Positions 1 to 64,000 of a stretch of 64,000 bases of DNA are shown in pieces (position 1 is the stretch's first letter; each line of letters begins with the position of its first letter). Source of the DNA: Synechococcus sp. PCC 7336 (GTDB taxonomy: Bacteria; Cyanobacteriota; Cyanobacteriia; Thermostichales; PCC-7336); contig NZ_CM001776.1 in NCBI RefSeq assembly GCF_000332275.1, positions 1,349,268 through 1,413,267 on the forward strand, read 5' to 3'. The notes below the pieces were generated by a model. That model saw only the letters and a list, made by a program, of their open reading frames with translations. It ran no database searches and was not told the DNA's origin. The translations under genes were made by a program, and so were the position numbers.

Positions 1-281
1 CAGTGTGGCAGCCACTGAGGATTTCGACCAGATTTTTGATTATGGTATTGACGAATACGGCCTAAGCCAAGCAATAGACTATACAAAATAGGCTGAAACA
101 GCGATTTTCCGACCTTGGAGAAAACCCTTTGCTCTACCCTGCCGTTGACGATATCCGCGCCGGATATAGGCGCAGCGTGTGCGGCGTACATTCGATTTAT
201 TATCGAATCGAGAGTGGCGGAGTTGAGATTATCCGCATTTTGGGACGACAAGACCTCAATCAGGCTTTGAATAACTGCTGA
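1..281 (+). pseudogene. ParE-type toxin remnant, frameshifted, cut by window edge
   Basis: Reads as the C-terminal three quarters of a RelE/ParE-superfamily toxin, a family that poisons gyrase or translation and is normally paired with a small antitoxin. Positions 2-88 read in one frame (IFDYGIDEYGLSQAIDYTK) and hit a TAG at 89-91. The protein then resumes in the next frame from 90 (RLKQRFSDLGENPLLYPAV, then IRAGYRRSV, HSIYYRI and EIIRILGRQD), which are typical ParE C-terminal motifs, ending at TGA 279-281. A single extra base near the A-run at 85-89 explains the break. The N-terminus and any antitoxin lie outside the window. It is probably inactive unless the frameshift is a sequencing error or is programmed. 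Confidence 0.75.
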
Positions 282-493
282 GTATTGAAGTATTTTTTTC
301 TTGCCTGCGGCCTTGCGGCATCTCGATATTAACGAATATTGCCATTCGACTTACAACGATTGAGATGAGTCTCATACTGCAAGAGAGGCTCCTGCGCTCT
401 CGGGGTTCGAGCGATCGCCCCATCGTGGGTTTAGCTAACCAGCGCATCCCGCCCTCAGCGAGCGAGCTCGAACGTATCTGGAGGACTGAATTC

Positions 494-1363
494 ATGCAGC
501 TTTTCAATCGCATTTTGGTGGCCGTGGACGCCTCGGGGGCATCCGTTAGAGAAACCAAAGCGCTCTTAGGGCTACCCCGCTACGGTCAAACAGCTGTCAC
601 CCTGTTGCACGTCGTCCCCAAAACTCAAGTAACAGAGCGGCTCAGTGGCAGCAAAGAAGCCGATGGCCGTGCCTATCTCGATCGCGCCAAAGCAGAACTA
701 GAGGGTTTTGAGAATGTGACTGTGAGCGATCGCCTCGAAGAAGGAGATCCCAAAACCGTCCTATTGAAGGTTGCTGACGAAATCGATGCGTCCCTGACGA
801 TTATGGGGGGGCGCAGTATGAACCGGCTGGTGGCCATCTTTAAAAACTCGGTCAGCCAATACGTGTTCCAACTGTCTACTCGCCCGCTATTGATTGTGCG
901 GGAAGGTCTGATGCCCTCCCCCAATATCAACCGCGTCATGGTGGCACTCGATGGGTCCCAAGCCGCCCAGCAAGCCCTCAAAATTGGCATGGATATGATC
1001 GCGGATGCAGTCGGCCGCGAACTGTTACTGATCCGGGTGCTTTCAGATCGCGCCTCGGCCAGCTATCAGAAAGTTCCAGACAATCCCGAGAAAGAAGACG
1101 AGGTGCTAGCAACTGCAATCTCCACGCTAAAGAACAAAGGTGTTCCCTACCGATCGTTTTACGCCGTTGGCGATCCGGGTCGCGAAATTACACTGCTTTC
1201 GGGCGAGAAGGGGGCCGACCTATTGGTGATGGGCTCTCCCGATCGCCGTCCGAGTATTGCCAAAACCCTGCCCGATCTAGAGCGTCTATTGGGGAATTCT
1301 GTGTCTGACTACGTGCGCGTTCACGCCCAGTGCCCCGTTTTGATGGCTCGCCCGCAGGAATAG
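494..1363 (+). CDS. Universal stress protein, tandem UspA domains
   Basis: 289-aa cytoplasmic protein made of two Usp (UspA) domains in tandem, about residues 4-136 and 146-286. Each opens with the characteristic strand (ILVAVDAS and VMVALDGS) and has the inner 'IMGGRS' / 'VMGSPD' strand that leads to the nucleotide-binding loop. Family members bind ATP or mediate stress tolerance; the exact role here is unknown. The open frame extends upstream to 365, but the ATG at 494 has a good GGAG ribosome site at 482-485 and begins exactly at the domain, so it is preferred. The gene stands alone upstream of mnmE, separated by 69 bp. Confidence 0.88.
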   Translation: MQLFNRILVAVDASGASVRETKALLGLPRYGQTAVTLLHVVPKTQVTERLSGSKEADGRAYLDRAKAELEGFENVTVSDRLEEGDPKTVLLKVADEIDASLTIMGGRSMNRLVAIFKNSVSQYVFQLSTRPLLIVREGLMPSPNINRVMVALDGSQAAQQALKIGMDMIADAVGRELLLIRVLSDRASASYQKVPDNPEKEDEVLATAISTLKNKGVPYRSFYAVGDPGREITLLSGEKGADLLVMGSPDRRPSIAKTLPDLERLLGNSVSDYVRVHAQCPVLMARPQE

Positions 1364-1432
1364 AGGTCTCGGTTGACGAGCCCCGAGGAGCCAAGTCGCT
1401 AGAGTAGATCCAGTCTGCTCTAGCGATAGTTC

Positions 1433-2824
1433 GTGTCTGCCAATCCCTCCGATACAATCGCCGCCATCGCCACCGCCGCCGTTCCCGCCCGAGGCAGCGT
1501 CGGCATCGTGCGCGTCTCCGGTCCCGAAGCCCTCGATCTTGCTAAAGTGCTCTTCCATCCAGCGGGCAAGCCCGCTTGGGACAGTCATCGCATTCTGTAC
1601 GGCAGCTTGCGGGATGCTGCGGGGAACGAAATTGACGAAGCTCTGTTGCTGTGGATGCAAGCCCCCCGTTCCTACACTCGCGAGGATGTGGTGGAGTTTC
1701 ACTGTCACGGCGGCATTATGGTGGTGCAGGCTGCACTGCAGGCTTGTTTGCAGCAGGGGGCACGGCTGGCAGAGCCCGGAGAATTTACATTGCGGGCCTT
1801 TTTGAATGGGCGGATTGACTTAACTCAAGCGGAGAGTATTTCGCAGTTGGTGGGTTCGCAGTCGGAGCAGGCGGCCCAGTTGGCCTTGGCGGGGGTGCGG
1901 GGCAAGTTGGCCCAACCGATTCGGGAGTTGCGATCGCGCTGCCTCGATGTGCTGGCGACGGTGGAAGCCCAGATTGATTTTGAAGACGATTTGGGGCCGC
2001 TGGACGAGTCAGAGGTGCAGAAAACGTTGGAGGAAATTTGCGATCGCGTCGCAGCGATTTTGGCCACTGCCGAGCGGGGGGAGTTGTTGCGGCGGGGGTT
2101 GAAGGTGGCGATCGTGGGTCAGCCGAATGTGGGTAAGTCCAGTTTGTTGAATGCTTGGAGTGGGATCGATCGCGCCATTGTGACGGACCTGCCGGGAACG
2201 ACGCGGGATGTGGTGGAATCGCAGTTGGTGGTGGAGGGGATGCCGGTACAGGTGCTGGATACGGCGGGAATTCGGGAGACGGGCGATCGGGTGGAGAGTT
2301 TGGGTATCGAGCGATCGCGCCAGGTGGCCCAATCTGCCGATCTCGTCATCCTCGTGGTTGCTGCGCCGTTGGGGTGGACTGCTGGCGATGAGGCGATTTA
2401 CGCAACTGTGGCAGGCCGTCCGCTCCTGATTGCGATCAACAAAACGGATTTAGCCCCGTCCGAGAGTGTCGAGCTGCCGGAGGCGATCGCCACCTGTCCG
2501 GTTATTTCCACTCAATTGCAAGCCTCCGAGCCCGCCGCCCAAAGCATCCGTGCCCTCGAACGTGCTGTTATCCATATCGCCACCCAAGGCAAGGTGACCG
2601 CCAGCAATTTGGATGTAGCCATCAACGATCGCCAAAAAGCCGCCCTCTTGCGGGCGCAAGCTTCGTTGCGACAGGTGATTCAGACCCTCTCCGATGCATT
2701 GCCCTTGGATTTTTGGACGATCGATTTGCGAGATGCCGTCCGAGCGTTGGGGGAAATCACGGGCGAAACGGTCACCGAATCGATGCTCGATCGCATTTTC
2801 AGCCAATTTTGTATCGGCAAATAA
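1433..2824 (+). CDS. mnmE: tRNA modification GTPase MnmE
   Basis: 463 aa, the usual MnmE/TrmE length. With MnmG it forms the complex that installs the (carboxymethyl)aminomethyl group on U34 of certain tRNAs. The N-terminal folate-binding domain begins near residue 8 (TIAAIATA...[11 protein letters not shown]). The G domain carries the P-loop GQPNVGKSS at about residues 228-236, then [16 protein letters not shown] and NKTD. The C-terminus ends in FCIGK, the conserved catalytic-Cys motif. Translation appears to start at GTG 1433; no in-frame ATG gives a full N-terminal domain. It is a single gene, followed by a 400-bp gap holding a repeat element. Identification is secure. Confidence 0.97.
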
Positions 2825-2827
2825 ACA

Positions 2828-3181
2828 TCTCAACCCAATCCATATTGAGATCTGGAGTTTTCAGACATTGCACTCGGCCCCCTAAATCCCCCACCAGTGG
2901 GGGACTTCCGAGAGGCTATTGGCTTCGTTCTACAACTTTAATCATCACGATCTCCATCGCCTTCCCCGCCTCCCAACCCTTAGCTGGAACTGTACTCAAG
3001 TCCCCCAGAATGGGGGATTTAGGGGGCTAATGTAGCGAACCACAGTGCCAGTGAGAGGGTCTAATAGACACATTCTCAAAACTACAGGTTTCTGCCGCGC
3101 GGCGATCGCCGCTACTGCCATCGCAGGCGGGTCTAATAGACACATTCTCAAAACTACAGGTTTCTACTTAGACGGGGTTTA
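2828..3181 (-). mobile_element. Non-autonomous repeat element, family 1, copy A
   Basis: This fills the mnmE-desA gap. It is a near-identical inverted copy of the element at 29700-29962. Its outer ends are imperfect inverted repeats of roughly 35 bp. Read inward, both ends resemble TTAAACCCC(A/G)TC followed by a GTAGTTTTGAG-like or GGAGTTTTCAG-like block. The interior holds two hairpins built from runs such as CCCCCTAAATCCCCC and their complements. The segment around 3057-3095 (GGTCTAATAGACACATTCTC...) is repeated at 3131-3169, so this copy carries an internal partial duplication of its end. No coding capacity is seen. It resembles a MITE-like element; the mobilising transposase is not in the window. 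Confidence 0.7.
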
Positions 3182-3238
3182 AGGGAGTTACGGGGAACTT
3201 GTTTGCCAGCAAAAGTTGTGTGAATTCGTCCTCGGAGC

Positions 3239-4288
3239 TTATTTTTTAATTTCAGTAAAAGATTGATAGGCCTGCTGGGGGTGGAAGATATGGCACTGGC
3301 CCACCACCTGCTTCATCAACTCCCAATTAAATTTGCACTCGATTGTGGATTCTCCCCAGTTCTCCTTCAAGCTGGCGTGGGCGGCGCGCAGATTGTAGGA
3401 GGGAATGGCCGTCGAAATGTGATGGGGGATGTGGACATTAATGTCGTGGCAAAGCAGTTCCACCCACTTGGGATAGTCGCAGTGAACTGTCCCCGCCAAC
3501 TGTGCCTCGGCTGCATTCCATTCTTCAGCTAGCTTGAACTGCACGCCAGGATAAGTGTGATGCACGAGCGTGAATGTGCTCATCCAGAAGTGATAGCCCA
3601 GCCAGGGCATCAGCCAAAACTTGACCAATCCCCACCAACCGGTGAAGTACACCAGGGCAGATAGCATCATTGCCCCACCCACGAGCGCGAATGCCGCCGA
3701 AAAGGTAAACTTGCCCCGCTCGCGAGCGGTCACATTCTCAGTGGCGGGATTGAAGTGGTGCAATGCCCAGTGGAAAATGGATGCCAGCCACCAAAACCCG
3801 CCCCGCAGCGCTTTGTATAATCTCTGCATAGCCGGAGATTCGGCTTTGAAACCTTCCTCAGTCCAAGGGTGCCAAGCATTATCCACATTCAACTTGTTGG
3901 TGTGTAAGTGGTGGACATCGTGCTGAATGCGCCAGCCGTGAAAGGGATATAGCAGGGGCAGCATCGCCAAGTGACCGACGAGATCGTTCAACCAGGTTTG
4001 CTTGGCAAAGGAGCGATGGGCGCAGTCGTGAGCGATCACAAAAAATCCTGTTAGCGCAGTGCCGCTGAAAAACCAGGCAAAGGGCAGCAGATACCAAGGC
4101 GCAAAGGCGATCGCCCCATAGCCGAGAGCAGCAGCCACAATACTAATCGCTACCGAGCGCCACGCTTTGAGCGGATGCTTGACAAAGACTTCCTTGGGGA
4201 GCGTTTTGATGATGTCTGTAAGCTTCGTCTCGGGTGTGAGGGTATGCGACGGTGGTTCGGCGGCAGGGGGATAGATTGTGGCAGTCAT
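3239..4288 (-). CDS. desA: Acyl-lipid delta-12 fatty acid desaturase
   Basis: 349-aa membrane di-iron desaturase that introduces the delta-12 double bond into oleoyl chains on membrane glycerolipids, using ferredoxin as electron donor in cyanobacteria. The three histidine boxes are visible: HDCAH at residues 87-91, HDVHH at 123-127 and HIPHH at 286-290. Hydrophobic segments lie at about 46-80 and in the middle. The sequence closely follows cyanobacterial DesA throughout, for example [18 protein letters not shown] and [15 protein letters not shown]. The start is placed at the ATG at 4288 (MTATIYPP), because the 14 residues upstream in the open frame are unlike the family. Cold induction is known for the family; no regulatory site was identified here. 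Confidence 0.93.
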
Positions 4289-4657
4289 GGACGATCTGGA
4301 TTCTCCATAAAAAACGGCTGACACGACCACTCCCTAGACCGCTCGCCACACTTCACTAGGCCGAGCGATCGCCGACAGTGCAGTCTCGAACATGGGGGAT
4401 CGTGCAAGAGCTGTTAAGGTCTCTTAAATCTCAAGTATTTTATCGCTGCGACCGAACCTGAGATCCATTGAAAAGCCTTTACATTTCTATATTAAGTTAG
4501 TTTGTTTCGCGATCGATACCGCGAGGCTCGGCTGGGTCGAGGTGGAGGCGATCGAATTGCCGCAGCCATCTTGGCTGAGACATGCTAGAGGGGATTGGAG
4601 GCTAGAGCCGATGAGGTCAGTCTCCAAGAGTCTGTGTTGTGGATTGGGAGTGAACTG
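4289..4657. other. Divergent intergenic region desA / GTPase
   Basis: About 370 bp between two divergently transcribed genes, so it should hold both promoters. AT-rich stretches around 4430-4505 are the likely promoter zone. One weak plus-strand candidate is TTGAAA at 4469-4474 with TATTAA 16 bp downstream. No repeat element, hairpin terminator or small gene is convincing. Confidence 0.4.
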
Positions 4658-5977
4658 ATGGGCGATCGCCCTGAAATATCCCCGCCGCCAACTGGCGGGC
4701 CAGATCCCGATCGCCCTCAACCGAATGGCGACGGCGATCGAGATAATTTTGCTATCGGCTGGCCACAAGCGGGGTGGGGCAGTTTATTCAGCCAGTGGTT
4801 GGGGGTGAGCGATGCTCGCATGGCTGAGATTATCGAGCGCGTCCGGGCGGAACTGCCCACCACTTCAGCTCTGCTGATTGGCAAGCCCCAAGCGGGCAAA
4901 AGTTCGATCGTGCGCGGTTTGACAGGGGTGTCCGCCGAGATTGTCGGTCGCGGGTTTCGGCCCTACACGCAGCACACCGAGCGCTATGCCTATCCCTCTG
5001 GCGACCTACCCCTATTGCTCTTTACCGACACTGTGGGCTTGGGGGATGCCGAGCGAGACGATCGAGTGCTCGTAGGCGAACTACTGCAGGAGCTAGGCCG
5101 GGATAGTCCCGGTGCCAAGATCGTCATTCTGACAGTCAAACTGAACGACTTTGCCACCGACACCCTCCGTGCCATCGCCCGACAACTGCGGCAGGAATAT
5201 CCAGACATTCCCTGCCTGCTTGCGGTTACCTGCCTGCACGAGGTCTATCCCTCCCAGACTGATAACCATCCCCCCTATCCGCCCGATGACCCAGATGTAA
5301 GCCGAGCCTACGAGGCCGTACGGACATCGTTTGCGGGGCTTTACGATCGCGCTCTACCGATTGACTTTACGCTCGAAGAAGACGGCTACGAGCCTACGTT
5401 CTACGGACTTGAGGCTCTACGCGACAGCTTGGCAGAAATGCTGCCCGAAGCCGAAGCCCGAGCCATTGCCCAGCTATTGGATTCAACTCAGGACGCCAGT
5501 CGCAAGCTGGGCAGCCTCTACCGCGAGACGGCACGACGATATCTGCTGGCATTTTCGATTATGGCGGCGGCGGTCTCTGCCGTTCCCCTCCCCTTTGCCA
5601 CGATGCCCGCCCTCACCGCACTCCAAATCTCGATGGTGGGGTTATTGGGCAAGCTATACGGTCAAACCCTGACGCCCGCGCAGGTGGGGGGCCTGGTCAG
5701 TACGATCGCCGGGGGCTTTGTGGCCCGCACGGTAGGGCGAGAATTGCTCAAATTTATTCCCGGTTTTGGCAGTGCGATCGCCGCTTGGTGGGCTGCCGCC
5801 TATACTTGGGCGTTAGGGGAAGGGGCCTGCGTCTATTTCGGCGATCTGATGGGGGGCAAAACCCCCGACCCCGCTCGCATTCAACGGATCGCGAACGAAG
5901 CCTTTACCGCAGCCAAACAACGGTTTAAATCCCCACAGCCCGGACGCCCCCCCCGCTCGCCAGTGGATGGCGATTAG
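4658..5977 (+). CDS. Membrane-associated GTPase with C-terminal DUF697 domain
   Basis: 439-aa protein with an Era-like P-loop GTPase domain followed by a membrane-associating DUF697-type helical domain. Visible motifs are P-loop GKPQAGKSS, the Switch II/G3 region DTVGLGD, and a G4-region strand ending LLAVTCLHE rather than a clean NKxD. The C-terminal third (FSIMAAAVSAVPLPFATMPA, later GSAIAAWWAAAYTWALGEG) contains two hydrophobic hairpins typical of DUF697. The frame is open from TTG 4595, but ATG 4658 has GGGAG at 4647-4651, which favours it. The N-terminal 30 residues are Pro/Asp rich and probably disordered. Specific function is unknown; relatives are linked to membrane stress or chloroplast-type envelope roles. 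Confidence 0.8.
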   Translation: MGDRPEISPPPTGGPDPDRPQPNGDGDRDNFAIGWPQAGWGSLFSQWLGVSDARMAEIIERVRAELPTTSALLIGKPQAGKSSIVRGLTGVSAEIVGRGFRPYTQHTERYAYPSGDLPLLLFTDTVGLGDAERDDRVLVGELLQELGRDSPGAKIVILTVKLNDFATDTLRAIARQLRQEYPDIPCLLAVTCLHEVYPSQTDNHPPYPPDDPDVSRAYEAVRTSFAGLYDRALPIDFTLEEDGYEPTFYGLEALRDSLAEMLPEAEARAIAQLLDSTQDASRKLGSLYRETARRYLLAFSIMAAAVSAVPLPFATMPALTALQISMVGLLGKLYGQTLTPAQVGGLVSTIAGGFVARTVGRELLKFIPGFGSAIAAWWAAAYTWALGEGACVYFGDLMGGKTPDPARIQRIANEAFTAAKQRFKSPQPGRPPRSPVDGD

Positions 5978-6232
5978 GACAAGGGTTTGCGAGTTTGGCG
6001 GATTTGTCTAAAGTCTTAAGAGAATGCGCATACATAGGCACAGACATACATAAGCACATATATACCATTGGCATTAAGCCTATAACGCGGCTCAGCGCCT
6101 CTTCAGTGCCCATTTACATCGGTATGCGACGATCGCCAAAGTTGCTTGTGCTGGCAACTCCGCTACGCGAAGACTTTCGAGACCGGCGGCGCTCGCTAAC
6201 CAGTTCTATCAACCTTTCTAGAGGCTCGGTTC

Positions 6233-8158
6233 ATGAACGATACGAACAGTTTGCAGCAGTCCCCATCGCTTGAGGGCGCACAGAAAGCGTATACCTACAA
6301 CTACACGTACATCGAACCCATCGCGATGGCAGATACCCTGCCTGACGGTGAAGGTTTTGCTAGCGATTGGGTGGTCTTGACAGCAAGAAACGCTCTTAGG
6401 TTAGTCATCAACACCCTCATTGCCAATTACGGCGATCGCGGCAAGCCCGGGGTTAAAGACGATGTTAAGCGAGTGTTGAGAACCGCCTTCCGCAAAACGC
6501 TGGCCGACTTGGGGCGCAGGGGCCGACTCAAGTTGTACGGAGCAGTGTTAACGATCGTTCCCCAATTGCTGTTCCGAGGCTTTCCCACGAGTGAAGAAGA
6601 AGTGGAATCGTTCATTAACTCTCCCGCTATCCAAGCCCTCGGCGACGATTTTCTCTCGCCATTTGCTGATAATGTTCTGAAGACCGTCGATCTCCAAACT
6701 GATGCCGGCCATGCTTCCAGCCTAGAGCAATTTCGCAAGTTATTTGCCTACGTCGATCTGCCTGAAATTGCCAATACCTTTCAAGCAGACGAGATGTTTG
6801 CCTACCTGCGGGTGGCCGGGGCCAATCCTTTGGTTATCGCTCGCATGACTGCTCCCGATCCGCGCTTGCCTGTTACTGAGGCCGACTACAAGCAGGCGAT
6901 GGGGGATGAGGCCGATTCGTTAGAGCAGGCGATCGCCGAGGGGCGGGTCTATCTCGCCGATTACTCGATCTTGGCGGGGGCTTTGGAAGGCAGCTTCGGC
7001 CCCGAACCAGAGGAGCAAAAATATATCTATCCTCCGCTAGCGATGTTTGCGGTTCCCGCTGGCGACGGTCCTCACCGACTGCTGAAGCCCGTGGCCATTC
7101 AAACGGGCAGTCAGGCCGCAGAAGATTACATTACCGCCGCCACAGGCAAATATGCTTGGCTGGCTGCAAAAACGACCGTCCAGATCGCCGACGCCAACTA
7201 TCACGAAGCCATCTCTCATCTAGCCCGCACCCACCTGCTGGTCGAGCCGTTTGTGATGGCGACCCACCGGCAACTGCCCGCCACCCATCCCCTGTTCAAA
7301 CTTTTAGTGCCTCACTTTCAAGGCACCCTCGCCATTAACAATGCAGCCCAAGCCTTCCTAGTCGCCCCCCAAGGCGGGGTCAACGCTTTGTTGTCTTGCA
7401 CCATCGAACAATCCCGCACCCTGGCAGTGAAAGGATTGCAGATGCGGGGCTTTAATGCCGAGATGCTGTACAAACGCTTGCAAGATCGCGGCGTGGACGA
7501 TCGGCAAGCCTTGCCCGTTTACCCCTACCGAGACGATGCCCTGCTGGTGTGGGACGCCATTCACGAGTGGGCGGGTGCCTATCTGGCTCTGTACTACACC
7601 GATAGCGACACAGCGGATGGTGGGTTGAAAAAAGTAACGGAGGATGCCCACTTGCAAAACTGGGCTAAAGAAATCGTGGCCTTTGAGGGCGGGCGTCTGA
7701 CGGATTTTGGCAGTGACGGACGAGGGGCGATCGATACCTTAGAGTATCTGGTCGATGCGGTTACGCTGATTATCTTTACCGGCAGTGCCCAACATGCAGC
7801 GGTTAACTTTCCGCAAAAGGGCATTATGAGCTACGCGCCCGCAATGCCGACGGCGGGCTATTTACCGGGTCGCAAGATCGATAAGGATATGACCGAAGCA
7901 GATTATTTCCAGCTCCTGCCACCCCTCGACCAGGCGCAGTCAGGGCTCAATTTGCTCTATTTGCTGGGGTCGGTCTATTACTCGAAACTCGGGGACTATA
8001 AGCCAGACCATTTCGACGATCCGCAGGTAGAGGCTCCTCTCAAAGTCTTTCAAGACCAGTTGAAGGGAATTGGCGAAGAAATCGATCGCCGCAATCTCAA
8101 CCGACCCGACTACGACTATCTCAAACCCACAAATATTCCCCAAAGCATTAATATCTAA
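6233..8158 (+). CDS. Lipoxygenase (bacterial, no PLAT domain)
   Basis: 641-aa lipoxygenase catalytic domain. These non-haem iron enzymes add O2 to polyunsaturated fatty acids to give hydroperoxides. All five expected iron ligands can be placed: H324 and H329 in YHEAISHLARTH (H-x4-H), H521 and N525 in SAQHAAVNFPQ, and the C-terminal isoleucine I641 (...PQSINI). The N-terminal beta-barrel PLAT domain of plant and animal enzymes is absent, as in many bacterial members; the N-terminus begins with a short polar stretch. ATG 6233 has AGAGG 8 bp upstream. It lies about 2 kb from desA, whose products (polyunsaturated acyl chains) are its expected substrates. Regiospecificity cannot be read from the sequence. 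Confidence 0.92.
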   Translation: MNDTNSLQQSPSLEGAQKAYTYNYTYIEPIAMADTLPDGEGFASDWVVLTARNALRLVINTLIANYGDRGKPGVKDDVKRVLRTAFRKTLADLGRRGRLKLYGAVLTIVPQLLFRGFPTSEEEVESFINSPAIQALGDDFLSPFADNVLKTVDLQTDAGHASSLEQFRKLFAYVDLPEIANTFQADEMFAYLRVAGANPLVIARMTAPDPRLPVTEADYKQAMGDEADSLEQAIAEGRVYLADYSILAGALEGSFGPEPEEQKYIYPPLAMFAVPAGDGPHRLLKPVAIQTGSQAAEDYITAATGKYAWLAAKTTVQIADANYHEAISHLARTHLLVEPFVMATHRQLPATHPLFKLLVPHFQGTLAINNAAQAFLVAPQGGVNALLSCTIEQSRTLAVKGLQMRGFNAEMLYKRLQDRGVDDRQALPVYPYRDDALLVWDAIHEWAGAYLALYYTDSDTADGGLKKVTEDAHLQNWAKEIVAFEGGRLTDFGSDGRGAIDTLEYLVDAVTLIIFTGSAQHAAVNFPQKGIMSYAPAMPTAGYLPGRKIDKDMTEADYFQLLPPLDQAQSGLNLLYLLGSVYYSKLGDYKPDHFDDPQVEAPLKVFQDQLKGIGEEIDRRNLNRPDYDYLKPTNIPQSINI

Positions 8159-8255
8159 TGCCTGAAAGGCGATCGCCAATTCCATACAGGGCCAAATCTG
8201 CTGATTTAGCCTTTGGGCGCGATACTCCGATTTGGCCTTACGCTTCTTTTAGGCC

Positions 8256-8442
8256 ACGTCAGTTCGACAGGCGTCTGGCCCCCATCCCCTAGCCCCTTCC
8301 CCCCTCGCGAAGCGTGGCGTCAGCCGTAATTTTGGGGGAAGGGGAACAGAACGGTAGATTGCGGGTTTGAGGCTGTTGCTCCCCTCGCCCAAACTTGGGA
8401 GAGGGGCCGGGGGTGAGGGCCATGCAGAGTCATCGAACTCAG
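8256..8442 (+). mobile_element. Non-autonomous repeat element, family 2, copy 1
   Basis: 187-bp element with a second full copy at 44352-44540 and a partial copy at 52783-52853. The ends are short inverted repeats: ACGTCAGTTCGA at the left, and the complement of ACTGAGTTCGATG at the right. It is flanked by the direct repeat TTTAGGCC (8248-8255 and 8443-8450), which looks like an 8-bp target duplication. The interior contains the CCCCTCGCGAAGCGTGGCG block and a hairpin around CTCCCCTC...GAGGGGCC. No open reading frame belongs to it. Confidence 0.7.
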
Positions 8443-8460
8443 TTTAGGCCATGCTCGGCA

Positions 8461-8721
8461 TCAGTCTCGTTCGCTCTCTAGCAACAGTTCATCGAGAGAT
8501 TCAGGAAAATCCCCACGCTCTACCATTCTCCGAAAAGCTTTGTAACAGTCGTTTTTATCCCCCTCTTTGCGAGGATAGCCCAACCAGAGGATGAAGATAG
8601 ACTTCTGCTCTGGAACGGCAAAAGCCCGAAAGAACAGGCGATAGCGATTGGGAATACCCATCTTCTCGACGCGACCAAATTTCCTCAAACGCTTGTGACA
8701 AAAGGGATGAGCCAGTGCCAT
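8461..8721 (-). CDS. YhaV-like toxin, short orphan
   Basis: 86-aa protein whose core (NRYRLFFRAF, then SIFILWLGYPRKEGDKNDCY, KAFRRMVERGDFP) resembles the C-terminal half of YhaV-type toxins, ribosome-associated RNases of the RelE fold. Typical YhaV is about 150 aa, so the N-terminal half is missing. The frame cannot be extended because an in-frame TAA lies just upstream. No PrlF-like or other antitoxin gene is adjacent: the gene directly upstream on the same strand is an alpha/beta hydrolase ending 4 bp away, and downstream lies the family-2 repeat. It could be a decayed toxin or a genuinely short subfamily. Assignment is by motif only. Confidence 0.55.
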   Translation of the reverse strand: MALAHPFCHKRLRKFGRVEKMGIPNRYRLFFRAFAVPEQKSIFILWLGYPRKEGDKNDCYKAFRRMVERGDFPESLDELLLESERD

Positions 8722-8725
8722 GACA

Positions 8726-9631
8726 TCAACCAGCGCTTAACTCTGCCAAAACCTCATCCAATTTTGCATTGAATGCTTCAGGTTGTTCGAGTAGTAAAAA
8801 GTGTCCGACCCCTTCCATGATGACGGCATCGAAGTCACTGTATTTTTGATTGATCTCGATCGCCGTTTCGGGCATTAAGGGGGGCAGTGGTGCAGCGTTG
8901 ACACAGCGAATCGGCACCTCTACTTCAGACAGGACAGCCTGTAGATCGAAGTTAGGGAAATCGCGCAAGAGCGCGATCGCCGCTGTTGGATTGGCCGAAC
9001 GGCCTCGCTCGGCAACCCACTCCAACACGCCTTCAGAGCTGCCATCGGCCAGAAACATTTGCCCTAGTAGTTCGGTCCTGGCTCCGATAAAGTCATCTGC
9101 TAATCGATCGGCGACCTGCTCGGCAAAAACTGGGTCCCAGGCAAATTCTGCGTTGTGCAGTGTATCGACACAGGCTACGCCAATGACCGCCTCTGGCATC
9201 CTGCGTGCGGCCTCTAGCGAAACTGGGCCCCCCATTGAATGACCGATGAGGATGGCTCGCTCTAGATCGAGTTCTTCCACAACCGCTTCTACATCGCCAG
9301 CAAGACCCGCTATGGACCATTCCTCCCGATCGCTCCCCGAGACACCGTGTCCGCCCAGATCGAGGGCAACAACCCGATAGCGATCGGCAAAGGTATCCAG
9401 TTGCTCGCTCCAGTAAGAGCGATCGCAGGACCAGCAGTGAACGAACACCAAGGCAGTGTCGCCACTACCCCGAACGTCGTAGGCAATAGAGACCCCATCG
9501 GGGGCTGCGACCGTTCCTTGCCTGACAGAGGAAACCCGTTCTTCAGCCAGTTCGGGAATTTCACTCGCAGTTTGAGGGGGGCTGCAAGCCGCCGCCAAAA
9601 GTAGAACCAGGGGGAATGCTAACTTTTTCAT
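8726..9631 (-). CDS. Alpha/beta hydrolase, predicted lipoprotein
   Basis: 301 aa. The N-terminus MKKLAFPLVLLLAAACSPP has a lipoprotein signal with lipobox LAAC (Cys16), so the enzyme is probably anchored in the cell envelope. The alpha/beta-hydrolase fold begins near residue 45 (VSIAYDVRGSG...LVFVHCWSCD). The nucleophile elbow is GHSMGG and the catalytic His lies in EGVGHFLLLEQPE. The substrate is unknown; esterase, lactonase or peroxidase-type activities all occur in this fold. The start has GGGAGG about 9 bp upstream (minus strand). Its stop lies 4 bp from the short toxin gene on the same strand, so the two may be cotranscribed. Confidence 0.85.
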   Translation of the reverse strand: MKKLAFPLVLLLAAACSPPQTASEIPELAEERVSSVRQGTVAAPDGVSIAYDVRGSGDTALVFVHCWSCDRSYWSEQLDTFADRYRVVALDLGGHGVSGSDREEWSIAGLAGDVEAVVEELDLERAILIGHSMGGPVSLEAARRMPEAVIGVACVDTLHNAEFAWDPVFAEQVADRLADDFIGARTELLGQMFLADGSSEGVLEWVAERGRSANPTAAIALLRDFPNFDLQAVLSEVEVPIRCVNAAPLPPLMPETAIEINQKYSDFDAVIMEGVGHFLLLEQPEAFNAKLDEVLAELSAG

Positions 9632-9861
9632 CGCACTATACCTCCCATTTGGGTCGAGACTCCACTCAATGTTGTTCTAGCCAACTGCAAATAGCAGAGA
9701 AATGACCTGCGGGATTGAACAGTATGCGGACGAGGTTGCAAGCATAGCGGCTGCGATGGCAAGTTTGCCGACTTGACCGTAAAGATTCCCATCGGCCTAG
9801 AGGCGATCGCCAGAGGGGTTGGCTACGGTGAGGATAGGTTAGAGCGTTTGAGGATAGGGCC

Positions 9862-11322
9862 ATGCAAGTGGTGACGCCACACACTCAAGTGCAGGAAAGG
9901 CTGCTGTGGATCGGCGGTCGGAAGCGTGCGGGTGTCGAAATTCGAGAGGTGACCAATCCGTTTGACGGCTCGCTAGTCGCTCGGGTGCATTTTGGCGATG
10001 GGGCTTTGCTGGACGAGGCGATTGCCGTGGCCCATCAAACGTTTGTCGAGACTTGGAAGGCCACTCCCGCCCACAAGCGCGCCGACATTCTCAGCCGCGC
10101 CGCCCAGCTAATCGAAGCGCGGCAAGAGCTGTTGGCCCGCACCATTGCTGAAGAGGTGGGCAAACCGATTGTGACGGCTCGCGGCGAAGCGAGTCGTGCG
10201 GTTAAGACCTTTAAAGAAGCCGCCCACATTTGTCTGGAATTGCGGGGCGAACAAATTCCGATGGATATCGTCCCCAATGGCGAAGGCAAGTTTGCCGTCA
10301 CCCTGCACCAACCGCTGGGGGTGGTGGGGGGCATTACCCCCTTTAATTTCCCCCTCAATCTCGTGGCGCACAAGGTGGCTCCCGCACTTGCTGCCGGCAA
10401 TACCGTTGTGCTCAAACCCCCCAGCGACGGGCCTTCAGCGGCACTATTACTGGCAGATATTTTGGCGGAGGCGGGGCTCCCCGATGGCTGCCTCAATGTG
10501 GTGCCCTGTGGCGGTGCTGTGGCAGAGCGCTTGGCCACCGACCCCCGCATCCAAGTGCTGACGTTTACGGGCAGTGCGGATGTGGGCTGGCACCTGCGAT
10601 CGCTGGCGAAAGAGAAAAAGGTGATGTTGGAGTTGGGCTCCATGAGTCCGGCGATCGTGCATAGCGATGCCGATTTAACTCTGGCAGTCGATCGCTGCGT
10701 CTTTGGCGGTTTTGCCTTTGCCGGACAGGTGTGCATTCACACCCAGCGAATTTTGATTCACGCCTCTATCTACGAGAAGTTTAAGCGGCGGTTTATCGAT
10801 AAAGTGGCCGCTCTCGTGGTAGGAGACCCGCTGAACGATCGCACGTTTGTGGGGCCGATGGTCGGAGCTGCCGAACGCGATCGCGTCCACCAATGGGTGA
10901 GCGAGGCTCGGGCTGCGGGTGCCACGGTCCCGATTGGGGGTAAACCCCATGCCGATTTCCCCAGTTGCTATCTACCGACGGTGTTAGAGAACCTACCTGC
11001 CGATACGACGATCGCCTGTAGCGAGGTGTTCGGCCCGGTAGTTGCCTTGCAGCCTTACGACAGCTTTGACGAGGCGATCGCGCTGGCCAACAATAGCCCC
11101 TACTCCGGCTTGAATGCGGGCGTGTTCACCAACGATTATCGGTTAGCCCTCAAAGCCGGTCGCGAACTCACGCCCGGTACTGTCCTGATTAACAACAGTC
11201 CCACTTGGCGGGTGGATCACATGCCCTATGGCGGTCGCGGCAAGTCGGGCTCCGGTCGCGAAGGTCCGCGCTATGCGATTGAAGAAATGACGGAAATCAA
11301 GCTGATTGTGTTCGAGTTGTAA
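9862..11322 (+). CDS. NAD(P)-dependent aldehyde dehydrogenase
   Basis: 486-aa aldehyde dehydrogenase superfamily enzyme, cytoplasmic, oxidising an aldehyde to the acid with NAD(P)+. The catalytic Cys is C291 in FAGQVCIHTQR and the general base E257 in LELGSMSP, with the usual 34-residue spacing. The oxyanion Asn lies in TPFNFPLN, and the cofactor loop is FTGSADVG. The C-terminal half has the expected EVFGPV and NNSPYSGLNAGVF blocks. It is full length. Overall it resembles the GapN/lactaldehyde-type branch, but the substrate is not certain. ATG 9862 follows GAGG by 8 bp. The gene is alone and divergent from the hydrolase upstream. Confidence 0.9.
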   Translation: MQVVTPHTQVQERLLWIGGRKRAGVEIREVTNPFDGSLVARVHFGDGALLDEAIAVAHQTFVETWKATPAHKRADILSRAAQLIEARQELLARTIAEEVGKPIVTARGEASRAVKTFKEAAHICLELRGEQIPMDIVPNGEGKFAVTLHQPLGVVGGITPFNFPLNLVAHKVAPALAAGNTVVLKPPSDGPSAALLLADILAEAGLPDGCLNVVPCGGAVAERLATDPRIQVLTFTGSADVGWHLRSLAKEKKVMLELGSMSPAIVHSDADLTLAVDRCVFGGFAFAGQVCIHTQRILIHASIYEKFKRRFIDKVAALVVGDPLNDRTFVGPMVGAAERDRVHQWVSEARAAGATVPIGGKPHADFPSCYLPTVLENLPADTTIACSEVFGPVVALQPYDSFDEAIALANNSPYSGLNAGVFTNDYRLALKAGRELTPGTVLINNSPTWRVDHMPYGGRGKSGSGREGPRYAIEEMTEIKLIVFEL

Positions 11323-11510
11323 GAGAGAGCTTCCCCTCTCCACGTGCTGGTTTTATGCCAGTCAAGCCCCCTCGGCAGAACGGGAGAGGCGATCGCCCTC
11401 GATGGGAAACTGAAAGGAGAGACGAATTTGACTAAGAACTGTTGCGGAGCGCTGGCAGCGTTGCAAACTGTAGTGTTGAATGCAAGCCGGTAACTGTGTT
11501 GAGAGAAACG

Positions 11511-11780
11511 ATGGATTATCGGTATTCGCGATCGCTGGATCTGCTGGAACAGCTCAATTTCGAACATTGGGACAAGCGTATCTGCCAACTGAAATACGAG
11601 TTCTCTGTCGACGGCGATCGGCCCGTCTATACAGAGGAGGTTTCTGATACAGACTGCGTTCCCCCCAGTCGATACGGCGTCAACAAGCACTGGGGCCGCT
11701 ACCGCAGCAGTGCTGCCACTCCTGTCAACCGATCTACCGAACGCCCTATCCTGCGTCGCAGCGTAGCGAGTGGGGGCTAG
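11511..11780 (+). CDS. Possible small hypothetical protein
   Basis: 89-aa open frame beginning MDYRYSRSLDLLEQLNFEHW, with a GAGAG motif 5 bp before ATG 11511. The first 60 residues have protein-like composition (acidic and aromatic), and the tail is basic and Ser-rich. No family is recognised and there is no hydrophobic segment. It lies in the gap between the aldehyde dehydrogenase and arsR and partly overlaps an equally long open frame on the other strand, so it may be spurious. Confidence 0.3.
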   Translation: MDYRYSRSLDLLEQLNFEHWDKRICQLKYEFSVDGDRPVYTEEVSDTDCVPPSRYGVNKHWGRYRSSAATPVNRSTERPILRRSVASGG

Positions 11781-11803
11781 TGCAAGGTTCTTCTGCAGAA
11801 CTC

Positions 11804-12172
11804 CTAGTCTTGACAGGGTCGCGCGGGCAGGATGGGGCTGAAGCGACGATATTCAGATAGATATCTTTCTAACTCGATCAGAGTTGATAGGTTGAGGCGG
11901 TAATACATCCAGCGACCCTCCTGTCTGGCTTGCAAGAGTCCTGCCTCTTTAAGCACTTTGAGATGAAAGGAAAGCTTCGACTGAGGTACGTCCAGCCGAC
12001 TGCACAGATCGCAGACACACAATTCTTCGGTGCGTAAGGCTTCGAGCACTTGCAGCCGTAAAGGATCGGACAGAGCGCGAAAGCCTGCAAGAGTGGCTTC
12101 AGTGGAGGCGATCGGCGAGACTGCAGTGGGTGCTTTGGACTGCGAACGAGCTGCCATGTTTGAGGTAACCAT
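11804..12172 (-). CDS. ArsR-family metalloid-responsive repressor
   Basis: 122-aa winged-helix repressor. The helix-turn-helix spans the middle (RLDVPQSKLSFHLKVLKEAG), followed by the beta-wing (GRWMYYRLN). The motif ELCVCDLC at the start of the DNA-binding region is the C-x-C-x2-C As(III)/Sb(III)-sensing site of classical ArsR, where metalloid binding releases DNA. No arsenic efflux or reductase gene is next to it, so its targets are probably elsewhere or it regulates itself. The segment just upstream contains the imperfect dyad TCGATTATATTCGA (12187-12200), a possible operator. Confidence 0.88.
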   Translation of the reverse strand: MVTSNMAARSQSKAPTAVSPIASTEATLAGFRALSDPLRLQVLEALRTEELCVCDLCSRLDVPQSKLSFHLKVLKEAGLLQARQEGRWMYYRLNLSTLIELERYLSEYRRFSPILPARPCQD

Positions 12173-12613
12173 CTCGATACGGCCGCTCGATTATATTCGA
12201 TCTCCATTGCTTCGGCGGTGGGGAATAGACCGAATCTCCGCCGATATCGGGGGCGATCGCGATTGATTCTTACTGCTCGAATCCCGCTGCATTCTCGACA
12301 TAAATACCATTTGGCGATCGCACAGAATACTTCATATTTATTTACGAAAAACCCTTTACAAATTAGCTAGTTATGCACTTAGTCCATTAGGACAAGAAAA
12401 CTTGACTCGATCTCGAACATTTCGATCGAAACTTTTTACCCATAGTAATCTCCATCGACGAAAACTGAGAATCTTGCGAATGTGTCCTGAGCTCTAGCTC
12501 TTGGTTTCTTTATAGCGGCACCCTACCCCATCAAGACTGCTCTCAGGCAGCCCACCTTTAATGAGTAATGTGCCTCTCTAGGGAGGTCATCGTTGCATTT
12601 ATAGGCATTGAGT
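12173..12613. other. Divergent intergenic region arsR / crp-like
   Basis: 440 bp separating two divergent regulator genes. It contains several HIP1-like GATCGC sites and an AT-rich zone at about 12330-12460, the likely promoter area. The dyad TCGATTATATTCGA (12187-12200), near the arsR start, could be an ArsR site. No small gene or repeat element is supported. Confidence 0.35.
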
Positions 12614-13270
12614 ATGACGTTATCTCAATATTTGAGGTCTTCAGACTTACCGACTTCTCTACAGAAAACTGTCAAAGTTAAAAACTTAGCTGCTGACGAG
12701 TTTCTGTTTCATCAAGGGGATATTTCCACCGCTCTCTATGTTGTTGAAATAGGACGATTGCGAGTGGTTCGATATACCCATGAAGGGGTAGCGATAACTC
12801 TGCAGGTGGCAAGAGCGGGAGGAATGGTGGCAGCGATCGCCCCCTTTAGCGAGCGCTATACCTGTTCTGCCATTTGCGAAGTCGATGCAACGGTACTCGC
12901 CTATCCCAAGCAAGAGTTTGCTCAAGCTTTGAATGACTTGCCCGAACTGACATTTGTGTTTGCCCAACAGCTCGCCCAAACGATCGACAGCCTCAAAAAT
13001 GGTCTGGAATTGCGGGGCATTCGGTCTGCACGCGGTCGCATTTTGAGATATCTACAATTTGTCACACAACCAGGTCATCGATTAATTGAATTCGATCGCC
13101 CGCTGAAAGATGTTGCAAATGAGCTCGGGCTGGCGCCAGAGGTGTTTTATCGGACACTATCTATTTTGGAAGGTGAAGGGTTGATTGCCCGCCAGCGGCG
13201 AAAAATTAAGTTATTGACTGTGAATCGTGATTCAAATCATCGATTCACAGACATGGAAGCTGCACGTTAA
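12614..13270 (+). CDS. Crp/Fnr-family transcriptional regulator
   Basis: 218 aa. The N-terminal cyclic-nucleotide-binding-like beta barrel covers about residues 20-125 (LFHQGDISTALYVVEIGRLR; GGMVAAIAPF; YTCSAICEVDATVLAYPK), followed by the dimer helix and a C-terminal winged helix (LKDVANELGLAPEVFYRTLSI). There is no N-terminal Cys cluster as in Fnr, and the canonical cAMP phosphate-binding Arg-Ser motif is not obvious, so it may sense something else. ATG 12614 is preferred to TTG 12608. It sits 60 bp upstream of, and in the same direction as, the glycosyltransferase gene. Confidence 0.88.
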   Translation: MTLSQYLRSSDLPTSLQKTVKVKNLAADEFLFHQGDISTALYVVEIGRLRVVRYTHEGVAITLQVARAGGMVAAIAPFSERYTCSAICEVDATVLAYPKQEFAQALNDLPELTFVFAQQLAQTIDSLKNGLELRGIRSARGRILRYLQFVTQPGHRLIEFDRPLKDVANELGLAPEVFYRTLSILEGEGLIARQRRKIKLLTVNRDSNHRFTDMEAAR

Positions 13271-13330
13271 GGCTAACTTTTTTCCGTCGGAAAGATCTAT
13301 TGCGGCTGTTGACTGTCCGCTGAATTTGGG

Positions 13331-14902
13331 ATGAAATTTATGCACGCTGTTCGATCTTTGCCTGTCGCTAGCAATCGACAATCCTATCGATCTTCCGAAA
13401 TCCAGCAGCATTTGATCGCTTTTATCGGGAATAGAGACACTCCCCCCGACTGGTTAGCCCAGTCGGAGTACTCCACCCTCATGACGACTAATTTTTTTCG
13501 AGATTGGGCACGAATTGCCATCTTGAATCCCAGTTTAGCCATTGTGGAATGGCAGTTGCCCCAAGTGGAGGGCATTCATGTCTGCCGACATCTAGCATCG
13601 GCAATGCCCACATTGCCCATTATGTTATTAGCCCCCAGCGATCGCGTCGAGCAGCGCATTGCAGGATCGCCTAGGGCAGAATTGATGGGTCGCGATCGCC
13701 ATTCTGCTACTATGCTCTCCAGTCTTTTCAGCCATCCCATCGATACTGTCATTTCCACCCTCTTTGCCTGCTCGATTGCCACCATTCTGGGATTGGGTCG
13801 CAAACTCTATCTCGCCCTCACCGCTGCCCCTCAACTAGAAGCTCCCCAAGACGATATGGACTGGCCCAGCCTTGCCACTATCGTGCCAGCCTACAACGAA
13901 GTAGACAACGTCGTCGGTTGCCTCTCCCACATTCTCGACAGCACCGATCGCCCCCTGCAGCTCTATTTGGCTGACGATGGTTCCACCGACACCACTCTAC
14001 AATTAGCCCGAGCTTTTGCAGCGCAGCGACAGGACGATCGCCTCCACATCCTCAGCACGCCTCCCAGGCCGGAAGCAGAGGCTTGGGTGGGCAAAAATTG
14101 GGCTTGCGATTGGGCTGCCCGCCAGATTGAGGCTGACTATCTGCTCTTCGTCGATTGCGACGTGCGGTTGCAGCCGGGGGCAATTGAAGCAGCAGTGGAC
14201 CGAGCCCGCCAGCAAGAGGTGGGGTTGTTGAGCGTTGGCCCCGAGATTGTCTGTGGCTGCTGGGCGGAATGGCTGGTGCAGCCGGTGATGATGGCGGTTC
14301 TGGGGGCGGGGTTTGACTATATAGCCGTCAACGACCCTGCTTCGGAGGAAGCCTTTGGGGCAGGACCGTTTATGCTGTTTCGCCAGTCGGCCTATCGGGC
14401 AATTGGGGGCCATGCAGCAGTAGGCGATCGCGTTGTCGAAGATGTGGAATTGGCCAAGTTGGCAAAACGCCGAAAACTCGGACTGTATTACAGCTTTAGC
14501 GGCGGCCTAGTGCAGTCCCGCATGTATCGAGATACCGCCAGTTTGTGGGAAGGCTGGAGCAAAAATCTGTTTGAAGGGCTGGAGCGCAAGTGGAGGCTGT
14601 GGCTGGTTTTAATCGCCGCCTTAGTCGTGATTTACCTTCTCCCCTGGGTGGCCCTAGTAGCTGGTTTGGCTACCGGCCGCCTCCTTTGGCTGGGGTTGGG
14701 CTGTATTGGACTCCTCTGCCAATCGATTCCGAGGGGATTGCTCTGGCGCTGGGGAGGCTTACCTCCGAACTATTGGTGGCTTTCGGGGTTGGGGGGGGCG
14801 ATCGCGATCGCCATTCTGGTGTCCTCCGCCTATCGCACCAGCACGGGTAGGGGATGGACCTGGCGGGGACGATCGCTGCAATCGGCCTCGCGGCGATCGT
14901 GA
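13331..14902 (+). CDS. Family-2 glycosyltransferase with decayed receiver-like N-terminus
   Basis: 523 aa. Residues about 180-430 form an inverting GT-A glycosyltransferase: SLATIVPAYNEVDNVVG, LADDGSTDTT, FVDCDVRLQPGA and VVEDVELAKLAKR. C-terminal membrane segments follow at about 430-510. This resembles the HpnB-like branch associated with hopanoid or lipid glycosylation, but the acceptor is unknown. The first 115 residues look like a degenerate OmpR-type receiver domain: LAIVEWQLPQVEGIHVCRHL, then PIMLLAPSDRVEQRIAG. The phosphoacceptor Asp is replaced by Glu73, and the domain stops abruptly after about residue 112. Translation could also begin at Met119 or Met128 (13712), giving a normal-length glycosyltransferase. 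Confidence 0.82.
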   Translation: MKFMHAVRSLPVASNRQSYRSSEIQQHLIAFIGNRDTPPDWLAQSEYSTLMTTNFFRDWARIAILNPSLAIVEWQLPQVEGIHVCRHLASAMPTLPIMLLAPSDRVEQRIAGSPRAELMGRDRHSATMLSSLFSHPIDTVISTLFACSIATILGLGRKLYLALTAAPQLEAPQDDMDWPSLATIVPAYNEVDNVVGCLSHILDSTDRPLQLYLADDGSTDTTLQLARAFAAQRQDDRLHILSTPPRPEAEAWVGKNWACDWAARQIEADYLLFVDCDVRLQPGAIEAAVDRARQQEVGLLSVGPEIVCGCWAEWLVQPVMMAVLGAGFDYIAVNDPASEEAFGAGPFMLFRQSAYRAIGGHAAVGDRVVEDVELAKLAKRRKLGLYYSFSGGLVQSRMYRDTASLWEGWSKNLFEGLERKWRLWLVLIAALVVIYLLPWVALVAGLATGRLLWLGLGCIGLLCQSIPRGLLWRWGGLPPNYWWLSGLGGAIAIAILVSSAYRTSTGRGWTWRGRSLQSASRRS

Positions 14903-14981
14903 GTTTGTCTCAACGAAGCCTGAGAGGGTGCAGCCGACGATCTGCAGCACCTCCCGAGCTAGGTTGAAAATCTGAGAGATC

Positions 14982-15521
14982 TTAGAATACTCCGCAGGCG
15001 AAGCGAGCTCCACCACCGCCTAATTTGCTGGGGATATCGGAATAATTATCGGCGCCAGCATGAACGATTAAGGCTCTTCCCGCCAGGTCGCTTTCGGTCA
15101 CTTTAGGCGCTAGAGAGGGAACGGCAGCAACCCCTTCAGAGTCAACGTAGAGGACCGGCAGATCGCCTAAATGACCGCCCTCGGCATAAGGTCCCAGATG
15201 GGTGCCAGTCTCTTCGGGGTCGAAATGTCCCCCTGCCATCAAACCGGGGACCAGTTTGCCCTCACTATTCGTGGCAGCCTCGCAGGTAGGGTTTGCGTGG
15301 ATGTGAAAGCCGTGCAGTCCGGGCTCTAACTGTTCCAAGTTGGGACTGACGAGCAGGCCGTACTCGGAATCGCTCAACGTGACTGTTCCGATGGATGGTC
15401 CAATCGTGCCGTCACTCAGTAATTGATTCAACTCGACAACAACTTCGGCACGAGCCATTTCGGTGGAAAGAATTGTCAGTGCTACTGCTAATGCGACCGT
15501 CTTCATTCTCATAAACAGCAT
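14982..15521 (-). CDS. sodC: Cu/Zn superoxide dismutase, secreted
   Basis: 179 aa with a Sec signal peptide (MKTVALAVALTILSTEMARA). Periplasmic Cu/Zn-SOD converts superoxide to H2O2 and O2. The copper and zinc ligands are visible: GFHIHANPTC, GGHFDPEETGTHLGPY and HLGDLPVL, and the last copper His is in ALIVHAGADNYSD. The conserved disulfide pair is the Cys in NPTC and the one in ARFACGVF. Cu/Zn-SOD is uncommon in cyanobacteria, which mostly use Fe, Mn or Ni enzymes. The gene converges on the glycosyltransferase. A GC-rich imperfect stem at about 14926-14951 lies between the two stops. Confidence 0.93.
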   Translation of the reverse strand: MLFMRMKTVALAVALTILSTEMARAEVVVELNQLLSDGTIGPSIGTVTLSDSEYGLLVSPNLEQLEPGLHGFHIHANPTCEAATNSEGKLVPGLMAGGHFDPEETGTHLGPYAEGGHLGDLPVLYVDSEGVAAVPSLAPKVTESDLAGRALIVHAGADNYSDIPSKLGGGGARFACGVF

Positions 15522-15565
15522 ATCCAGAGCAAATAAACCACAGTAGAACTACTAATACCAGTTAT

Positions 15566-17365
15566 CTATGAGTTTGGGCTTAAGACTTTGTCGCGGACGA
15601 CTGACCACCAATCGCCTGGGGCCAATTCAGTTTTTATACAATCGGCAGACAGCACGATCTGGGCTTCGCTTTCAAAGACGCTACAAGTGCCCATCGCGGC
15701 CATTAACGCCGGACGATCGCCTGCATCGAGGGTGGCGATCGCCTCCGCTGCGATCGGTTGAAATTGTTTCAGCCAGTCACTGCCGGTAATGGCCGAGGTC
15801 GTGAAAGCATTGCGATCGAGCAGCCAGAATCCCACGTTGTAGTCGTTCAGGAACTGTACGACGCGGTTGGGAGACAAAGTGTACTGGGCTGCGAAGAGGT
15901 CGAGCGTGCGCTGGCGAATTTGGCTGTAGTAGCCCTGCTGGAAGGGAATGGCGTATTCGGCCCCGGTGAGGATGGAGCGTTGGGCAAAGGTCGGCAAGTT
16001 ATTGGCTTCGGCGGAGAGGGAGGCGATGGGGCGATCGCCGGGTTGTTGTCGAAAGAACTGGTAGAGTGCGGGTTTTGTCCCCGTGACATAATCGGTTTCG
16101 ATAAACTCGTGTTGGGTGGCCGGGTAGCCGATCGTGGCGATCGCCAGCAGCCCGACACTCAAGAGAGCAAACAATTCTTTGGAGCGCCGATGCCGGGTGG
16201 CGCTGGCAGCGGTTTTGAGTGTGGTGTCTAAGAGTAGCGCGATCGCTAGAGCGGCTGCCAGGGCCGCAGCAATGCGGAGGGAATGAACGGTGTAGCGGCT
16301 GGGTAAATGCAAGCGGAAGAGGAGGGCGTGAGCAGTTAAAAACATTACCCCCGATGCCGCGAGGAGTTGCCATAATAGCCCTACTTTGTCCCGCACCTGC
16401 TTCCCTAAGTCAAACAGGCGCGGAACTCTCAGCAGTACCGGCAACAACAGCGATCCATAGGCCAGCGGCGGAATCAGTGCCGCTGCAATATTGAGGCCAC
16501 TGCGCGATCCATTCAGCCAAAACTGCCACAGATCCCCATTGCTGAAAAAGCTGGTGCGACCGTTGGGGGCAAACTCCGGCAGCAGGCGGGCTTGCTCGGC
16601 GGAGATGGCAGGACCGTAGGTGGAGGTGCCGAGGGCATAGGCGAAAATGACTGCAGCGGCGATCGCCAGTCCCGAGAGGCTGGCGGGTAGTGCCTCTTGC
16701 CGGAGACCCAGATAGGGAAATTTGGCTCGCATGCTGAGGGCACGGATAACAAGTAACGTGGCGCAGACCAGCACGAGAGAGGGATAAAAAGTGCCCAGAG
16801 CGGCGATCGCGCAACTGACTCCCAGCGGCGATCGCCGCTGCAGTGCCCACAGAAAGGCTAAGAAAATCGGGTACAAAAAGGCCCTCGGCGTAGCCGAGAT
16901 CAAGCCATCCTGTCCCCAGAGGTTTTGATTGAGCAGTAAAGACGCAAGAAAGGCTGAGAAAGGGACGGGCAACAGTTCGAAGGCAAGTTGAAAGCAAAAA
17001 TAAGTGGTCAGCAGTCCCAAAACGGTCGGCAATAGCTTACTCGCCACCACGGGCTCGATCCCGACCTGGGCCAGTAACCCATAGAGCGCTTTGTATCCCG
17101 CAGGAGCCACCGACTGAAAGTAATCGGCAATTAAATCGTGGGGAAATAGATTCGGATCGAGGTAGCGGTACATCCAAAATACGTGCTGGCGGGCATCGTC
17201 TTGGATGATGTAGTCTCCGGCAAAGGCTTGCTGGAGGGCAAGGCTACTGTAGGTCAAGGAAAACAGCCAACTGGCAGCTAGCCACCATCGGCTGAGACTG
17301 CGGCGATCGCCCTGCTGGGGAACGGTGAGGAACTGGCGTAGGCGAAGGATGGGATTGGGATTCAC
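15566..17365 (-). CDS. Polytopic membrane protein, GT-C-like
   Basis: 599 aa with roughly 10-12 hydrophobic segments after a short basic N-terminus. An acidic loop after the first segment (YIIQDDARQHVFWMYRYL) resembles the catalytic DD/DxD loop of GT-C lipid-linked-sugar transferases. The last 150 residues are soluble and probably periplasmic. I do not recognise a named family; a role in cell-envelope glycan assembly is an inference. The only plausible start is GTG 17365. The upstream gene on the same strand ends 48 bp before it, suggesting an operon with the DUF1460 and DUF2993 genes. Confidence 0.7.
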   Translation of the reverse strand: MNPNPILRLRQFLTVPQQGDRRSLSRWWLAASWLFSLTYSSLALQQAFAGDYIIQDDARQHVFWMYRYLDPNLFPHDLIADYFQSVAPAGYKALYGLLAQVGIEPVVASKLLPTVLGLLTTYFCFQLAFELLPVPFSAFLASLLLNQNLWGQDGLISATPRAFLYPIFLAFLWALQRRSPLGVSCAIAALGTFYPSLVLVCATLLVIRALSMRAKFPYLGLRQEALPASLSGLAIAAAVIFAYALGTSTYGPAISAEQARLLPEFAPNGRTSFFSNGDLWQFWLNGSRSGLNIAAALIPPLAYGSLLLPVLLRVPRLFDLGKQVRDKVGLLWQLLAASGVMFLTAHALLFRLHLPSRYTVHSLRIAAALAAALAIALLLDTTLKTAASATRHRRSKELFALLSVGLLAIATIGYPATQHEFIETDYVTGTKPALYQFFRQQPGDRPIASLSAEANNLPTFAQRSILTGAEYAIPFQQGYYSQIRQRTLDLFAAQYTLSPNRVVQFLNDYNVGFWLLDRNAFTTSAITGSDWLKQFQPIAAEAIATLDAGDRPALMAAMGTCSVFESEAQIVLSADCIKTELAPGDWWSVVRDKVLSPNS

Positions 17366-17413
17366 GCGGGGATGGTTCGCAGGCGATCGAATGAAGGGGG
17401 ATGGCGCGACCGG

Positions 17414-18397
17414 TCAACGGACAGCAGTAGGCTGTCGGGGATCGCTGGGGCGAGCCAGGAGGATACCGATCGCCGTTTCAGCCTGTTGGACATAGGCTTG
17501 CAAGTCGCTAGAAATCTTGACCTCTCCGCTGGGGGAAGCGTGGATCGCCGCAATGCCGGTCTCGGTACGGTAGGTCAAGCCTGTATGAATGACATCGAGA
17601 CCTTCCAGCGAGGTGACTAGTGCAAAGATATCGCCAGGCTGAATCTGGGCATACGACTCTCGAATGCGATCGGAGGGAATGTAGGCCAGGGAGAGATGCT
17701 GCAACTCGGCTTCCCTCTCTGCAATACATCGAATATTGGCAGCACTGTTGGCCAGTTGAGGGTAGTACTCGGTATGGCGACTCATAAACGTCAGGGATTT
17801 CTGCAGCGGCATCCCCCCCAACTCTGGCGCGAGATCTCGCAGATTGCCGCGCTCTTGATTGTCTGCCATCCAGTCGGAAAAATAATGCAGCCGACTGCAA
17901 TACCCGTCTATTTTGCCGTCGCGATAGCGTTGGGTCTGAATGTGTCCGGCAAAGCTCTCGAAGGAGGTATCCTCCAGAGCAATGTTACGGGCGATCGCCA
18001 GCACTGTTTCCACAAAGAGGACGCAGTCAAATTCTTGCAGCGAGGTCAGCAGCGTTTCCTGCCCGAACCGGTCTAACAGTCCCGCTCGATAGGGGGCACC
18101 GAGAAATTCTGTGGCGATCGCCTGCACGATCTCCCCAAAGGAGACCTGAGAGAGGCGATCGCCAGTAGCTCGCTGCACGACTCGGTCGAATGTAGCGAGA
18201 TCGGCAGGTGTCGGTGGGGCAATAGGAACGGTAACGGGCAGTTGGGTCGCTAACTCGGCCCGCGCTGCAGTGCCCTGTAAAAAAGCAGCAGTCAGTCCCA
18301 GCAAACAGAGCCCGAATGGAGTCAATCTCTCAATCTGCGTCAACCTCTCAACCCGCTTTGGAGCTCGCACTGGCATCGATCGGTGCTTTTCGAGCAT
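17414..18397 (-). CDS. DUF1460 N-acetylmuramoyl-L-alanine amidase-like protein, secreted
   Basis: 327 aa from the chosen start. The N-terminal signal-like segment (LTPFGLCLLGLTAAFLQG, then ARA) suggests export to the periplasm. The remainder matches the DUF1460 family, an NlpC/P60-related fold: EFDCVLFVETVLAIARNI holds the expected catalytic Cys, and later YCSRLHYFSDWM, QPGDIFALVTS and DVIHTGL hold the conserved His region. Family members act on peptidoglycan-derived amides. The frame is open to 18565, but that would overlap the DUF2993 gene. ATG 18397 or 18376 places the signal peptide correctly. Confidence 0.78.
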   Translation of the reverse strand: MLEKHRSMPVRAPKRVERLTQIERLTPFGLCLLGLTAAFLQGTAARAELATQLPVTVPIAPPTPADLATFDRVVQRATGDRLSQVSFGEIVQAIATEFLGAPYRAGLLDRFGQETLLTSLQEFDCVLFVETVLAIARNIALEDTSFESFAGHIQTQRYRDGKIDGYCSRLHYFSDWMADNQERGNLRDLAPELGGMPLQKSLTFMSRHTEYYPQLANSAANIRCIAEREAELQHLSLAYIPSDRIRESYAQIQPGDIFALVTSLEGLDVIHTGLTYRTETGIAAIHASPSGEVKISSDLQAYVQQAETAIGILLARPSDPRQPTAVR

Positions 18398-18515
18398 ATA
18401 TTCAGCGACATCCCTGTATGAATTCAGTAGCCCGCTGCCCTGCTGACAGGAGGGACTGTCTCCAAAATACCTCAGCCGCAGTCGCTGTTGGCGCGAATTG
18501 TCTGTAAGCCTACTT

Positions 18516-19298
18516 TTACGACTGGGTCTTACCCGCCTTTCTGGGAAAATGTGCAATCTTGGCAATGCCGTAGAAAATCAGCTTCTCCTGCTGAATCCGC
18601 AGGCGATCGATCGACACACTCGTGCCATCTAGATCGAAGTTGCCGAGATCGAGCATTTCGTTGACGTGCTCTATGAGGGCGCGGCCAAGGTCTAGCAGCT
18701 CGCCAGCTCCCTCGTATTTAACATCCACAAATTCGATGCGGTGCTGCTCCACCACCTGCAAGCGAGCTGTCCAACTCAGCGGCTGCCACTCGGCAGCATC
18801 GCCCAGCTTGACTTGAGTGGTTAGCTTCAGTTCGCGATCGCGAGTAATCTCCACATCTGTTTGGCGCAAGGATAGCTGTTGACCGTCGATCTGCAACCGC
18901 TGCAGTTTCTCAACGACAAAGGGCGTATTGAATGACTTCGTCAAATCCTCTGCCGTCAGCACCACTCGCATGACAGCCTGAGTGGGTTGCTTCAGTTTTA
19001 CTCGGCCTTGGAAGATAGCCCCAAAATCGATCGCCACCGATTGTAGGTAGAGTTCCATTGCCTCGATGCGCAAGCCGTTGTACATGCGCAAGCCGCGACC
19101 GATAAAGTCAAATCCATCGACACTGCCTTGTAGGAGCTTTGCCACGGGCTCTGCCCGCACCTGAGCTTCTAGCTTCTCAGTCCGTTGAAATAGGGTCGAG
19201 ATCGCAGCTGCGACCACTTTACTGACGAAGCGATCGCCCCCCTGCTTATCGAATGTCAGACCGCCAAATAAAGCTGCTGTCATGTTCTGATGCTGCAA
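18516..19298 (-). CDS. DUF2993 (LmeA-like) protein
   Basis: 260 aa of the DUF2993 family, common in cyanobacteria and actinobacteria and related to the lipid-binding LmeA. Typical features are the repeated beta-strand/helix pattern (GFDFIGRGLRMYNGLRIEAM; FGAIFQGRVKLKQPTQAVMR) and the 'taeDL..sf..P' segment, here LTAEDLTKSFNTPF. There is no clear signal peptide; the N-terminus reads MQHQNMTAALFGGL. Function is unknown, with binding of a lipid or glycolipid likely from the family. It is first in a minus-strand series with the DUF1460 and GT-C-like genes. A second DUF2993 protein is encoded at 34786-35550. Confidence 0.8.
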   Translation of the reverse strand: MQHQNMTAALFGGLTFDKQGGDRFVSKVVAAAISTLFQRTEKLEAQVRAEPVAKLLQGSVDGFDFIGRGLRMYNGLRIEAMELYLQSVAIDFGAIFQGRVKLKQPTQAVMRVVLTAEDLTKSFNTPFVVEKLQRLQIDGQQLSLRQTDVEITRDRELKLTTQVKLGDAAEWQPLSWTARLQVVEQHRIEFVDVKYEGAGELLDLGRALIEHVNEMLDLGNFDLDGTSVSIDRLRIQQEKLIFYGIAKIAHFPRKAGKTQS

Positions 19299-19627
19299 TT
19301 ACTTTACACATGCTAACACCATTATTGCGAAATGTTAAGTAGTTCAATTCTGGTTTGACAGCCTAGTGATTATGTGTGTCCAGCTATAATTGCGATCGCT
19401 GCGATGCTCCTTGCGAAACGCGAGGTCGATACCGTCAAGGCTCTCGATGGGGGTGGTGCAGTACCTTTAATAAGATATCTTGTTCGATCTTGCCTGTTCA
19501 TTTCGTTATCCAGCCAGCCCGGAAGAAACGCAAGCCGCAGTTATGACAATGTCGTTGGATATAATGCCGAGGGTCAGCCAATTTCGGCGACTCATTTCTA
19601 CTGTGACCGCGAGCGGGAGGTTCTCTC
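19299..19627. other. Divergent intergenic region DUF2993 / MBL-fold hydrolase
   Basis: 329 bp with outward-facing genes. A perfect TATAAT occurs at 19385-19390 and a TTGACA at 19355-19360, but the 24-bp spacing is too wide for a standard sigma-70 promoter. TATAAT alone may be the -10 of the plus-strand hydrolase gene. GGGAGG at 19616-19621 is the ribosome site of that gene. No small gene was found. Confidence 0.4.
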
Positions 19628-20542
19628 ATGTTCCACATTAAACAGACGGTGCTGGCTGGCCTAGTGCTGGGGGCCTTTGGTGGGGCGTTGCTGAGTGCCG
19701 CTGTTGCGCAAGAGAGCGAAGAACCCGTTAGGATTCGAACCCAAACGCTGAATGAAAACCTCTACATGTTGCAGGGGGGAGGAGGCAACATGGCGGTGTT
19801 GGCCGGAGAGGATGGCGTCTTTTTAATTGACGACGATATTGCCCCCCTAACCGAGCAGGTCATCGCCGCGATCGGCGAGATTAGCGATCTCCCGATTCGG
19901 TTTGTCATCAACACCCACTGGCATTTCGATCACACGGGCGGCAACGAAGCCCTGGGCGAAGCGGGGGCGCTGATTGTGGCCCACGACAACGTGCGCGAGC
20001 GCATGAGTGTCGATGCGGTGGTGGAAAGCCTCGGCTTGAATTTTCCCGCCTCGCCCGAAGTGGCATTGCCGGTGGTGACGTTTAATGACACCGTTACGTT
20101 TCACCTCAATGGCGAGTCCGTTCGGGTCTTTCACGTCGAGACTGCCCATACCGATGGCGATGCGATTGTGCATTTTCCCGATGCCGATGCGGTGCATATG
20201 GGGGATGTCTATTTCAACGGTCGCTATCCGTTTATCGATGTGGAAAGTGGCGGCTCGATTGACGGCACAATCGCTGCGGTCGAGTTGTTGTTAGAGAAAG
20301 TGGATGACGATACCCAAATTATTCCAGGGCACGGACCGCTCTCGAATAAAGCGGAGTTAGCTGCCTATCGGGACATGCTAATGGTGGTGCGCGCTCGCAC
20401 CGCGCGGGCGATCGCTGGGGGGTTGACGATGGAAGAGTTTGTGGCCTCGGAGCCCACTGCCGATCTCGATGCCGATTGGGGGAAAGGCTTCCTCACCCCC
20501 GAGCAGTTTCAACAGATTGTGTATACCGATCTGTCACAGTAG
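19628..20542 (+). CDS. Secreted metallo-beta-lactamase-fold hydrolase
   Basis: 304 aa. A signal peptide (LGAFGGALLSAAVAQ) precedes an MBL-fold domain. The zinc site is complete by eye: THWHFDHTGG (HxHxDH), FHVETAHTDGDA for the third His, MGDVYFNG for the bridging Asp, and IIPGHGPLS for the last His. The C-terminal extension to residue 304 is acidic and helical. Secreted relatives cover many substrates (lactonases, thioesterases, quinoprotein-relay-like), so none can be named. ATG 19628 follows GGGAGG closely. It converges on the MarR gene, 51 bp away. Confidence 0.88.
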   Translation: MFHIKQTVLAGLVLGAFGGALLSAAVAQESEEPVRIRTQTLNENLYMLQGGGGNMAVLAGEDGVFLIDDDIAPLTEQVIAAIGEISDLPIRFVINTHWHFDHTGGNEALGEAGALIVAHDNVRERMSVDAVVESLGLNFPASPEVALPVVTFNDTVTFHLNGESVRVFHVETAHTDGDAIVHFPDADAVHMGDVYFNGRYPFIDVESGGSIDGTIAAVELLLEKVDDDTQIIPGHGPLSNKAELAAYRDMLMVVRARTARAIAGGLTMEEFVASEPTADLDADWGKGFLTPEQFQQIVYTDLSQ

Positions 20543-20593
20543 CGACTGCAGCGCTTTGTCCTTCCTGTTGCTATTTCACTGCCCGCCGACAGT

Positions 20594-21313
20594 CTATGTT
20601 TGAGCCAGATGGTCGGGGCAGTCCACCTGAAGGTGACGCTCTCCAAAAGGAGCATCCACAAACGTGCAATGGTGGGGGCGATCGGAGTTTGCGTAAACAT
20701 TGGGTCGGAAGTGCTGGCAGGTGACGCACATGCGAGCCACCGAGCTCTGTCCTCGCTCCTGGAGCTTGCGAATGATTTTGATTAATCCAGCTAAAAATAC
20801 CTCTTGTTCTGCTTCAGATAATTCATCTACGGCCACGGCCAAAAAATCCGTCCAACCCGCAGCTTGCCGTGCATAACTTCTGCCTTTTTCTGTCAGGGTA
20901 ATGGCGATCGCCCGTCTGTCATCTGCAGCCCGAGCCTTGTCCACTAACCCTTTAGACACCAACGCTTTGACCGCATCGCTCGCCGTCGCAGCAGTAATTT
21001 CGAGTTCTTCCGCCACAAGCGAAAGTCGTATTCCGAGGCGATCGCGATCGAGCAGCAGGGCCAAGATCTTTCCCTGGGTAGGAGATAAGCCTAACGCTTC
21101 TGCATCCTGCCAAGACTGGCTTTGGAGGGCCGTAGCAATTTTCGTTAGACCCACCATCACCCTTTTGGACAGTGGGGACAATTCGGTATCGAAAAAGGTT
21201 TGGGTCACAACAAAACGGCGAAGGGGGATGTGTCTATCGTATGAAATGAATGCGGAACCTGGCTTTGGGGCCCCAATAGCCATTTCCGGTTCTGTCCGAG
21301 AAGGCAAGGTCAC
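20594..21313 (-). CDS. MarR-family regulator with C-terminal Cys cluster
   Basis: 239 aa. The MarR winged helix covers about residues 45-185: LGLSPTQGKILALLL, EELEITAATASDAVKALVSK, then DDRRAIAITLTEKGR. After it comes a tail with Cys196, Cys199, Cys216 and Cys232 (C-x2-C-x16-C-x15-C) and conserved-looking His pairs, a plausible metal or iron-sulfur site or redox switch. The exact start is unsure: GTG 21313 follows the previous stop by 14 bp, but homologous sequence seems to begin only around residue 35. It is the second gene of a two-gene operon preceded by a strong palindrome at 21595-21630 that is probably its own operator. Confidence 0.82.
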   Translation of the reverse strand: MTLPSRTEPEMAIGAPKPGSAFISYDRHIPLRRFVVTQTFFDTELSPLSKRVMVGLTKIATALQSQSWQDAEALGLSPTQGKILALLLDRDRLGIRLSLVAEELEITAATASDAVKALVSKGLVDKARAADDRRAIAITLTEKGRSYARQAAGWTDFLAVAVDELSEAEQEVFLAGLIKIIRKLQERGQSSVARMCVTCQHFRPNVYANSDRPHHCTFVDAPFGERHLQVDCPDHLAQT

Positions 21314-21327
21314 TCTCCCGGGCGATC

Positions 21328-21579
21328 TCAGTACACTGGAGCGCCATCCAACTGCCCCGCAGGGCTCGGCATTGCGAGACCCACCTCCCCTTGTAAAGTT
21401 TGCTCGAACACCAATAAGTCGAGTGATTCTAAGTAAGTGACCCTCGTTGCTGCGATATCCAGGGATGGAGACGCGGGAACTGGATCGATCTCGGGAGCTG
21501 CTTGCACGAAAGCCCCCGCAACCACGAACAGAATGCTAGCCAGAACAGCCGCGATCGCAGCTGACAAAACCTTATACAT
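21328..21579 (-). CDS. Short secreted protein, possibly truncated
   Basis: 83 aa. A clear signal peptide (AAIAAVLASILFVVAGAFVQA) is followed by about 55 residues with VTYLESLDLLVFEQTLQG. The sequence ends at GAPVY in mid-domain style, so it reads like the N-terminal part of a longer secreted protein that has lost its remainder; this is my inference. The ATG 21579 start has a strong GGGAGG at 21585-21590. The MarR gene begins 14 bp after the stop. Function is unknown; its position directly under the palindromic operator suggests it is the first gene of the MarR-controlled operon. Confidence 0.6.
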   Translation of the reverse strand: MYKVLSAAIAAVLASILFVVAGAFVQAAPEIDPVPASPSLDIAATRVTYLESLDLLVFEQTLQGEVGLAMPSPAGQLDGAPVY

Positions 21580-21594
21580 CAGAACCTCCCGTGT

Positions 21595-21630
21595 TTGTTT
21601 AGGAGTTCTAAATTTAGGACTCCTAAACAA
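21595..21630. promoter_or_regulatory. 36-bp palindrome, likely MarR operator
   Basis: The arms TTGTTTAGGAGT and ACTCCTAAACAA enclose a symmetric centre, with only one mismatched pair over 36 bp. It can also be read as two adjacent 15-bp near-palindromes, TTTAGGAGTTCTAAA and TTTAGGACTCCTAAA. It sits just upstream of the GGGAGG site of the short secreted gene and the downstream marR. Size and symmetry suit binding by one or two MarR dimers and autorepression. Confidence 0.75.
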
Positions 21631-21816
21631 TAATCCCGCCATCTTGCCCTGTCAAGGAGTGTCTGTTTTTGCAAGTTGCCCATACCGATCTGGTAGAGTA
21701 GCAATTGAAGCTCGGGCTGAGGGGCCTGTAGGTAACTTTTGTGTTCACAAAAATTTCACGGGCAATCTTATACCATATTTTTGGTAGTTCAGGTCCAATT
21801 ATTGACGAGTGTGGTC

Positions 21817-22425
21817 ATGACCCAGCAAATTCTAGTCATTGACGATGATTCGGTGATTAGGCTGTGCCTCCGAAAGATTTTGCTGTCTAGAGGCTATTCA
21901 GTCATTTGTGCAGCCAGTGGTAAGGAAGGATTGGAGCTAGCACGAAGGCTCAATCCCGATCTCATCATCTGCGATATTATGATGCCGGGATTAAATGGCT
22001 ATGCATTGCTATCAGAACTACGCCAAGATTCGGCCACAAAAGACATGCCGTTCTTGTTTTTGTCAGCAAAGAGCAAAAACGATCGATTGAGAATGGGGAT
22101 AAATCTTGGTGCAGATAATTATCTGACCAAGCCTTTCAGCCGCGAAGAGGTTATCGCAGCGGTCGAGGCAAGACTGACAAGTCTAGATCGGCATAACATC
22201 GATCCAGAAAATGTGCCTCATTTTTTAGGCAATCTGTCTAGTCAATGGATTTGTGAGAATTTGATTTCTCCTTCTCTGAAAAGGGATTATCCCGGTTGGT
22301 TTGTTGCGCTAGAGCCCAATTCTGGAAAGTGCTTTCTCGGTAAAACAAAAGAGTTGGCTTATCGAGCTGGGCATCGTGTGTTTCCCGATAAGGTATTTTT
22401 CTTTCGAGAACTTCCCGCAGCGTGA
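21817..22425 (+). CDS. Response regulator with non-DNA-binding C-terminal domain
   Basis: 202 aa. Residues 4-120 form a complete receiver domain: acidic pair in LVIDDDSV, phosphoacceptor Asp in LIICDIMMPGLNGY, Ser/Thr in FLFLSAKS and Lys in YLTKPFSREE. The remaining 75 residues hold no helix-turn-helix. The end (YPGWFVALEPNSGKCFLGKT, later KVFFFRELP) resembles the small DUF5678-type alpha/beta fold. It may act through protein contacts rather than DNA. No histidine kinase lies nearby. ATG 21817 (MTQQILVIDDD) is chosen over the upstream open frame from 21739. It is divergent from the short secreted/marR operon. Confidence 0.85.
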   Translation: MTQQILVIDDDSVIRLCLRKILLSRGYSVICAASGKEGLELARRLNPDLIICDIMMPGLNGYALLSELRQDSATKDMPFLFLSAKSKNDRLRMGINLGADNYLTKPFSREEVIAAVEARLTSLDRHNIDPENVPHFLGNLSSQWICENLISPSLKRDYPGWFVALEPNSGKCFLGKTKELAYRAGHRVFPDKVFFFRELPAA

Positions 22426-22486
22426 GGGTTGCTGATTGCTCGATGGAGCACTGACTGTTGAAAGTTACTTTTGTCAGAACCGATCG

Positions 22487-23278
22487 CTACTCAGACTCAA
22501 CATGCTCGCTCAAACGATGAATATTCCAAAATAGAGAAAGACTTAAACCCCCGTCGACATAAATGTGCTGTCCTGTAATGAAGCCGCTGTCTTGCGAGCA
22601 TAGAAAAGCGACCAAGGGAGCAATATCTTCGGGCTGCCCCCATCTCCCCATGGGGGTGCTCTTTGCTGGAACCTGGTCAATCTCGGGTAATAATTCTAGA
22701 TACCCATTCCACGCCTGGGTCTTAATGTAGCCTGGTGAAATAACGTTCACAGTGATTCCCCGAGGGGCGAGGGCGATCGCGTAATGCTTGGCTAACACCT
22801 CCATCCCCGCTTTCGCAGGTGCAGACATGGCATAGACCTTACCGGGATTGTGAATGCCACTGGCAGAAATGGCGATCGCCCTTCCCCGTCCGTCTGGCAT
22901 ATAAATCAACGCTTTTTCCATACATCTGAGAAACGCTTTCGGATAAAGATTCTGAGCCTCCTCATATTGCTCAAACGTAAATCCACCGGGCAGTGTGGCA
23001 GTAATGGCATACCCAGCGACGTGAACGAAGGCGGTGAGCTGATTGTCGAAGTCTTCCTCTACCGCTTTGAAAAGACTGTCAACCGTCTCGATCGCCGCGA
23101 TATCTCCTGCCACCGTCACAACGTTGACGTCAAACTTTTCCAACTCGTGCTTAGCTTCGAGGGCGGCTGCGCGATCGGAATGGTATCCGAGGATAAGATT
23201 GAAGCCATCACTCGCCAGCTTGCGGGCGATCGCTAGACCGATACCGCGAGTGCCTCCAGTCACTAGTGCAACGTTCAC
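22487..23278 (-). CDS. Short-chain dehydrogenase/reductase with enoyl-reductase-like Y-x6-K motif
   Basis: 263 aa. Classical Rossmann SDR: nucleotide loop TGGTRGIG (residues 7-14), acidic GDI at 58-60, and HVAGY in place of NNAG. The catalytic region is ISASGIHNPGKVYAMSAPAK: Ser138, Tyr149 and Lys156 give Y-x6-K, the spacing of FabI/FabL enoyl-ACP reductases, not the usual Y-x3-K of SDR oxidoreductases. The C-terminus is ordinary SDR (GITVNVISPGYIKT; FITGQHIYVDGG). The substrate is unknown; either an enoyl reduction or an atypical keto reduction is possible. GTG 23278 start. It is divergent from the RidA-like gene across a 17-bp tandem repeat. Confidence 0.85.
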   Translation of the reverse strand: MNVALVTGGTRGIGLAIARKLASDGFNLILGYHSDRAAALEAKHELEKFDVNVVTVAGDIAAIETVDSLFKAVEEDFDNQLTAFVHVAGYAITATLPGGFTFEQYEEAQNLYPKAFLRCMEKALIYMPDGRGRAIAISASGIHNPGKVYAMSAPAKAGMEVLAKHYAIALAPRGITVNVISPGYIKTQAWNGYLELLPEIDQVPAKSTPMGRWGQPEDIAPLVAFLCSQDSGFITGQHIYVDGGLSLSLFWNIHRLSEHVESE

Positions 23279-23320
23279 GAGCTCGACCTCAGAGTTGCCA
23301 TCTCCAGTAGTAGCCTACGA

Positions 23321-23354
23321 TCTATCGATAGAAGAATTCTATCGATAGAAGAAT
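23321..23354. promoter_or_regulatory. Two perfect 17-bp tandem repeats with CTATCGATAG palindromes
   Basis: TCTATCGATAGAAGAAT occurs at 23321-23337 and again at 23338-23354. Each unit contains the perfect 10-bp palindrome CTATCGATAG. The pair lies in the 111-bp divergent promoter region between the SDR and RidA-like genes, where an operator for a shared regulator would be expected. Confidence 0.6.
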
Positions 23355-23389
23355 ATTGAGACGATGAAAGAATATCGAGGATATTAGCG

Positions 23390-23848
23390 ATGAGCATTAC
23401 CCGAAAAGCCATTATTCCGAAGGGAATGGAAATTTTATACGAAAAATATCGCTACTGCCCTGGCATTCGGGTTGGGAATATGTTGTATATCTCAGGGCAG
23501 GTGGGCCGCGATGAAAATTTACAAGTCGTCGAGGAAACGGAAGCTCAATTTGTGCAGGCTTTCGAGAACGTGAAACAGGTACTCTTAGCAGCAGACGCCT
23601 CTTTTAACGATGTGGTAGAGATGATTACCTACCACGTCACAGGGATAGGCTCCGGTCAGTCACAGGTTCAACTGTCTTCTAAGTTAGAGCAACAGCCAGG
23701 GACCATTCCCCACCTGCCGCTGTTTATGCAGGTCAAAGACCGTTACTTCACCCATCAGTTTCCCACTTGGACGGGCGTAGGTGTGACGGGCTTATCTACA
23801 CCAGGGCTTATCGTAGAGATTAAGTGTACGGCAATCCTCGAAAGGTAG
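23390..23848 (+). CDS. RidA/YjgF-family protein lacking the catalytic Arg
   Basis: 152 aa, one RidA (Rid/YER057c/UK114) domain, normally a homotrimer that hydrolyses reactive enamines and imines. Family blocks are visible: NMLYISGQVGRDENLQ, QAFENVKQVLLAADASFNDV and the end strand IVEIKCTAIL. The usual Arg of the PxR[ST] motif is replaced by Trp127 (FPTWTGVGV), so it belongs to Rid branches without proven imine deaminase activity. It is about 25 residues longer than E. coli RidA, with an insertion around residues 85-115. GAGG lies 10 bp before ATG 23390. It is the only plus-strand gene within the metabolic cluster. Confidence 0.85.
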   Translation: MSITRKAIIPKGMEILYEKYRYCPGIRVGNMLYISGQVGRDENLQVVEETEAQFVQAFENVKQVLLAADASFNDVVEMITYHVTGIGSGQSQVQLSSKLEQQPGTIPHLPLFMQVKDRYFTHQFPTWTGVGVTGLSTPGLIVEIKCTAILER

Positions 23849-23894
23849 AGCAACATGCTCAACAAGTTTGAGCCGGGAGCTGAGAGGAAAGCAT

Positions 23895-25334
23895 TCAAAC
23901 TAGCTTGAATTGTTGTTTGATTCGCTGACAATTAATTAGGCCGAATATTAGCCAGAACGCCAGTAATCCAGAGGTCAGCATAAGAACCGATACGGCACCA
24001 AACTGACTAATGAGTACAGGGGCAGCCGCTGTAAATAAACCCCCACCGACAATCGGTTCGAAAAAAAGTTGTTTGTAAGCAAAACTTTCAAAGGCCCCGG
24101 TTCGGTTGTCTGCATCTACCATACGGATTAATAAAATCCCCGTCGCAGTAACCCCCATCGACTGCCCCATATCGCCAATACCTCGCTCGAACCAATAAAC
24201 AGGTAAAATGCGAGGAGCAAGATAAATAAAGGCTAAAATATTCCAGGTGATGCCGGCGATCGCCAAACTCAGAAAAATGCCAAGATTTGCTCCCAATACA
24301 GCAAGGTTAATTGAAGCTAAAGCTGTGACCACCACTACATCAAGAGCCACGCCACCGATTCTTTCTTGCAGTCTTCTGACAATCAGGCAATCGAGATCGA
24401 GATATTTCATGACCAGCTGGACGATGATGCCGCCAATTAATGCCATTGGAAATAGAGGGACTGCAGCAATTAACTCAAAGCCGCCTCTACCCCAAGCGAT
24501 CGACTCGATCCAAGTAAGTGCGCGTAAGATTAACCAACCTATTACTACTGCCAAACCCGTAAAACCAAAGTTGAGTGAAAGTGGATCGACCAATAGGTTT
24601 TGCATCAACCGAGCTCTTCCTTCAAGTATTCTTTGGTCTTCGATTTCTGCCGTCTCTTGAAATTGAGCATCGCCACTACTGACTTCCTCCAGCTCGCTTT
24701 GGATATAGCCTTTTTGACGACCCCAATGAGCCAAGGCCACACCAAACATAATTCCAGAGACAATACCCACAGTAGCTAGGCCTAAGGCTAAATCTCCACC
24801 TTCGGGAAAACCCAACTGTGTGAAGGTTCCGGCCATTCCCGCCGCAGTACCGTGCCCTCCTTCAAAAGCAATTTCGATCAATGCTCCTGCAATGGGATCG
24901 ACACCCAATAGAGGAGACAGAACTAGCACGACCAGAAGAATTCCGATCGTATACTGTCCCCAAGCAAGACTTTGGCCAAAGGCCACTTGAGGTGCAGTTT
25001 TACGCCAAACCTCTTTGGGATTGGGAATGGTTTCTCCTAAAAATAAAGCAGCAAAGACTATGTTGATAAAGATACCGGGAGCTTGCGACCAGACAGTCCG
25101 CATGGCTTCGGGAAATATTCCCCCTGCAAGATAAGAATCTGCATTTGCCCCCAAAGAATTTGCGATCGCGCCCAACACTCCAGGTCCTAACAACAGGGCA
25201 ATCACTCCGGCTATAATCGATTCGGGCAAATAGAGAGTTTTAAATAACCTAACATTATGCTTGACGTATCTCGCCAAAAGGACCAAAATTCCCAGCATAA
25301 TAAACGCAAAAAAAGCATTGAGGAGGTTAAACAT
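23895..25334 (-). CDS. GltS-type sodium:glutamate-like symporter
   Basis: 479-aa integral membrane protein of the ESS (glutamate:Na+ symporter, GltS) superfamily. There are about ten transmembrane segments, and the signature region ALIEIAFEGGHGTAAGMAGT matches the GGHGT loop of GltS, followed by LALGLATVGIVSGIMFG. A cytoplasmic linker (about 225-255, EVSSGDAQFQETAEIEDQ) is longer than in E. coli GltS. It probably imports a small anionic or amino-acid-like compound, not necessarily glutamate. The gene is transcribed with the following catabolic-type genes' orientation (minus). A 17-bp tandem repeat lies 84 bp upstream of its start. Confidence 0.85.
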   Translation of the reverse strand: MFNLLNAFFAFIMLGILVLLARYVKHNVRLFKTLYLPESIIAGVIALLLGPGVLGAIANSLGANADSYLAGGIFPEAMRTVWSQAPGIFINIVFAALFLGETIPNPKEVWRKTAPQVAFGQSLAWGQYTIGILLVVLVLSPLLGVDPIAGALIEIAFEGGHGTAAGMAGTFTQLGFPEGGDLALGLATVGIVSGIMFGVALAHWGRQKGYIQSELEEVSSGDAQFQETAEIEDQRILEGRARLMQNLLVDPLSLNFGFTGLAVVIGWLILRALTWIESIAWGRGGFELIAAVPLFPMALIGGIIVQLVMKYLDLDCLIVRRLQERIGGVALDVVVVTALASINLAVLGANLGIFLSLAIAGITWNILAFIYLAPRILPVYWFERGIGDMGQSMGVTATGILLIRMVDADNRTGAFESFAYKQLFFEPIVGGGLFTAAAPVLISQFGAVSVLMLTSGLLAFWLIFGLINCQRIKQQFKLV

Positions 25335-25417
25335 CTTTAATGTGGCTCTTCGATGGTAACCCCAGTGTTATCAGACTTTGAGCTAGAGAACTGTAATTGA
25401 AGTTACTTTTGCTTGGC

Positions 25418-25451
25418 GTTTAACGATTAAATATGTTTAACGATTAAATAT
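25418..25451. repeat. Two perfect 17-bp tandem repeats upstream of gltS-like gene
   Basis: GTTTAACGATTAAATAT at 25418-25434 is repeated exactly at 25435-25451, directly abutting the family-1 element copy C. It lies in the promoter region of the symporter gene (start 25334, minus strand). It may be an operator or a slippage duplication. Confidence 0.6.
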
Positions 25452-25452
25452 A

Positions 25453-25602
25453 TAAACCAAGTCTAGCTTGAAGCCCGTAGTTTTGAGTTCTTTTTACTAG
25501 CGCTGTCGTTCGCTGCATTAGCCCCCTAAATTCCGTCATTGAATTTAGGGGGATGAGTGCAATGTCTAAAAACTTCAGGTCTCAACACGGACGAGGTTTG
25601 TT
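25453..25602 (+). mobile_element. Non-autonomous repeat element, family 1, copy C (short)
   Basis: About 150 bp sharing both ends with copies A and B. The left end reads AAACCAAGTCTAGC, then CCCGTAGTTTTGAG; the right end is the complement of AAACCTCGTCC, then CTGAAGTTTTTAG. The middle hairpin CCCCCTAAATTC...GAATTTAGGGGG is present, but the central ~100 bp of copy B are missing. With the 17-bp repeats it fills the 342-bp gap between the symporter and the hydrolase. Confidence 0.65.
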
Positions 25603-25676
25603 TCATTGTTAAATGCATGAATTGTTCGCTACTATCGGCTCGCTGGCCTTCAGAGGTTTTGTTCGCATATACTAAA

Positions 25677-26498
25677 CTATTGCGAATTATTCAGAAACTC
25701 GATCGCCACCTTCGAGATTTCTTCGGGCATCTGGTTCATCATACAAATTGTCCCCTTTTCAAATTCAACCACTCTGCTGTGAGGAATAACCCGAGAGACA
25801 AAATGGCGATTTTCCATTTTCGCTAAGCCCAGTCGTTCAAATTCCTCCACGTCATCTAGTCCCCACAGAATGAGTGTGGGACAGGCGATCGTGCGAAATC
25901 TCGCTTCCGCCTCCAGGCAATAATCGGCTACAGCCCAAACTGCGTACAAAGGATAGCCAAAGCATTTAAAGTCATCTAAAACCCAGCGATGATTTAACTC
26001 GGCAGAACCTACGTATCTAGAGCGGGCTTGCCATCGTTTCATCAGGTGGGAGCCGTCTGCTTGAATTTGAAAGCCTCGCTCGAATAATTGCATTAGCCTT
26101 GCTTTACCCGCTTCGCCGAAGCCTGCGACGTTGCCCAAGATCAGCTTATTGAGGCGATCGGGGTAAGCGGCGGCCATCTCTCCAGCAACAAATGCACCGG
26201 TATGGTTGCCCATAATGCTTGCTTTCTGGATGCCTAGCTCGTCCAATAAGGCGATCGCCGTTTTGGCGTAGTCGGCGATCGTATACAGTCTGGGAGGCTT
26301 GTCAGAATCGCCAAAGCCCATGAGATCCATTGCAATCACCTGTCTGTTTTCAGCAAAAATGGGCATCAACTCGCGAAATTCATCGCTACTGCGGGGATTC
26401 ATGTGCATTAAAAGAAGTGGCTCGCCTTCTCCACCGATTCGGTAAAGAATCTGGCCGTCGTCAGTATCTAAGAATGCCCGCTTGATAGGCTGGTTCAT
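25677..26498 (-). CDS. Alpha/beta-hydrolase-fold protein with atypical nucleophile
   Basis: 273 aa, soluble. The fold is recognisable: LLLMHMNPRSSDEF (oxyanion region), VIAMDLMGFGDSDKPP, then the strand-elbow ASIMGNHTGAFVAGEMA, and TLILWGLDDVEEF near the acid position. The nucleophile elbow is G97-N-H-T-G101, so His99 occupies the place of the usual Ser, Asp or Cys. No His is found where the catalytic base normally lies (EFEKGTICMMNQMPEEI). Either it uses different residues or it is not a hydrolase. It is 35 bp from the next gene in the same direction, part of the minus-strand cluster. Confidence 0.8.
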   Translation of the reverse strand: MNQPIKRAFLDTDDGQILYRIGGEGEPLLLMHMNPRSSDEFRELMPIFAENRQVIAMDLMGFGDSDKPPRLYTIADYAKTAIALLDELGIQKASIMGNHTGAFVAGEMAAAYPDRLNKLILGNVAGFGEAGKARLMQLFERGFQIQADGSHLMKRWQARSRYVGSAELNHRWVLDDFKCFGYPLYAVWAVADYCLEAEARFRTIACPTLILWGLDDVEEFERLGLAKMENRHFVSRVIPHSRVVEFEKGTICMMNQMPEEISKVAIEFLNNSQ

Positions 26499-26533
26499 CT
26501 TTAAATCTCAATCCCTCAGTCAATTAGAACGCT

Positions 26534-26983
26534 TTATCGTATCCGCTCTTCTTCAATCAAAGTCCGTTGATAAATTTCCCCATCCCTGAACCAGTGCCAA
26601 GTACGAGCGCGACGAGCGTTGCCGGAATTAATATGAATCATTTCATAGACGTAAACGTCCGCTATATCTTTGTAACTAAACCACAAGATAACGATCGAAT
26701 CATCTGCTTCCCACGCACGTCCGTGAATGCGTTCTGTGTCAAACCAGAGGCTTTTATCGCGGTAAGTGCCTGGAAACTGATACTCTTGCACCTTTCCATC
26801 AGGCCACTCATACCGATTGGTTTGAAAGTAGGGAGAAGAAGCATCCTCCTCTGGAAACTTGCAGGTTATCTGCGACTTGTGTTTGTCGATGATATTTCCG
26901 TCATTATCGATAATAGTATAAGTGCCAGCCCAGGTCCCTTCATGTCGAACGAGGACGGGCATTTCAGCTCGAATTGCAGACAT
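26534..26983 (-). CDS. Lipocalin-like small protein (DUF3598-type)
   Basis: 149 aa, predicted mostly beta strand with a start typical of calycin-like barrels (HEGTWAGTYTIIDNDG) and repeated aromatic strands (FQTNRYEWPDGKVQEYQFP; SIVILWFSYKD; ARTWHWFRDGEIYQRT). No catalytic motif is evident; it may bind a small hydrophobic compound or be an isomerase-like accessory. Resemblance to DUF3598 is by pattern only. AAGGAG lies 8 bp before ATG 26983, a strong ribosome site. It sits between the alpha/beta-hydrolase and aldehyde dehydrogenase genes, all on the minus strand. Confidence 0.6.
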   Translation of the reverse strand: MSAIRAEMPVLVRHEGTWAGTYTIIDNDGNIIDKHKSQITCKFPEEDASSPYFQTNRYEWPDGKVQEYQFPGTYRDKSLWFDTERIHGRAWEADDSIVILWFSYKDIADVYVYEMIHINSGNARRARTWHWFRDGEIYQRTLIEEERIR

Positions 26984-27071
26984 GTCTAATGCTCCTTGTT
27001 GCTATCGCTTCAATCGCACCTAGTTTCAGATTTATCTATTTCCCTCAGGCATTGCTTCGCAGAGATAATCG

Positions 27072-28517
27072 CTAGTCGGACATATCGTCCGTGGCTTTTG
27101 GGAGATCGAACCACCAGGGATCGGGTGCGGAGTTTGTTTTGACCAAAAAGGCTTTCTTCCGCATAAATCGCGCGATCGCTGCCGGTCCCATGCGCGAACC
27201 CCCCAAGCCGGACCCTTTGAAGGCATTTTTCTCTCCTTCGTAGATGAATGCCGTTAACGCAGCATCGTTGATACTGATGCCACCCGCATCGATACGGCGT
27301 GCTACCTCTAGAGCTTCAGCGTCCGATCCGGCAAAAACAGCCGCGCTGAGGCCGTAGTTCGTATCGTTGGCTAGCGCCACGCCTTCTTCAACTGTCGAGA
27401 ATGACATGACCGGCATAATCGGACCAAACGTTTCCTCTGCCATCACCTTCATCGATCGCTCGACCTGAGTCAAAACTGTCGGGCGACACCAGAGCCCCCC
27501 ACCTAATGCTTCAATTGCCCCTCCACAATGCACCACTGCCCCCTTTGCCGCAGCCTCATCGAGGTGTGCGGCAATCGTCGCTGCCTGCTTTTCAGCAATG
27601 ATGGGACCGATTTGGCCACTGTCGACGGATGGATAGGTTAGCTGCAGGCGCTTTGCCTTTTGGACCAGCATTGCGACAAAGGGCTCGAAGATGGCATCGG
27701 CAGCGTAAATGCGTTCGAGGGAGAGACAAGATTGACCGGTATTGACCGTCGAGCCCCACAAGATGGCTGAGGTGGCCAACTCTAGATTGGCGGAGGCCAG
27801 CACGATCGCCGGATCTTTGCCTCCCAGTTCTAAAAAAGCTGGAATAAAGCGCTTGGTTGCGGCCTCTGCTACTGTCCGGCCCGTTGCCACACTGCCCGTA
27901 AAGCAGACTAGATCGACGCAGTCGATTGCAGCAGCCCCCGTATCGCCTGCCCCCTCCACATAAGCCAAGACATCTCGAAGCTGGGGGACAGCGGCGATCG
28001 CCTCTGACAGCGGTTTGATAAATCGGGGGGCAATTTCACTCGGCTTCACGACGACGGCACAACCAGCCAGCAGGGCCGGGATGGTGTCGATCGCAGACAG
28101 CAAAAGTGGAAAGTTCCAGGGGCTGATAACACCGACTAAAGCATAGGGAACTGACTGCTGTTGCAATCGGATGAAGGGGATGGCGCTGGACTTCGGTTCT
28201 GGTTCCGCCAGCAATTGGGGGGCTAGCCGACACCAGCGATCGATGCTGGAGATAACCGAATCCAGTTCGAGCGCGGATTCCGTTCGTCTGCCCGTGTCGG
28301 CAGTCAATGCCTGTACTAGTTTCTGCTTGCGGGCCAACAAAGACTGCTTCCATCTTTGCAGTGCCTCGATGCGTTGTTCCAGCCCTCCCGCCTGCCAGTC
28401 GAGTTGAGCAGTTCGCAGGCGATCGCATCGCTCGGCCAGCCGATCCCGTTCTGGAGGCTCGATCCAGTAGTCAACCATTCCCGTGCGGGGATTGCGAACG
28501 CCAATGGGGCCAGCCAT
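27072..28517 (-). CDS. Aldehyde dehydrogenase
   Basis: 481-aa NAD(P)-dependent aldehyde dehydrogenase with an intact active site: Asn in ISPWNFPLL, cofactor loop FTGSVATG, general base E230 in FLELGGKDP, and nucleophile C264 in NTGQSCLSLERI. The C-terminal tail (residues 460-481, NSAPDPWWFDLPKATDDMSD) is longer than usual and acidic. It is not closely similar to the aldehyde dehydrogenase at 9862. ATG 28517 lies 3 bp after the stop of the nitrilase-like gene, so the two are translationally linked. In context it probably oxidises an aldehyde intermediate of the cluster's pathway. Confidence 0.92.
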   Translation of the reverse strand: MAGPIGVRNPRTGMVDYWIEPPERDRLAERCDRLRTAQLDWQAGGLEQRIEALQRWKQSLLARKQKLVQALTADTGRRTESALELDSVISSIDRWCRLAPQLLAEPEPKSSAIPFIRLQQQSVPYALVGVISPWNFPLLLSAIDTIPALLAGCAVVVKPSEIAPRFIKPLSEAIAAVPQLRDVLAYVEGAGDTGAAAIDCVDLVCFTGSVATGRTVAEAATKRFIPAFLELGGKDPAIVLASANLELATSAILWGSTVNTGQSCLSLERIYAADAIFEPFVAMLVQKAKRLQLTYPSVDSGQIGPIIAEKQAATIAAHLDEAAAKGAVVHCGGAIEALGGGLWCRPTVLTQVERSMKVMAEETFGPIMPVMSFSTVEEGVALANDTNYGLSAAVFAGSDAEALEVARRIDAGGISINDAALTAFIYEGEKNAFKGSGLGGSRMGPAAIARFMRKKAFLVKTNSAPDPWWFDLPKATDDMSD

Positions 28518-28520
28518 CTC

Positions 28521-29549
28521 TCAAATCATCCCGAGCTCGTCTAAACGCTCGATGGTTTCTTGCTGAGTTTGCCTAAAGTGCGATCGTTCCACTTTACCCT
28601 CCAGCATGGTGTTGGGGGGATATATGCGCGCTTGGCGATAGCAATCGGCATAGAGCTCCGGTCGCTGTCGGGCCAGCAGATTATTTAAACCCAGTTGGCG
28701 GCGAAATCGTCTCGAGGCTGCCAGATCGATGTCTGCAAAGGCGGCCATACTTTCTCCGGCACCAGTCTCGGCCAAAACCAGTCCTCGATAGTCTACGATT
28801 TGGGAGCCGCCGTCCGTTGAGGAACTAGGGATATTGGTGTTAGCGATACCTGCGGTATTGGCGGAGATGACATAGGCGGAATTTTCGATCGCGCGGGCGA
28901 TTTTGGCGATGTCTTTCGGCGATCGCCCCTTGCCGTAAATTTCTGACGTGGGATGCAGAAAAATTTCCGCCCCCCGCAGGGCCAAGCAGCGCGCCACTTC
29001 TGGGAACAAAATCTCATCGGAGGCTACGGCAGCAAGATTGCCGATGGCGGTTTTAGCCACCGGAAAAGCACCGTCGAGACCGTAACAGTCGAGATATCGC
29101 TCCCAGACATCGTGTGGGGTGGGAGCAAACATGGAATTGAGCCGTCGATAGCGCAGGACGAGCGAGCCTGTCGGGGCGATCGTAAAGCAGCTCTGGAAGT
29201 ACAGATCTGGAAAATTGGGATCGAGTTCGTAGGCATTTCCAGCTAAAAAGATATTGTGCTTTTGGGCAATCTGTCCCAGCGAGTCGTAGAGCGGATCGTC
29301 CATGTCTAAGCAGGCTTTTTCTGCCCAAGCGACTACTGACTCTCCCATCGGGAAACCCGTCAGTACGTATTCGGGCAAGACTACCAGGCGACAGTCGGGG
29401 CCAATAAAGGCAAGGCTGGCGGCAATTTGAGACTCTAGGCGATCGAGAGTCTGTTGCATCAGCGATCGCGCTTCAGTGCGATTTCGAGCCCGATTGACGG
29501 CCGAGCAGGTCACTTGGAGCGCTAATGCTTTGAATGAATCAATCGCCAT
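28521..29549 (-). CDS. Nitrilase-superfamily protein without catalytic Cys
   Basis: 342 aa of the carbon-nitrogen hydrolase fold (alpha-beta-beta-alpha). The general base E60 is kept in VVLPEYVLTGFP. By eye the Lys of the triad is Arg136 (YRRLN), and the nucleophile Cys is replaced by Ala176 in AAVASDEILFPEVAR, where active members have ICYD..FPE. So the Glu-Lys-Cys triad is not intact. The rest is well conserved (LALRGAEIFLHPTSE; ARAIENSAYVISAN), arguing for a maintained but changed function. It is the first gene of a tight pair with the aldehyde dehydrogenase. AGAGG precedes ATG 29549. Confidence 0.85.
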   Translation of the reverse strand: MAIDSFKALALQVTCSAVNRARNRTEARSLMQQTLDRLESQIAASLAFIGPDCRLVVLPEYVLTGFPMGESVVAWAEKACLDMDDPLYDSLGQIAQKHNIFLAGNAYELDPNFPDLYFQSCFTIAPTGSLVLRYRRLNSMFAPTPHDVWERYLDCYGLDGAFPVAKTAIGNLAAVASDEILFPEVARCLALRGAEIFLHPTSEIYGKGRSPKDIAKIARAIENSAYVISANTAGIANTNIPSSSTDGGSQIVDYRGLVLAETGAGESMAAFADIDLAASRRFRRQLGLNNLLARQRPELYADCYRQARIYPPNTMLEGKVERSHFRQTQQETIERLDELGMI

Positions 29550-29699
29550 CAGTCAACCTCTAGTTTCACTCGATCGTGAGTGGGTGCATCTACTCGGACG
29601 TCATTCCGCGACGATCCCGAAGACTGTATCTCGGTAAGCTACTCGCAGGTTAATCAAGCATCGATGGTGGGTGTAACCCAGTTTTAAGCCAAAATCTTC

Positions 29700-29962
29700 T
29701 CGTTTAAGCAGAGACTCGTGGTTTTGAGAATGTGTCTATTAGACCCTCTCACTAGCGCTGTGGTTCGCTGCATTAGCCCCCTAAATCCCCCATTCTGGGG
29801 GACTTGAGTACAGTTCCAGTTGAGGGTTGGGAGGCGGAGAAGGCGATGGAGAAAGTTGTAGAACGAAGCCAATAGCCTCTCGGAAGTCCCCCACTGGTGG
29901 GGGATTTAGGGGGCCGAGTGCAATGCCTGAAAACTCCAGATCTCAATCTGGATGGGGTTTAA
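29700..29962 (+). mobile_element. Non-autonomous repeat element, family 1, copy B
   Basis: About 260 bp, the reverse complement of copy A with about 90% or better visual identity over the core (for example GTGTCTATTAGACCCTCTCA, TAGAACGAAGCCAATAGCC). The right end, GGATGGGGTTTAA, stops exactly at the TAG of the 79-aa gene. The left end is less well preserved. Interior hairpins are formed by the CCCCCTAAATCCCCC and GGGGGATTTAGGGGG segments. It occupies most of the 413-bp gap between the nitrilase-like gene and the 79-aa gene. Confidence 0.7.
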
Positions 29963-30202
29963 CTAATTGACATCTCGAGCGGCTAACATCGCGTTAATGT
30001 GGGTAAAGATACGATCTAGCTCCGAGATCGCATCTAGTTCACTAATTTCATCGAGAGTTAACGATTCATTCTTCTTCCTGTCCAGCAGAGTTTCCATGCG
30101 AAGTTGAAGCGACTCACTAAACTTAAATAAATAAAAATCTCCGACCTTTTCAAGCTGCATTTCATGAATCAGTGAAGATGGTTGCTTAAGGGTTGCAATC
30201 AT
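29963..30202 (-). CDS. Conserved-looking small cyanobacterial protein
   Basis: 79 aa, charged and helical, with no membrane segment. The segments GDFYLFKFSESLQLRMETLL and ISELDAISELDRIFTHINAM look like those of a small cyanobacterial family I remember as uncharacterised, sometimes near toxin genes. The start is supported by AGGAG 5 bp before ATG 30202. Its stop codon abuts the repeat element copy B. Function is unknown. It lies inside the metabolic cluster but may be unrelated to it. Confidence 0.6.
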   Translation of the reverse strand: MIATLKQPSSLIHEMQLEKVGDFYLFKFSESLQLRMETLLDRKKNESLTLDEISELDAISELDRIFTHINAMLAARDVN

Positions 30203-30302
30203 TTCTACTCCTGTGATACTTCGCCCCAGATACAGTTATCTCGTACATTCATCCCAATTATAACTAGCTAGGCTCTATAGAGATTACAAAGGGGATCGAC
30301 CT

Positions 30303-31811
30303 TTATGCCATTGCTTTCGGGGACACCCCATAGGGGCGTTTCAAATACTGCCCGCAGGGCGAACCGATGACTTGTCCTTTGTCGTAAATCAGATTGCCGC
30401 GCAAAAATGTACTCTTGACTCGCCCAGTCAATTCCATCCCCTCAAACGGCGAATAGCCCTGCTGGGACTCAGACTCTTCGGCACGAACCACAAAGGATTC
30501 GTTCGGATCGAAAAGCACGAAGTCGGCATCGTATCCAATGGCAATATCCCCTTTTTCCAACAATCCAAATCGCTGGGCAGGATTCCAACACAACATCTCG
30601 GCCATGCGATTGTAGGACAAGCCGCGCTTGCTACCTTCGCTAAACACGCCAGAGAGTAAGTATTCCGTACCGCCAAAACCAGATTTTGCCAGCCAGATAT
30701 TGTCGGGGTCTTGCAGACTTGCTTTCTTCTCAGCAGAGCAACAGGCGTGGTCGCTGACGATCCAATCAATTTGGCCGTTCGAGACTGCCTGCCACAAATA
30801 TTCCACATCAGCTCGGGATCGAATGGGGGGGTTGACCTTAGCCCATTTGCCTGTGGGGGCGTCCACATCTAAGAGCAAATGACCGACTGTCACTTCTCGC
30901 TTGAAATTGATCTGAGGAAAGGCCACATCCATCATCAGAGCAGCATCTAATGCTTTACGGGAACTGAGGTGTAGCAGATTGATATTGGCACAATTGGTCT
31001 CGTGAGCTAAGTAGGAGGCGATAAATATGGCTAGCCCTTCTGAATGGGGCGGACGGGCAGCACTGTAGGCTCTGAGACCGCTGAGATTGCGATCGCCCTC
31101 GACAATTTTGGTATAAGCACTCAAGATTTCAGCGACTTCGCAGTGAAGGCTGAGGCTGATGAAATCATTGGCTTCTGGGTAACGTTCTCTCAGTTTAGTC
31201 AGGCCGCGCATAATAAATTCAAAATGAGCAAAATCGTAGCGTTCCTCTGGCTCAATCATGAGGAAAAAGTTTTGCTTGTCTGAGAGACCGTGCAGGCCGT
31301 AGCCGCCGTAGAACATAAAAATTTTGAACGACGAGATGCCATGCTCTTCAAAAAGCCACTGCATTTCGTCAATATGCTGGCCACTAATGGGTGCAATATG
31401 GTAGCCATAATCGACAAAAAACTTCCCGTCTGACAGTGCCAGTACCTCGGGAAAGAAATCCTGATAAGGTCCGCCTTTATTGAGGTAATACTGACCGGTA
31501 CGGATATAATTCAAGCTTGTCGTCACCCCCCCCATCGCCGCTGCTCTACTTTCGGTCGCGGCATCTTTGTCGAGAGGTTGATAGATACCGACGTGCATGT
31601 GGGAGTCAATCACCCCAGGAAAACCCAGCAGGTTTTGAGCGTCGAACACATCTTTTGCACGATCGCCACAAATATCCCGCTCGATGCAGGCAAATTTGCC
31701 ATCCTTTATGCCCAAATCTAGCTGTTCGACAGTCGGGTGATTGGGGCGAACCAGGCGCACATTTTTGATAACTTTGTCCAGAACTGTGGCTTCAGACACG
31801 ATGGACCTCAT
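30303..31811 (-). CDS. Dihydropyrimidinase/allantoinase-like amidohydrolase
   Basis: 502-aa cyclic amidohydrolase of the dihydroorotase/dihydropyrimidinase group, binuclear metal enzymes that open cyclic amides such as hydantoins, dihydropyrimidines or allantoin. Metal ligands are present: H71 and H73 (DSHMHVG), carboxylated Lys163 (SSFKIFMFYGG), H223 (SLHCEV), H281 (LLHLSS) and D354 (VSDHACC). The C-terminal beta domain ends RGNLIYDKGQVIG. The enzyme should therefore be active; the substrate pocket cannot be assigned. It follows the oxygenase-like gene by 89 bp in the same direction and is the most canonical hydrolase of the cluster. Confidence 0.9.
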   Translation of the reverse strand: MRSIVSEATVLDKVIKNVRLVRPNHPTVEQLDLGIKDGKFACIERDICGDRAKDVFDAQNLLGFPGVIDSHMHVGIYQPLDKDAATESRAAAMGGVTTSLNYIRTGQYYLNKGGPYQDFFPEVLALSDGKFFVDYGYHIAPISGQHIDEMQWLFEEHGISSFKIFMFYGGYGLHGLSDKQNFFLMIEPEERYDFAHFEFIMRGLTKLRERYPEANDFISLSLHCEVAEILSAYTKIVEGDRNLSGLRAYSAARPPHSEGLAIFIASYLAHETNCANINLLHLSSRKALDAALMMDVAFPQINFKREVTVGHLLLDVDAPTGKWAKVNPPIRSRADVEYLWQAVSNGQIDWIVSDHACCSAEKKASLQDPDNIWLAKSGFGGTEYLLSGVFSEGSKRGLSYNRMAEMLCWNPAQRFGLLEKGDIAIGYDADFVLFDPNESFVVRAEESESQQGYSPFEGMELTGRVKSTFLRGNLIYDKGQVIGSPCGQYLKRPYGVSPKAMA

Positions 31812-31900
31812 GTGTGGCTAGAGAGGAAATCGGAGGAGGAAAGCTTGCCTGTTAGTTTTGAGAAATTTTATACAACTTTATGCTAAGAATTGGGTCTATC

Positions 31901-32701
31901 TTAGGCTTGTAGGGCTTTGTCCCATTCTAACTGATGGGCTAAACCATACTTGATGAAATCTGCTTTTTCAGCTTTGTCGCTTTTGCCAAATACTCCTAAG
32001 CTATAGGGATTATCCTGCATGCGTTTTTTGACTAGATCTGTTTCAAATGCGATCGCTTTCTCTCTCGGCATATCGGGTTTAAAGAAGTCTACGATTAAGA
32101 CAGTTCTATCGCGATCGGTATAATTATGCGGACAGTGTGGATAGCTATGATCTAAAACCATGAACTCGCCTTCATGCCAAAAGAGCTCGTCGTGACAGAT
32201 CTTCATCGCGACATCTCCCTTTGGCACGATCAATCCTAGATAGCCGCGATTCATATGGGGGTGATTGTTCACATGCAGTTTGATATCTAGCCCCGGATAG
32301 TAAGTGCCAAAGTAGACATTCCTGAGGATGTCATCGTCAGTGGAATTTATCGTTGCGATCGCCTCCGACAATTTTGAAAAATATTTCTCCCTTAACTCCA
32401 GTGCTCGTTCTGAGGCATGATGTGAATCGTAATTAGGATAATGTATGTGATGTACCCTAATGTATTCTTCAATAAAGATGCCTTGGAACAATATTCCGAA
32501 AGCACTATATTTGCCTTTTCCTTTAGTCTTCAGTGTTTTACTTTTCGGCCCCAGTACATTATAGGCGAATGCTAACTCTTCACTAGAGGCATTTTGGTTG
32601 AATTGTGTAAACTCATCCCTAATAGTCTGCCACTTTGCTTGGAAGCCCTTGAGAAAGGGAAATTGCTCTGGGTCTAAACGGTATTCGGTGTAACTTCCCA
32701 T
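31901..32701 (-). CDS. Aspartyl/asparaginyl beta-hydroxylase-like protein
   Basis: 266 aa; the central 130-210 region matches the AspH (PF05118) 2-oxoglutarate/Fe(II) oxygenase fold: HVNNHPHMNRGYLGLIVP, FWHEGEFMVLDHSYPHCPHN, then DRDRTVLIVDFF. The distal Fe-ligand His (H189) and the 2-oxoglutarate-binding Arg (R199) are plausible. The first Fe ligand, normally His in RxHLGL, aligns with Tyr154 (RGYLGL), although three other His (143, 147, 149) are just upstream. If active it would hydroxylate a small molecule or protein. GGAG precedes ATG 32701. It is the first gene of the minus-strand cluster and so may be its promoter-proximal member. Confidence 0.82.
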   Translation of the reverse strand: MGSYTEYRLDPEQFPFLKGFQAKWQTIRDEFTQFNQNASSEELAFAYNVLGPKSKTLKTKGKGKYSAFGILFQGIFIEEYIRVHHIHYPNYDSHHASERALELREKYFSKLSEAIATINSTDDDILRNVYFGTYYPGLDIKLHVNNHPHMNRGYLGLIVPKGDVAMKICHDELFWHEGEFMVLDHSYPHCPHNYTDRDRTVLIVDFFKPDMPREKAIAFETDLVKKRMQDNPYSLGVFGKSDKAEKADFIKYGLAHQLEWDKALQA

Positions 32702-32934
32702 TTGTACTTCTCCTGCATATTCTTAAGGGTCGCCGTATAAAGGGGACGAGATCTTCTCAATTGTAACGCTAAGTACATTTCGCTAAAATAAAGCATTTGG
32801 CTGGACTTCCACCTGTTAGCCTTAGCGATTAGGAATGAATATGCTAATGTAGGTAGAAGAGCCTAGTAATGTTGTTGAATCGCTAGAGTTAATCTACCTT
32901 TCAACTCGTGACGCGCATGTATCGGAGGATAGCC

Positions 32935-33093
32935 GTGAAAATCCCCAATTGGAAGGCTAGCGGTCAGCCGCAAGAAAAGGGCCGCAAGCGACATCGTCGC
33001 CGCCAACAAAAAGCTAAAGCCTTCAAAGCTCTAGCAGCAAGACTGAAAAGACCTCGGCATTGGGCTGGGGTCTTTCAGTTTGATGGGTTATGA
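32935..33093 (+). CDS. Possible 52-aa very basic protein
   Basis: Open frame from GTG 32935 with a strong GGAGGA ribosome site at 32923-32928 (7 bp spacing). The product begins MKIPNWKASGQPQEKGRKRH and is about one third Lys/Arg, suggesting nucleic-acid binding if expressed. No family is recognised. A stable hairpin (33043-33078) lies inside its 3' end, which is unusual for a coding region, so a structured RNA is an alternative. Confidence 0.4.
   Translation: MKIPNWKASGQPQEKGRKRHRRRQQKAKAFKALAARLKRPRHWAGVFQFDGL
33043..33078 (+). terminator. Hairpin, terminator-like
   Basis: CTGAAAAGACC at 33043-33053 pairs with GGTCTTTCAG at 33069-33078 (10-bp stem, one bulged A), with a 15-nt loop, and is followed by TTTGAT rather than a clean T-run. 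It overlaps the end of the small basic frame. Confidence 0.4.
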
Positions 33094-33535
33094 CGGTTAC
33101 AGCGATCGCAAACGTCGCCTTTCCTTCTGGCAGAGAAGATAATGGAGGTAGGAGCTTAGGGCACTCCAATGGTTGCCACAGAATCGCAAGCTAACACCGA
33201 CACGACCGGCTTAGTCTCCCCCAATCCCTACCGCTGCTCCAATCGCGAAGGGCAATGTACGGTGGTAACGGAGACTAGAGGTCTGTTGACAGGGAGGCGG
33301 GTTGTGCGCGGACGAGAATCGGAATGCGAGCAAATCCATTGAGATACGAATCAATGTTCCCATCTTGCTTGACCTGACACCTGTCGAACTGACGTTGCTT
33401 GCAACGGCATGGCTAACCAGAAATCAATGGTCCGAGAAAATTGGATCTCGAGATGTGGGTGAAAGCATATTTCTGTCGCTAGCTGCTACCTATTGATAGA
33501 ATGGAATCTAATGTTTCTGCTCAATGCTTTGTTCT
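33094..33535. other. Gap with weak small frames before the toxin-antitoxin pair
   Basis: 440 bp. An ATG frame at 33169-33342 (57 aa, [20 protein letters not shown]...) follows purine-rich sequence, and a second frame from TTG 33302 to 33496 encodes [20 protein letters not shown] and looks protein-like. Neither resembles a known family and they overlap each other, so neither is called as a gene. It could be the remains of a broken gene. Confidence 0.3.
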
Positions 33536-33829
33536 ATGCCTGCTGAAACTCTCTCGCGCTACGTTACTCGCAATACTGAGATTTTGAGCGGAGAGCCAAT
33601 TATTCTGGGCACTCGTACATCTGTTCGTGCTATTGTTGGCTTGTGGCGGCTTGGCATTATGCCAGAAGAAATCTTAAACCATTTGCCTCACCTAAGTCTA
33701 GCGCAAGTGTTTGACGCCTTGAGCTTCTATCTAGATTGTCAGGCAGAGATTAATGAATACATTGAGCAAAATCGGGTACCCGACGAACTCGTGCATCCAT
33801 CTGTGAGAGCCGCATTGGATGCCTCGTGA
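33536..33829 (+). CDS. DUF433 antitoxin
   Basis: 97 aa; residues 10-75 match the DUF433 helix-turn-helix fold (YVTRNTEILSGEPIILGTRT, then VGLWRLGIMPEEILNHLPHL). DUF433 proteins are the antitoxin partners of DUF5615 PIN-like toxins and probably repress their own operon. ATG 33536 is chosen over the TTG 12 bp upstream. Its stop overlaps the start of the next gene by 4 bp (GTGA), as in typical TA operons. Confidence 0.88.
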   Translation: MPAETLSRYVTRNTEILSGEPIILGTRTSVRAIVGLWRLGIMPEEILNHLPHLSLAQVFDALSFYLDCQAEINEYIEQNRVPDELVHPSVRAALDAS

Positions 33830-34170
33830 CAACTTTTGCGGCACTTTACACAGATGAGGATATCTCGGCTCTGGTTGCCACGTTGTTGAGATCGCGCGGT
33901 TTAGATATTATGACTGTTCCCGAACAAGCAACCCTTGGCAAAACAGATCGCGAGCAACTTGAGTTTGCTACGTCCATTAACCGGTGTATTTTAACCCATA
34001 ACCGAGTTGATTTTGAGCGGTTGCACCTACAGTATGTGGAAGAAGATAAACAGCACTCTGGAATTATTGTTGTGCCTCAGAAAAGAGCCTATGAAGTTGC
34101 CAAACGGGTTGGCATTTTGGTGAATGCACTGACGGCTGAGGAGATCGGGAATCAATTGCTTTATGCCTAA
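33826..34170 (+). CDS. DUF5615 PIN-like toxin
   Basis: 114 aa. PIN-like RNase fold of the DUF5615 family: N-terminal acidic ALYTDEDISALVATLLRSRG, middle Asp/Glu in GKTDREQLEFAT, and the conserved ILTHNRVDFERLH, which together form the metal-binding acidic cluster. It presumably cleaves RNA when released from the DUF433 antitoxin. It starts at GTG 33826 inside the antitoxin stop, so translation is coupled. All key residues seem intact, so the pair is likely functional. Confidence 0.85.
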   Translation: MTTFAALYTDEDISALVATLLRSRGLDIMTVPEQATLGKTDREQLEFATSINRCILTHNRVDFERLHLQYVEEDKQHSGIIVVPQKRAYEVAKRVGILVNALTAEEIGNQLLYA

Positions 34171-34304
34171 ATTTTTTGACGATGTCCATCTACCGCGAAC
34201 GGGCAAGCACTTCGCATCGCACGATCGCCACCTGCCTCTCTCTAGCCATTCCACCCCGGAACCGCCATCATAAATGCAGTCAAACTTTATCGAGAGTTCC
34301 ACTC

Positions 34305-34712
34305 GTGCGCCAACTCAAACCTGCTTTTGGCATCATTGCCCTCTTGCTCGCCTTCACCTTTGGATTCAACCCACCTGCTATGGCTGCCAGCCCCAACAAC
34401 CAAGCTACCCAGCAAATGATTGTCAAGGCCGATCCCGATCGCGTCTTCTCCGTTGCACAACAAGCCTTTACCGCTTGGCCTCGCGGCGAGTTCGTCGCCG
34501 CAGATGCCGAAACCCATGTCGTGAAAGGATTATCTCGCACTAAAGTGTTCAAATTTGTCGATGACATCACCGTGGCGATCGCCCCCACCAGCGACGATCC
34601 CCCTCAAACCCAACTGTCGATCCAATCTGTCGGTCGCATGGGCGAATACGACTTTGGCGGCAATCAACGTAATATTAACGAATACGTCGAAACGCTGAAA
34701 TCCTTTCTCTAA
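34305..34712 (+). CDS. DUF1499 protein, secreted or membrane-anchored
   Basis: 135 aa. The N-terminal hydrophobic segment PAFGIIALLLAFTFGF, followed by PPAMA, looks like a signal peptide. The mature part is DUF1499: ADPDRVFSVAQQAFTAWPRG, HVVKGLSRTKVFKFVDDITV and the end GEYDFGGNQRNINEYVETL. Function is unknown; the family is widespread in cyanobacteria and plastids. GTG 34305 with GAGAG 9 bp upstream is preferred, since the 43 upstream residues do not resemble the family and would bury the signal peptide. Confidence 0.78.
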   Translation: MRQLKPAFGIIALLLAFTFGFNPPAMAASPNNQATQQMIVKADPDRVFSVAQQAFTAWPRGEFVAADAETHVVKGLSRTKVFKFVDDITVAIAPTSDDPPQTQLSIQSVGRMGEYDFGGNQRNINEYVETLKSFL

Positions 34713-34785
34713 AACACATAGCGATGCGATCGACAGGGGCGTTAGACTCTCGGAAGCACCTATAGAGAATTTGGGCCAGACAGAC

Positions 34786-35550
34786 ATGGGAACGAACACT
34801 GGACGCTGGATGGCGATCGCCGTTGCTGCCGCCTTACCGGCGAGCATCGTTACAACCCCTGCCCTAGCCCAATTCATCAGTCCCATCCTCAACCCTTTAG
34901 TGGGTGCTTGGCTCGAATCAGAAGTCGATAGCGTCGACAATCTCTCCGTCTCCATTAGCGGTCGCGATCGCGACATCCTCGGCGGCACCATCGAACGGGC
35001 TGAAGTCTCGGGAGACAACTTAGTCCGGGATGGTTTCCACATCACCACAGTTCAATTAGACGGACGCAACATTCGCCTCAACACCCAAGCTGCTCTACGC
35101 GGCGAATCTCTGCGCTTAATCGAACCCCTGCCGGTCGCCGTGCAAATGCGCTGGAGCGAAGCGGATCTCAACCAGTCTTTGCAGGCCCCATTGATTCAAT
35201 CGCAGCTAGAAGCAGCTCGAGTCAAACTTCCCTTTGGCGACGAGCAATCGGTGGCTTTTCTCATCCGCGATCCGCAAGTCACGCTGCAAAATGGAGCGCT
35301 TCAGCTCGACGCCACCCTCGACATGCCTGGTGGCGACGCCGTACCGATCTCAATTGCGACTCAACTGCAAGCCCAAAACAGCAACCAACTGCTGCTAGTC
35401 AATCCCGTTTGGCTCAGTGGCGAAACTGCCATCCCGATTGAAGGGCTCGATCGCATGCTTCTCGACCTCGGCGAAGATGTCAGCGTGACTCGCCTTCAAC
35501 TATTAGCGGGCGAACTACTGTATGACGGCACCGTCACCATTCAGCCTTGA
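34786..35550 (+). CDS. DUF2993 (LmeA-like) secreted protein
   Basis: 254 aa with a signal peptide (WMAIAVAAALPASIVTTPALA) and a DUF2993 body: SPILNPLVGAWLESEVDSVD, SVSISGRDRDILGGTIERAE, and the tail strands. This is a second member of the family in the window, differing from the one at 18516 by having a signal peptide. A periplasmic lipid-binding role is inferred from the family. It follows the DUF1499 gene by 73 bp in the same direction. The open frame extends to 34771, but ATG 34786 gives a normal signal peptide. Confidence 0.8.
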   Translation: MGTNTGRWMAIAVAAALPASIVTTPALAQFISPILNPLVGAWLESEVDSVDNLSVSISGRDRDILGGTIERAEVSGDNLVRDGFHITTVQLDGRNIRLNTQAALRGESLRLIEPLPVAVQMRWSEADLNQSLQAPLIQSQLEAARVKLPFGDEQSVAFLIRDPQVTLQNGALQLDATLDMPGGDAVPISIATQLQAQNSNQLLLVNPVWLSGETAIPIEGLDRMLLDLGEDVSVTRLQLLAGELLYDGTVTIQP

Positions 35551-35565
35551 GTATATTCAGTCAAC

Positions 35566-36210
35566 TCAGCCGTTCGTGCAAGTCACACTAAACGTCATGG
35601 GCAAGCCAATGAATCGATTCTGATAGATTGCAAAAGAGGAAGCACGAGAACGTTTCACCATCTTCTCTAGGCGCTTGAAGGAAAACAAATAAAGACTGTC
35701 TCTATCATAAGCTGGCTTGTTTTTACCGCACCACTTATAAAATAGATCGTCATGCCAGTGTAAGAAGAAAACGCTAGTGTGCGATTCGATAGGGAAGTAT
35801 TTATTTGGAGTTGTAAAAAAGACATTTTTCGATACGCGCATCATTTCATTGAGAAACAATAGTTGCGATCGATCGTCGCCAACATGCTCGATCACTGCAT
35901 TGCTAAACACCCAATCAAACTCTTTGTCTGCAAAAGGGAACTTTCCACCTGAATATTGAACAAATTTTTTCCCGGGGAATTTACCTTCCATACCGATGAG
36001 CTCTCGCACTCCTAGGCCAGTATAGGTTTCTGGCTTGTAACGATAATTCTTGAGAAAGTAGTTTCGAGCAGGTTTTGCCCTGTTTGATTCTGGCGATACT
36101 CCTACATCTAAAACAGTCTCGCCTTCCTTGAAAAGAGAATAGAACTGCCGAAGCTTTTGTTCTCTAGAAAATCTCATTAATCGATTCTGTATCTTTTTTA
36201 AGATTGACAT
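35566..36210 (-). CDS. Class I SAM-dependent methyltransferase
   Basis: 214 aa. Motif I ETVLDVGVSPESN, an acidic post-I residue region, and motif IV/post-IV EFDWVFSNAVIEHVGDD resemble type-11 methyltransferases acting on small molecules or glycan/lipid head groups. The substrate is unknown. The gene is visibly AT-richer than its neighbours and poor in HIP1 sites, suggesting more recent acquisition. It converges on the DUF2993 gene (15-bp gap) and has a 349-bp AT-rich gap upstream. The N-terminus is basic (SILKKIQNRLMRFSREQKLR). Confidence 0.82.
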   Translation of the reverse strand: MSILKKIQNRLMRFSREQKLRQFYSLFKEGETVLDVGVSPESNRAKPARNYFLKNYRYKPETYTGLGVRELIGMEGKFPGKKFVQYSGGKFPFADKEFDWVFSNAVIEHVGDDRSQLLFLNEMMRVSKNVFFTTPNKYFPIESHTSVFFLHWHDDLFYKWCGKNKPAYDRDSLYLFSFKRLEKMVKRSRASSFAIYQNRFIGLPMTFSVTCTNG

Positions 36211-36559
36211 TCTGGCATCTCTCTATTGGTTGCTGAATTTTCACTGAGTCATTAACTGGCAAAATAGATTCACGCTCGCGAGATTGTAGAGAATCGCTCT
36301 TCCAAATCATTTTTCAGAGGTTGCTCTCAGGCTGCCCATTGAAAATGCATGCCAGTAGAGTGACTTCCTTTTCGAAGAATCAATATCTTGCCAACTGTAT
36401 ATAAGTTTTCCAAATTTCAATGTTCCCCCCAAGCCTCCGATCGCGATCTTCCCCAATACCACTCAACATTCAGGTGCGCGACTAAAACCAGGAGAGAGGC
36501 GGCTGCCGCCGCGCTATTCTTCAAGGGAGCTTGCAAGTTGCCGTTCTGCCGAGACCCCT
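36211..36559. other. Intergenic, AT-rich then GC-rich
   Basis: 349 bp between divergent genes. The left half is AT-rich like the methyltransferase gene; the right half contains a GGCGGCTGCCGCCGCGC hairpin (about 36500-36517) just upstream of the next gene. No convincing gene or repeat element was found. Confidence 0.3.
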
Positions 36560-37486
36560 ATGGCTACCCCCTCTATCGAAGCCCCCAACCTATTAATGTT
36601 CGCCGAGACCGCTCGCGTCTTGCAGCAGACCAGCCGCTCGTTAGTAGAACAGGGACGCGAGTCTGTCGATTTGCCGGGGCTGATGACCGAGGCGATCGCC
36701 AAGGCCGAGCAGCGGTTAGAAGAATTAGACCTGCCGCGATCGCCCCAACTGCGCCAAACCATTCGCTCGGTCCTGCAGCTTTCTTCCCCCGATGATGTGC
36801 TGGCTCTATTGCAGCGGCTGATCGGCATCGCCGGAGGAGATGTTGAAGCTTTTCTAGAACGTTCGGATGCAGGCGTAACGGGGGTCTTACTGCCCCGCGA
36901 GCTACTCTACAGCCAAGTGCTAGAGCTATTAGCCCAAAGACTGACAGAGACACAACTCGAAGAAATTGCAGCCGGGGGTAAAGGGGCGATCGCCACTGAA
37001 GTGGAGCGTTTGAATGACGAGATTGCCGCAGTGGCCCGCGATCGCCACATCGATATCGAACCCCTCCAGGCAACAGCCCGCAAGCAACTGCGGCCATGCG
37101 ATACGGCCGAACTGCTGCAACTGTTAGAAACCTTGGTCATAGAGATCGACCGCCAGCAGGAAGCACAAGACTTAGCCCGTGCCGCCGCCCGTGCCAAAGA
37201 TTCCATTACCCTGGCCGGTCCCCTCCTCTTTACCGAAATCTCCCAATACCTGCTCGGCGCCCCCAACAGCGCCCTCAGCCCCGATCGCCGCTTGGATCTC
37301 CAAACCAACCAAGCCAAAGCCCTCGCCAAGCTAGCTGCAATGGAGCGATTGGGTAAAGTTGACAATCCCGAAGCCCAAAAACAGCTCATCCGCGAGCTGA
37401 TCGCTCGCAGCAGTCCAGAAGAGCTGCTGAATATTTTGGAAACCTGTTTTGTGGCCGACGATTCGGGCGATCGCCCATTAGAGTAA
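36560..37486 (+). CDS. Uncharacterised helical protein
   Basis: 308 aa, Ala/Leu/Glu rich, predicted almost entirely alpha-helical with possible coiled coils (EAIAKAEQRLEELDLP; ETLVIEIDRQQEAQDLARAA). No membrane segment and no catalytic motif can be seen. I do not recognise the family. The regular spacing of Leu-rich segments (LLQRLIGIAG, LLQLLETLVIEI, LLNILETCFV) hints at a repeat-like solenoid. The TonB-like gene follows 137 bp later in the same direction, but no functional link is shown. ATG 36560 is the natural start. Confidence 0.65.
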   Translation: MATPSIEAPNLLMFAETARVLQQTSRSLVEQGRESVDLPGLMTEAIAKAEQRLEELDLPRSPQLRQTIRSVLQLSSPDDVLALLQRLIGIAGGDVEAFLERSDAGVTGVLLPRELLYSQVLELLAQRLTETQLEEIAAGGKGAIATEVERLNDEIAAVARDRHIDIEPLQATARKQLRPCDTAELLQLLETLVIEIDRQQEAQDLARAAARAKDSITLAGPLLFTEISQYLLGAPNSALSPDRRLDLQTNQAKALAKLAAMERLGKVDNPEAQKQLIRELIARSSPEELLNILETCFVADDSGDRPLE

Positions 37487-37623
37487 TCTTGCAGCGAACT
37501 CGGCGGAGTCGGGGGGCGATTAGCCGCAGCCGCGATTGCGTGCCCGCGCTAGGGGCATCTGCAAAAACGGGTGTTATAAATGGCTTAGTTGTGCCCGCAT
37601 TCAGTCCGATCGAAGGAGAGCTC

Positions 37624-38739
37624 ATGACTCTATCTGCGGAATACAGACGCAGAGAATCAGAAGCCGGCAATGACAGACTGCTGCTTTGGTTGTTGGGCTC
37701 CTTGGGCCTTCACCTCCTGCTTTTGCTCTTTTGGCTGCTGCGATTCTGGGCTTGGCCGGTGACTCCGCCAGAGCAAGAAACCATCGAGTTCACGATTGTA
37801 GACCCCAGCGATATCTTGCCGCCCGAAGACACCGAGCTGCGCGCCAATAACAATGCCCTCGATGGTGGCGAGGCCCGTCCCGAGCCCCCCTCGGCAGGAC
37901 GCCCTGCTGCTTCCGCAGCGCCTCCTCCCGCTCCACCTGCCCCCCCTCAAACAGCCCCGCAACCTCCTGCTCAACCCCCACAACCTCCCATCCAGGCCGC
38001 CCCCCCGGTTCCAGTCACGCCGCCCGAGCCTCCGGCCCCCGCTCCGCCGGAACCCGAACCCGAGCCGCTGCCGCAAGACACCATTGCTCAAGCTCCCGTG
38101 CCTCCGGCCCCCACTCCCCGCCCAACCCCCGTCCCCACTCCCCGTCCAACCCCTGCCCCCACTCCCCGCCCAACCCCCCGCCCAACTGCGCGCCCCACTC
38201 CAGCACCGATCTCGACTCCGGCCCCAGCCGCTCCTTCATCCCGTCAATCCAACCTCAATCAAATTGCCGCAGCCCCCTCGCCCCCTACTCCCCCCGCCCC
38301 CCAGACGCGACAATCGGCTGCCTCCCAGTTAGGCCCCCCCATTGCCGCCAGCTCTCGCGGCTCAGGAGGATCGGCTGCCTCCGGTCCTCTCAACCCCAGT
38401 CAAAGCGCGGCCCGTCCCCCCAGCGTCGCGGCCCGTGCCGAAGTGGATTGGGGGCCTTATTTAGCCCGCCTGCAGCGAGCCATCGAGCGCCACTGGATTC
38501 CCGGTCAGTCCAATTCATCCCGTCGCACTGTGGTGCTGTTCACCATTGCCCGCAACGGTCAAATCTCAAATCTGCGCTTGGCTCAGTCTTCTGGCAACCA
38601 ACAAACAGATTCCGCCGCAATTTCCGCCGTACAATTGGCTGCCCCTCTAGAACCGCTCCCAACCGCTTTTCAGGGAACGAATATCGACATCCACTTTACG
38701 TTCGATCTGACGGTGTCGCGAGGGGTGTTTATTAACTAG
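37624..38739 (+). CDS. TonB-like energy-transducer protein with Pro-rich linker
   Basis: 371 aa. One N-terminal transmembrane segment (LWLLGSLGLHLLLLLFWLL), a very long Pro/Ala-rich region (about 95-260, with repeats such as PTPRPTPVPTPRPTPAP), and a C-terminal TonB-type domain (LARLQRAIERHWIPG; VVLFTIARNGQISNLRL; SGNQQTDSAAISAVQLAAPL). TonB transmits proton-motive force from ExbB/ExbD to outer-membrane transporters. No exbB, exbD or receptor gene is adjacent. AGGAGAG directly precedes ATG 37624, so the longer open frame from 37489 is rejected. Confidence 0.82.
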   Translation: MTLSAEYRRRESEAGNDRLLLWLLGSLGLHLLLLLFWLLRFWAWPVTPPEQETIEFTIVDPSDILPPEDTELRANNNALDGGEARPEPPSAGRPAASAAPPPAPPAPPQTAPQPPAQPPQPPIQAAPPVPVTPPEPPAPAPPEPEPEPLPQDTIAQAPVPPAPTPRPTPVPTPRPTPAPTPRPTPRPTARPTPAPISTPAPAAPSSRQSNLNQIAAAPSPPTPPAPQTRQSAASQLGPPIAASSRGSGGSAASGPLNPSQSAARPPSVAARAEVDWGPYLARLQRAIERHWIPGQSNSSRRTVVLFTIARNGQISNLRLAQSSGNQQTDSAAISAVQLAAPLEPLPTAFQGTNIDIHFTFDLTVSRGVFIN

Positions 38740-38928
38740 TCGTTTGAGTTTGTTTCAGGCTTGCGTGGCTTTTTTCTGCCCGCGAGCCCAAATTTGAGTT
38801 GTAAGTTAAGACAACTTCCATTGTCTCCACTTTGACGTATCATACTCGCTGGCTCGGTTCCGCCTGGTGCGGCCCCGAGTAGTGGCGTTATTGCCCCAGA
38901 ACTCAAGCCCCTTCGCTCTCACGATTAT

Positions 38929-40320
38929 ATGGTTGACCTCACCCCCACCTCCAGTTTTAGTATCACGCTGCAACTGCACTTACCCAATCGCACTGGCATG
39001 TTAGCAAAGGTCGCCCAGGCGATCGCCGAAGAGGGAGGCAATCTCGGTCATATTGAATTGCTCGAACGGACCTTGAGTCACACGGTGCGCGAAGTGTCGG
39101 TGGATGCGGTCAGCGAAGCGCATGCCGAGCAGATTGTGCGGGCGGTGAAGGCATTGCCAGATGTTGCGATCGAATTGGTTTGCGATCGCACCTTCAACCT
39201 ACATCGGGGGGGCAAGATTCACATTCTCAGCAAGATCGAGATTTTATCGGCTTCGGATTTGGCGATGGTGTATACGCCCGGGGTGGGTCGCATTTGCAAG
39301 GCGATCGTCCAAGATCCACCCTCGGTTTACGACTTGACGGTGAAGGGGAATGCGGTCGGGATTGTGACGGATGGCAGCGCGGTGTTGGGCTTGGGCAATA
39401 TTGGCCCCGAAGCGGCCTTGCCGGTGATGGAAGGGAAGGCGATGCTGTTCAAGAAGTTTGCCGATCTCGATGCTTTCCCCATTTGTTTGGATACGCAGGA
39501 CATCGACGAGATTGTGCGGACAGTCGTGCATCTGTCACCAGTTTTTGGCGGCTTTAATTTGGAAGATATTGCAGCTCCCCGCTGCTTTGAAATTGAGGCG
39601 CGGTTGGAGGACAAACTGGAGATGCCCATTTTCCACGACGACCAGCACGGGACGGCGATTGTGGTGTTGGCGGCGCTAATGAATGCATTTAAGGTGGTGC
39701 AAAAATCCCTCAGTGAAGTGCGGATTGTCCTGAATGGAGCGGGGGCAGCGGGTGTGGCGATCGTTCAGCTTTTGAAACGGGCGGGGGCAAAGCAGATTGT
39801 GGCTTGCGATCGCCAGGGCATTATTGGCAGCCATCGCACGGACCTGACAGCCCAAAAGCGATCGCTGGCGGTAGATATGTCTGGCACGCTCGCCGATGTT
39901 ATTAAAGGGGCCGATGTGTTTATTGGGGTCAGTACGGGCAAGGCGTTGTCGGTCGAAATGGTTAGCAGTATGGCGGAACGGGCGATCGTGTTTGCTCTGG
40001 CCAATCCGATTCCCGAGATCCAGCCGGAACGGGTGCCTGACAATGTGGGGGTGATGGCCACGGGGCGAAGCGATTATGCCAATCAGATCAATAATGTCTT
40101 GGCCTTTCCGGGGGTGTTTCGCGGGGCGTTAGATTGTCGTGCGACGGGGATCGATGCGGAGATGATTTTGGCGGCATCGGAGGCGATCGCCAGTTTAGTG
40201 TCCAAAACTGATTTAGACCCCATCCACATTATTCCGTCGGTATTTGACGATCGCGTTGCGCCTGCGGTGGCGGCGGCCGTGAAACAGGCAGCTCGCGAAG
40301 CTGGGATTGCGCGCTGCTAG
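38929..40320 (+). CDS. Malic enzyme with N-terminal ACT domain
   Basis: 463 aa. Residues 8-85 form an ACT domain (TLQLHLPNRTGMLAKVAQAI), a likely allosteric site for an amino acid or similar ligand. The rest is an NAD(P)-dependent malic enzyme that converts malate to pyruvate and CO2: AMVYTPGVGRICKAI, the catalytic LTVKGNAVGIVTDG (Lys), metal-binding EDIAAPRCFEIEARL and FHDDQHGTAIV, and the Rossmann loop LNGAGAAGVAI. ACT-fused malic enzymes are typical of some bacteria, including cyanobacteria. ATG 38929; the promoter is probably in the 189-bp gap upstream. It converges on a FAD oxidoreductase 4 bp away. Confidence 0.92.
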   Translation: MVDLTPTSSFSITLQLHLPNRTGMLAKVAQAIAEEGGNLGHIELLERTLSHTVREVSVDAVSEAHAEQIVRAVKALPDVAIELVCDRTFNLHRGGKIHILSKIEILSASDLAMVYTPGVGRICKAIVQDPPSVYDLTVKGNAVGIVTDGSAVLGLGNIGPEAALPVMEGKAMLFKKFADLDAFPICLDTQDIDEIVRTVVHLSPVFGGFNLEDIAAPRCFEIEARLEDKLEMPIFHDDQHGTAIVVLAALMNAFKVVQKSLSEVRIVLNGAGAAGVAIVQLLKRAGAKQIVACDRQGIIGSHRTDLTAQKRSLAVDMSGTLADVIKGADVFIGVSTGKALSVEMVSSMAERAIVFALANPIPEIQPERVPDNVGVMATGRSDYANQINNVLAFPGVFRGALDCRATGIDAEMILAASEAIASLVSKTDLDPIHIIPSVFDDRVAPAVAAAVKQAAREAGIARC

Positions 40321-40324
40321 CAGT

Positions 40325-41383
40325 TCAAACTGCAATTTCTTGCAGCATGGCGACAAGACGCGCTCCGGCATCTTCACCAGAGATAAAAGCTCCTTCGACC
40401 GTCGGTCCCGCACACCAATCCCCCGCACAGACCAGAGGCCAACGGCGATTGCTTCCCTCTGCCGCCACTCTCGTGGCTAAGCTGGCCAACCCCACCGTTT
40501 CCACGGGAAGCGAGTAGCGCCAGCGATGCACCTGCATCCATTGGGGGGAAGTCAGCCAAGGTTCGAGGCGATCGCCTGCCCGCTCCAGCAAATACCGTCC
40601 GGCAGACTGCAACCCTCCCTCATCCGCATCCCAATATTCCTGTGCAAACTCGGCGGTGGAATGAATTGCGATTGTGGGCTGCGGCGGCTCGATTCGCTTG
40701 CTACTGTCGATCGCCAGCCATGTCACCCGCTCGTCATCCACCCACTTCACCCCCTGCCAGTCGGGTAAGACAACTTCGGGGTCGTAGCCGGCGATTGCTG
40801 CAATGCAGGGCATATATTCGGCGGATTGCAGGGGAGCGTAGAGGGGAGAGCTGTCATCTAACCAGTCGGCCAATAAAGCCAAAATTTGAGGGGCGGGCAT
40901 CGCGATCGCCACACTGGCAGCTCGATAAACGCGATCGTCTGTTGCGATCGCCTGCCAGCCTTCGGAGGTGACCCGTAACGATTGGATTCGCGTTTCCCGC
41001 TGCACGGTCACCGACTCGCACAGGTTTTTTGCGATTGCCGTCATGCCCATCGGACAGCAATAGCGAGGGTAGCGATTGTCCAGTTGGGCCGGATGCAATC
41101 CTGTTGGCTTGAGTTCGTAAATGTCGCGAGTCCATTCTGCCATCGTGCCCAGCTCGATCTGCTCGCGCACGAATCGCCGAAATCGGTCGTTGCTGGCGGT
41201 CATGTATTGGGCTCCGCGATCGATCGTTGCAGTCCCAAATGGAGTCTCCACCCGTCGGGTGTCCATCCTGCCGCCAACGCCGCGAGACTTTTCTAACACC
41301 AACACGTTCAACCCCGCCCGAACCAATCTACGGGCGCAAATCAGCCCCGATAGACCGGCTCCAATCGCGATGGTGTCGTACAT
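40325..41383 (-). CDS. FAD-dependent amine oxidase/renalase-like oxidoreductase
   Basis: 352 aa. N-terminal FAD-binding dinucleotide fold IAIGAGLSGLICARRL, then VLVLEKSRGVGGRMDTRRV with the GG-motif of amine-oxidase-type flavoproteins. The middle (RGAQYMTASNDRFRRFVREQ) and C-terminal flavin strand (LVCAGDWCAGPTVEGAFISG) match the renalase-like NAD(P)/FAD-dependent branch. The substrate is unknown. The 3' end lies 4 bp from the malic enzyme stop (convergent). Confidence 0.88.
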   Translation of the reverse strand: MYDTIAIGAGLSGLICARRLVRAGLNVLVLEKSRGVGGRMDTRRVETPFGTATIDRGAQYMTASNDRFRRFVREQIELGTMAEWTRDIYELKPTGLHPAQLDNRYPRYCCPMGMTAIAKNLCESVTVQRETRIQSLRVTSEGWQAIATDDRVYRAASVAIAMPAPQILALLADWLDDSSPLYAPLQSAEYMPCIAAIAGYDPEVVLPDWQGVKWVDDERVTWLAIDSSKRIEPPQPTIAIHSTAEFAQEYWDADEGGLQSAGRYLLERAGDRLEPWLTSPQWMQVHRWRYSLPVETVGLASLATRVAAEGSNRRWPLVCAGDWCAGPTVEGAFISGEDAGARLVAMLQEIAV

Positions 41384-41575
41384 CTTCTGTCAATCCTCAA
41401 TCACAAAACAGGCGTCAGTGCGATCGATGGCGCGAGCCAGCGCGATCGCCAAAGCGCATCGGCAATGCTATCTTTCCCGATCGCCTGCGTTCGGCGACAG
41501 CGGGCAATAATGCTCCAATAGCGGTCATAGTAATTAAAGAGTGATTTGTCGCTCGTTGCCGATTGAGGGAAGTCA

Positions 41576-41776
41576 ATGCGACTGCTGCAGCTATTACTCG
41601 TCAGTGTTGGATTGTTGTGGGTGACTGTCTTCGCAACCCAAAATTCCAGTGTGGTTTCTCTGCGGTTTATGGTCTGGCAATCGGTTCAACTGCCGTTGGG
41701 ACTGGTGGTTGTGATGGCGGCTTCTGTGGGGCTCTTCACGGCTTGGTTGCTGGCGGTGTTGCTGAAACGGAAATAG
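41576..41776 (+). CDS. LapA-domain (DUF1049) membrane protein
   Basis: 66 aa with two hydrophobic helices (LLVSVGLLWVTVFATQN and LGLVVVMAASVGLFTAWLLA) separated by a short loop (SVQLP), ending in the basic LKRK. This is the LapA/DUF1049 arrangement, a small inner-membrane protein linked in proteobacteria to lipopolysaccharide assembly. ATG 41576 is preferred over 41563, which is in another frame. Acylphosphatase follows 32 bp later in the same direction. Confidence 0.75.
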   Translation: MRLLQLLLVSVGLLWVTVFATQNSSVVSLRFMVWQSVQLPLGLVVVMAASVGLFTAWLLAVLLKRK

Positions 41777-41808
41777 GGGTATTGAGGAATGGTTGAGGCG
41801 ATCGCGCA

Positions 41809-42111
41809 ATGCTGAAAGATCCCGATCGAGCTCGGGAGACGATCCGAGCCCGCGTGTTGGTTTCGGGCCGAGTGCAAAGGGTTTCTTACCGAGCGTATAC
41901 CCGACGTGCGGCTGTGGCATTAGATTTGCAGGGATGGGTACGCAATCTGGCAGATGGTCGAGTGGAAGCGGTGTTTGAGGGGACTGCGCCAGCGGTGGAA
42001 GGGGTCGTGCGGTGGTGTCGCGAAGGAAGTCCGGCGGCGATCGTAGAGGCGGTGGAGGTGATTTACGAGCCTTTGGAACATTTGCAAGGGTTTGAGATTC
42101 GGTATTCGTGA
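41809..42111 (+). CDS. acyP: Acylphosphatase
   Basis: 100 aa. Hydrolyses acyl phosphates such as carbamoyl or 1,3-bisphosphoglyceryl phosphate. The phosphate loop GRVQRVSYRAYTRR contains the catalytic Arg, and GWVRNLADGRVEAVFEG holds the catalytic Asn. In most family members the loop is GxVQGVxFR; here Gly-Val-Phe is Arg-Val-Ser, a modest variation. The stop codon's last A at 42111 borders the family-3 repeat, which begins at 42112. Confidence 0.88.
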   Translation: MLKDPDRARETIRARVLVSGRVQRVSYRAYTRRAAVALDLQGWVRNLADGRVEAVFEGTAPAVEGVVRWCREGSPAAIVEAVEVIYEPLEHLQGFEIRYS

Positions 42112-42203
42112 TATAGCAGTCATAAATCAGTCGTGAACGCTAAGTGGCCTGAAACCCAGTGCTGGCAAGGATTGGGGTTTACAATTCATTTAGGATCGCT
42201 ATA
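42112..42203. mobile_element. Non-autonomous repeat element, family 3, copy 1
   Basis: 92-bp element nearly identical to 49306-49397. Terminal inverted repeats of about 27 bp: TATAGCAGTCATAAATCAGT at the left, and the complement of TATAGCGATCCTAAATGAAT at the right. Outer bases are TA on both sides, consistent with insertion at TA by an IS630/Tc1-type transposase (not in the window). It begins right after the acyP stop codon. Confidence 0.75.
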
Positions 42204-42253
42204 GATGGGGGTCGCGGTCGTTCACATGGGAAACTGTGGCTTAAAATTCATTT

Positions 42254-42376
42254 ATAAAGCGCGTCCAGTTTGAAACCCGTAGTTTTGAGTTCCTTCCACT
42301 AGCGCTGTCAATCGCTGCCTTCGCCCCCTAAATCCCCCAGTCTGAAAACTCTAGGTTTCAACATAGATGAGGCTTA
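42254..42376 (+). mobile_element. Non-autonomous repeat element, family 1, copy D (short)
   Basis: About 123 bp with both family-1 ends. The left end reads AAAGCGCGTCCAG, then CCCGTAGTTTTGAG. The right end is the complement of AAGCCTCATC, then CTAGAGTTTTCAG. A central CCCCCTAAATCCCCC remains, but the second half of the hairpin is lost, so this looks like a deletion derivative. Confidence 0.6.
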
Positions 42377-42406
42377 TCTAGATTTTAGAGCAAGTTTTGA
42401 GCTTGT

Positions 42407-42479
42407 AAATCTCTGCGATGTAAATCTCTGCGATGTAAATCTCTGCGATGTAAATCTCTACGATGTAAATCTCTACGAT
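42407..42479. repeat. 15-bp tandem array, five units
   Basis: The unit AAATCTCTGCGATGT occurs three times, then twice as AAATCTCTACGATGT/C, giving five near-perfect 15-bp units in 73 bp. It lies between the family-1 copy D and the 3' end of the stress-protein gene. No translated reading of it seems meaningful. Origin by slippage is likely; a binding function cannot be excluded. Confidence 0.8.
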
Positions 42480-42602
42480 CGCCCTCTTGTCAATCAAGCA
42501 ATAAAATTACCTTTGCTCGATAGATAAACTATTCCATCGTTCGATCGTTCGCCGGAACTTGACAATTAAATTCTTCAGATAATAGTCATTAGTCACGTCA
42601 GA

Positions 42603-43118
42603 TTATACAGGAACAGTCTCAACGTAGCCTTGAAGGTTTTCAGGTTCGTACTGGCGGATTAACTGGGTTGCCCGCTCTATAAAAGCACCGTTTCCTTGTG
42701 CAATGATGAGATATTTTCCCGCATTTAAGCGGTTTCGATAAGCGATCGCATCGCCACTGCCAACAGTCCAACCCGTTAACGTACCAGAGACAAAGGCTCC
42801 AAAAGCACCTGCAGCAGCGCCGAAGAACCCTCCTAAAATATGGTTACCTATATCTCCAAGCCAACCGACGATCTCAATATTCGTCAGGAGATTAAAGAGA
42901 TAGCCTGCTGCAAACCCGAAAGGAATAACCCAGTATGCAAGTCCATTTGCTTGCTTTTCCGCTTCATCGTTGGGATTAATCAAGCCAAACTCATCTGCAG
43001 TCTTATATCCACGACCTAGAATGTCTAGTTGCTCGATCGGCAGTTCTGCTTTTCGTAAAGCAAAATAGGCTTCTTCAGCTCGAACTCGGTTTGTCATCAC
43101 GGCAACTAGATAATTCAT
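42603..43118 (-). CDS. General stress protein 17M-like membrane protein
   Basis: 171 aa. The N-terminal domain (VAVMTNRVRAEEAYFALRKA, IEQLDILGRGY) matches the general-stress-protein-17M (YflT) pattern. Then come Gly/Ala-rich hydrophobic segments (IPFGFAAGYLFNLLTNIEI; LGGFFGAAAGAFGAFVSGT) and a soluble tail (KYLIIAQGNGAFIERATQLI). It is probably a membrane stress protein of unknown mechanism. ATG 43118 (MNYLVAVM) has GGAAG just upstream and is preferred to the open frame from 43196. Confidence 0.7.
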   Translation of the reverse strand: MNYLVAVMTNRVRAEEAYFALRKAELPIEQLDILGRGYKTADEFGLINPNDEAEKQANGLAYWVIPFGFAAGYLFNLLTNIEIVGWLGDIGNHILGGFFGAAAGAFGAFVSGTLTGWTVGSGDAIAYRNRLNAGKYLIIAQGNGAFIERATQLIRQYEPENLQGYVETVPV

Positions 43119-43679
43119 GTTTCTTCCGTTCATAGTTGTACCTAAAATAAAGCTTGATGTTGTGGCGTTCAGGCATTGCTCGATGTCAAAAGACACCTTG
43201 CGATCGAGTTATTTCAAGGCCTCCAAATAATGAGAGCATGATTGCAAAGGAAGCGCTGCCGAATCCTGAGCTCCTCAATCAATATATGCACTTAAGAAAT
43301 TCCGTTGCACTTGCAAAGCACAGTTGCTAGCAAATACCAGCAAGCGTCAACAACTCAGAAATCCCCTTGTCTGCAGAGCGCAAAAGGAGTGTGACAATCG
43401 AGGTAGTTACATCGGGGGTGAGCCTAAATCACAAACCATAGCTGAAAGCTACAAACTCAATATAACGCAACATTCCTAAACATATCCCTTTATATAAGGA
43501 AATCTAATCGAACTTATAAAACTGATTTATATTTATTCATTTGACGGTAACGGCTTACGACTCCCGGAAGTCACAAAAGTGCTTGCCTGCGGTCACCAAC
43601 GGGGCCTTCTCTACTGATACTGCGGTGGATTTTTGTAAAGTTGTGTAAACTAGAGGCGTAGATAACTTAAAGTTTTCTG
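43119..43679. other. Long divergent gap before the HEAT-repeat gene
   Basis: 561 bp between divergent genes. It is AT-rich around 43440-43540, with a CCTTTATATAAGG dyad at 43487-43499 that could lie in a promoter. No gene or repeat element is convincing; an open frame of 26 codons at the right end of the stress gene (to 43196) is treated as untranslated leader. Confidence 0.3.
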
Positions 43680-44336
43680 ATGTACTTGCATCAAATCGCC
43701 ACTCTTCTAGAAAGCTCCGATCCCCAGCAGCGGATGAAAGGCATCACTGAGCTGAGACACCATCCTCCAGCGGATGCTGTGCCTTTACTCAAACAGCGGA
43801 TGTTTGACAAAGAGTTTCTGATTCGCTCGTTTGTGGCGATGGGTCTTGGCTACAAGCAAACTGAAGACGGGTTTGCAGCTCTGTTAGATATTGTCGCTCG
43901 CGAGACAGATAGCAATGTGATTGCGGAAGCAGCCAACTCTCTGGCGAAGTATGGCGATCGCGCTTTACCTCATTTAGAAGAGATCTTCGAGCAACATCCC
44001 CATTGGTTGGTACGCCAAAGCATTTTCGCTGCTTTGGAGGAATTCACTTGTCCTGCCGTTTTGCTCAAACTCTGTCGAGCTGGATACGAAGGGGACGACC
44101 TGGTGGTGAAGCAGGTGGCCCTGACCTGCCTGCAAAATCTGTACGATACCCCCTATCGAGCGGAGGCCCTCGCTATCCTGCTGCAAGCCGCAAATGCTGA
44201 GGATGGGGATGTGAGAGCCCAATCTGCTCGTATCCTGCGCTATTTTGACGACCCAGCCGCCAAAGCTGCTTTGGAAAAACTGCGCAAAGATCTCGATTTT
44301 CGGGTGATTGGGGCGACCCTAGAAGGTCTAGTATAG
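43680..44336 (+). CDS. HEAT-repeat protein
   Basis: 218 aa, a solenoid of about five HEAT/PBS-lyase-like helical repeats (for example PVLLKLCRAGYEG-type units; MKGITELRHHPPADAVPLLK; ALLDIVARETDSNVIAEAAN; VRAQSARILRYFDDPAAKAA). Such proteins in cyanobacteria often handle phycobilisome parts or act as protein-interaction scaffolds. No Glu/Asp lyase residues can be assigned, so it is not called a lyase. ATG 43680 starts the solenoid directly. Confidence 0.82.
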   Translation: MYLHQIATLLESSDPQQRMKGITELRHHPPADAVPLLKQRMFDKEFLIRSFVAMGLGYKQTEDGFAALLDIVARETDSNVIAEAANSLAKYGDRALPHLEEIFEQHPHWLVRQSIFAALEEFTCPAVLLKLCRAGYEGDDLVVKQVALTCLQNLYDTPYRAEALAILLQAANAEDGDVRAQSARILRYFDDPAAKAALEKLRKDLDFRVIGATLEGLV

Positions 44337-44351
44337 TTCGGCATCCGAGTA

Positions 44352-44540
44352 ACGTGAGTTCGACAAGGGATTGGCCCCCATCCCCTAACCCCTTCCCCCC
44401 TCGCGAAGCGTGGCGTCAGCCGTAAGTTTGGGGGAAGGGGAATAGAACGGTAGATTGCGGGTTTGAGGCTGTTGCTCCCCTCTCCCAAGCTTGGGAGAGG
44501 GGCCGGGGGTGAGGGCAATGCAGAGTCATCGAACTCAGGT
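44352..44540 (+). mobile_element. Non-autonomous repeat element, family 2, copy 2
   Basis: 189-bp copy very close to 8256-8442. Left end ACGTGAGTTCGAC; right end is the complement of CTGAGTTCGATG. It is flanked by CGAGTA on both sides (44346-44351 and 44541-44546), a possible 6-bp target duplication. It fills the 293-bp gap between the convergent HEAT-repeat and ruvC genes. Confidence 0.7.
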
Positions 44541-44629
44541 CGAGTAGGAGCGAACCCCGCTCGGATGGTTCGCTGAAACATAAGGATTTGAAGCGGCCTC
44601 GTGCCCAGTTACTGTCAATATTGCAGGTT

Positions 44630-45181
44630 TCAAATATATCTCGCCACGGGTCTATCTTCTCTCGCAAAGCGGTTGTACCAGACGGTAAGAGCGATCGCCA
44701 ATCCGTCGGCAGCATCATCCGGTCTCGGCAAGCGATCTAAGCGCAACTCCCGCGCCACTGCCTCCTGTACCGCCTGCTTTTGAGCATTGCCATATCCCGT
44801 CAGCGCCTTCTTCACCTGAGCTGGAGTAAACTCTTGCGGTGGCAGTTGACAGCGGGCCAGAGCCAGCAAAATCACCCCTCGGGCTTGAGCGACCAAAATC
44901 GTGTTGCCCATGCGATAGAAAAACAGTTTCTCGAGACCCACCCAATTCGGCTGGTAACAATCGATCAGAGTCGCGAGATCGTCGTACAAGACTTGCAAGC
45001 GATCGCCCACCGGAGTCTTGCCGGGAGTCGAAATCACGCCGCACTCCACCATCTCCAGGCGATCGCCCTCCTCCCACGCATCCACAATGCCAAACCCCAT
45101 CGTCCCCATACCGGGATCGATGCCCAAAATCCGCACCCCATTCAATCGCTCGCCTTCAACCACATCGATCGCCTCAGCCAT
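44630..45181 (-). CDS. ruvC: Holliday junction resolvase RuvC
   Basis: 183 aa from ATG 45181. Endonuclease that resolves Holliday junctions made by RuvAB. Catalytic acidic residues are visible: first Asp in [14 protein letters not shown], Glu in [14 protein letters not shown], and the last pair in [18 protein letters not shown]. The start chosen overlaps the pgsA stop by 8 bp (ATGGCTGA); the open frame continues to 45220, but those residues lie inside pgsA and are not family-like. It is the last gene of the lptC-pgsA-ruvC operon. Confidence 0.93.
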
Positions 45182-45695
45182 CCTCAACCACAGATTCCGG
45201 CTGCGGCAAAGGTCTGACATACAGCCACCCAGACCACAACGTCAGCACCACCGCCCCCCAAAAACACACCTGACCGACCCACCAACCGGGAAACGCAATC
45301 AAAACGGCGATCGCCACAATCTGTAATACGGTCTTCAATTTTCCCCAGAGATTTGCCCCTGTCACCCGTCGTGCCTGACTGCGCCACGTCGAAATGCCCA
45401 GTTCCCGCGCCACAATCGCAAACACCCCCCACGCCGGAATCTGCTGCAATTGTACGAGACAGAGCAGAGGGGCCAGCACGAGCAACTTATCCACCAGCGG
45501 ATCGAGCAGCTTGCCCAAATCGGTCACCAGATCGAGCCGCCGTGCCAAATAGCCATCCAGCCAATCGGTCCCCGCCCCCAGCAGAAAAACCGCCAAACTC
45601 AGCCAACGCCCAACTGGAGTATCGAGCGTTAGCCCAATCAAAATGGCGGGCACGGCTAGCAATCGGGACAGCGTAATCCACGTAGGCAGATTCAT
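45174..45695 (-). CDS. pgsA: CDP-diacylglycerol-glycerol-3-phosphate phosphatidyltransferase
   Basis: 173-aa inner-membrane enzyme that makes phosphatidylglycerophosphate, the precursor of phosphatidylglycerol, which thylakoids require. The CDP-alcohol phosphotransferase signature is intact: D-G-x2-A-R-x8-G-x3-D-x3-D in [20 protein letters not shown] followed by LVDK. Five or six transmembrane segments are visible. ATG 45695 lies 7 bp after the lptC stop. Confidence 0.92.
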
Positions 45696-45702
45696 GACAC
45701 CC

Positions 45703-46668
45703 CTAGTCCGGCAATGTCAGTTGAGTTAATGTACTGCCGCCTCGCACCGACACCGTATTGGTCTTCCAATTGGCCTCTCCCACAGCCCCCACCACCTCCA
45801 AATCTTGCTCGGGCTGTCGGTAGCGAACATTCCCCGTAGCAGTGGTGATATCGCTGCCCAAAACCCAATCCACGCGATCGCTCCACAGTTTCATGCCATC
45901 TTCTTCAGATAAGGCGTAGACTCGCCCTGTCAAGGTCAACAACTCGGTCGGAGTCTCTAGAGTGAGGACATTCCCTTGCATGCGAATTTGCCGATCGCGA
46001 TGGTAAATATCGACTGCTCCGCTCGCAGTGACGAGCTGATTGGCCAAATCCCAATCCAATTCATTGGCAAGGATGTCTAGTGGGGGATCGGCGGCCTCTG
46101 CCCGCAACTGTTCGTCGCTGTCGTTGCGCAGAGTCAGGTAGTCGGTTTCTAAATTGGCTTGCAGGCGATCGCCAAACAACTGAGCCTCCAAGACCGCGTG
46201 GGTGACAATCACATTGCCAACTGCAGTCAGGGTATGCTCTTCCGGCAACCAAACCGCCCGATCGGCAGCCAGTTCCAAATCCAAATGCTTCGCATCGGCC
46301 TCAACCGTGCCCTCCAATTCCAACCGCTGCTCTCCCGGCACCACTAGACCCGTCTCGGCATCTACCAAGATCCTGTTACCTTCCTCGTCGTAGAACACCC
46401 CTTCCACATCAAATAACTGGGCCGCTCTCCCCCCATCGACGTAGCGAGCCGTCACGGCATTGACTTCCCACAACACGCGCCCCCTGTCGTCAGTTTCGGT
46501 GAGATTGATGTTTTCGTAGACCAAATCGTTAGACGAGTCGGCATCTTGAATGTCCGGTTCTATCGCCGTGTCTACCGAAATGCTGCTACCACAGGCTACT
46601 AAGCCGATCGTCAGCACGATCGCGATCGCTCGCAAGCAGTGGGAATAAGGTCTGTAACGATCTGGCAT
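45703..46668 (-). CDS. lptC: LPS-export LptC-family protein
   Basis: 321 aa. The N-terminal hydrophobic segment AIAIVLTIGLVACGSS carries a lipobox-like LVAC, suggesting lipoprotein anchoring or a membrane anchor. The body is the beta-jellyroll LptC repeat (NLTETDDRGRVLWEVNAVTA, EGVFYDEEGNRILVDAETGL, AVGNVIVTHAVLEAQLFGDR). LptC accepts lipopolysaccharide from LptB2FG and passes it to LptA. It is longer than E. coli LptC (about 190 aa), as in cyanobacteria. First gene of the operon with pgsA and ruvC. Confidence 0.85.
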   Translation of the reverse strand: MPDRYRPYSHCLRAIAIVLTIGLVACGSSISVDTAIEPDIQDADSSNDLVYENINLTETDDRGRVLWEVNAVTARYVDGGRAAQLFDVEGVFYDEEGNRILVDAETGLVVPGEQRLELEGTVEADAKHLDLELAADRAVWLPEEHTLTAVGNVIVTHAVLEAQLFGDRLQANLETDYLTLRNDSDEQLRAEAADPPLDILANELDWDLANQLVTASGAVDIYHRDRQIRMQGNVLTLETPTELLTLTGRVYALSEEDGMKLWSDRVDWVLGSDITTATGNVRYRQPEQDLEVVGAVGEANWKTNTVSVRGGSTLTQLTLPD

Positions 46669-46714
46669 GGCTATCCCAACTGGCAGTCTCGGTATTAGTA
46701 CGTATCGTAACGTT

Positions 46715-47695
46715 CTAGGGAGCAGGTGGTAGTGACAATTGACCGCGTTCCCGCCATTCCCGATAGGCTTCGTATACCCCCTGCATGTTGTACCAATTCA
46801 AAAAACAGATGCGGCAGAGTTCTAAGGCTAGGCCGGGTTGACCGCGTTTCACCAACCATTCTAAGGCCGGTCGAATGCGTCGCTCGTTCAACCATCCCCC
46901 CAACGACAGCAGCCCCCACAGAATGCGGTGCAGGGGGGTCATCTGAATCATCATTCGCACTTCCCAAGTGGGATGCTTCTCGTAGAACAGTACCCCCATC
47001 CGCCCCCGCTGCCATTCTCGATCGATCAGGTAAGGAATGCGATCGAGGCTAAAAGCGGGGTTCCAGTGATAACCTGCGGCTGCCGGACATTTCACCAGCT
47101 TCAGGCCAATCTTTTTCAGCCGCACCCCCAACTCCAAATCCTCCCAACCGTAAAGCTGAAACCGCGTATCGAAGGGGCCATCTTCCGACTCCGTCACAGC
47201 ATCCAACCAATGGCGGGCGATCGCCACATTCCCCGTTGCAAAAAAGGCTGCTGAAAAGTCTGTGGGTTTAACGGGTTCGGAGCGCGGGTCGTCAAAGTTA
47301 CTGGTGTTAATCACCCGACCGTAGGTGAAGCTGCGGGATAATCCCGAGGGATCTCGACTGGTTCGATTGCGCTCTTCCAATGCTTTTGCGTGAGCGGCCA
47401 AAAAATCATCCACCACCACCAAATCGCTATCGATAAAGACAATCGTGTCCCCTTGCGATCGCGATACCCCCAAATTGCGGGCAGCAGCAGGACCGCGATG
47501 GTCTTGCACAAACCATTTCACCCGCTCTAACCCCGCTTGCTCCAGCCACTCTACAGTGCCGTCGGTGGAACCATCATCCACGACGATCGCCTCGTAGTTT
47601 TCATAGGAACCGGGCTTTTGCTGGGCGATCGCCTGCAGGCACTTTCGCAAAATCGGCAGTCGGTTGTAGGTGGGAATGACCACGCTGAAGAACAC
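46715..47695 (-). CDS. Family-2 glycosyltransferase
   Basis: 326 aa. GT-A fold: FSVVIPTYNRLPILRKCLQA, VVDDGSTDGT, GPAAARNLGVSRSQGDTIVF, the metal-binding FIDSDLVVV, and the catalytic-base region GWEDLELGVRLKKIG. It probably adds a sugar to a cell-surface polysaccharide or lipid. The open frame begins at TTG 47758, but GTG 47695 has GAGGA at 47703-47707 and starts right at the fold. Confidence 0.85.
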   Translation of the reverse strand: MFFSVVIPTYNRLPILRKCLQAIAQQKPGSYENYEAIVVDDGSTDGTVEWLEQAGLERVKWFVQDHRGPAAARNLGVSRSQGDTIVFIDSDLVVVDDFLAAHAKALEERNRTSRDPSGLSRSFTYGRVINTSNFDDPRSEPVKPTDFSAAFFATGNVAIARHWLDAVTESEDGPFDTRFQLYGWEDLELGVRLKKIGLKLVKCPAAAGYHWNPAFSLDRIPYLIDREWQRGRMGVLFYEKHPTWEVRMMIQMTPLHRILWGLLSLGGWLNERRIRPALEWLVKRGQPGLALELCRICFLNWYNMQGVYEAYREWRERGQLSLPPAP

Positions 47696-47902
47696 GTAGG
47701 AGTCCTCAATGGCGAGCAGCAATAGGCAAGAGATGCTGGCAGGGGTTTCCTGCCTCAAGCATCTTTCGCCAAACCCACTGTACTCATTCCCGAGATCTCA
47801 ATTGAAGAATCGGCGATCGAGTCGTTAGGGACCGATGTCTTCGCACCCGCTACCCCCCCCGACATTTCTCAAGCACAGTCTCAGGGTCGGACTGCAGGCG
47901 AG

Positions 47903-48652
47903 TTAAGCCTGTTTGCGGCGCTTCAGGTACACACCCATGCCCAAAGCAGCAGCAGTTCCGAGCATTGTTTTCGGCTCTGGAATTGCAGTTGCAGGAGGAG
48001 CAAATTCTAAAAATGTCAGCGATAGTTGGGCAGACGTAACTGGTTCGAAGTTGAAGACGATAGAATCCAGTGCTGTAAAGTCAACCCCGCTAAATTCAGA
48101 AAATTCAATCCCAATTGAATCCGACTGGCCAATGGGGAATGTTGTTATGAAAGAATCGCTATTGATTCCCGATGTAGCAATGATTTCGACGCTGCCACCC
48201 AGATCGGAAAAGTCAATACCGATTGCGATGTTCGTGTTTACTCCACCATCTGTGATGTCGAAGGCAGAAAGCCCATCGTAGGCGAGCGAGAATGAAGCCA
48301 GAACTCCAACACCGGAACTGAAGGATAAACAGTTCTCGCCGCTATTCAGGCACCCTGCCGTTTGGATAGTCACGGGAAAGGGGTTGCTTTGAGGGCCAGA
48401 TAAAAACTCTAAAGTTAAGTCGCGAGTTCCACCCAAAATAGTGCTTGCTGGGCCATTGGTTTGATTAACTGTTGTACCGGTAGGAAAGATAGTACTTCCG
48501 GCTACGGCTAAGTTGCCAGCGCCAATGTTGGTAATGGTCGATTCGTCAAAAGAGTCCAGCGTCAGACTGGCTGCTTCAGCGACAGTAGCGGAAATTAGGA
48601 TAGTACCCACTGCAATAAGCGGGATCTGACATAGTTTGGTGGTTGTATTCAT
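47903..48652 (-). CDS. PEP-CTERM anchored secreted protein
   Basis: 249 aa. Signal peptide (LIAVGTILISATVAEAA), a Ser/Thr/Gly-rich beta-type body, and a C-terminal PEP-CTERM tail: IPEPKTMLGTAAALG, a hydrophobic helix, then KRRKQ. Such proteins are sorted by exosortase and often belong to the extracellular matrix. No exosortase gene is nearby. The function of the body is not recognised. ATG 48652. Confidence 0.82.
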   Translation of the reverse strand: MNTTTKLCQIPLIAVGTILISATVAEAASLTLDSFDESTITNIGAGNLAVAGSTIFPTGTTVNQTNGPASTILGGTRDLTLEFLSGPQSNPFPVTIQTAGCLNSGENCLSFSSGVGVLASFSLAYDGLSAFDITDGGVNTNIAIGIDFSDLGGSVEIIATSGINSDSFITTFPIGQSDSIGIEFSEFSGVDFTALDSIVFNFEPVTSAQLSLTFLEFAPPATAIPEPKTMLGTAAALGMGVYLKRRKQA

Positions 48653-49454
48653 CCGATCTCACTCACCTACGAGCAATGGCAAAGAAATTTCGAGTCGAAG
48701 TTAGCGGTTTGAAAAGATGTCGCCTACTGCTTAAAGCTAATATTCCCAGACGATTCAAAATATACCAGGGGTTCCCGGCAATCTCTGGCCGTGTTTATAC
48801 GGTTTTATTCCTCTGTTCGCGTCGATCTTGGCTGCCGACTCAGTAGTTTCACTGTTTTTAGCCTCTATGGCACCCTCTCGGGGCCGATAATCTGTTGCAA
48901 TGCGGCACGATCGCGACTCAATTACATCACTTTGAGCAAATCACAGGTCACCCAATGGCAAGAGGATTGGCGAAATCCGATCGCCTGCGATCGCTTCAGT
49001 CGAGAAAAAACATCCGATCTCCGAGTCAATACCTGTATCTAGACAAAAATCTTCACCGAGCCCGACGATCGCATTGATAAATTGTCACTGTCAGCGATCG
49101 CGATCGCTCCTCCAGCTCTGTCGAGAGGGTAGGCTAGAGCTAATCATGCATTTGCCCGAAACAACTATTGCGCCTGCCACGCATGATGGTGGGCGTTTTT
49201 CTCACTCGTACAACCACGTCCTTATGCTCAACTGACTTGCCCGCGCCCCTCTACAATCGGGCGAGTTTGGCAGATCGGGAACAATCTCGCCATCTCGCCA
49301 CTCGATATAGCAGTCATAAATCAGTCGTGAACGCTAAGTGGCCTGAAGCTCAGTTCTGGCAAGGATTGGGATTTACAACTAATTTAGGATCGCTATAGAT
49401 CTGGTATCCAAATAGATCTCGCATCCAAGTCCGTCGCATCCTCAGGGGGTCGAG
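48653..49454. other. Long divergent gap upstream of PEP-CTERM gene
   Basis: 802 bp with the family-3 element at 49306-49397. The rest shows several HIP1 sites and AT-rich patches at about 48680-48800 but no convincing gene. Open frames of up to 83 codons lack ribosome sites and family resemblance. Confidence 0.3.
49306..49397. mobile_element. Non-autonomous repeat element, family 3, copy 2
   Basis: 92 bp, about 93-95% identical by eye to copy 1 (42112-42203), with the same terminal inverted repeats and TA at each border. It lies 57 bp upstream of the phosphodiester glycosidase gene, so it could carry or interrupt promoter elements. Confidence 0.75.
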
Positions 49455-50603
49455 GTGAACCATTTCGCAGAACACTGGCAGAGGATAGCCCTCGGTCTGG
49501 GACTGCTATCTCTCATCGCACTGCTAGGCCCTACCTCACCCCAGTGGCGATCGCCTCTCTCCCCAGCAACAGCCCGAGCTCAAACGGCGATCGCCCCCTC
49601 CACACACTCCTTGCAGCAGTTCCAAGTTGCCATCGGCAATATTGCAGTCTCCGTCTCCGTCGTGGAGATCGACCCCCATCAACCCGACTTTAAACTGCGT
49701 CCCTTTTGGTCGAGCCCCGCTCAAATTCCGGGGCTGCTCGATACCCAATCCGCGGCACGGCAAGCAGGAGCGGCGATCGCCATTAATGGCGGCTTTTTCA
49801 GCCGCATTACCCACCAACCCCTCGGGGCACTGCGTCTGAATGGGGAATGGGTGTCTAGCCCTATCTTGGGGCGCGGCGTGATGGCTTGGAGCGATCGGGG
49901 AGAATTTCTCTTCACCCGAGCTCACTTTCGCGAGCGCGTGACGACTTCGGGCGGAACCCAATTCGAGCTAGTTGACTTGAACAGTGGCTACTTCCGAGCT
50001 GGGCTTGCCCGCTACACACCCATTTGGGGTCGCGACTACAGCACAGAAACCGATCGCGAAGTTATCCTGTCTGTCGCCAGCGATCGCATCGTCAATCGTC
50101 AAACTGCCGACCTCGCAGGCTCCCTCAGCGTGCCAATTCCGAGACGCGGTTACTTGCTCGTCGCCCGCCAAACTGAAGCTGCGGATCTCGCTCGACAGCT
50201 CTCCATTGGCGAGACCCTGTGGGTCGAGACTCGCATCGAGCCCGCTGACCTCGATCGCTTTCCCCACGCGCTCGGAGCGGGTCCCTTATTGCTGAAATCG
50301 GGACGCATTGTCCTCGATGCCGAGCTCGAACAATTTCGTCCCCCCTTTCCCACCCAGAGAGCGGCTCGCAGTGCAGTCGGCTATACCGCTAACGGCAAAC
50401 TCCTCTTCGTCACCGCAGGCAAAGGGGAAGAGGAGACGGGCATTACCCTCTCCGAGATGGCGCGGTTGATGCAGCAGTTGGGCAGCCGAGATGCCCTCAA
50501 CTTGGATGGCGGAACCTCTTCGACCCTTTATGCTGGCGATCGCATTGTGAACTTTACCGGTAGGCCCCCTCGCGTCCACAATTCCCTCGGTTGGTTCGAC
50601 TAA
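49455..50603 (+). CDS. Phosphodiester glycosidase (NAGPA-like), secreted
   Basis: 382 aa. An N-terminal hydrophobic segment (IALGLGLLSLIALLGP) is followed by a Pro/Ala-rich linker and a PF09992-type domain: AAIAINGGFFSRITHQPLGA, ALGAGPLLLKSG, ARSAVGYTANGKLLFVTAG, and NLDGGTSSTLYAGDR, the conserved Asp-Gly-Gly loop. The family cleaves N-acetylglucosamine-1-phosphodiesters or related glycans. GTG 49455 with GAGG just before it. It is 76 bp upstream of the YyaL-like gene in the same direction. Confidence 0.85.
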   Translation: MNHFAEHWQRIALGLGLLSLIALLGPTSPQWRSPLSPATARAQTAIAPSTHSLQQFQVAIGNIAVSVSVVEIDPHQPDFKLRPFWSSPAQIPGLLDTQSAARQAGAAIAINGGFFSRITHQPLGALRLNGEWVSSPILGRGVMAWSDRGEFLFTRAHFRERVTTSGGTQFELVDLNSGYFRAGLARYTPIWGRDYSTETDREVILSVASDRIVNRQTADLAGSLSVPIPRRGYLLVARQTEAADLARQLSIGETLWVETRIEPADLDRFPHALGAGPLLLKSGRIVLDAELEQFRPPFPTQRAARSAVGYTANGKLLFVTAGKGEEETGITLSEMARLMQQLGSRDALNLDGGTSSTLYAGDRIVNFTGRPPRVHNSLGWFD

Positions 50604-50679
50604 CCCGCCTCGGTGGGCGTTACGCTCGGATTCCCGAAAAGCTGGTGGATAATGACAGGCGTAGTCCTGCCCTTCCCCC

Positions 50680-52755
50680 ATGACCAACCGCCTCGCCGCT
50701 AGCCCCAGCCTCTATCTGCGCAAACACGCCGAAAACCCGATTGACTGGTGGGCCTGGACATCCGAAGCCCTCAGCGAGGCAAAGGAGAGCGATCGGCCCA
50801 TTTTTCTGTCGATTGGCTATTCCAGTTGCCATTGGTGCACCGTCATGGAAGGAGAAGCCTTCTCCGATAACGAGATTTCTGCCTACATGAACGCCAATTT
50901 CATCCCCATCAAGGTCGATCGCGAAGAGCGCCCCGATCTCGACAATATCTATATGCAAAGCCTGCAAGTGATGACCGGACAAGGGGGCTGGCCCCTAAAT
51001 GTATTCCTCGATCCCGAAACCCTCGTGCCCTTTTACGGCGGCACCTACTTCCCCGTAGAGCGTCGCTACGGTCGTCCCGCCTTTATCGAATTGCTGCGGG
51101 CGATTCGGACATTTTACGACGACAAAAAGGAGGATTTGGCCAAACAGCAAGAAAAGCTGATGGAAGTGCTGCAGGTGTCGGTGGAGGTAGAGCCCGGTAC
51201 GGGGGCGGGACAAACCTTGCTGCATCGAGCTTGGTCGGAGGTGGTGCCGATTGTGTCGCGGCAGTCGATGGGACAGCAGTTCCCCATGATGCCCTACGCC
51301 CAGTTGGCTTTGCGGGCAGCGCGGGCGGGGGATGTGCCAGTCGGCGATCGCGACGATGCCCTAACGCGAGCCGCCGAACGGGGGATGGATTTGGTCTTAG
51401 GGGGCATTTTTGATTGCGTAGGCGGCGGCTTCCATCGCTATACAGTAGACCCCACTTGGACCGTGCCCCATTTTGAAAAAATGCTCTACGATAACGGTCA
51501 GATTTTAGAATTCCTGGCCAATCTCTGGGCGATAGGGGTGCGAGATGCGGCGATCGCCCGCGCCATCAAACTCACCGTCGCTTGGTTGGAGCGGGAAATG
51601 ACTGCTCCAGAAGGCTACTTTTACGCCGCTCAAGACGCCGATAGCTTTGCCACTCCCGACGATCGCGAGCCAGAGGAGGGAGAGTTTTACGTTTGGCGTC
51701 AAGCCGATTTGGAAGCAGCCCTCACAGAGGAGGAATTTGCCGCGCTCGATCGCGCCTTTTTCATTTCAGAGCAGGGCAACTTCGGCGATCGCCCTGGCTA
51801 TATCGTGCTGCAACGCAGTTCTGGCGGGGAATTGGAGGACGCGGCAGAGCGGGCACTGACGGAGAAACTGTTTGCCATTCGCTACGGTGCCGATCCCGTC
51901 GCAGTGTTTCCCCCTGCCCGCGATAGTTCAGAAGCTAAGGGGAAGAACTGGCCCGGTCGCATTCCTGCGGTGACCGACACCAAGATGATTGTGGCTTGGA
52001 ATGGCTTGGCTATCTCGGGTTTGGCCCGAGCGGCGCAGGTGTTTGGCGATCGCCACTCTTTAGATCTCGCGATCGCAGCGGCAGAGTTTATTGGGCGATC
52101 GCAGCGGTTGGAGGACGGTCAATTTGCCCGTCTCAATTACGACGGCATGGCGGTGGAACCAGCCAAATCGGAAGATTTCGCTTGCTTTATCAAAGCCTTA
52201 CTGGATATTCATCAAGCCACATTGGCTTACGCCGATTTGGACTCTCAGCAGTGGTGCGATCGCGCCTTGGCATTACAACAAGAAATGGACGATCGTCTAT
52301 TAGATGCCGAGACGGGTGGATATTTTGTGGCGGGGGGCGATCGCTCGGCCGAACTGATCGTGCGAGAAAAGGACTATCACGACAATGCCACCCCCTCGGG
52401 GAATGGCTTGGCGAGCGGCAATCTCGTTCGTCTCTTCGGGCTCACGGGCGATGTCACCTGGCTCGATCGGGCCGAACGAGCCCTCAATGGCTGGAGTGCT
52501 GCGATGGAACGCTTCCCTCGCTCTTGTCCTACGCTGTTCGCTGCCCTCGACTCCTTCTACAACCTCGTCCAAGTCAAAGCTCAGCCCGAAGCCATCCCCG
52601 AGCTGCTGCAGCAATTTTGGCCCACGGCCGCCTTACAGGTGGATGAAACCATTCCGGGACTCGGCGTAACCTGCTTGGGCTTGGAATGTTTAGAACCCGC
52701 TACTTCCCTAGAGCAATTGAAGGCCCAAGTGCAAGCAGGTCAGTGCCGTGCTTGA
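50680..52755 (+). CDS. YyaL/SSP411-like thioredoxin-domain protein
   Basis: 691 aa. N-terminal DUF255 thioredoxin-like domain (FLSIGYSSCHWCTVMEGEAF, with CHWC in place of CxxC; then MNANFIPIKVDREERPDLD) and a C-terminal six-hairpin (alpha/alpha)6 barrel (GGGFHRYTVDPTWTVPHFEK; NGLAISGLARAAQVFGDRHS). The domain order matches the YyaL/spermatogenesis-associated protein 20 family, whose enzymatic role is unproven. It is full length. ATG 50680. Confidence 0.9.
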   Translation: MTNRLAASPSLYLRKHAENPIDWWAWTSEALSEAKESDRPIFLSIGYSSCHWCTVMEGEAFSDNEISAYMNANFIPIKVDREERPDLDNIYMQSLQVMTGQGGWPLNVFLDPETLVPFYGGTYFPVERRYGRPAFIELLRAIRTFYDDKKEDLAKQQEKLMEVLQVSVEVEPGTGAGQTLLHRAWSEVVPIVSRQSMGQQFPMMPYAQLALRAARAGDVPVGDRDDALTRAAERGMDLVLGGIFDCVGGGFHRYTVDPTWTVPHFEKMLYDNGQILEFLANLWAIGVRDAAIARAIKLTVAWLEREMTAPEGYFYAAQDADSFATPDDREPEEGEFYVWRQADLEAALTEEEFAALDRAFFISEQGNFGDRPGYIVLQRSSGGELEDAAERALTEKLFAIRYGADPVAVFPPARDSSEAKGKNWPGRIPAVTDTKMIVAWNGLAISGLARAAQVFGDRHSLDLAIAAAEFIGRSQRLEDGQFARLNYDGMAVEPAKSEDFACFIKALLDIHQATLAYADLDSQQWCDRALALQQEMDDRLLDAETGGYFVAGGDRSAELIVREKDYHDNATPSGNGLASGNLVRLFGLTGDVTWLDRAERALNGWSAAMERFPRSCPTLFAALDSFYNLVQVKAQPEAIPELLQQFWPTAALQVDETIPGLGVTCLGLECLEPATSLEQLKAQVQAGQCRA

Positions 52756-52782
52756 GCAGCGATCGTCAAGCCCGTTCCACCT

Positions 52783-52853
52783 ATTGCTCCCCTCTCCCAA
52801 AATTGGGAGAGGGGTTGGGGGTGAGGGCCAGTCCAGCATCAAATTCACGTTAT
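52783..52853 (+). mobile_element. Family-2 repeat element, partial copy
   Basis: Only the right half of the element (TGCTCCCCTCTCCCAA...GGTGAGGGCC...) with the end ATAACGTGAATTTGATG (reverse-complement sense). The left half is missing. It lies between the YyaL-like gene and the tRNA. Confidence 0.55.
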
Positions 52854-52864
52854 ATCGAGCACAA

Positions 52865-52946
52865 TGCGGACGGAGAGACTCGAACTCTCACAGATTGCTC
52901 CACTAGAGCCTAAATCTAGCGCGTCTACCAATTCCGCCACGTCCGC
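52865..52946 (-). tRNA. tRNA-Leu (anticodon TAG)
   Basis: 82 nt on the minus strand. The acceptor stem GCGGACG pairs with CGTCCGC, the discriminator is A and CCA is not encoded. D-arm GTGGCGGAATTGGTAGACGC is typical of leucine tRNAs, the anticodon stem-loop CTAGA-TTTAGGC-TCTAG presents TAG, and a variable arm and TTCGAGT T-loop follow. It decodes CUN codons. Confidence 0.95.
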
Positions 52947-53176
52947 AAGCGGCAATGCAACCAATACATTACCACAGCCCTCGCGCCAACCGCCCCCACC
53001 CATTGACGCGGTTAGCTCCGCCCCGCAGGCACAGGCCAAAACTCTTTCTGCAACGCATAGTCTTTTTCGGAAATCCCTACTTTGGCAGAGAGCGATCGCG
53101 GCGGGCGATCGGAACGGCAAGTCCGAGGAATCCGCTAACATAGATGTATAGCAACCTACATAATTTAGGGCAGCAG

Positions 53177-53494
53177 ATGAGTTTCTTCGATTCCGATATC
53201 GTGCAGCAAGAAGCCAAGGAGCTATTTCAAGATTTTCAGGCTTTGATGCAGCTGGGCTCCGACTACGGTAAGTTCGATCGCGCGGGGAAAACACTCTTTA
53301 TCGACAAGATGGAAGAGCTGATGGAGCGCCAAAAGATTTTTATGAAGCGGATGGAGCTTTCAGATGACTTCATGGCGCAAATGAGCGTCAAGCAACTGCA
53401 AAGCCAACTGGGAAATTTTGGCATATCCCCCACCCAGATGTTCGACCAAATGAATACAACCTTAGAGCGCATGAAGGCCGAAATCGATCCCTAA
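53177..53494 (+). CDS. DUF1825 small cyanobacterial protein
   Basis: 105 aa, helical and acidic: SFFDSDIVQQEAKELFQDFQ, KTLFIDKMEELMERQKIFMK, GISPTQMFDQMNTTLERMKA. It matches the DUF1825 family restricted to cyanobacteria and relatives; function unknown. ATG 53177 is taken over the frame beginning at 53144. The Fur-family gene begins 21 bp after its stop and may be cotranscribed. Confidence 0.8.
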   Translation: MSFFDSDIVQQEAKELFQDFQALMQLGSDYGKFDRAGKTLFIDKMEELMERQKIFMKRMELSDDFMAQMSVKQLQSQLGNFGISPTQMFDQMNTTLERMKAEIDP

Positions 53495-53515
53495 CCGCTA
53501 GCACTGGGAGCTGGA

Positions 53516-53908
53516 ATGTCCACAGCCCACCACACTCGCGGCCAACATGCGGTCTTGAAGATTCTGCAGCAGCGATCGCAACCCCTGTCCGCCCAAGAAA
53601 TCTTTCTGGAACTGCGGGAGAGCAATCGCCCGGTGGGCTTGGCTACCGTCTATCGAGCCATTAGCTCCCTTAAAGATGAAGGGATCTTGCAGCAGGTGGA
53701 TTTAGAAGACAGCCAAGCCTATTACCAGCTCGTTCCTCAAGACAGTCACAGCCGCCACCATCTGATTTGCACCCATTGCCGCAAGGTGGTTCCCCTTGCC
53801 AGTTGCCCGGTGGGGGCGTTAGAAACTCAATTATCCCAACAATACGACTTTGCGATCGAGCGTCACGTACTCGACTTTTACGGCACTTGCTCCGACTGCC
53901 GCAACTAA
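53516..53908 (+). CDS. Fur-family regulator, probably Zur
   Basis: 130 aa. Winged-helix domain (QHAVLKILQQRSQPLSAQEI, VGLATVYRAISSLKDEGILQ) and dimerisation domain with His/Cys metal ligands: SRHHLICTHCRKVV and DFYGTCSDC, the two CxxC pairs of the structural zinc site. The CPVGALE-type segment after the first CxxC (SCPVGALETQL) resembles cyanobacterial Zur rather than Fur or PerR, but this is by eye. It would control zinc uptake. ATG 53516. Confidence 0.85.
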   Translation: MSTAHHTRGQHAVLKILQQRSQPLSAQEIFLELRESNRPVGLATVYRAISSLKDEGILQQVDLEDSQAYYQLVPQDSHSRHHLICTHCRKVVPLASCPVGALETQLSQQYDFAIERHVLDFYGTCSDCRN

Positions 53909-53920
53909 TGGCCGCAGCCA

Positions 53921-55186
53921 TTAGAAGAACTGGAATGTCACCACCTGCATGCAGCCCACTAAAAAGCCCAATACTCCTCCCAAGTTGACGATCGCCTGCA
54001 ATTCTTTGCGCACAATCGCTTGAATAGCTGCTTCTAAATTTTGAGGAGAGGTGGCGTTGACCCGCTCGACGATGACGCGATCGAGGTTGAGGATGGGAAT
54101 GACTTGGATCATGAGCGATTCTAAATCGCGATCGAGATAGCGCTTGAGAATGGCAGCCAGATCTCGACTAATTTGAGGCAGTGCCTCTTGCAGCACAGCA
54201 GATTTTTGCAGGCGGCCCAAGACTAAATTGGCGACATTGGTCCAACTAATAGAAGCACTCAAATCTTGTAGCAGAGTTGTGCCGCGCGCGCGCAACAGCG
54301 TTCGCACGCTCTCTCGCACGACCTGACGCAGTTGCCGCACCGTATGGATGGGCAAGTTTTGCAGAGATAGATTTTGCACCACTTCCGCGATACGACGATT
54401 GGCCCCAACAGCTTGTAACAGTTCCGCCAAGATTTCATTGGCGGCAGCGGGCTCGTCAATGCAGTAGGCGCGCAAGCGGATGAGGGCATTTTTGAGGCCG
54501 AAGAGGTTGGCAACCACCCAATAGGACCCGGTGGCCCGTTCGCGAAATTCTTCGTCTAAAGCATCAATATTGCGATCGGTGAGAAAATCAACCAACCCCT
54601 GACGCAGCACGTCAGGGGGGACTACCTGCTCTAAGATCCAGGTGGAAAATTGTTGGGCTTGGGGAGAGGAGAGGCGCAGATCTAGCAGGATACGATCGAA
54701 AATTTGATTGAGTTGCGCTTCTAAAAAATCTTCCTGTCGGGCGAGGGCTCGAATTAAGCGGGGCAGGGACTCGCCAAATAAATCGGCCAGAATGTTCCCC
54801 AAGACGAGGGCTGTTTGCTCTTGCTGTTGGGGATTTTGCAGGCGATCGACCGCTAACTCCAGCAACCATTGAATGGCTGCGCTCACCCGTTGGGGTGCTA
54901 GCAGGCGGAGCGCGACTTTATGCAGTTCTTCAGGCGTTAAGAGAGAGCCCAAAATGGCATCGGAGATTTTTTGGGCCAAACGCCCTTGATTCTGAGGAAT
55001 TAAACCGGGGGTAAAAGGTAGCTTGACCCCACCCACATAGTAGGGGCGATAGGGTCGAAACAGCATCTTGATGGCGATATCGTTGGTGCAATACCCAATC
55101 GCCAAGCCCGCTAGGGGAGGTACGAAGTAAACCCAAAGATTCAAGCCAGACTGACTCCGCAAACAACACGAGCGATCCGATCGCAC
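53921..55186 (-). CDS. DUF445 membrane protein
   Basis: 421 aa. Starts with a membrane segment (LWVYFVPPLAGLAIGYCTND) and the signature IAIKMLFRPYRPYYVGGVKL, PFTPGLIPQNQGRLAQKISD of DUF445, and ends with a second hydrophobic helix (IVNLGGVLGFLVGCMQVVTF). The middle is a long helical domain. Function unknown; the family is widespread. GTG 55186 or an internal TTG is the likely start; the first 14 residues are not family-like. Confidence 0.82.
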   Translation of the reverse strand: MRSDRSCCLRSQSGLNLWVYFVPPLAGLAIGYCTNDIAIKMLFRPYRPYYVGGVKLPFTPGLIPQNQGRLAQKISDAILGSLLTPEELHKVALRLLAPQRVSAAIQWLLELAVDRLQNPQQQEQTALVLGNILADLFGESLPRLIRALARQEDFLEAQLNQIFDRILLDLRLSSPQAQQFSTWILEQVVPPDVLRQGLVDFLTDRNIDALDEEFRERATGSYWVVANLFGLKNALIRLRAYCIDEPAAANEILAELLQAVGANRRIAEVVQNLSLQNLPIHTVRQLRQVVRESVRTLLRARGTTLLQDLSASISWTNVANLVLGRLQKSAVLQEALPQISRDLAAILKRYLDRDLESLMIQVIPILNLDRVIVERVNATSPQNLEAAIQAIVRKELQAIVNLGGVLGFLVGCMQVVTFQFF

Positions 55187-55285
55187 AATACCCTTTCGCC
55201 ATCACGAGAGGGCAGCCCTCCCGATCGCGAGACAGACTGCGAGGGTTTGTGGGCGCGATCGCGCTTTGCCTCAATCTACCTAAGC

Positions 55286-55690
55286 CTAATCGGGATTGTT
55301 CTCTGAGGGCTTGCTCCGCACCTGCGAGGCTTCGCTTCCCGATATTTCCTCCTCGCCAGCATCGAAAGGAGGCTCTAGATGTGGAGACTCTAGATGTGGA
55401 GACTCTAGGTGTTCTGACTCGGGGCAGTCTTCGGTGGTGGGTAACTCGCTCAAGCCACTGCTTTTGGGGATCGAGGACAACCGCTGGGCCACAGCCCCAA
55501 TGCTGTCGAGGCGAATCATTTCTTCCCAAGCACAGATCTCGTCTTCATCTTCAGTCTCGTATCGAATCAGAACGAGATCCCCCTCAACATCTAGAATGCG
55601 AGCGCGCTCTAGCCAACGACCTTGATCTCGCAGATAAATCCAGACATCTTTCCCTTCACGAGACAGTTGGTAGATCTTGCGGTTGAGCAT
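55286..55690 (-). CDS. DUF6679-like small cyanobacterial protein
   Basis: 134 aa. The conserved N-terminal 65 residues (MLNRKIYQLSREGKDVWIYL, RARILDVEGDLVLIRYETED) match a cyanobacterial family I associate with DUF6679. The acidic tail includes a threefold 15-bp tandem repeat (55371-55412) encoding SPHLE units and is probably disordered. Function unknown. GAGGAGGAG precedes the tandem ATGs; 55690 is selected. Confidence 0.7.
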   Translation of the reverse strand: MLNRKIYQLSREGKDVWIYLRDQGRWLERARILDVEGDLVLIRYETEDEDEICAWEEMIRLDSIGAVAQRLSSIPKSSGLSELPTTEDCPESEHLESPHLESPHLEPPFDAGEEEISGSEASQVRSKPSENNPD

Positions 55691-55820
55691 CATCTCCTCC
55701 TCGGGCAATCGTGTCAATGGGATAGCGAGCTTGTCTGGGAACGGTTACCTTTGCCTCAGTGAACGATTTGTCCCACCATCTTAACGGCTACTGGTCCCGA
55801 AAAGTCTGAAGCTAAACCAA

Positions 55821-56738
55821 TTAATAGTCATCAAACTCATCGTCTTCGCTATCGTAACCTTCCACATCAATTGCGGAGATCGGCCGAGTTGGACCCGAGG
55901 CGGGTTCTTCAATGTCGTCAGGCATGCGCGGCGGCTGACGGCGAGAGGTCGTCGGGCGAGAACTGCGGCGAGGGGGGCTAGGGGGCTCATCGGTAAAGTC
56001 GTCGTCCGCAAAGTCGCCGTTGGAGAAGCGCTCTTCTGGGTATTCAGTATCGTAATCGTCTCGTTCGTCAAAATCGGAGGGACGGGGTTGGGTCGTGCGA
56101 GCGGGGCGGCGGCGGCGAGTTTCGGGATAGTCTTCGCGATCGCGGCGGCTGGGATAGTCGCTGCGATCGCCGCGATCGAACTCATCGGGAGCGTCAAAAT
56201 CGCTGTCGCGAGCTGGAGGCCGAGTGGGGCGGGGACGACGGGTGGAGCGGCGGCTATCGGCGGTACTGGATAAACGGGGGCGAGAACCGTTGGCGGAACG
56301 CAAGGGGCGGCGGCGAGGGCGATCGCTTTCTTCCGCATCTCGCATGCGCGATCGGCCCGAGCGAGAGGACATCCGCCGAGAATCGTAGTCTTCGGGACGG
56401 TAGGTTTTCGTAAAGCCCTTGGGACCGCGACGAACGGATCCTCCCAGCCCGCCTGCGGCCTGACGGGCTTTTTCTGTTAGTTGCAGGCGCAAGCGAAAGG
56501 TTTCGACGGCAAAGAAAACACTGATACTCACCAACATGAGTTGAGCAAAGGCAAGCAGCGGGATGAGGCGATAGCCCTCCCACATCAGGGTGACCGCGTA
56601 GACCATACCAATAATGGCAACGATGACGTCATATTCCCGAGAGGCCAGTGGCCTGAGAAAGCGCAGGGTATAGTAGCCGACGCTAGCGAACAAGACAATG
56701 ACTCCCAATTGAAAGACTGGATTGCTGGGATCGAACAT
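55821..56738 (-). CDS. Ycf66-family protein
   Basis: 305 aa. The N-terminal 90 residues contain three hydrophobic segments (FQLGVIVLFASVGYYTLRFL, IVAIIGMVYAVTLMWEGYRL, LLAFAQLMLVSISVFFAVET), the Ycf66 core seen in cyanobacteria and some plastids. The remaining 210 residues are Arg/Ser/Asp-rich and low in complexity, probably disordered. Function unknown; a thylakoid or photosystem link is inferred only from the plastid relatives. ATG 56738. Confidence 0.82.
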   Translation of the reverse strand: MFDPSNPVFQLGVIVLFASVGYYTLRFLRPLASREYDVIVAIIGMVYAVTLMWEGYRLIPLLAFAQLMLVSISVFFAVETFRLRLQLTEKARQAAGGLGGSVRRGPKGFTKTYRPEDYDSRRMSSRSGRSRMRDAEESDRPRRRPLRSANGSRPRLSSTADSRRSTRRPRPTRPPARDSDFDAPDEFDRGDRSDYPSRRDREDYPETRRRRPARTTQPRPSDFDERDDYDTEYPEERFSNGDFADDDFTDEPPSPPRRSSRPTTSRRQPPRMPDDIEEPASGPTRPISAIDVEGYDSEDDEFDDY

Positions 56739-57084
56739 TCGCGGTCTCCTCGACAGGAATCAAACGGTTAGTGGGGCAGGGGGCACACTGTTGGGTGCAG
56801 GCTAGAGCGGCTTTAAGCTAACGATTTCGATAAACTGACCATTTCGATGGCAAGCTATCGAACCGCGATCGCAATCGGCAGTCGCACTAGCGAGTGTCTT
56901 ACCTCTATTCTCCCCTAGCCGAGCACAGAACTTGTGTTTATCTTAAACAATGCCAGTCGAGATAAGCGCGGGGCTTAGGTTGCGCTCGCAGTTTGCGAGG
57001 AATGAGTCCCTGCAAGTTTTTTACTTCCCTCTTCTGCTTTACTGTCGTTGCTGGATCGGAAAATATCCTCATCGATTCGGATAA
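56739..57084. other. Intergenic gap between Ycf66 and ispG
   Basis: 346 bp, both flanking genes on the minus strand, so the Ycf66 promoter is here and the ispG transcript ends here. AT-rich sequence lies around 56925-57050. No hairpin terminator or small gene was found. Confidence 0.3.
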
Positions 57085-58323
57085 CTATGCCTGACTTGCG
57101 GACGGTTCCACCCAGCGACCGTCCGCTTTAATCAGTTCGATCAGCTCTTCTACCCCCCGATCTTCAGGGACGCGCTTGACTTCTTCGCGACCGCGATAGA
57201 GAGCGATGCTGCCGGGGGTTTTGCCGACGTAACCGTAATCTGCATCGGCCATTTCGCCGGGACCGTTGACGATGCAGCCCATGACAGCGATGTCGAGACC
57301 GGTCAGGTGTTGGGTGGCTTCGCGCACCTCGTGCAGAACGGTTTCTAAATTAAATAAGGTGCGACCGCAGGAGGGGCAAGCGACATATTCCACCATCGTC
57401 TTGCGCAAGCCCAGCGCCTGCAGAATGCTATAGCAGACGGGGATCTCTTTCTCGGGGGCTTCTGTCAGGGAGACGCGAATGGTATCGCCAATGCCTTCAG
57501 CCAGCAGGGTACCGATGCCTGCGGTGGATTTGATGCGACCGTATTCGCCATCGCCCGCTTCAGTGACGCCGAGGTGGAAGGGAAAGTTGTAGCCCAAGGC
57601 GTCGAGACGTTTGGCGGCAAGTCGGTAGGCCGCCAGCATGACGGGGACGCGGGAGGCCTTGAAGGAGAGGGTGAGGTTGTGGAAGTCCAGCTCCTGACAG
57701 ATTTCGATGAATTCGAGGGCGGACTCTACCATCCCTTCGGGGGTGTCGCCGTAGGTGAACAGCATCCGTTCGGCCAGGGACCCGTGGTTGACGCCGATGC
57801 GCATGGATTTGTTTTGTTCCCGCAAAGAAATCACGAGGGGTTCGAGGGTGGCGCGAATTTTATCCCGCACGCGATCGAATTCTGCTTGGCTGTATTCTCC
57901 ATCTGAAGTCTTGGCCTGCTCGAATACGTAGAGGCCGGGATTGATGCGGACGTTATCGACGTGCTTGGCCACTTCGAGGGCGATTTTCATGCCGTTGTGG
58001 TGAACGTCGGCCACAAGGGGGACGGGTTGATAGGTGGCGTACAGTTGTTGGCGAATCTGCTCGACTGCTTTGGCGTGACCGAGGCTGGGAACCGTGACGC
58101 GCACCACTTCGCAGCCCAGTTCGTGCAGGCGACGAATCGCGGCGACTGCGCCATTGATATCTTTGGTATCTTCGTTAATCATCGACTGCACGACTACGGG
58201 GTAGCCGCCGCCGAGCATAACGTTACCGATGGGAACCGCACGGGTTTGGCGGCGGGGGTAAGTCAGTTCGAGGTTAGCTTGGGAGGGGTTGAGGCAGGTT
58301 TTAGGGGGTTCGAGTGTTTGCAT
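57085..58323 (-). CDS. ispG: (E)-4-hydroxy-3-methylbut-2-enyl-diphosphate synthase
   Basis: 412-aa [4Fe-4S] enzyme (GcpE) of the MEP isoprenoid pathway, which converts MEcPP to HMBPP. The TIM-barrel half begins [20 protein letters not shown], with [14 protein letters not shown] and [20 protein letters not shown] later. Cluster Cys residues are in [14 protein letters not shown] and [20 protein letters not shown]. The frame is open upstream to 58563, but ATG 58323 (MQTLEPPKT) begins at the family N-terminus. The extended frame would overlap lipA. Confidence 0.95.
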
Positions 58324-58465
58324 GCCCTGGGTTCGCTCGCTCTGCTCGGTTGATGGGATTGGATTTCCCCTTTTGATTGTAAGTGCAGTGGCGATCGCGG
58401 GTGAGTGGTGGAGATGACATGGGTCTGGCCCAGACTGGAGATCGATCGCAATCCTTCCTGTTGGA

Positions 58466-59338
58466 CTAAACCATTTCGGCTGCATGGTAGGAACTGCGCA
58501 CGAGGGGGCCGGAGCGAACGTGCTTGAAACCCAGTTCGCGGGCGATCGCCCCCATTTCGTCAAACTCTGCCGGCGTCCAATATTTCGCCACGAGACGGTG
58601 CTCTAGCGATGGCTGCAGGTATTGGCCTAGCGTGAGGCGATCGCATCCAATGGCGAGCAGATCCTGCATTGCCTCTATCACTTCTGCTTTGGTCTCGCCA
58701 TGCCCTAGCATTAACCCCGACTTTGTGGTCGTGGTGGGGGCAAACTCTTTGACAGCGCGGAGCACTGCTAAGGAGCGATCGTACTTTGCGCCGCGACGCA
58801 CGGGACCGGAGAGACGGCGCACCGTTTCGATGTTGTGGTTGTAGCAAATGGGATTGGCATCTACCACCGTTTTGATGCAAGCGCGATCGCCTCGAAAATC
58901 GGGGGTGAGGACTTCAATCAGGGTGGCTGGATTGCGTCGGCGAATTGCCTCCATCACCTGCACGAACCAGCCAGCCCCTTGGTCAGTCAAGTCGTCTCGG
59001 GCGACTGAGGTCAGTACGACATACTTAAGCCCCAGAATCTCAACCGACTCCGCCACTTTTTGGGGCTCGTCTGGGTCCAACGCATCGGGACGCCCCTTAC
59101 TCACCTGACAGAACGAGCAAGCCCGCGTGCAGACCGGCCCCATGAGCAGGAAGGTGGCCGTTTGTTGGGCGTAACATTCGCCGCGATTGGGGCAGCGACC
59201 CTCTTCGCAAATGGTGTGAATGCCTCGCTGCTTAATGGTTTGCTGCACTTTAGCGATTTCGCTGGCCTTGCCAATCGGACGCTTGACCCAACGGGGCAGA
59301 GGCAGTAAGTCGGCAGGATTGGCTTTGGTTCGGGACAT
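58466..59338 (-). CDS. lipA: Lipoyl synthase
   Basis: 290-aa radical-SAM enzyme that inserts two sulfurs into the octanoyl chain of lipoyl domains. The auxiliary cluster motif [12 protein letters not shown] and the radical-SAM CTRACSFC are both intact. The C-terminal RSSYHA is the Ser ligand region of the auxiliary cluster. Full length. The ispG gene lies 142 bp downstream on the same strand. ATG 59338. Confidence 0.95.
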
Positions 59339-59466
59339 GGCGAAATGGTGGCAAGCAAACTCACTCCATTATGGGCATATCGGGCAATCCTTGCAGGTTA
59401 CCAGGGCGCTTCACTAGCGTGTCATTACTGCTTACACTAAGAAAAGTAACGTAACTTGCGATCGCC

Positions 59467-59643
59467 ATGAGCCAGCTAGAGTGGACCCCAGACGCCGAAG
59501 CCAGGATGAAAGAGGTTCCTTTTTTTGTGCGGCGGGCTGCCCGCAAGAAGATTGAGAAATTTGCCGTTGAAGAAGGTGTCTCCACGATTGATGGCGAGTT
59601 TTGCGATCGCGCCCGAGCGAAATTTAACGCCAATCGGCGCTAG
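59467..59643 (+). CDS. PCP_red-domain small protein
   Basis: 58 aa, too short for most ORF filters. MSQLEWTPDAEARMKEVPFF, VRRAARKKIEKFAVEEG, then TIDGEFCDRARAKF matches the PCP_red domain found as a tail of light-independent protochlorophyllide reductase BchB/ChlB and as a stand-alone protein in cyanobacteria. It may help in chlorophyll synthesis; this is inferred from the family. ATG 59467; no clear ribosome site. Divergent from lipA, and 71 bp before the aldo/keto reductase. Confidence 0.75.
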   Translation: MSQLEWTPDAEARMKEVPFFVRRAARKKIEKFAVEEGVSTIDGEFCDRARAKFNANRR

Positions 59644-59714
59644 CGACCTCAGTCTGTTGGCAGCAGCGTCGTCAAGATTGCTTCGGGTGATGTCAATAGG
59701 CATGGAGTAGAGCA

Positions 59715-60695
59715 ATGGAAAAACGAACCCTCGGTCGCTCGGAGGTCCAGATTGCCCCCATCCTCATGGGGACTTGGCAGGCTGGCAAAAACCTATGGGT
59801 GGGCATTGAAGACGAGCAGACAACCCAGGCCATTCGAGCGGCGGTGGAAGCTGGGATGACCACAATCGACACCGCCGAGATCTACGGTGAGGGATATTCC
59901 GAACGCATCATCGCCACTGCTCTTGCCGGATTGCCTCGCGATCGCGTCGAACTGGCCTCTAAGGTATTTTCCACTCATCTCAAGTACGGGCAAGTGATTG
60001 CCGCTTGCGAAGGGTCGCTCAAAAACCTCGAGACAGATTACCTAGATCTCTACCAGATTCACTGGCCAGCCGGATTCATGGGCAGCGAGGTGGTGCCGAT
60101 CGCAGAAACTATGCGGGCGCTCAATGACTTGAAGGAGCAAGGCAAGATTCGGGCGATCGGCGTCTCCAACTTTTCTCGCCGCCAGCTCGAAGAAGCCGCC
60201 CAATACGGACGCATCGACAGCCTGCAACCTCCCTATTCCCTCTTCTGGCGCAAGATTGAGCGAGATCTTACCCCCTATTGCATCGAACACAATATCGCAA
60301 TTTTGGCCTACTCCCCGATGGCACAAGGTCTGCTGACGGGCAAGTTCGGTCTCGGTCACCAGTTCGAGCAGGGGGATAATCGAGCAGGCAATCAGTTGTT
60401 CCAAGGGGAAACCTACGAACGGGCTTTGCAGGCAATAGAGCAATTGCGCCCGATCTCCGATCGACACCACTGCACCCTCGCCCAGTTGGCCCTCGCCTGG
60501 GCGATCGCCCAACCCCAAACCTGTGCGATCGCCGGAGCCAGAAATGCCCAGCAGTCTTTAGAAAACGCTAAAGCTGTCGATGTGAAATTAAGCGAGGCCG
60601 ATTTGCAAGCGATCGATCGCATTGGGCGCTTGGTGACCGATCGCCTGGACGATCGGCCTGCCATGTGGGAATTTGCGAACGATGCCCCGGTTTGA
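59715..60695 (+). CDS. Aldo/keto reductase
   Basis: 326-aa NADPH-dependent TIM-barrel oxidoreductase. The catalytic tetrad is complete: D52, Y57 (IDTAEIYGEG), K83 (ELASKVF) and H116 (YQIHWPAG). Other blocks: VSNFSRRQLEEAAQ and YSPMAQGLLTGKF. Substrate unknown; cyanobacterial members reduce various small aldehydes. The sequence is full length. ATG 59715. The neighbouring thiD gene starts 65 bp later. Confidence 0.9.
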   Translation: MEKRTLGRSEVQIAPILMGTWQAGKNLWVGIEDEQTTQAIRAAVEAGMTTIDTAEIYGEGYSERIIATALAGLPRDRVELASKVFSTHLKYGQVIAACEGSLKNLETDYLDLYQIHWPAGFMGSEVVPIAETMRALNDLKEQGKIRAIGVSNFSRRQLEEAAQYGRIDSLQPPYSLFWRKIERDLTPYCIEHNIAILAYSPMAQGLLTGKFGLGHQFEQGDNRAGNQLFQGETYERALQAIEQLRPISDRHHCTLAQLALAWAIAQPQTCAIAGARNAQQSLENAKAVDVKLSEADLQAIDRIGRLVTDRLDDRPAMWEFANDAPV

Positions 60696-60760
60696 ACTAG
60701 CTCCAGACATTAAGGATTGCGGAGATTGTCAGAGCAAAACGTCGCGCTTCGCACTCAGAT

Positions 60761-61594
60761 ATGACAGCAGCCACCAGCATCCCAGCCACCGAACGCACCC
60801 CCCCGATCGCCCTCACCATTGCGGGGTCCGATAGTGGCGGCGGAGCGGGCATTCAAGCGGATTTGCGCACATTTACCATGCATCGGGTCCACGGAACCTG
60901 TGCGATTACCTGCGTGACAGCGCAAAACACCGTGGGGGTCCATCGGGTCGATACTCTGCCCCCCGAAGCGATCGCCGCTCAAATTGAAGCCGTCGCCACC
61001 GACCTCGCTCCCCAAGCAGTCAAAATCGGAATGCTACTCAATCGCGAGATTATCGAAGCAGTGGCAGCAGCCATCCAGAAACACTCGCTGACAAATGTAG
61101 TGGTGGACCCAGTCATGGTCTCGCGAGCGGGAGCACAACTGTTGGCTGACAAGGCGATCGCCTCCATGCGCGCCCTCATGCTTCCCTCAGCCAATGTTCT
61201 CACCCCCAACCGCTACGAGGCCCAAATCTTAAGTGGGCTGCCAATCAATACTCTGGAGGACATGCAAGCAGCGGCTCGCAAAATCCACACCCTCGGACCT
61301 CAATCCGTGCTAGTCAAGGGAGGATCGATGACAGGAGACTATCGGGGAACCGATGTTTGGTTCGATGGCGATCGCCTAGAAATATTCGAGACTGCAGCAA
61401 TCGCGACCACCCACACCCACGGCACGGGCTGCACGTTATCAGCAGCGATCGCCGCTCAACTGGCGCTCGGACAGTCCCCCAAAGAAGCCATCCTACGGGC
61501 CAAACAGTTTGTTACAGAGGCGATCGCGAATGCTTTGGCGATCGGCAGCGGACAGGGACCCATCGGCCACTTTTATGCACGGCCAGTGTTGTGA
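60761..61594 (+). CDS. thiD: Hydroxymethylpyrimidine/phosphomethylpyrimidine kinase
   Basis: 277 aa. Phosphorylates HMP and HMP-P in thiamine synthesis. The substrate-binding start (ALTIAGSDSGGGAGIQADLR), the middle NVVVDPVMVSRAGAQLL, and the anion hole/catalytic THTHGTGCTLSAAIAA are all typical ThiD. No TPP riboswitch is seen in the 65-bp gap upstream. ATG 60761. Confidence 0.93.
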   Translation: MTAATSIPATERTPPIALTIAGSDSGGGAGIQADLRTFTMHRVHGTCAITCVTAQNTVGVHRVDTLPPEAIAAQIEAVATDLAPQAVKIGMLLNREIIEAVAAAIQKHSLTNVVVDPVMVSRAGAQLLADKAIASMRALMLPSANVLTPNRYEAQILSGLPINTLEDMQAAARKIHTLGPQSVLVKGGSMTGDYRGTDVWFDGDRLEIFETAAIATTHTHGTGCTLSAAIAAQLALGQSPKEAILRAKQFVTEAIANALAIGSGQGPIGHFYARPVL

Positions 61595-61614
61595 CAGGCC
61601 GCCGAATCTCCCTT

Positions 61615-62553
61615 TCACTGCTGCCGCAGCCTGTTTAAAAGCCGCTCGAACTCTGCCGGAGGCGGAGCTTCGATCGCGATCGCCTCACCCGTAACGGGAT
61701 GTTTGAAGCTGAGCTTCCAGGCGTGTAGAGCTTGACCGCTGAGGGTGACCGGTGTGGTGCGGCTGTGGGTGTAGGTGGGATCGCCCACAAGAGGGTGGCC
61801 GATATGGGCACTGTGGACGCGGATTTGATGGGTGCGCCCTGTCTCCAATTGATAGTGCATCAGGGTGTAGTTGCCGAGGGGTTCCAGCACCGTCCAATGG
61901 GTGACGGCGTGGCGACCCTTATCGGCAGGGACAACCGCCATTTTCTTGCGCTCGTGGGGATGGCGGCCTATAGCAGCGATGATAGTGCCACTGGTCTGGC
62001 GGGGACGCCCGAAAACGACACCCAGATATTCGCGGCGGGCCGTCTTGGCTTGAATTTGCGCCTGCAAGTGCTGGTGGGCGCGATCGCTTTTGGCCACCAC
62101 CAATGCACCACTGGTGTCTTTGTCTAAGCGATGGACAATGCCGGGGCGCCGTTCTCCATTAATGCCAGACAGATTTTTGCAGTGGGCCAGAAGAGCATTG
62201 ACGAGGGTGCCCGAAGGATGACCGGCGCTGGGATGGACCACCATCCCTTTAGGCTTGTCGAGCACTAAAAGCTCGTCGTCTTCGTACAAAATATCGAGGG
62301 GGATGGCCTCGGGCCTCAGATCGACCTCTAGCGGAGGCGGCACTTCGAGATAGATGCGATCGCCCGCCTGCAAAGCCGTCTTCTTATCATTGCAAAGTCC
62401 GCCATTGCGCTCCACCTTGCCGTGAAAAATCAAGCTCTGAATCCGCGATCGCGACAGATCGAGCTGGGAGGCCAGCCAGCGATCGAGCCGCTGCCCCGCA
62501 CCGGCAACGGGAACATCCAAGCTATAGGATTCGATCGTCTCAGTGGATGTCAT
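61615..62553 (-). CDS. rluD: RluD-type 23S rRNA pseudouridine synthase
   Basis: 312 aa. The N-terminal S4 RNA-binding domain (GQRLDRWLASQLDLSRSRIQ) is followed by the RluA/RluD catalytic domain with the active Asp in IVHRLDKDTSGALVVAKSD. Other blocks: KPKGMVVHPSAGHPSGTLVN and THQIRVHSAHIGHPLVGDPT. Length fits RluD. RluD makes pseudouridines in helix 69; RluC-type specificity cannot be excluded. ATG 62553. Confidence 0.88.
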   Translation of the reverse strand: MTSTETIESYSLDVPVAGAGQRLDRWLASQLDLSRSRIQSLIFHGKVERNGGLCNDKKTALQAGDRIYLEVPPPLEVDLRPEAIPLDILYEDDELLVLDKPKGMVVHPSAGHPSGTLVNALLAHCKNLSGINGERRPGIVHRLDKDTSGALVVAKSDRAHQHLQAQIQAKTARREYLGVVFGRPRQTSGTIIAAIGRHPHERKKMAVVPADKGRHAVTHWTVLEPLGNYTLMHYQLETGRTHQIRVHSAHIGHPLVGDPTYTHSRTTPVTLSGQALHAWKLSFKHPVTGEAIAIEAPPPAEFERLLNRLRQQ

Positions 62554-62589
62554 GAAATTGGGAAACTAATCTCTAATCCAATCTCGCGC

Positions 62590-63876
62590 TTATTTTGCCG
62601 CCATCGCAAATGCAGGTTTATTGTAGGTGCGTTCCACTACTTTGGCGATCGCCGTCACCCCGCGCTCGATCTCCTCCACCGTTGCCGTCAAACTAATCCG
62701 CAAACATTGCCGCTTGTGGACCCAGTCCTCTTGCAAGCCGGGGAAGAAGGATTGACCGGGAACGAGAATGACCCCCTCCTGCTTGATCGCTTCGTAGAGC
62801 TCGACATCGCTGACGGGTAAATCCTCCAACCACAACCAGGCAAAAATAGCCCCTTCGCCTGCGTGCAACGCCCAGGGAATGTCATCGGGCATATCGCGAT
62901 CGAAGGCAGCTTCTAACCGTTCGAATTTGTGGCGGTAGTGGGGCTGGATAACCGTTTTGGATAACTGTGCCAGCTCTCCAGAGGCGATCGCCTTAGCCGC
63001 AATGGCCTGACCGAAGCGGGAGGAATGGATCGCGGCATTCGCCAGAAAGCATTCGAGTGGGTGTAGCAGTTCCGGTTGGGCGATCGCAATGCCGATCCGT
63101 TCCCCCGGCAATCCCGCTTTCGACAAACTCAGACAGTGAATGATATTATCCCCCCAAACCAAGTCCATGTCGGTAAAGGCCAAATTGGGGAACGGAGGAG
63201 CGTAGGCAGAGTCGACTAGGACAGGAATATTGTGCTGGGCCGCTACAAGAGCGAGGCGTTCCACATCGGCAGTCGCTATCACATTACCGCTGGGATTGCA
63301 GGGACGGGAAAATAAGATGGCTCCGATGGTGTCGTCCACCTGCAGGCGATCGAAATCGGGGCAGTATTTGAACCGATGGGGACCGAGGCGATCGATATTG
63401 GGCTGCAACGCCTGCAATACGCTGGGGTCGAGACAAGCCCCGTTGTAGCCTGTGTAGTCGGGACTGAGGGGCAGCAGGATCGATTGCGAGTGGCCAGCCG
63501 GAGAAACTCCGCCAAAGCAGTTGGCCGCAAAAAAATAGAGGGATTGGCTGCCGGGGGTAATCAGAACGTGACGGCGGGTGAGGTTCCAGCCGTAGAGGGT
63601 ATTGAAAGTATCCGCGATCGCTTCGATCAGCGGTTCGTATCCTTGGCTCGATCCGTAGCGGCAGACCACCTCGCCAAACTGCGGCTCCTCCAGCAACTCG
63701 CGACCGTATTGGCGCCACATCTGTTCGACTTCGGGCAAAATCACCGGGTTGCCCGCGCTCAGGTTAATCCACTCAACCTCCGCGTCGGACAGTGTCTCGA
63801 TGATGTCCTTCATAATGGCGCGCACGCCAGTCAAACGAGACATGCGATGCCCCAGTTGCGTCAGAGGAGGTTTCAC
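62590..63876 (-). CDS. Valine-pyruvate transaminase-like aminotransferase
   Basis: 428 aa, PLP fold-type I aminotransferase. Sequence resembles AvtA: LTGVRAIMKDIIETLSDA, LSAGNPVILPEVEQMW, the PLP-Lys in CLSLSKAGLPGERIG, and the C-terminal Arg in CLRISLTATVEEIERG. It interconverts valine and pyruvate or similar amino acids. GTG 63876 (VKPPLTQLGHRM...) with AAGGA upstream is preferred to the frame start at 63960. The gene abuts the rluD stop closely (36 bp). Confidence 0.85.
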   Translation of the reverse strand: MKPPLTQLGHRMSRLTGVRAIMKDIIETLSDAEVEWINLSAGNPVILPEVEQMWRQYGRELLEEPQFGEVVCRYGSSQGYEPLIEAIADTFNTLYGWNLTRRHVLITPGSQSLYFFAANCFGGVSPAGHSQSILLPLSPDYTGYNGACLDPSVLQALQPNIDRLGPHRFKYCPDFDRLQVDDTIGAILFSRPCNPSGNVIATADVERLALVAAQHNIPVLVDSAYAPPFPNLAFTDMDLVWGDNIIHCLSLSKAGLPGERIGIAIAQPELLHPLECFLANAAIHSSRFGQAIAAKAIASGELAQLSKTVIQPHYRHKFERLEAAFDRDMPDDIPWALHAGEGAIFAWLWLEDLPVSDVELYEAIKQEGVILVPGQSFFPGLQEDWVHKRQCLRISLTATVEEIERGVTAIAKVVERTYNKPAFAMAAK

Positions 63877-64000
63877 GGCTGTTATTCCTTTGCGATCGCA
63901 TCGTGGCTGAAGTTTAGCACTCCCATCGAGCCTACAGCTTGCCACTCTAGCGTTTGTCAAAGAGCGTGTCCCCCTCGATTGCCAGTGGCTAGAGCTGGGG

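Follow-up and report, generated by a model that had tools for sequence, protein, structure and literature searches.

A nitrilase-fold protein with an invariant Glu-Arg-Ser site, encoded beside an aldehyde dehydrogenase in cyanobacteria

The window is a 64,000-nucleotide stretch of the Synechococcus sp. PCC 7336 genome (5.07 Mb, single contig). Near its middle lies an intact gene for a nitrilase-like protein (hereafter NIT-like), with an aldehyde dehydrogenase (ALDH) gene and a set of recurrent neighbours around it. Neighbour counts refer to 80 loci, those of the best 80 of 164 relatives of NIT-like.

28521–29549, minus strand: NIT-like, nitrilase fold with a Glu-Arg-Ser site, 342 residues (PF00795; AF2 model)
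27072–28517, minus strand: ALDH, 3 bp downstream of the NIT-like stop (PF00171, 3e-101)
26534–26983, minus strand: small DUF3598-like protein (PF12204, 1e-5)
25677–26498, minus strand: alpha/beta-hydrolase-fold protein with a GNHTG elbow, wider cluster (PF00561; homologues in 18/80 loci)
30303–31811, minus strand: allantoinase/hydantoinase-like amidohydrolase, upstream, wider cluster (TIGR03178; 1k1d; 18–20/80 loci)
31901–32701, minus strand: Asp/Asn beta-hydroxylase-like protein, recurrent neighbour (PF05118; 15/80 loci)
23390–23848, plus strand: Rid/YjgH-like protein, recurrent neighbour (PF01042; 1pf5 YjgH; 9/80 loci)

The NIT-like frame is open without stops, and its product is a clear member of the nitrilase superfamily, matching the CN_hydrolase profile PF00795 at 105.8 bits (E = 3e-30; cut-off 23.2 bits). 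It lies far below all NCBIfam equivalog cut-offs, with 59.5 of the required 410 bits for N-carbamoylputrescine amidase, 58.5 of 406 for formamidase and 45.3 of 427 for aliphatic amidase. An initial AlphaFold model built from 68 close homologues scored low over the half that contains the active site (pLDDT 62); once seven remote nitrilases encoded on viral contigs were included, what is still a shallow, hand-made alignment gave a mean pLDDT of 82.3 and a pTM of 0.81, with residues 161–180 at about 93. Searches of this model with Foldseek and VIA-align returned 213 chains at Z ≥ 8, the top rows all being nitrilase-superfamily enzymes with the alpha-beta-beta-alpha fold; aliphatic amidases and formamidases rank highest, at Z 30–32 (2uxy: Z 32.0, rmsd 3.5 over 284 residues; further top matches 2plq, 5g3o and 2e2k). 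The original prediction of a well-preserved fold is borne out by this model.

To our knowledge, all well-studied nitrilase relatives have the catalytic Lys and a reactive Cys. We compared these columns in the NIT-like family by scanning 84,980 species genomes, which yielded 164 confirmed relatives; the best 80 of the 164, all with cyanobacterial names, together with the window protein make up the 81-sequence set used below. An orthologue from an actinobacterium, Nonomuraea (Actinomycetota, locus L122), is 49% identical and has the same E60, R136 and S177. The site columns are encoded as follows.

29370–29372, minus strand: Glu60 codon, retained catalytic Glu column (E in 81/81 and in Nonomuraea)
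29142–29144, minus strand: Arg136 codon, catalytic Lys column (R in 81/81; K in canonical relatives)
29100–29102, minus strand: Glu150 codon, second Glu column (Asp in 73/81)
29019–29021, minus strand: Ser177 codon TCC, nucleophilic Cys column (S in 81/81; paired with Cys in the alignments)

The assignment of the nucleophile column follows from spacing and from alignment. Canonical members place the Cys seven residues ahead of the Glu in FPE (C-x-D-x-x-F-P-E), and counting back from FPE in NIT-like leads to Ser177 (S177-D178-E179-I180-L181-F182-P183-E184), with E179 in the place of the canonical Asp. Three alignment methods pair Ser177 with the Cys with no gap nearby: phmmer against mouse Nit2, MAFFT, and HHalign, run profile against profile with 68 NIT-like family members and canonical nitrilases. 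Ala176, which the original prediction had taken for the Cys position, is thereby ruled out as one residue off. The same prediction had correctly read E60 as retained and the Lys column as Arg136, and its suggestion of checking positions 176 and 177 in homologues gave A176 and S177 in every one of the 81. Its description of a protein lacking the catalytic Cys and Lys therefore holds literally, but the argument from an Ala at the nucleophile position falls, because an invariant Ser stands there: Lys and Cys are replaced by invariant, chemically competent residues, Arg and Ser. The likely meaning thus shifts from deletion of the nucleophile to its exchange, and the site is Glu60-Arg136-Ser177 with an acidic residue at 150.

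Other cysteines were considered as substitutes. Neither C188, named earlier as an example of a Cys that a superposition might place in the active site and replaced by Ser or Thr in 5 of the 81 sequences, nor C53 or C15 is common to the whole family. A comparison of the cyanobacterial sequences with the Nonomuraea orthologue found no shared Cys position, so no other Cys, C188 included, stands in for the missing nucleophile.

E60, R135, R136, A176, S177 and E179 are invariant in the window protein and the best 80 of 164 relatives, and the Ser177 codon is always TCN. Identity to the Nonomuraea protein is 80% within seven residues of the four site positions and 44% elsewhere; when the mask was shifted circularly within the core, 3 of 304 placements reached this contrast (the mask had been placed around 176 instead of 177, a shift of no practical consequence). 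The polar residues that are near-invariant in both phyla include N105, Y107, E108, T201, S202, E203 and R219. Median dN/dS, by simple Nei–Gojobori estimates on related pairs that are useful as a comparison only, is 0.083 for NIT-like; the ALDH has 0.090 and the DUF3598 protein 0.117. Because the altered site is unchanged across cyanobacteria and one actinobacterium, the sequences indicate that NIT-like is a maintained working protein and not a decayed gene, and its pocket looks like one in use, not a dead scaffold. Strong purifying selection, conserved synteny and the fold model all agree with the earlier suggestion of a retained pseudo-enzyme or one with new chemistry. Searches of viral contigs for the family found nothing.

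The ALDH lies beside NIT-like in 70 of the 80 loci and a DUF3598 protein is near it in 53, several of the absences being contig ends. The tight operon with an intact ALDH that had been noted from the sequence is confirmed by the 3 bp gap and by the motifs ELGGK and GQSCL, intact in 70 of 70 copies. In Nonomuraea, an ALDH (53% identical), a DUF3598 protein (42%) and the NIT-like gene occur together, so the three genes are a conserved unit present in two phyla. In one cyanobacterial family, 89 of the 145 genomes sampled have NIT-like and 139 have the ALDH, so that NIT-like is an add-on to a more widespread ALDH. An orthologue of the ALDH has been solved (chain 4h7n, 705 bits); the open-access literature yielded neither a function or substrate for this ALDH or 4h7n nor a description of the three-gene cluster.

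Further neighbours recur around the unit. The upstream amidohydrolase scores 236.8 bits against the allantoinase model TIGR03178, below its cut-off, and also matches the D-hydantoinase 1k1d; others are BKACE, a DUF4437 protein, a SnoaL-like protein and a quinone-oxidoreductase-like protein. In 31 of the 80 loci (for example L071, 7176–7946), the gene directly upstream of NIT-like on the same strand encodes a member of the red chlorophyll catabolite reductase family (PF06405). Of 19 clustered sequences of the alpha/beta-hydrolase-fold protein, 16 share the GNHTG elbow, in which His occupies the nucleophile position normally taken by Ser, Asp or Cys; after NIT-like, this is a second hydrolase of the cluster whose nucleophile is altered. 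The Rid-like protein, with E. coli YjgH (1pf5) as its nearest solved structure, has PTWTGVG in all ten copies, where imine deaminases are expected to have their catalytic Arg motif.

Relatives at about 30% identity occur in haloarchaea, Tsukamurella, Flammeovirga, Streptomyces, Paracoccus, Sinorhizobium, Arthrobacter and Novosphingobium, the non-cyanobacterial sampling being a plasmid collection (plasmids and chromids). Together with NIT-like they form one branch separate from canonical nitrilases (support 100/99; 98/96 with the site columns removed), and a profile of this wider branch finds a formamidase as its first match in the PDB (E = 5.5e-34). The nucleophile column is Ser in cyanobacteria and Nonomuraea, which form one clade (100/99), Ala in haloarchaea, Tsukamurella plasmid 13 and Flammeovirga, Gly in Novosphingobium, where Gln also replaces E60, and Cys in the remaining members; the catalytic Lys is kept in all groups except the one with Ser. 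The tree requires at least three changes of the nucleophile residue, and uniting all non-Cys groups in one clade is marginally rejected (p-AU 0.046). Repeated change of the nucleophile within the wider branch is favoured, though not proven, and the Ala and Gly groups show that the branch tolerates its loss. The groups with Ala or Gly, all full-length, include two haloarchaeal copies that are 75% identical to each other.

L123 5992–7095, L141 3992–5083, L124 5926–7017 and L125 5929–7044: haloarchaeal, Tsukamurella and Flammeovirga proteins that have Ala at the nucleophile column, Glu and Lys kept
L128 4860–5837 and L139 3845–4843: Novosphingobium proteins in which Gln replaces the catalytic Glu and Gly the Cys

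The Novosphingobium genes neighbour a luciferase-like monooxygenase at L128 and an alpha/beta hydrolase at L139, and Cys-bearing relatives from Streptomyces and Tsukamurella (L126 5977–7116, L138 about 4001–4816) adjoin genes for an amidohydrolase-family protein and an M20-family hydrolase, a hint that the wider branch has to do with opening the rings of cyclic amides.

Our leading but tentative reading, to which we give somewhat less than an even chance, is that NIT-like is a repurposed member of the AmiE/AmiF side of the superfamily, in which Ser177 replaces Cys in acyl chemistry on a substrate linked to the ALDH. In a retained amidase-side protein whose pocket is still used, Lys would have become Arg and the nucleophilic Cys would have become Ser; Ser177 would take over as the nucleophile, Glu60 would serve as the base, and Arg136 and the acidic residue 150 would hold the tetrahedral intermediate. 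The acyl-enzyme that forms and is then released would be an ester instead of a thioester, and the substrate would be tied to the neighbouring ALDH. This proposal draws on the invariance of S177, R136 and E60 in the 81 sequences and Nonomuraea with S177 at the Cys column, on a dN/dS slightly below that of the ALDH and the higher conservation around the site, on the structural match to AmiE and AmiF, and on the linkage of the three genes in two phyla. A chemical precedent comes from E. coli Lnt C387S, which makes an oxygen-ester acyl intermediate without transferring it (PMC6828757); BCG_2279c, a natural Cys-to-Ser homologue of Lnt, failed to replace Lnt in BCG (PMC3850990). The first chemical half is thus possible, with full turnover not guaranteed, and both results also count against serine chemistry here, as do the sister groups with Ala or Gly and a structural model that rests on a shallow, hand-made alignment.

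Ligand binding without turnover is nearly as likely as serine acyl chemistry, and we regard it as a serious contender. NIT-like would then be a pseudo-enzyme that binds a pathway metabolite and acts as a sensor, a carrier or a regulator of the ALDH or the DUF3598 protein, and the conserved active-site loops also fit this reading. Engineered traps of the fold among our structural matches, with Ser or Ala for Cys, are stable proteins that bind ligands (6ypa, C146A with glutaramide; 5h8l, C158S with putrescine; 8hpc, C171A), Ser for Cys usually halts turnover (PMC6828757, PMC3850990), and the persistence of full-length Ala and Gly relatives, including the similar haloarchaeal pair, shows the same tolerance. 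Pure binding accounts less well for the specific invariance of Ser and Arg in 81 of 81 sequences and in a second phylum, and the sister groups that lack a nucleophile have kept their Lys. A tuned site is favoured over a dead one by the matching Lys-to-Arg change, by the two-phylum invariance and by the host genome, which encodes five CN_hydrolases in total, the next copy being 27% identical to NIT-like, and in which no close active paralogue was found.

An unlikely alternative is chemistry in the pocket without a Ser nucleophile or a covalent intermediate, for example of a hydratase or lyase using E60, R136, E179, T201, S202 and E203. The near-invariant polar residues shared by both phyla would suit it, but it asks for more new features than simple retention of the nucleophile position would, and we know of no precedent for it in the nitrilase superfamily. 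Still less probable is that the pocket is irrelevant and NIT-like serves as a structural or regulatory subunit, either a scaffold or the inactive partner of an active paralogue. Oligomerisation is common among nitrilase-fold proteins, which speaks for such a role, but conservation in the protein is highest around the pocket, and the missing close paralogue speaks against such a partner. A sequencing error or a decaying gene, the former having been raised at the outset together with homologues that would restore the Cys, can be dismissed: nothing was found in its favour, all 81 copies share E60, R136, A176, S177 and E179, the frame lacks stops and dN/dS is low.

Returning to acyl chemistry at Ser177, the fuller proposition is a natural Glu-Arg-Ser family with a serine nucleophile, arising in a branch of repeated Cys, Ser, Ala and Gly change and working with the ALDH in a cyanobacterial pathway of which our searches found no description; we consider it possible, with a little less confidence than the mechanism itself. 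The nitrilase superfamily is described as reliant on a nucleophilic Cys together with Glu and Lys; a large natural family in which Ser and Arg occupy those positions without exception offers a direct test of serine chemistry in this fold, with the Ala and Gly sister groups as natural controls. Automatic annotation as 'nitrilase-related hydrolase' masks several groups that lack the known catalytic apparatus, and the NIT-like/ALDH/DUF3598 gene set, conserved in many cyanobacteria, is apparently undescribed.

Our searches of the open-access literature found no Cys-less cyanobacterial nitrilase, no family near the amidase branch combining Cys-to-Ser with Lys-to-Arg, and one reported natural Cys-to-Ser exchange in the superfamily, in the Lnt branch. 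BCG_2279c and E. coli Lnt C387S resemble NIT-like in having Ser at the Cys position, but they belong to a membrane acyltransferase branch in which the Cys change alone is reported, whereas NIT-like has also changed its Lys; BCG_2279c, moreover, coexists with an active Lnt, whereas NIT-like has no close active paralogue in its genome. AmiE (2uxy, 2plq) and AmiF (2dyu, 5g3o), the best structural matches, share with NIT-like the Glu60 column, an acidic second Glu column and the region of the C-terminal extension, and differ from it in having the catalytic Lys and Cys where NIT-like has Arg136 and Ser177, at about 20% identity. The unnamed nitrilase-related proteins of haloarchaea and the seven bacterial genera listed with them above belong to the same branch as NIT-like, most with a PHDVW-like motif, but keep the Lys and carry Ala, Gly or Cys at the column where NIT-like has Ser. 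Canonical nitrilases and N-carbamoyl amidases, from the host genome and from relatives, have the same fold at 24–30% identity, with Glu-Lys-Cys intact.
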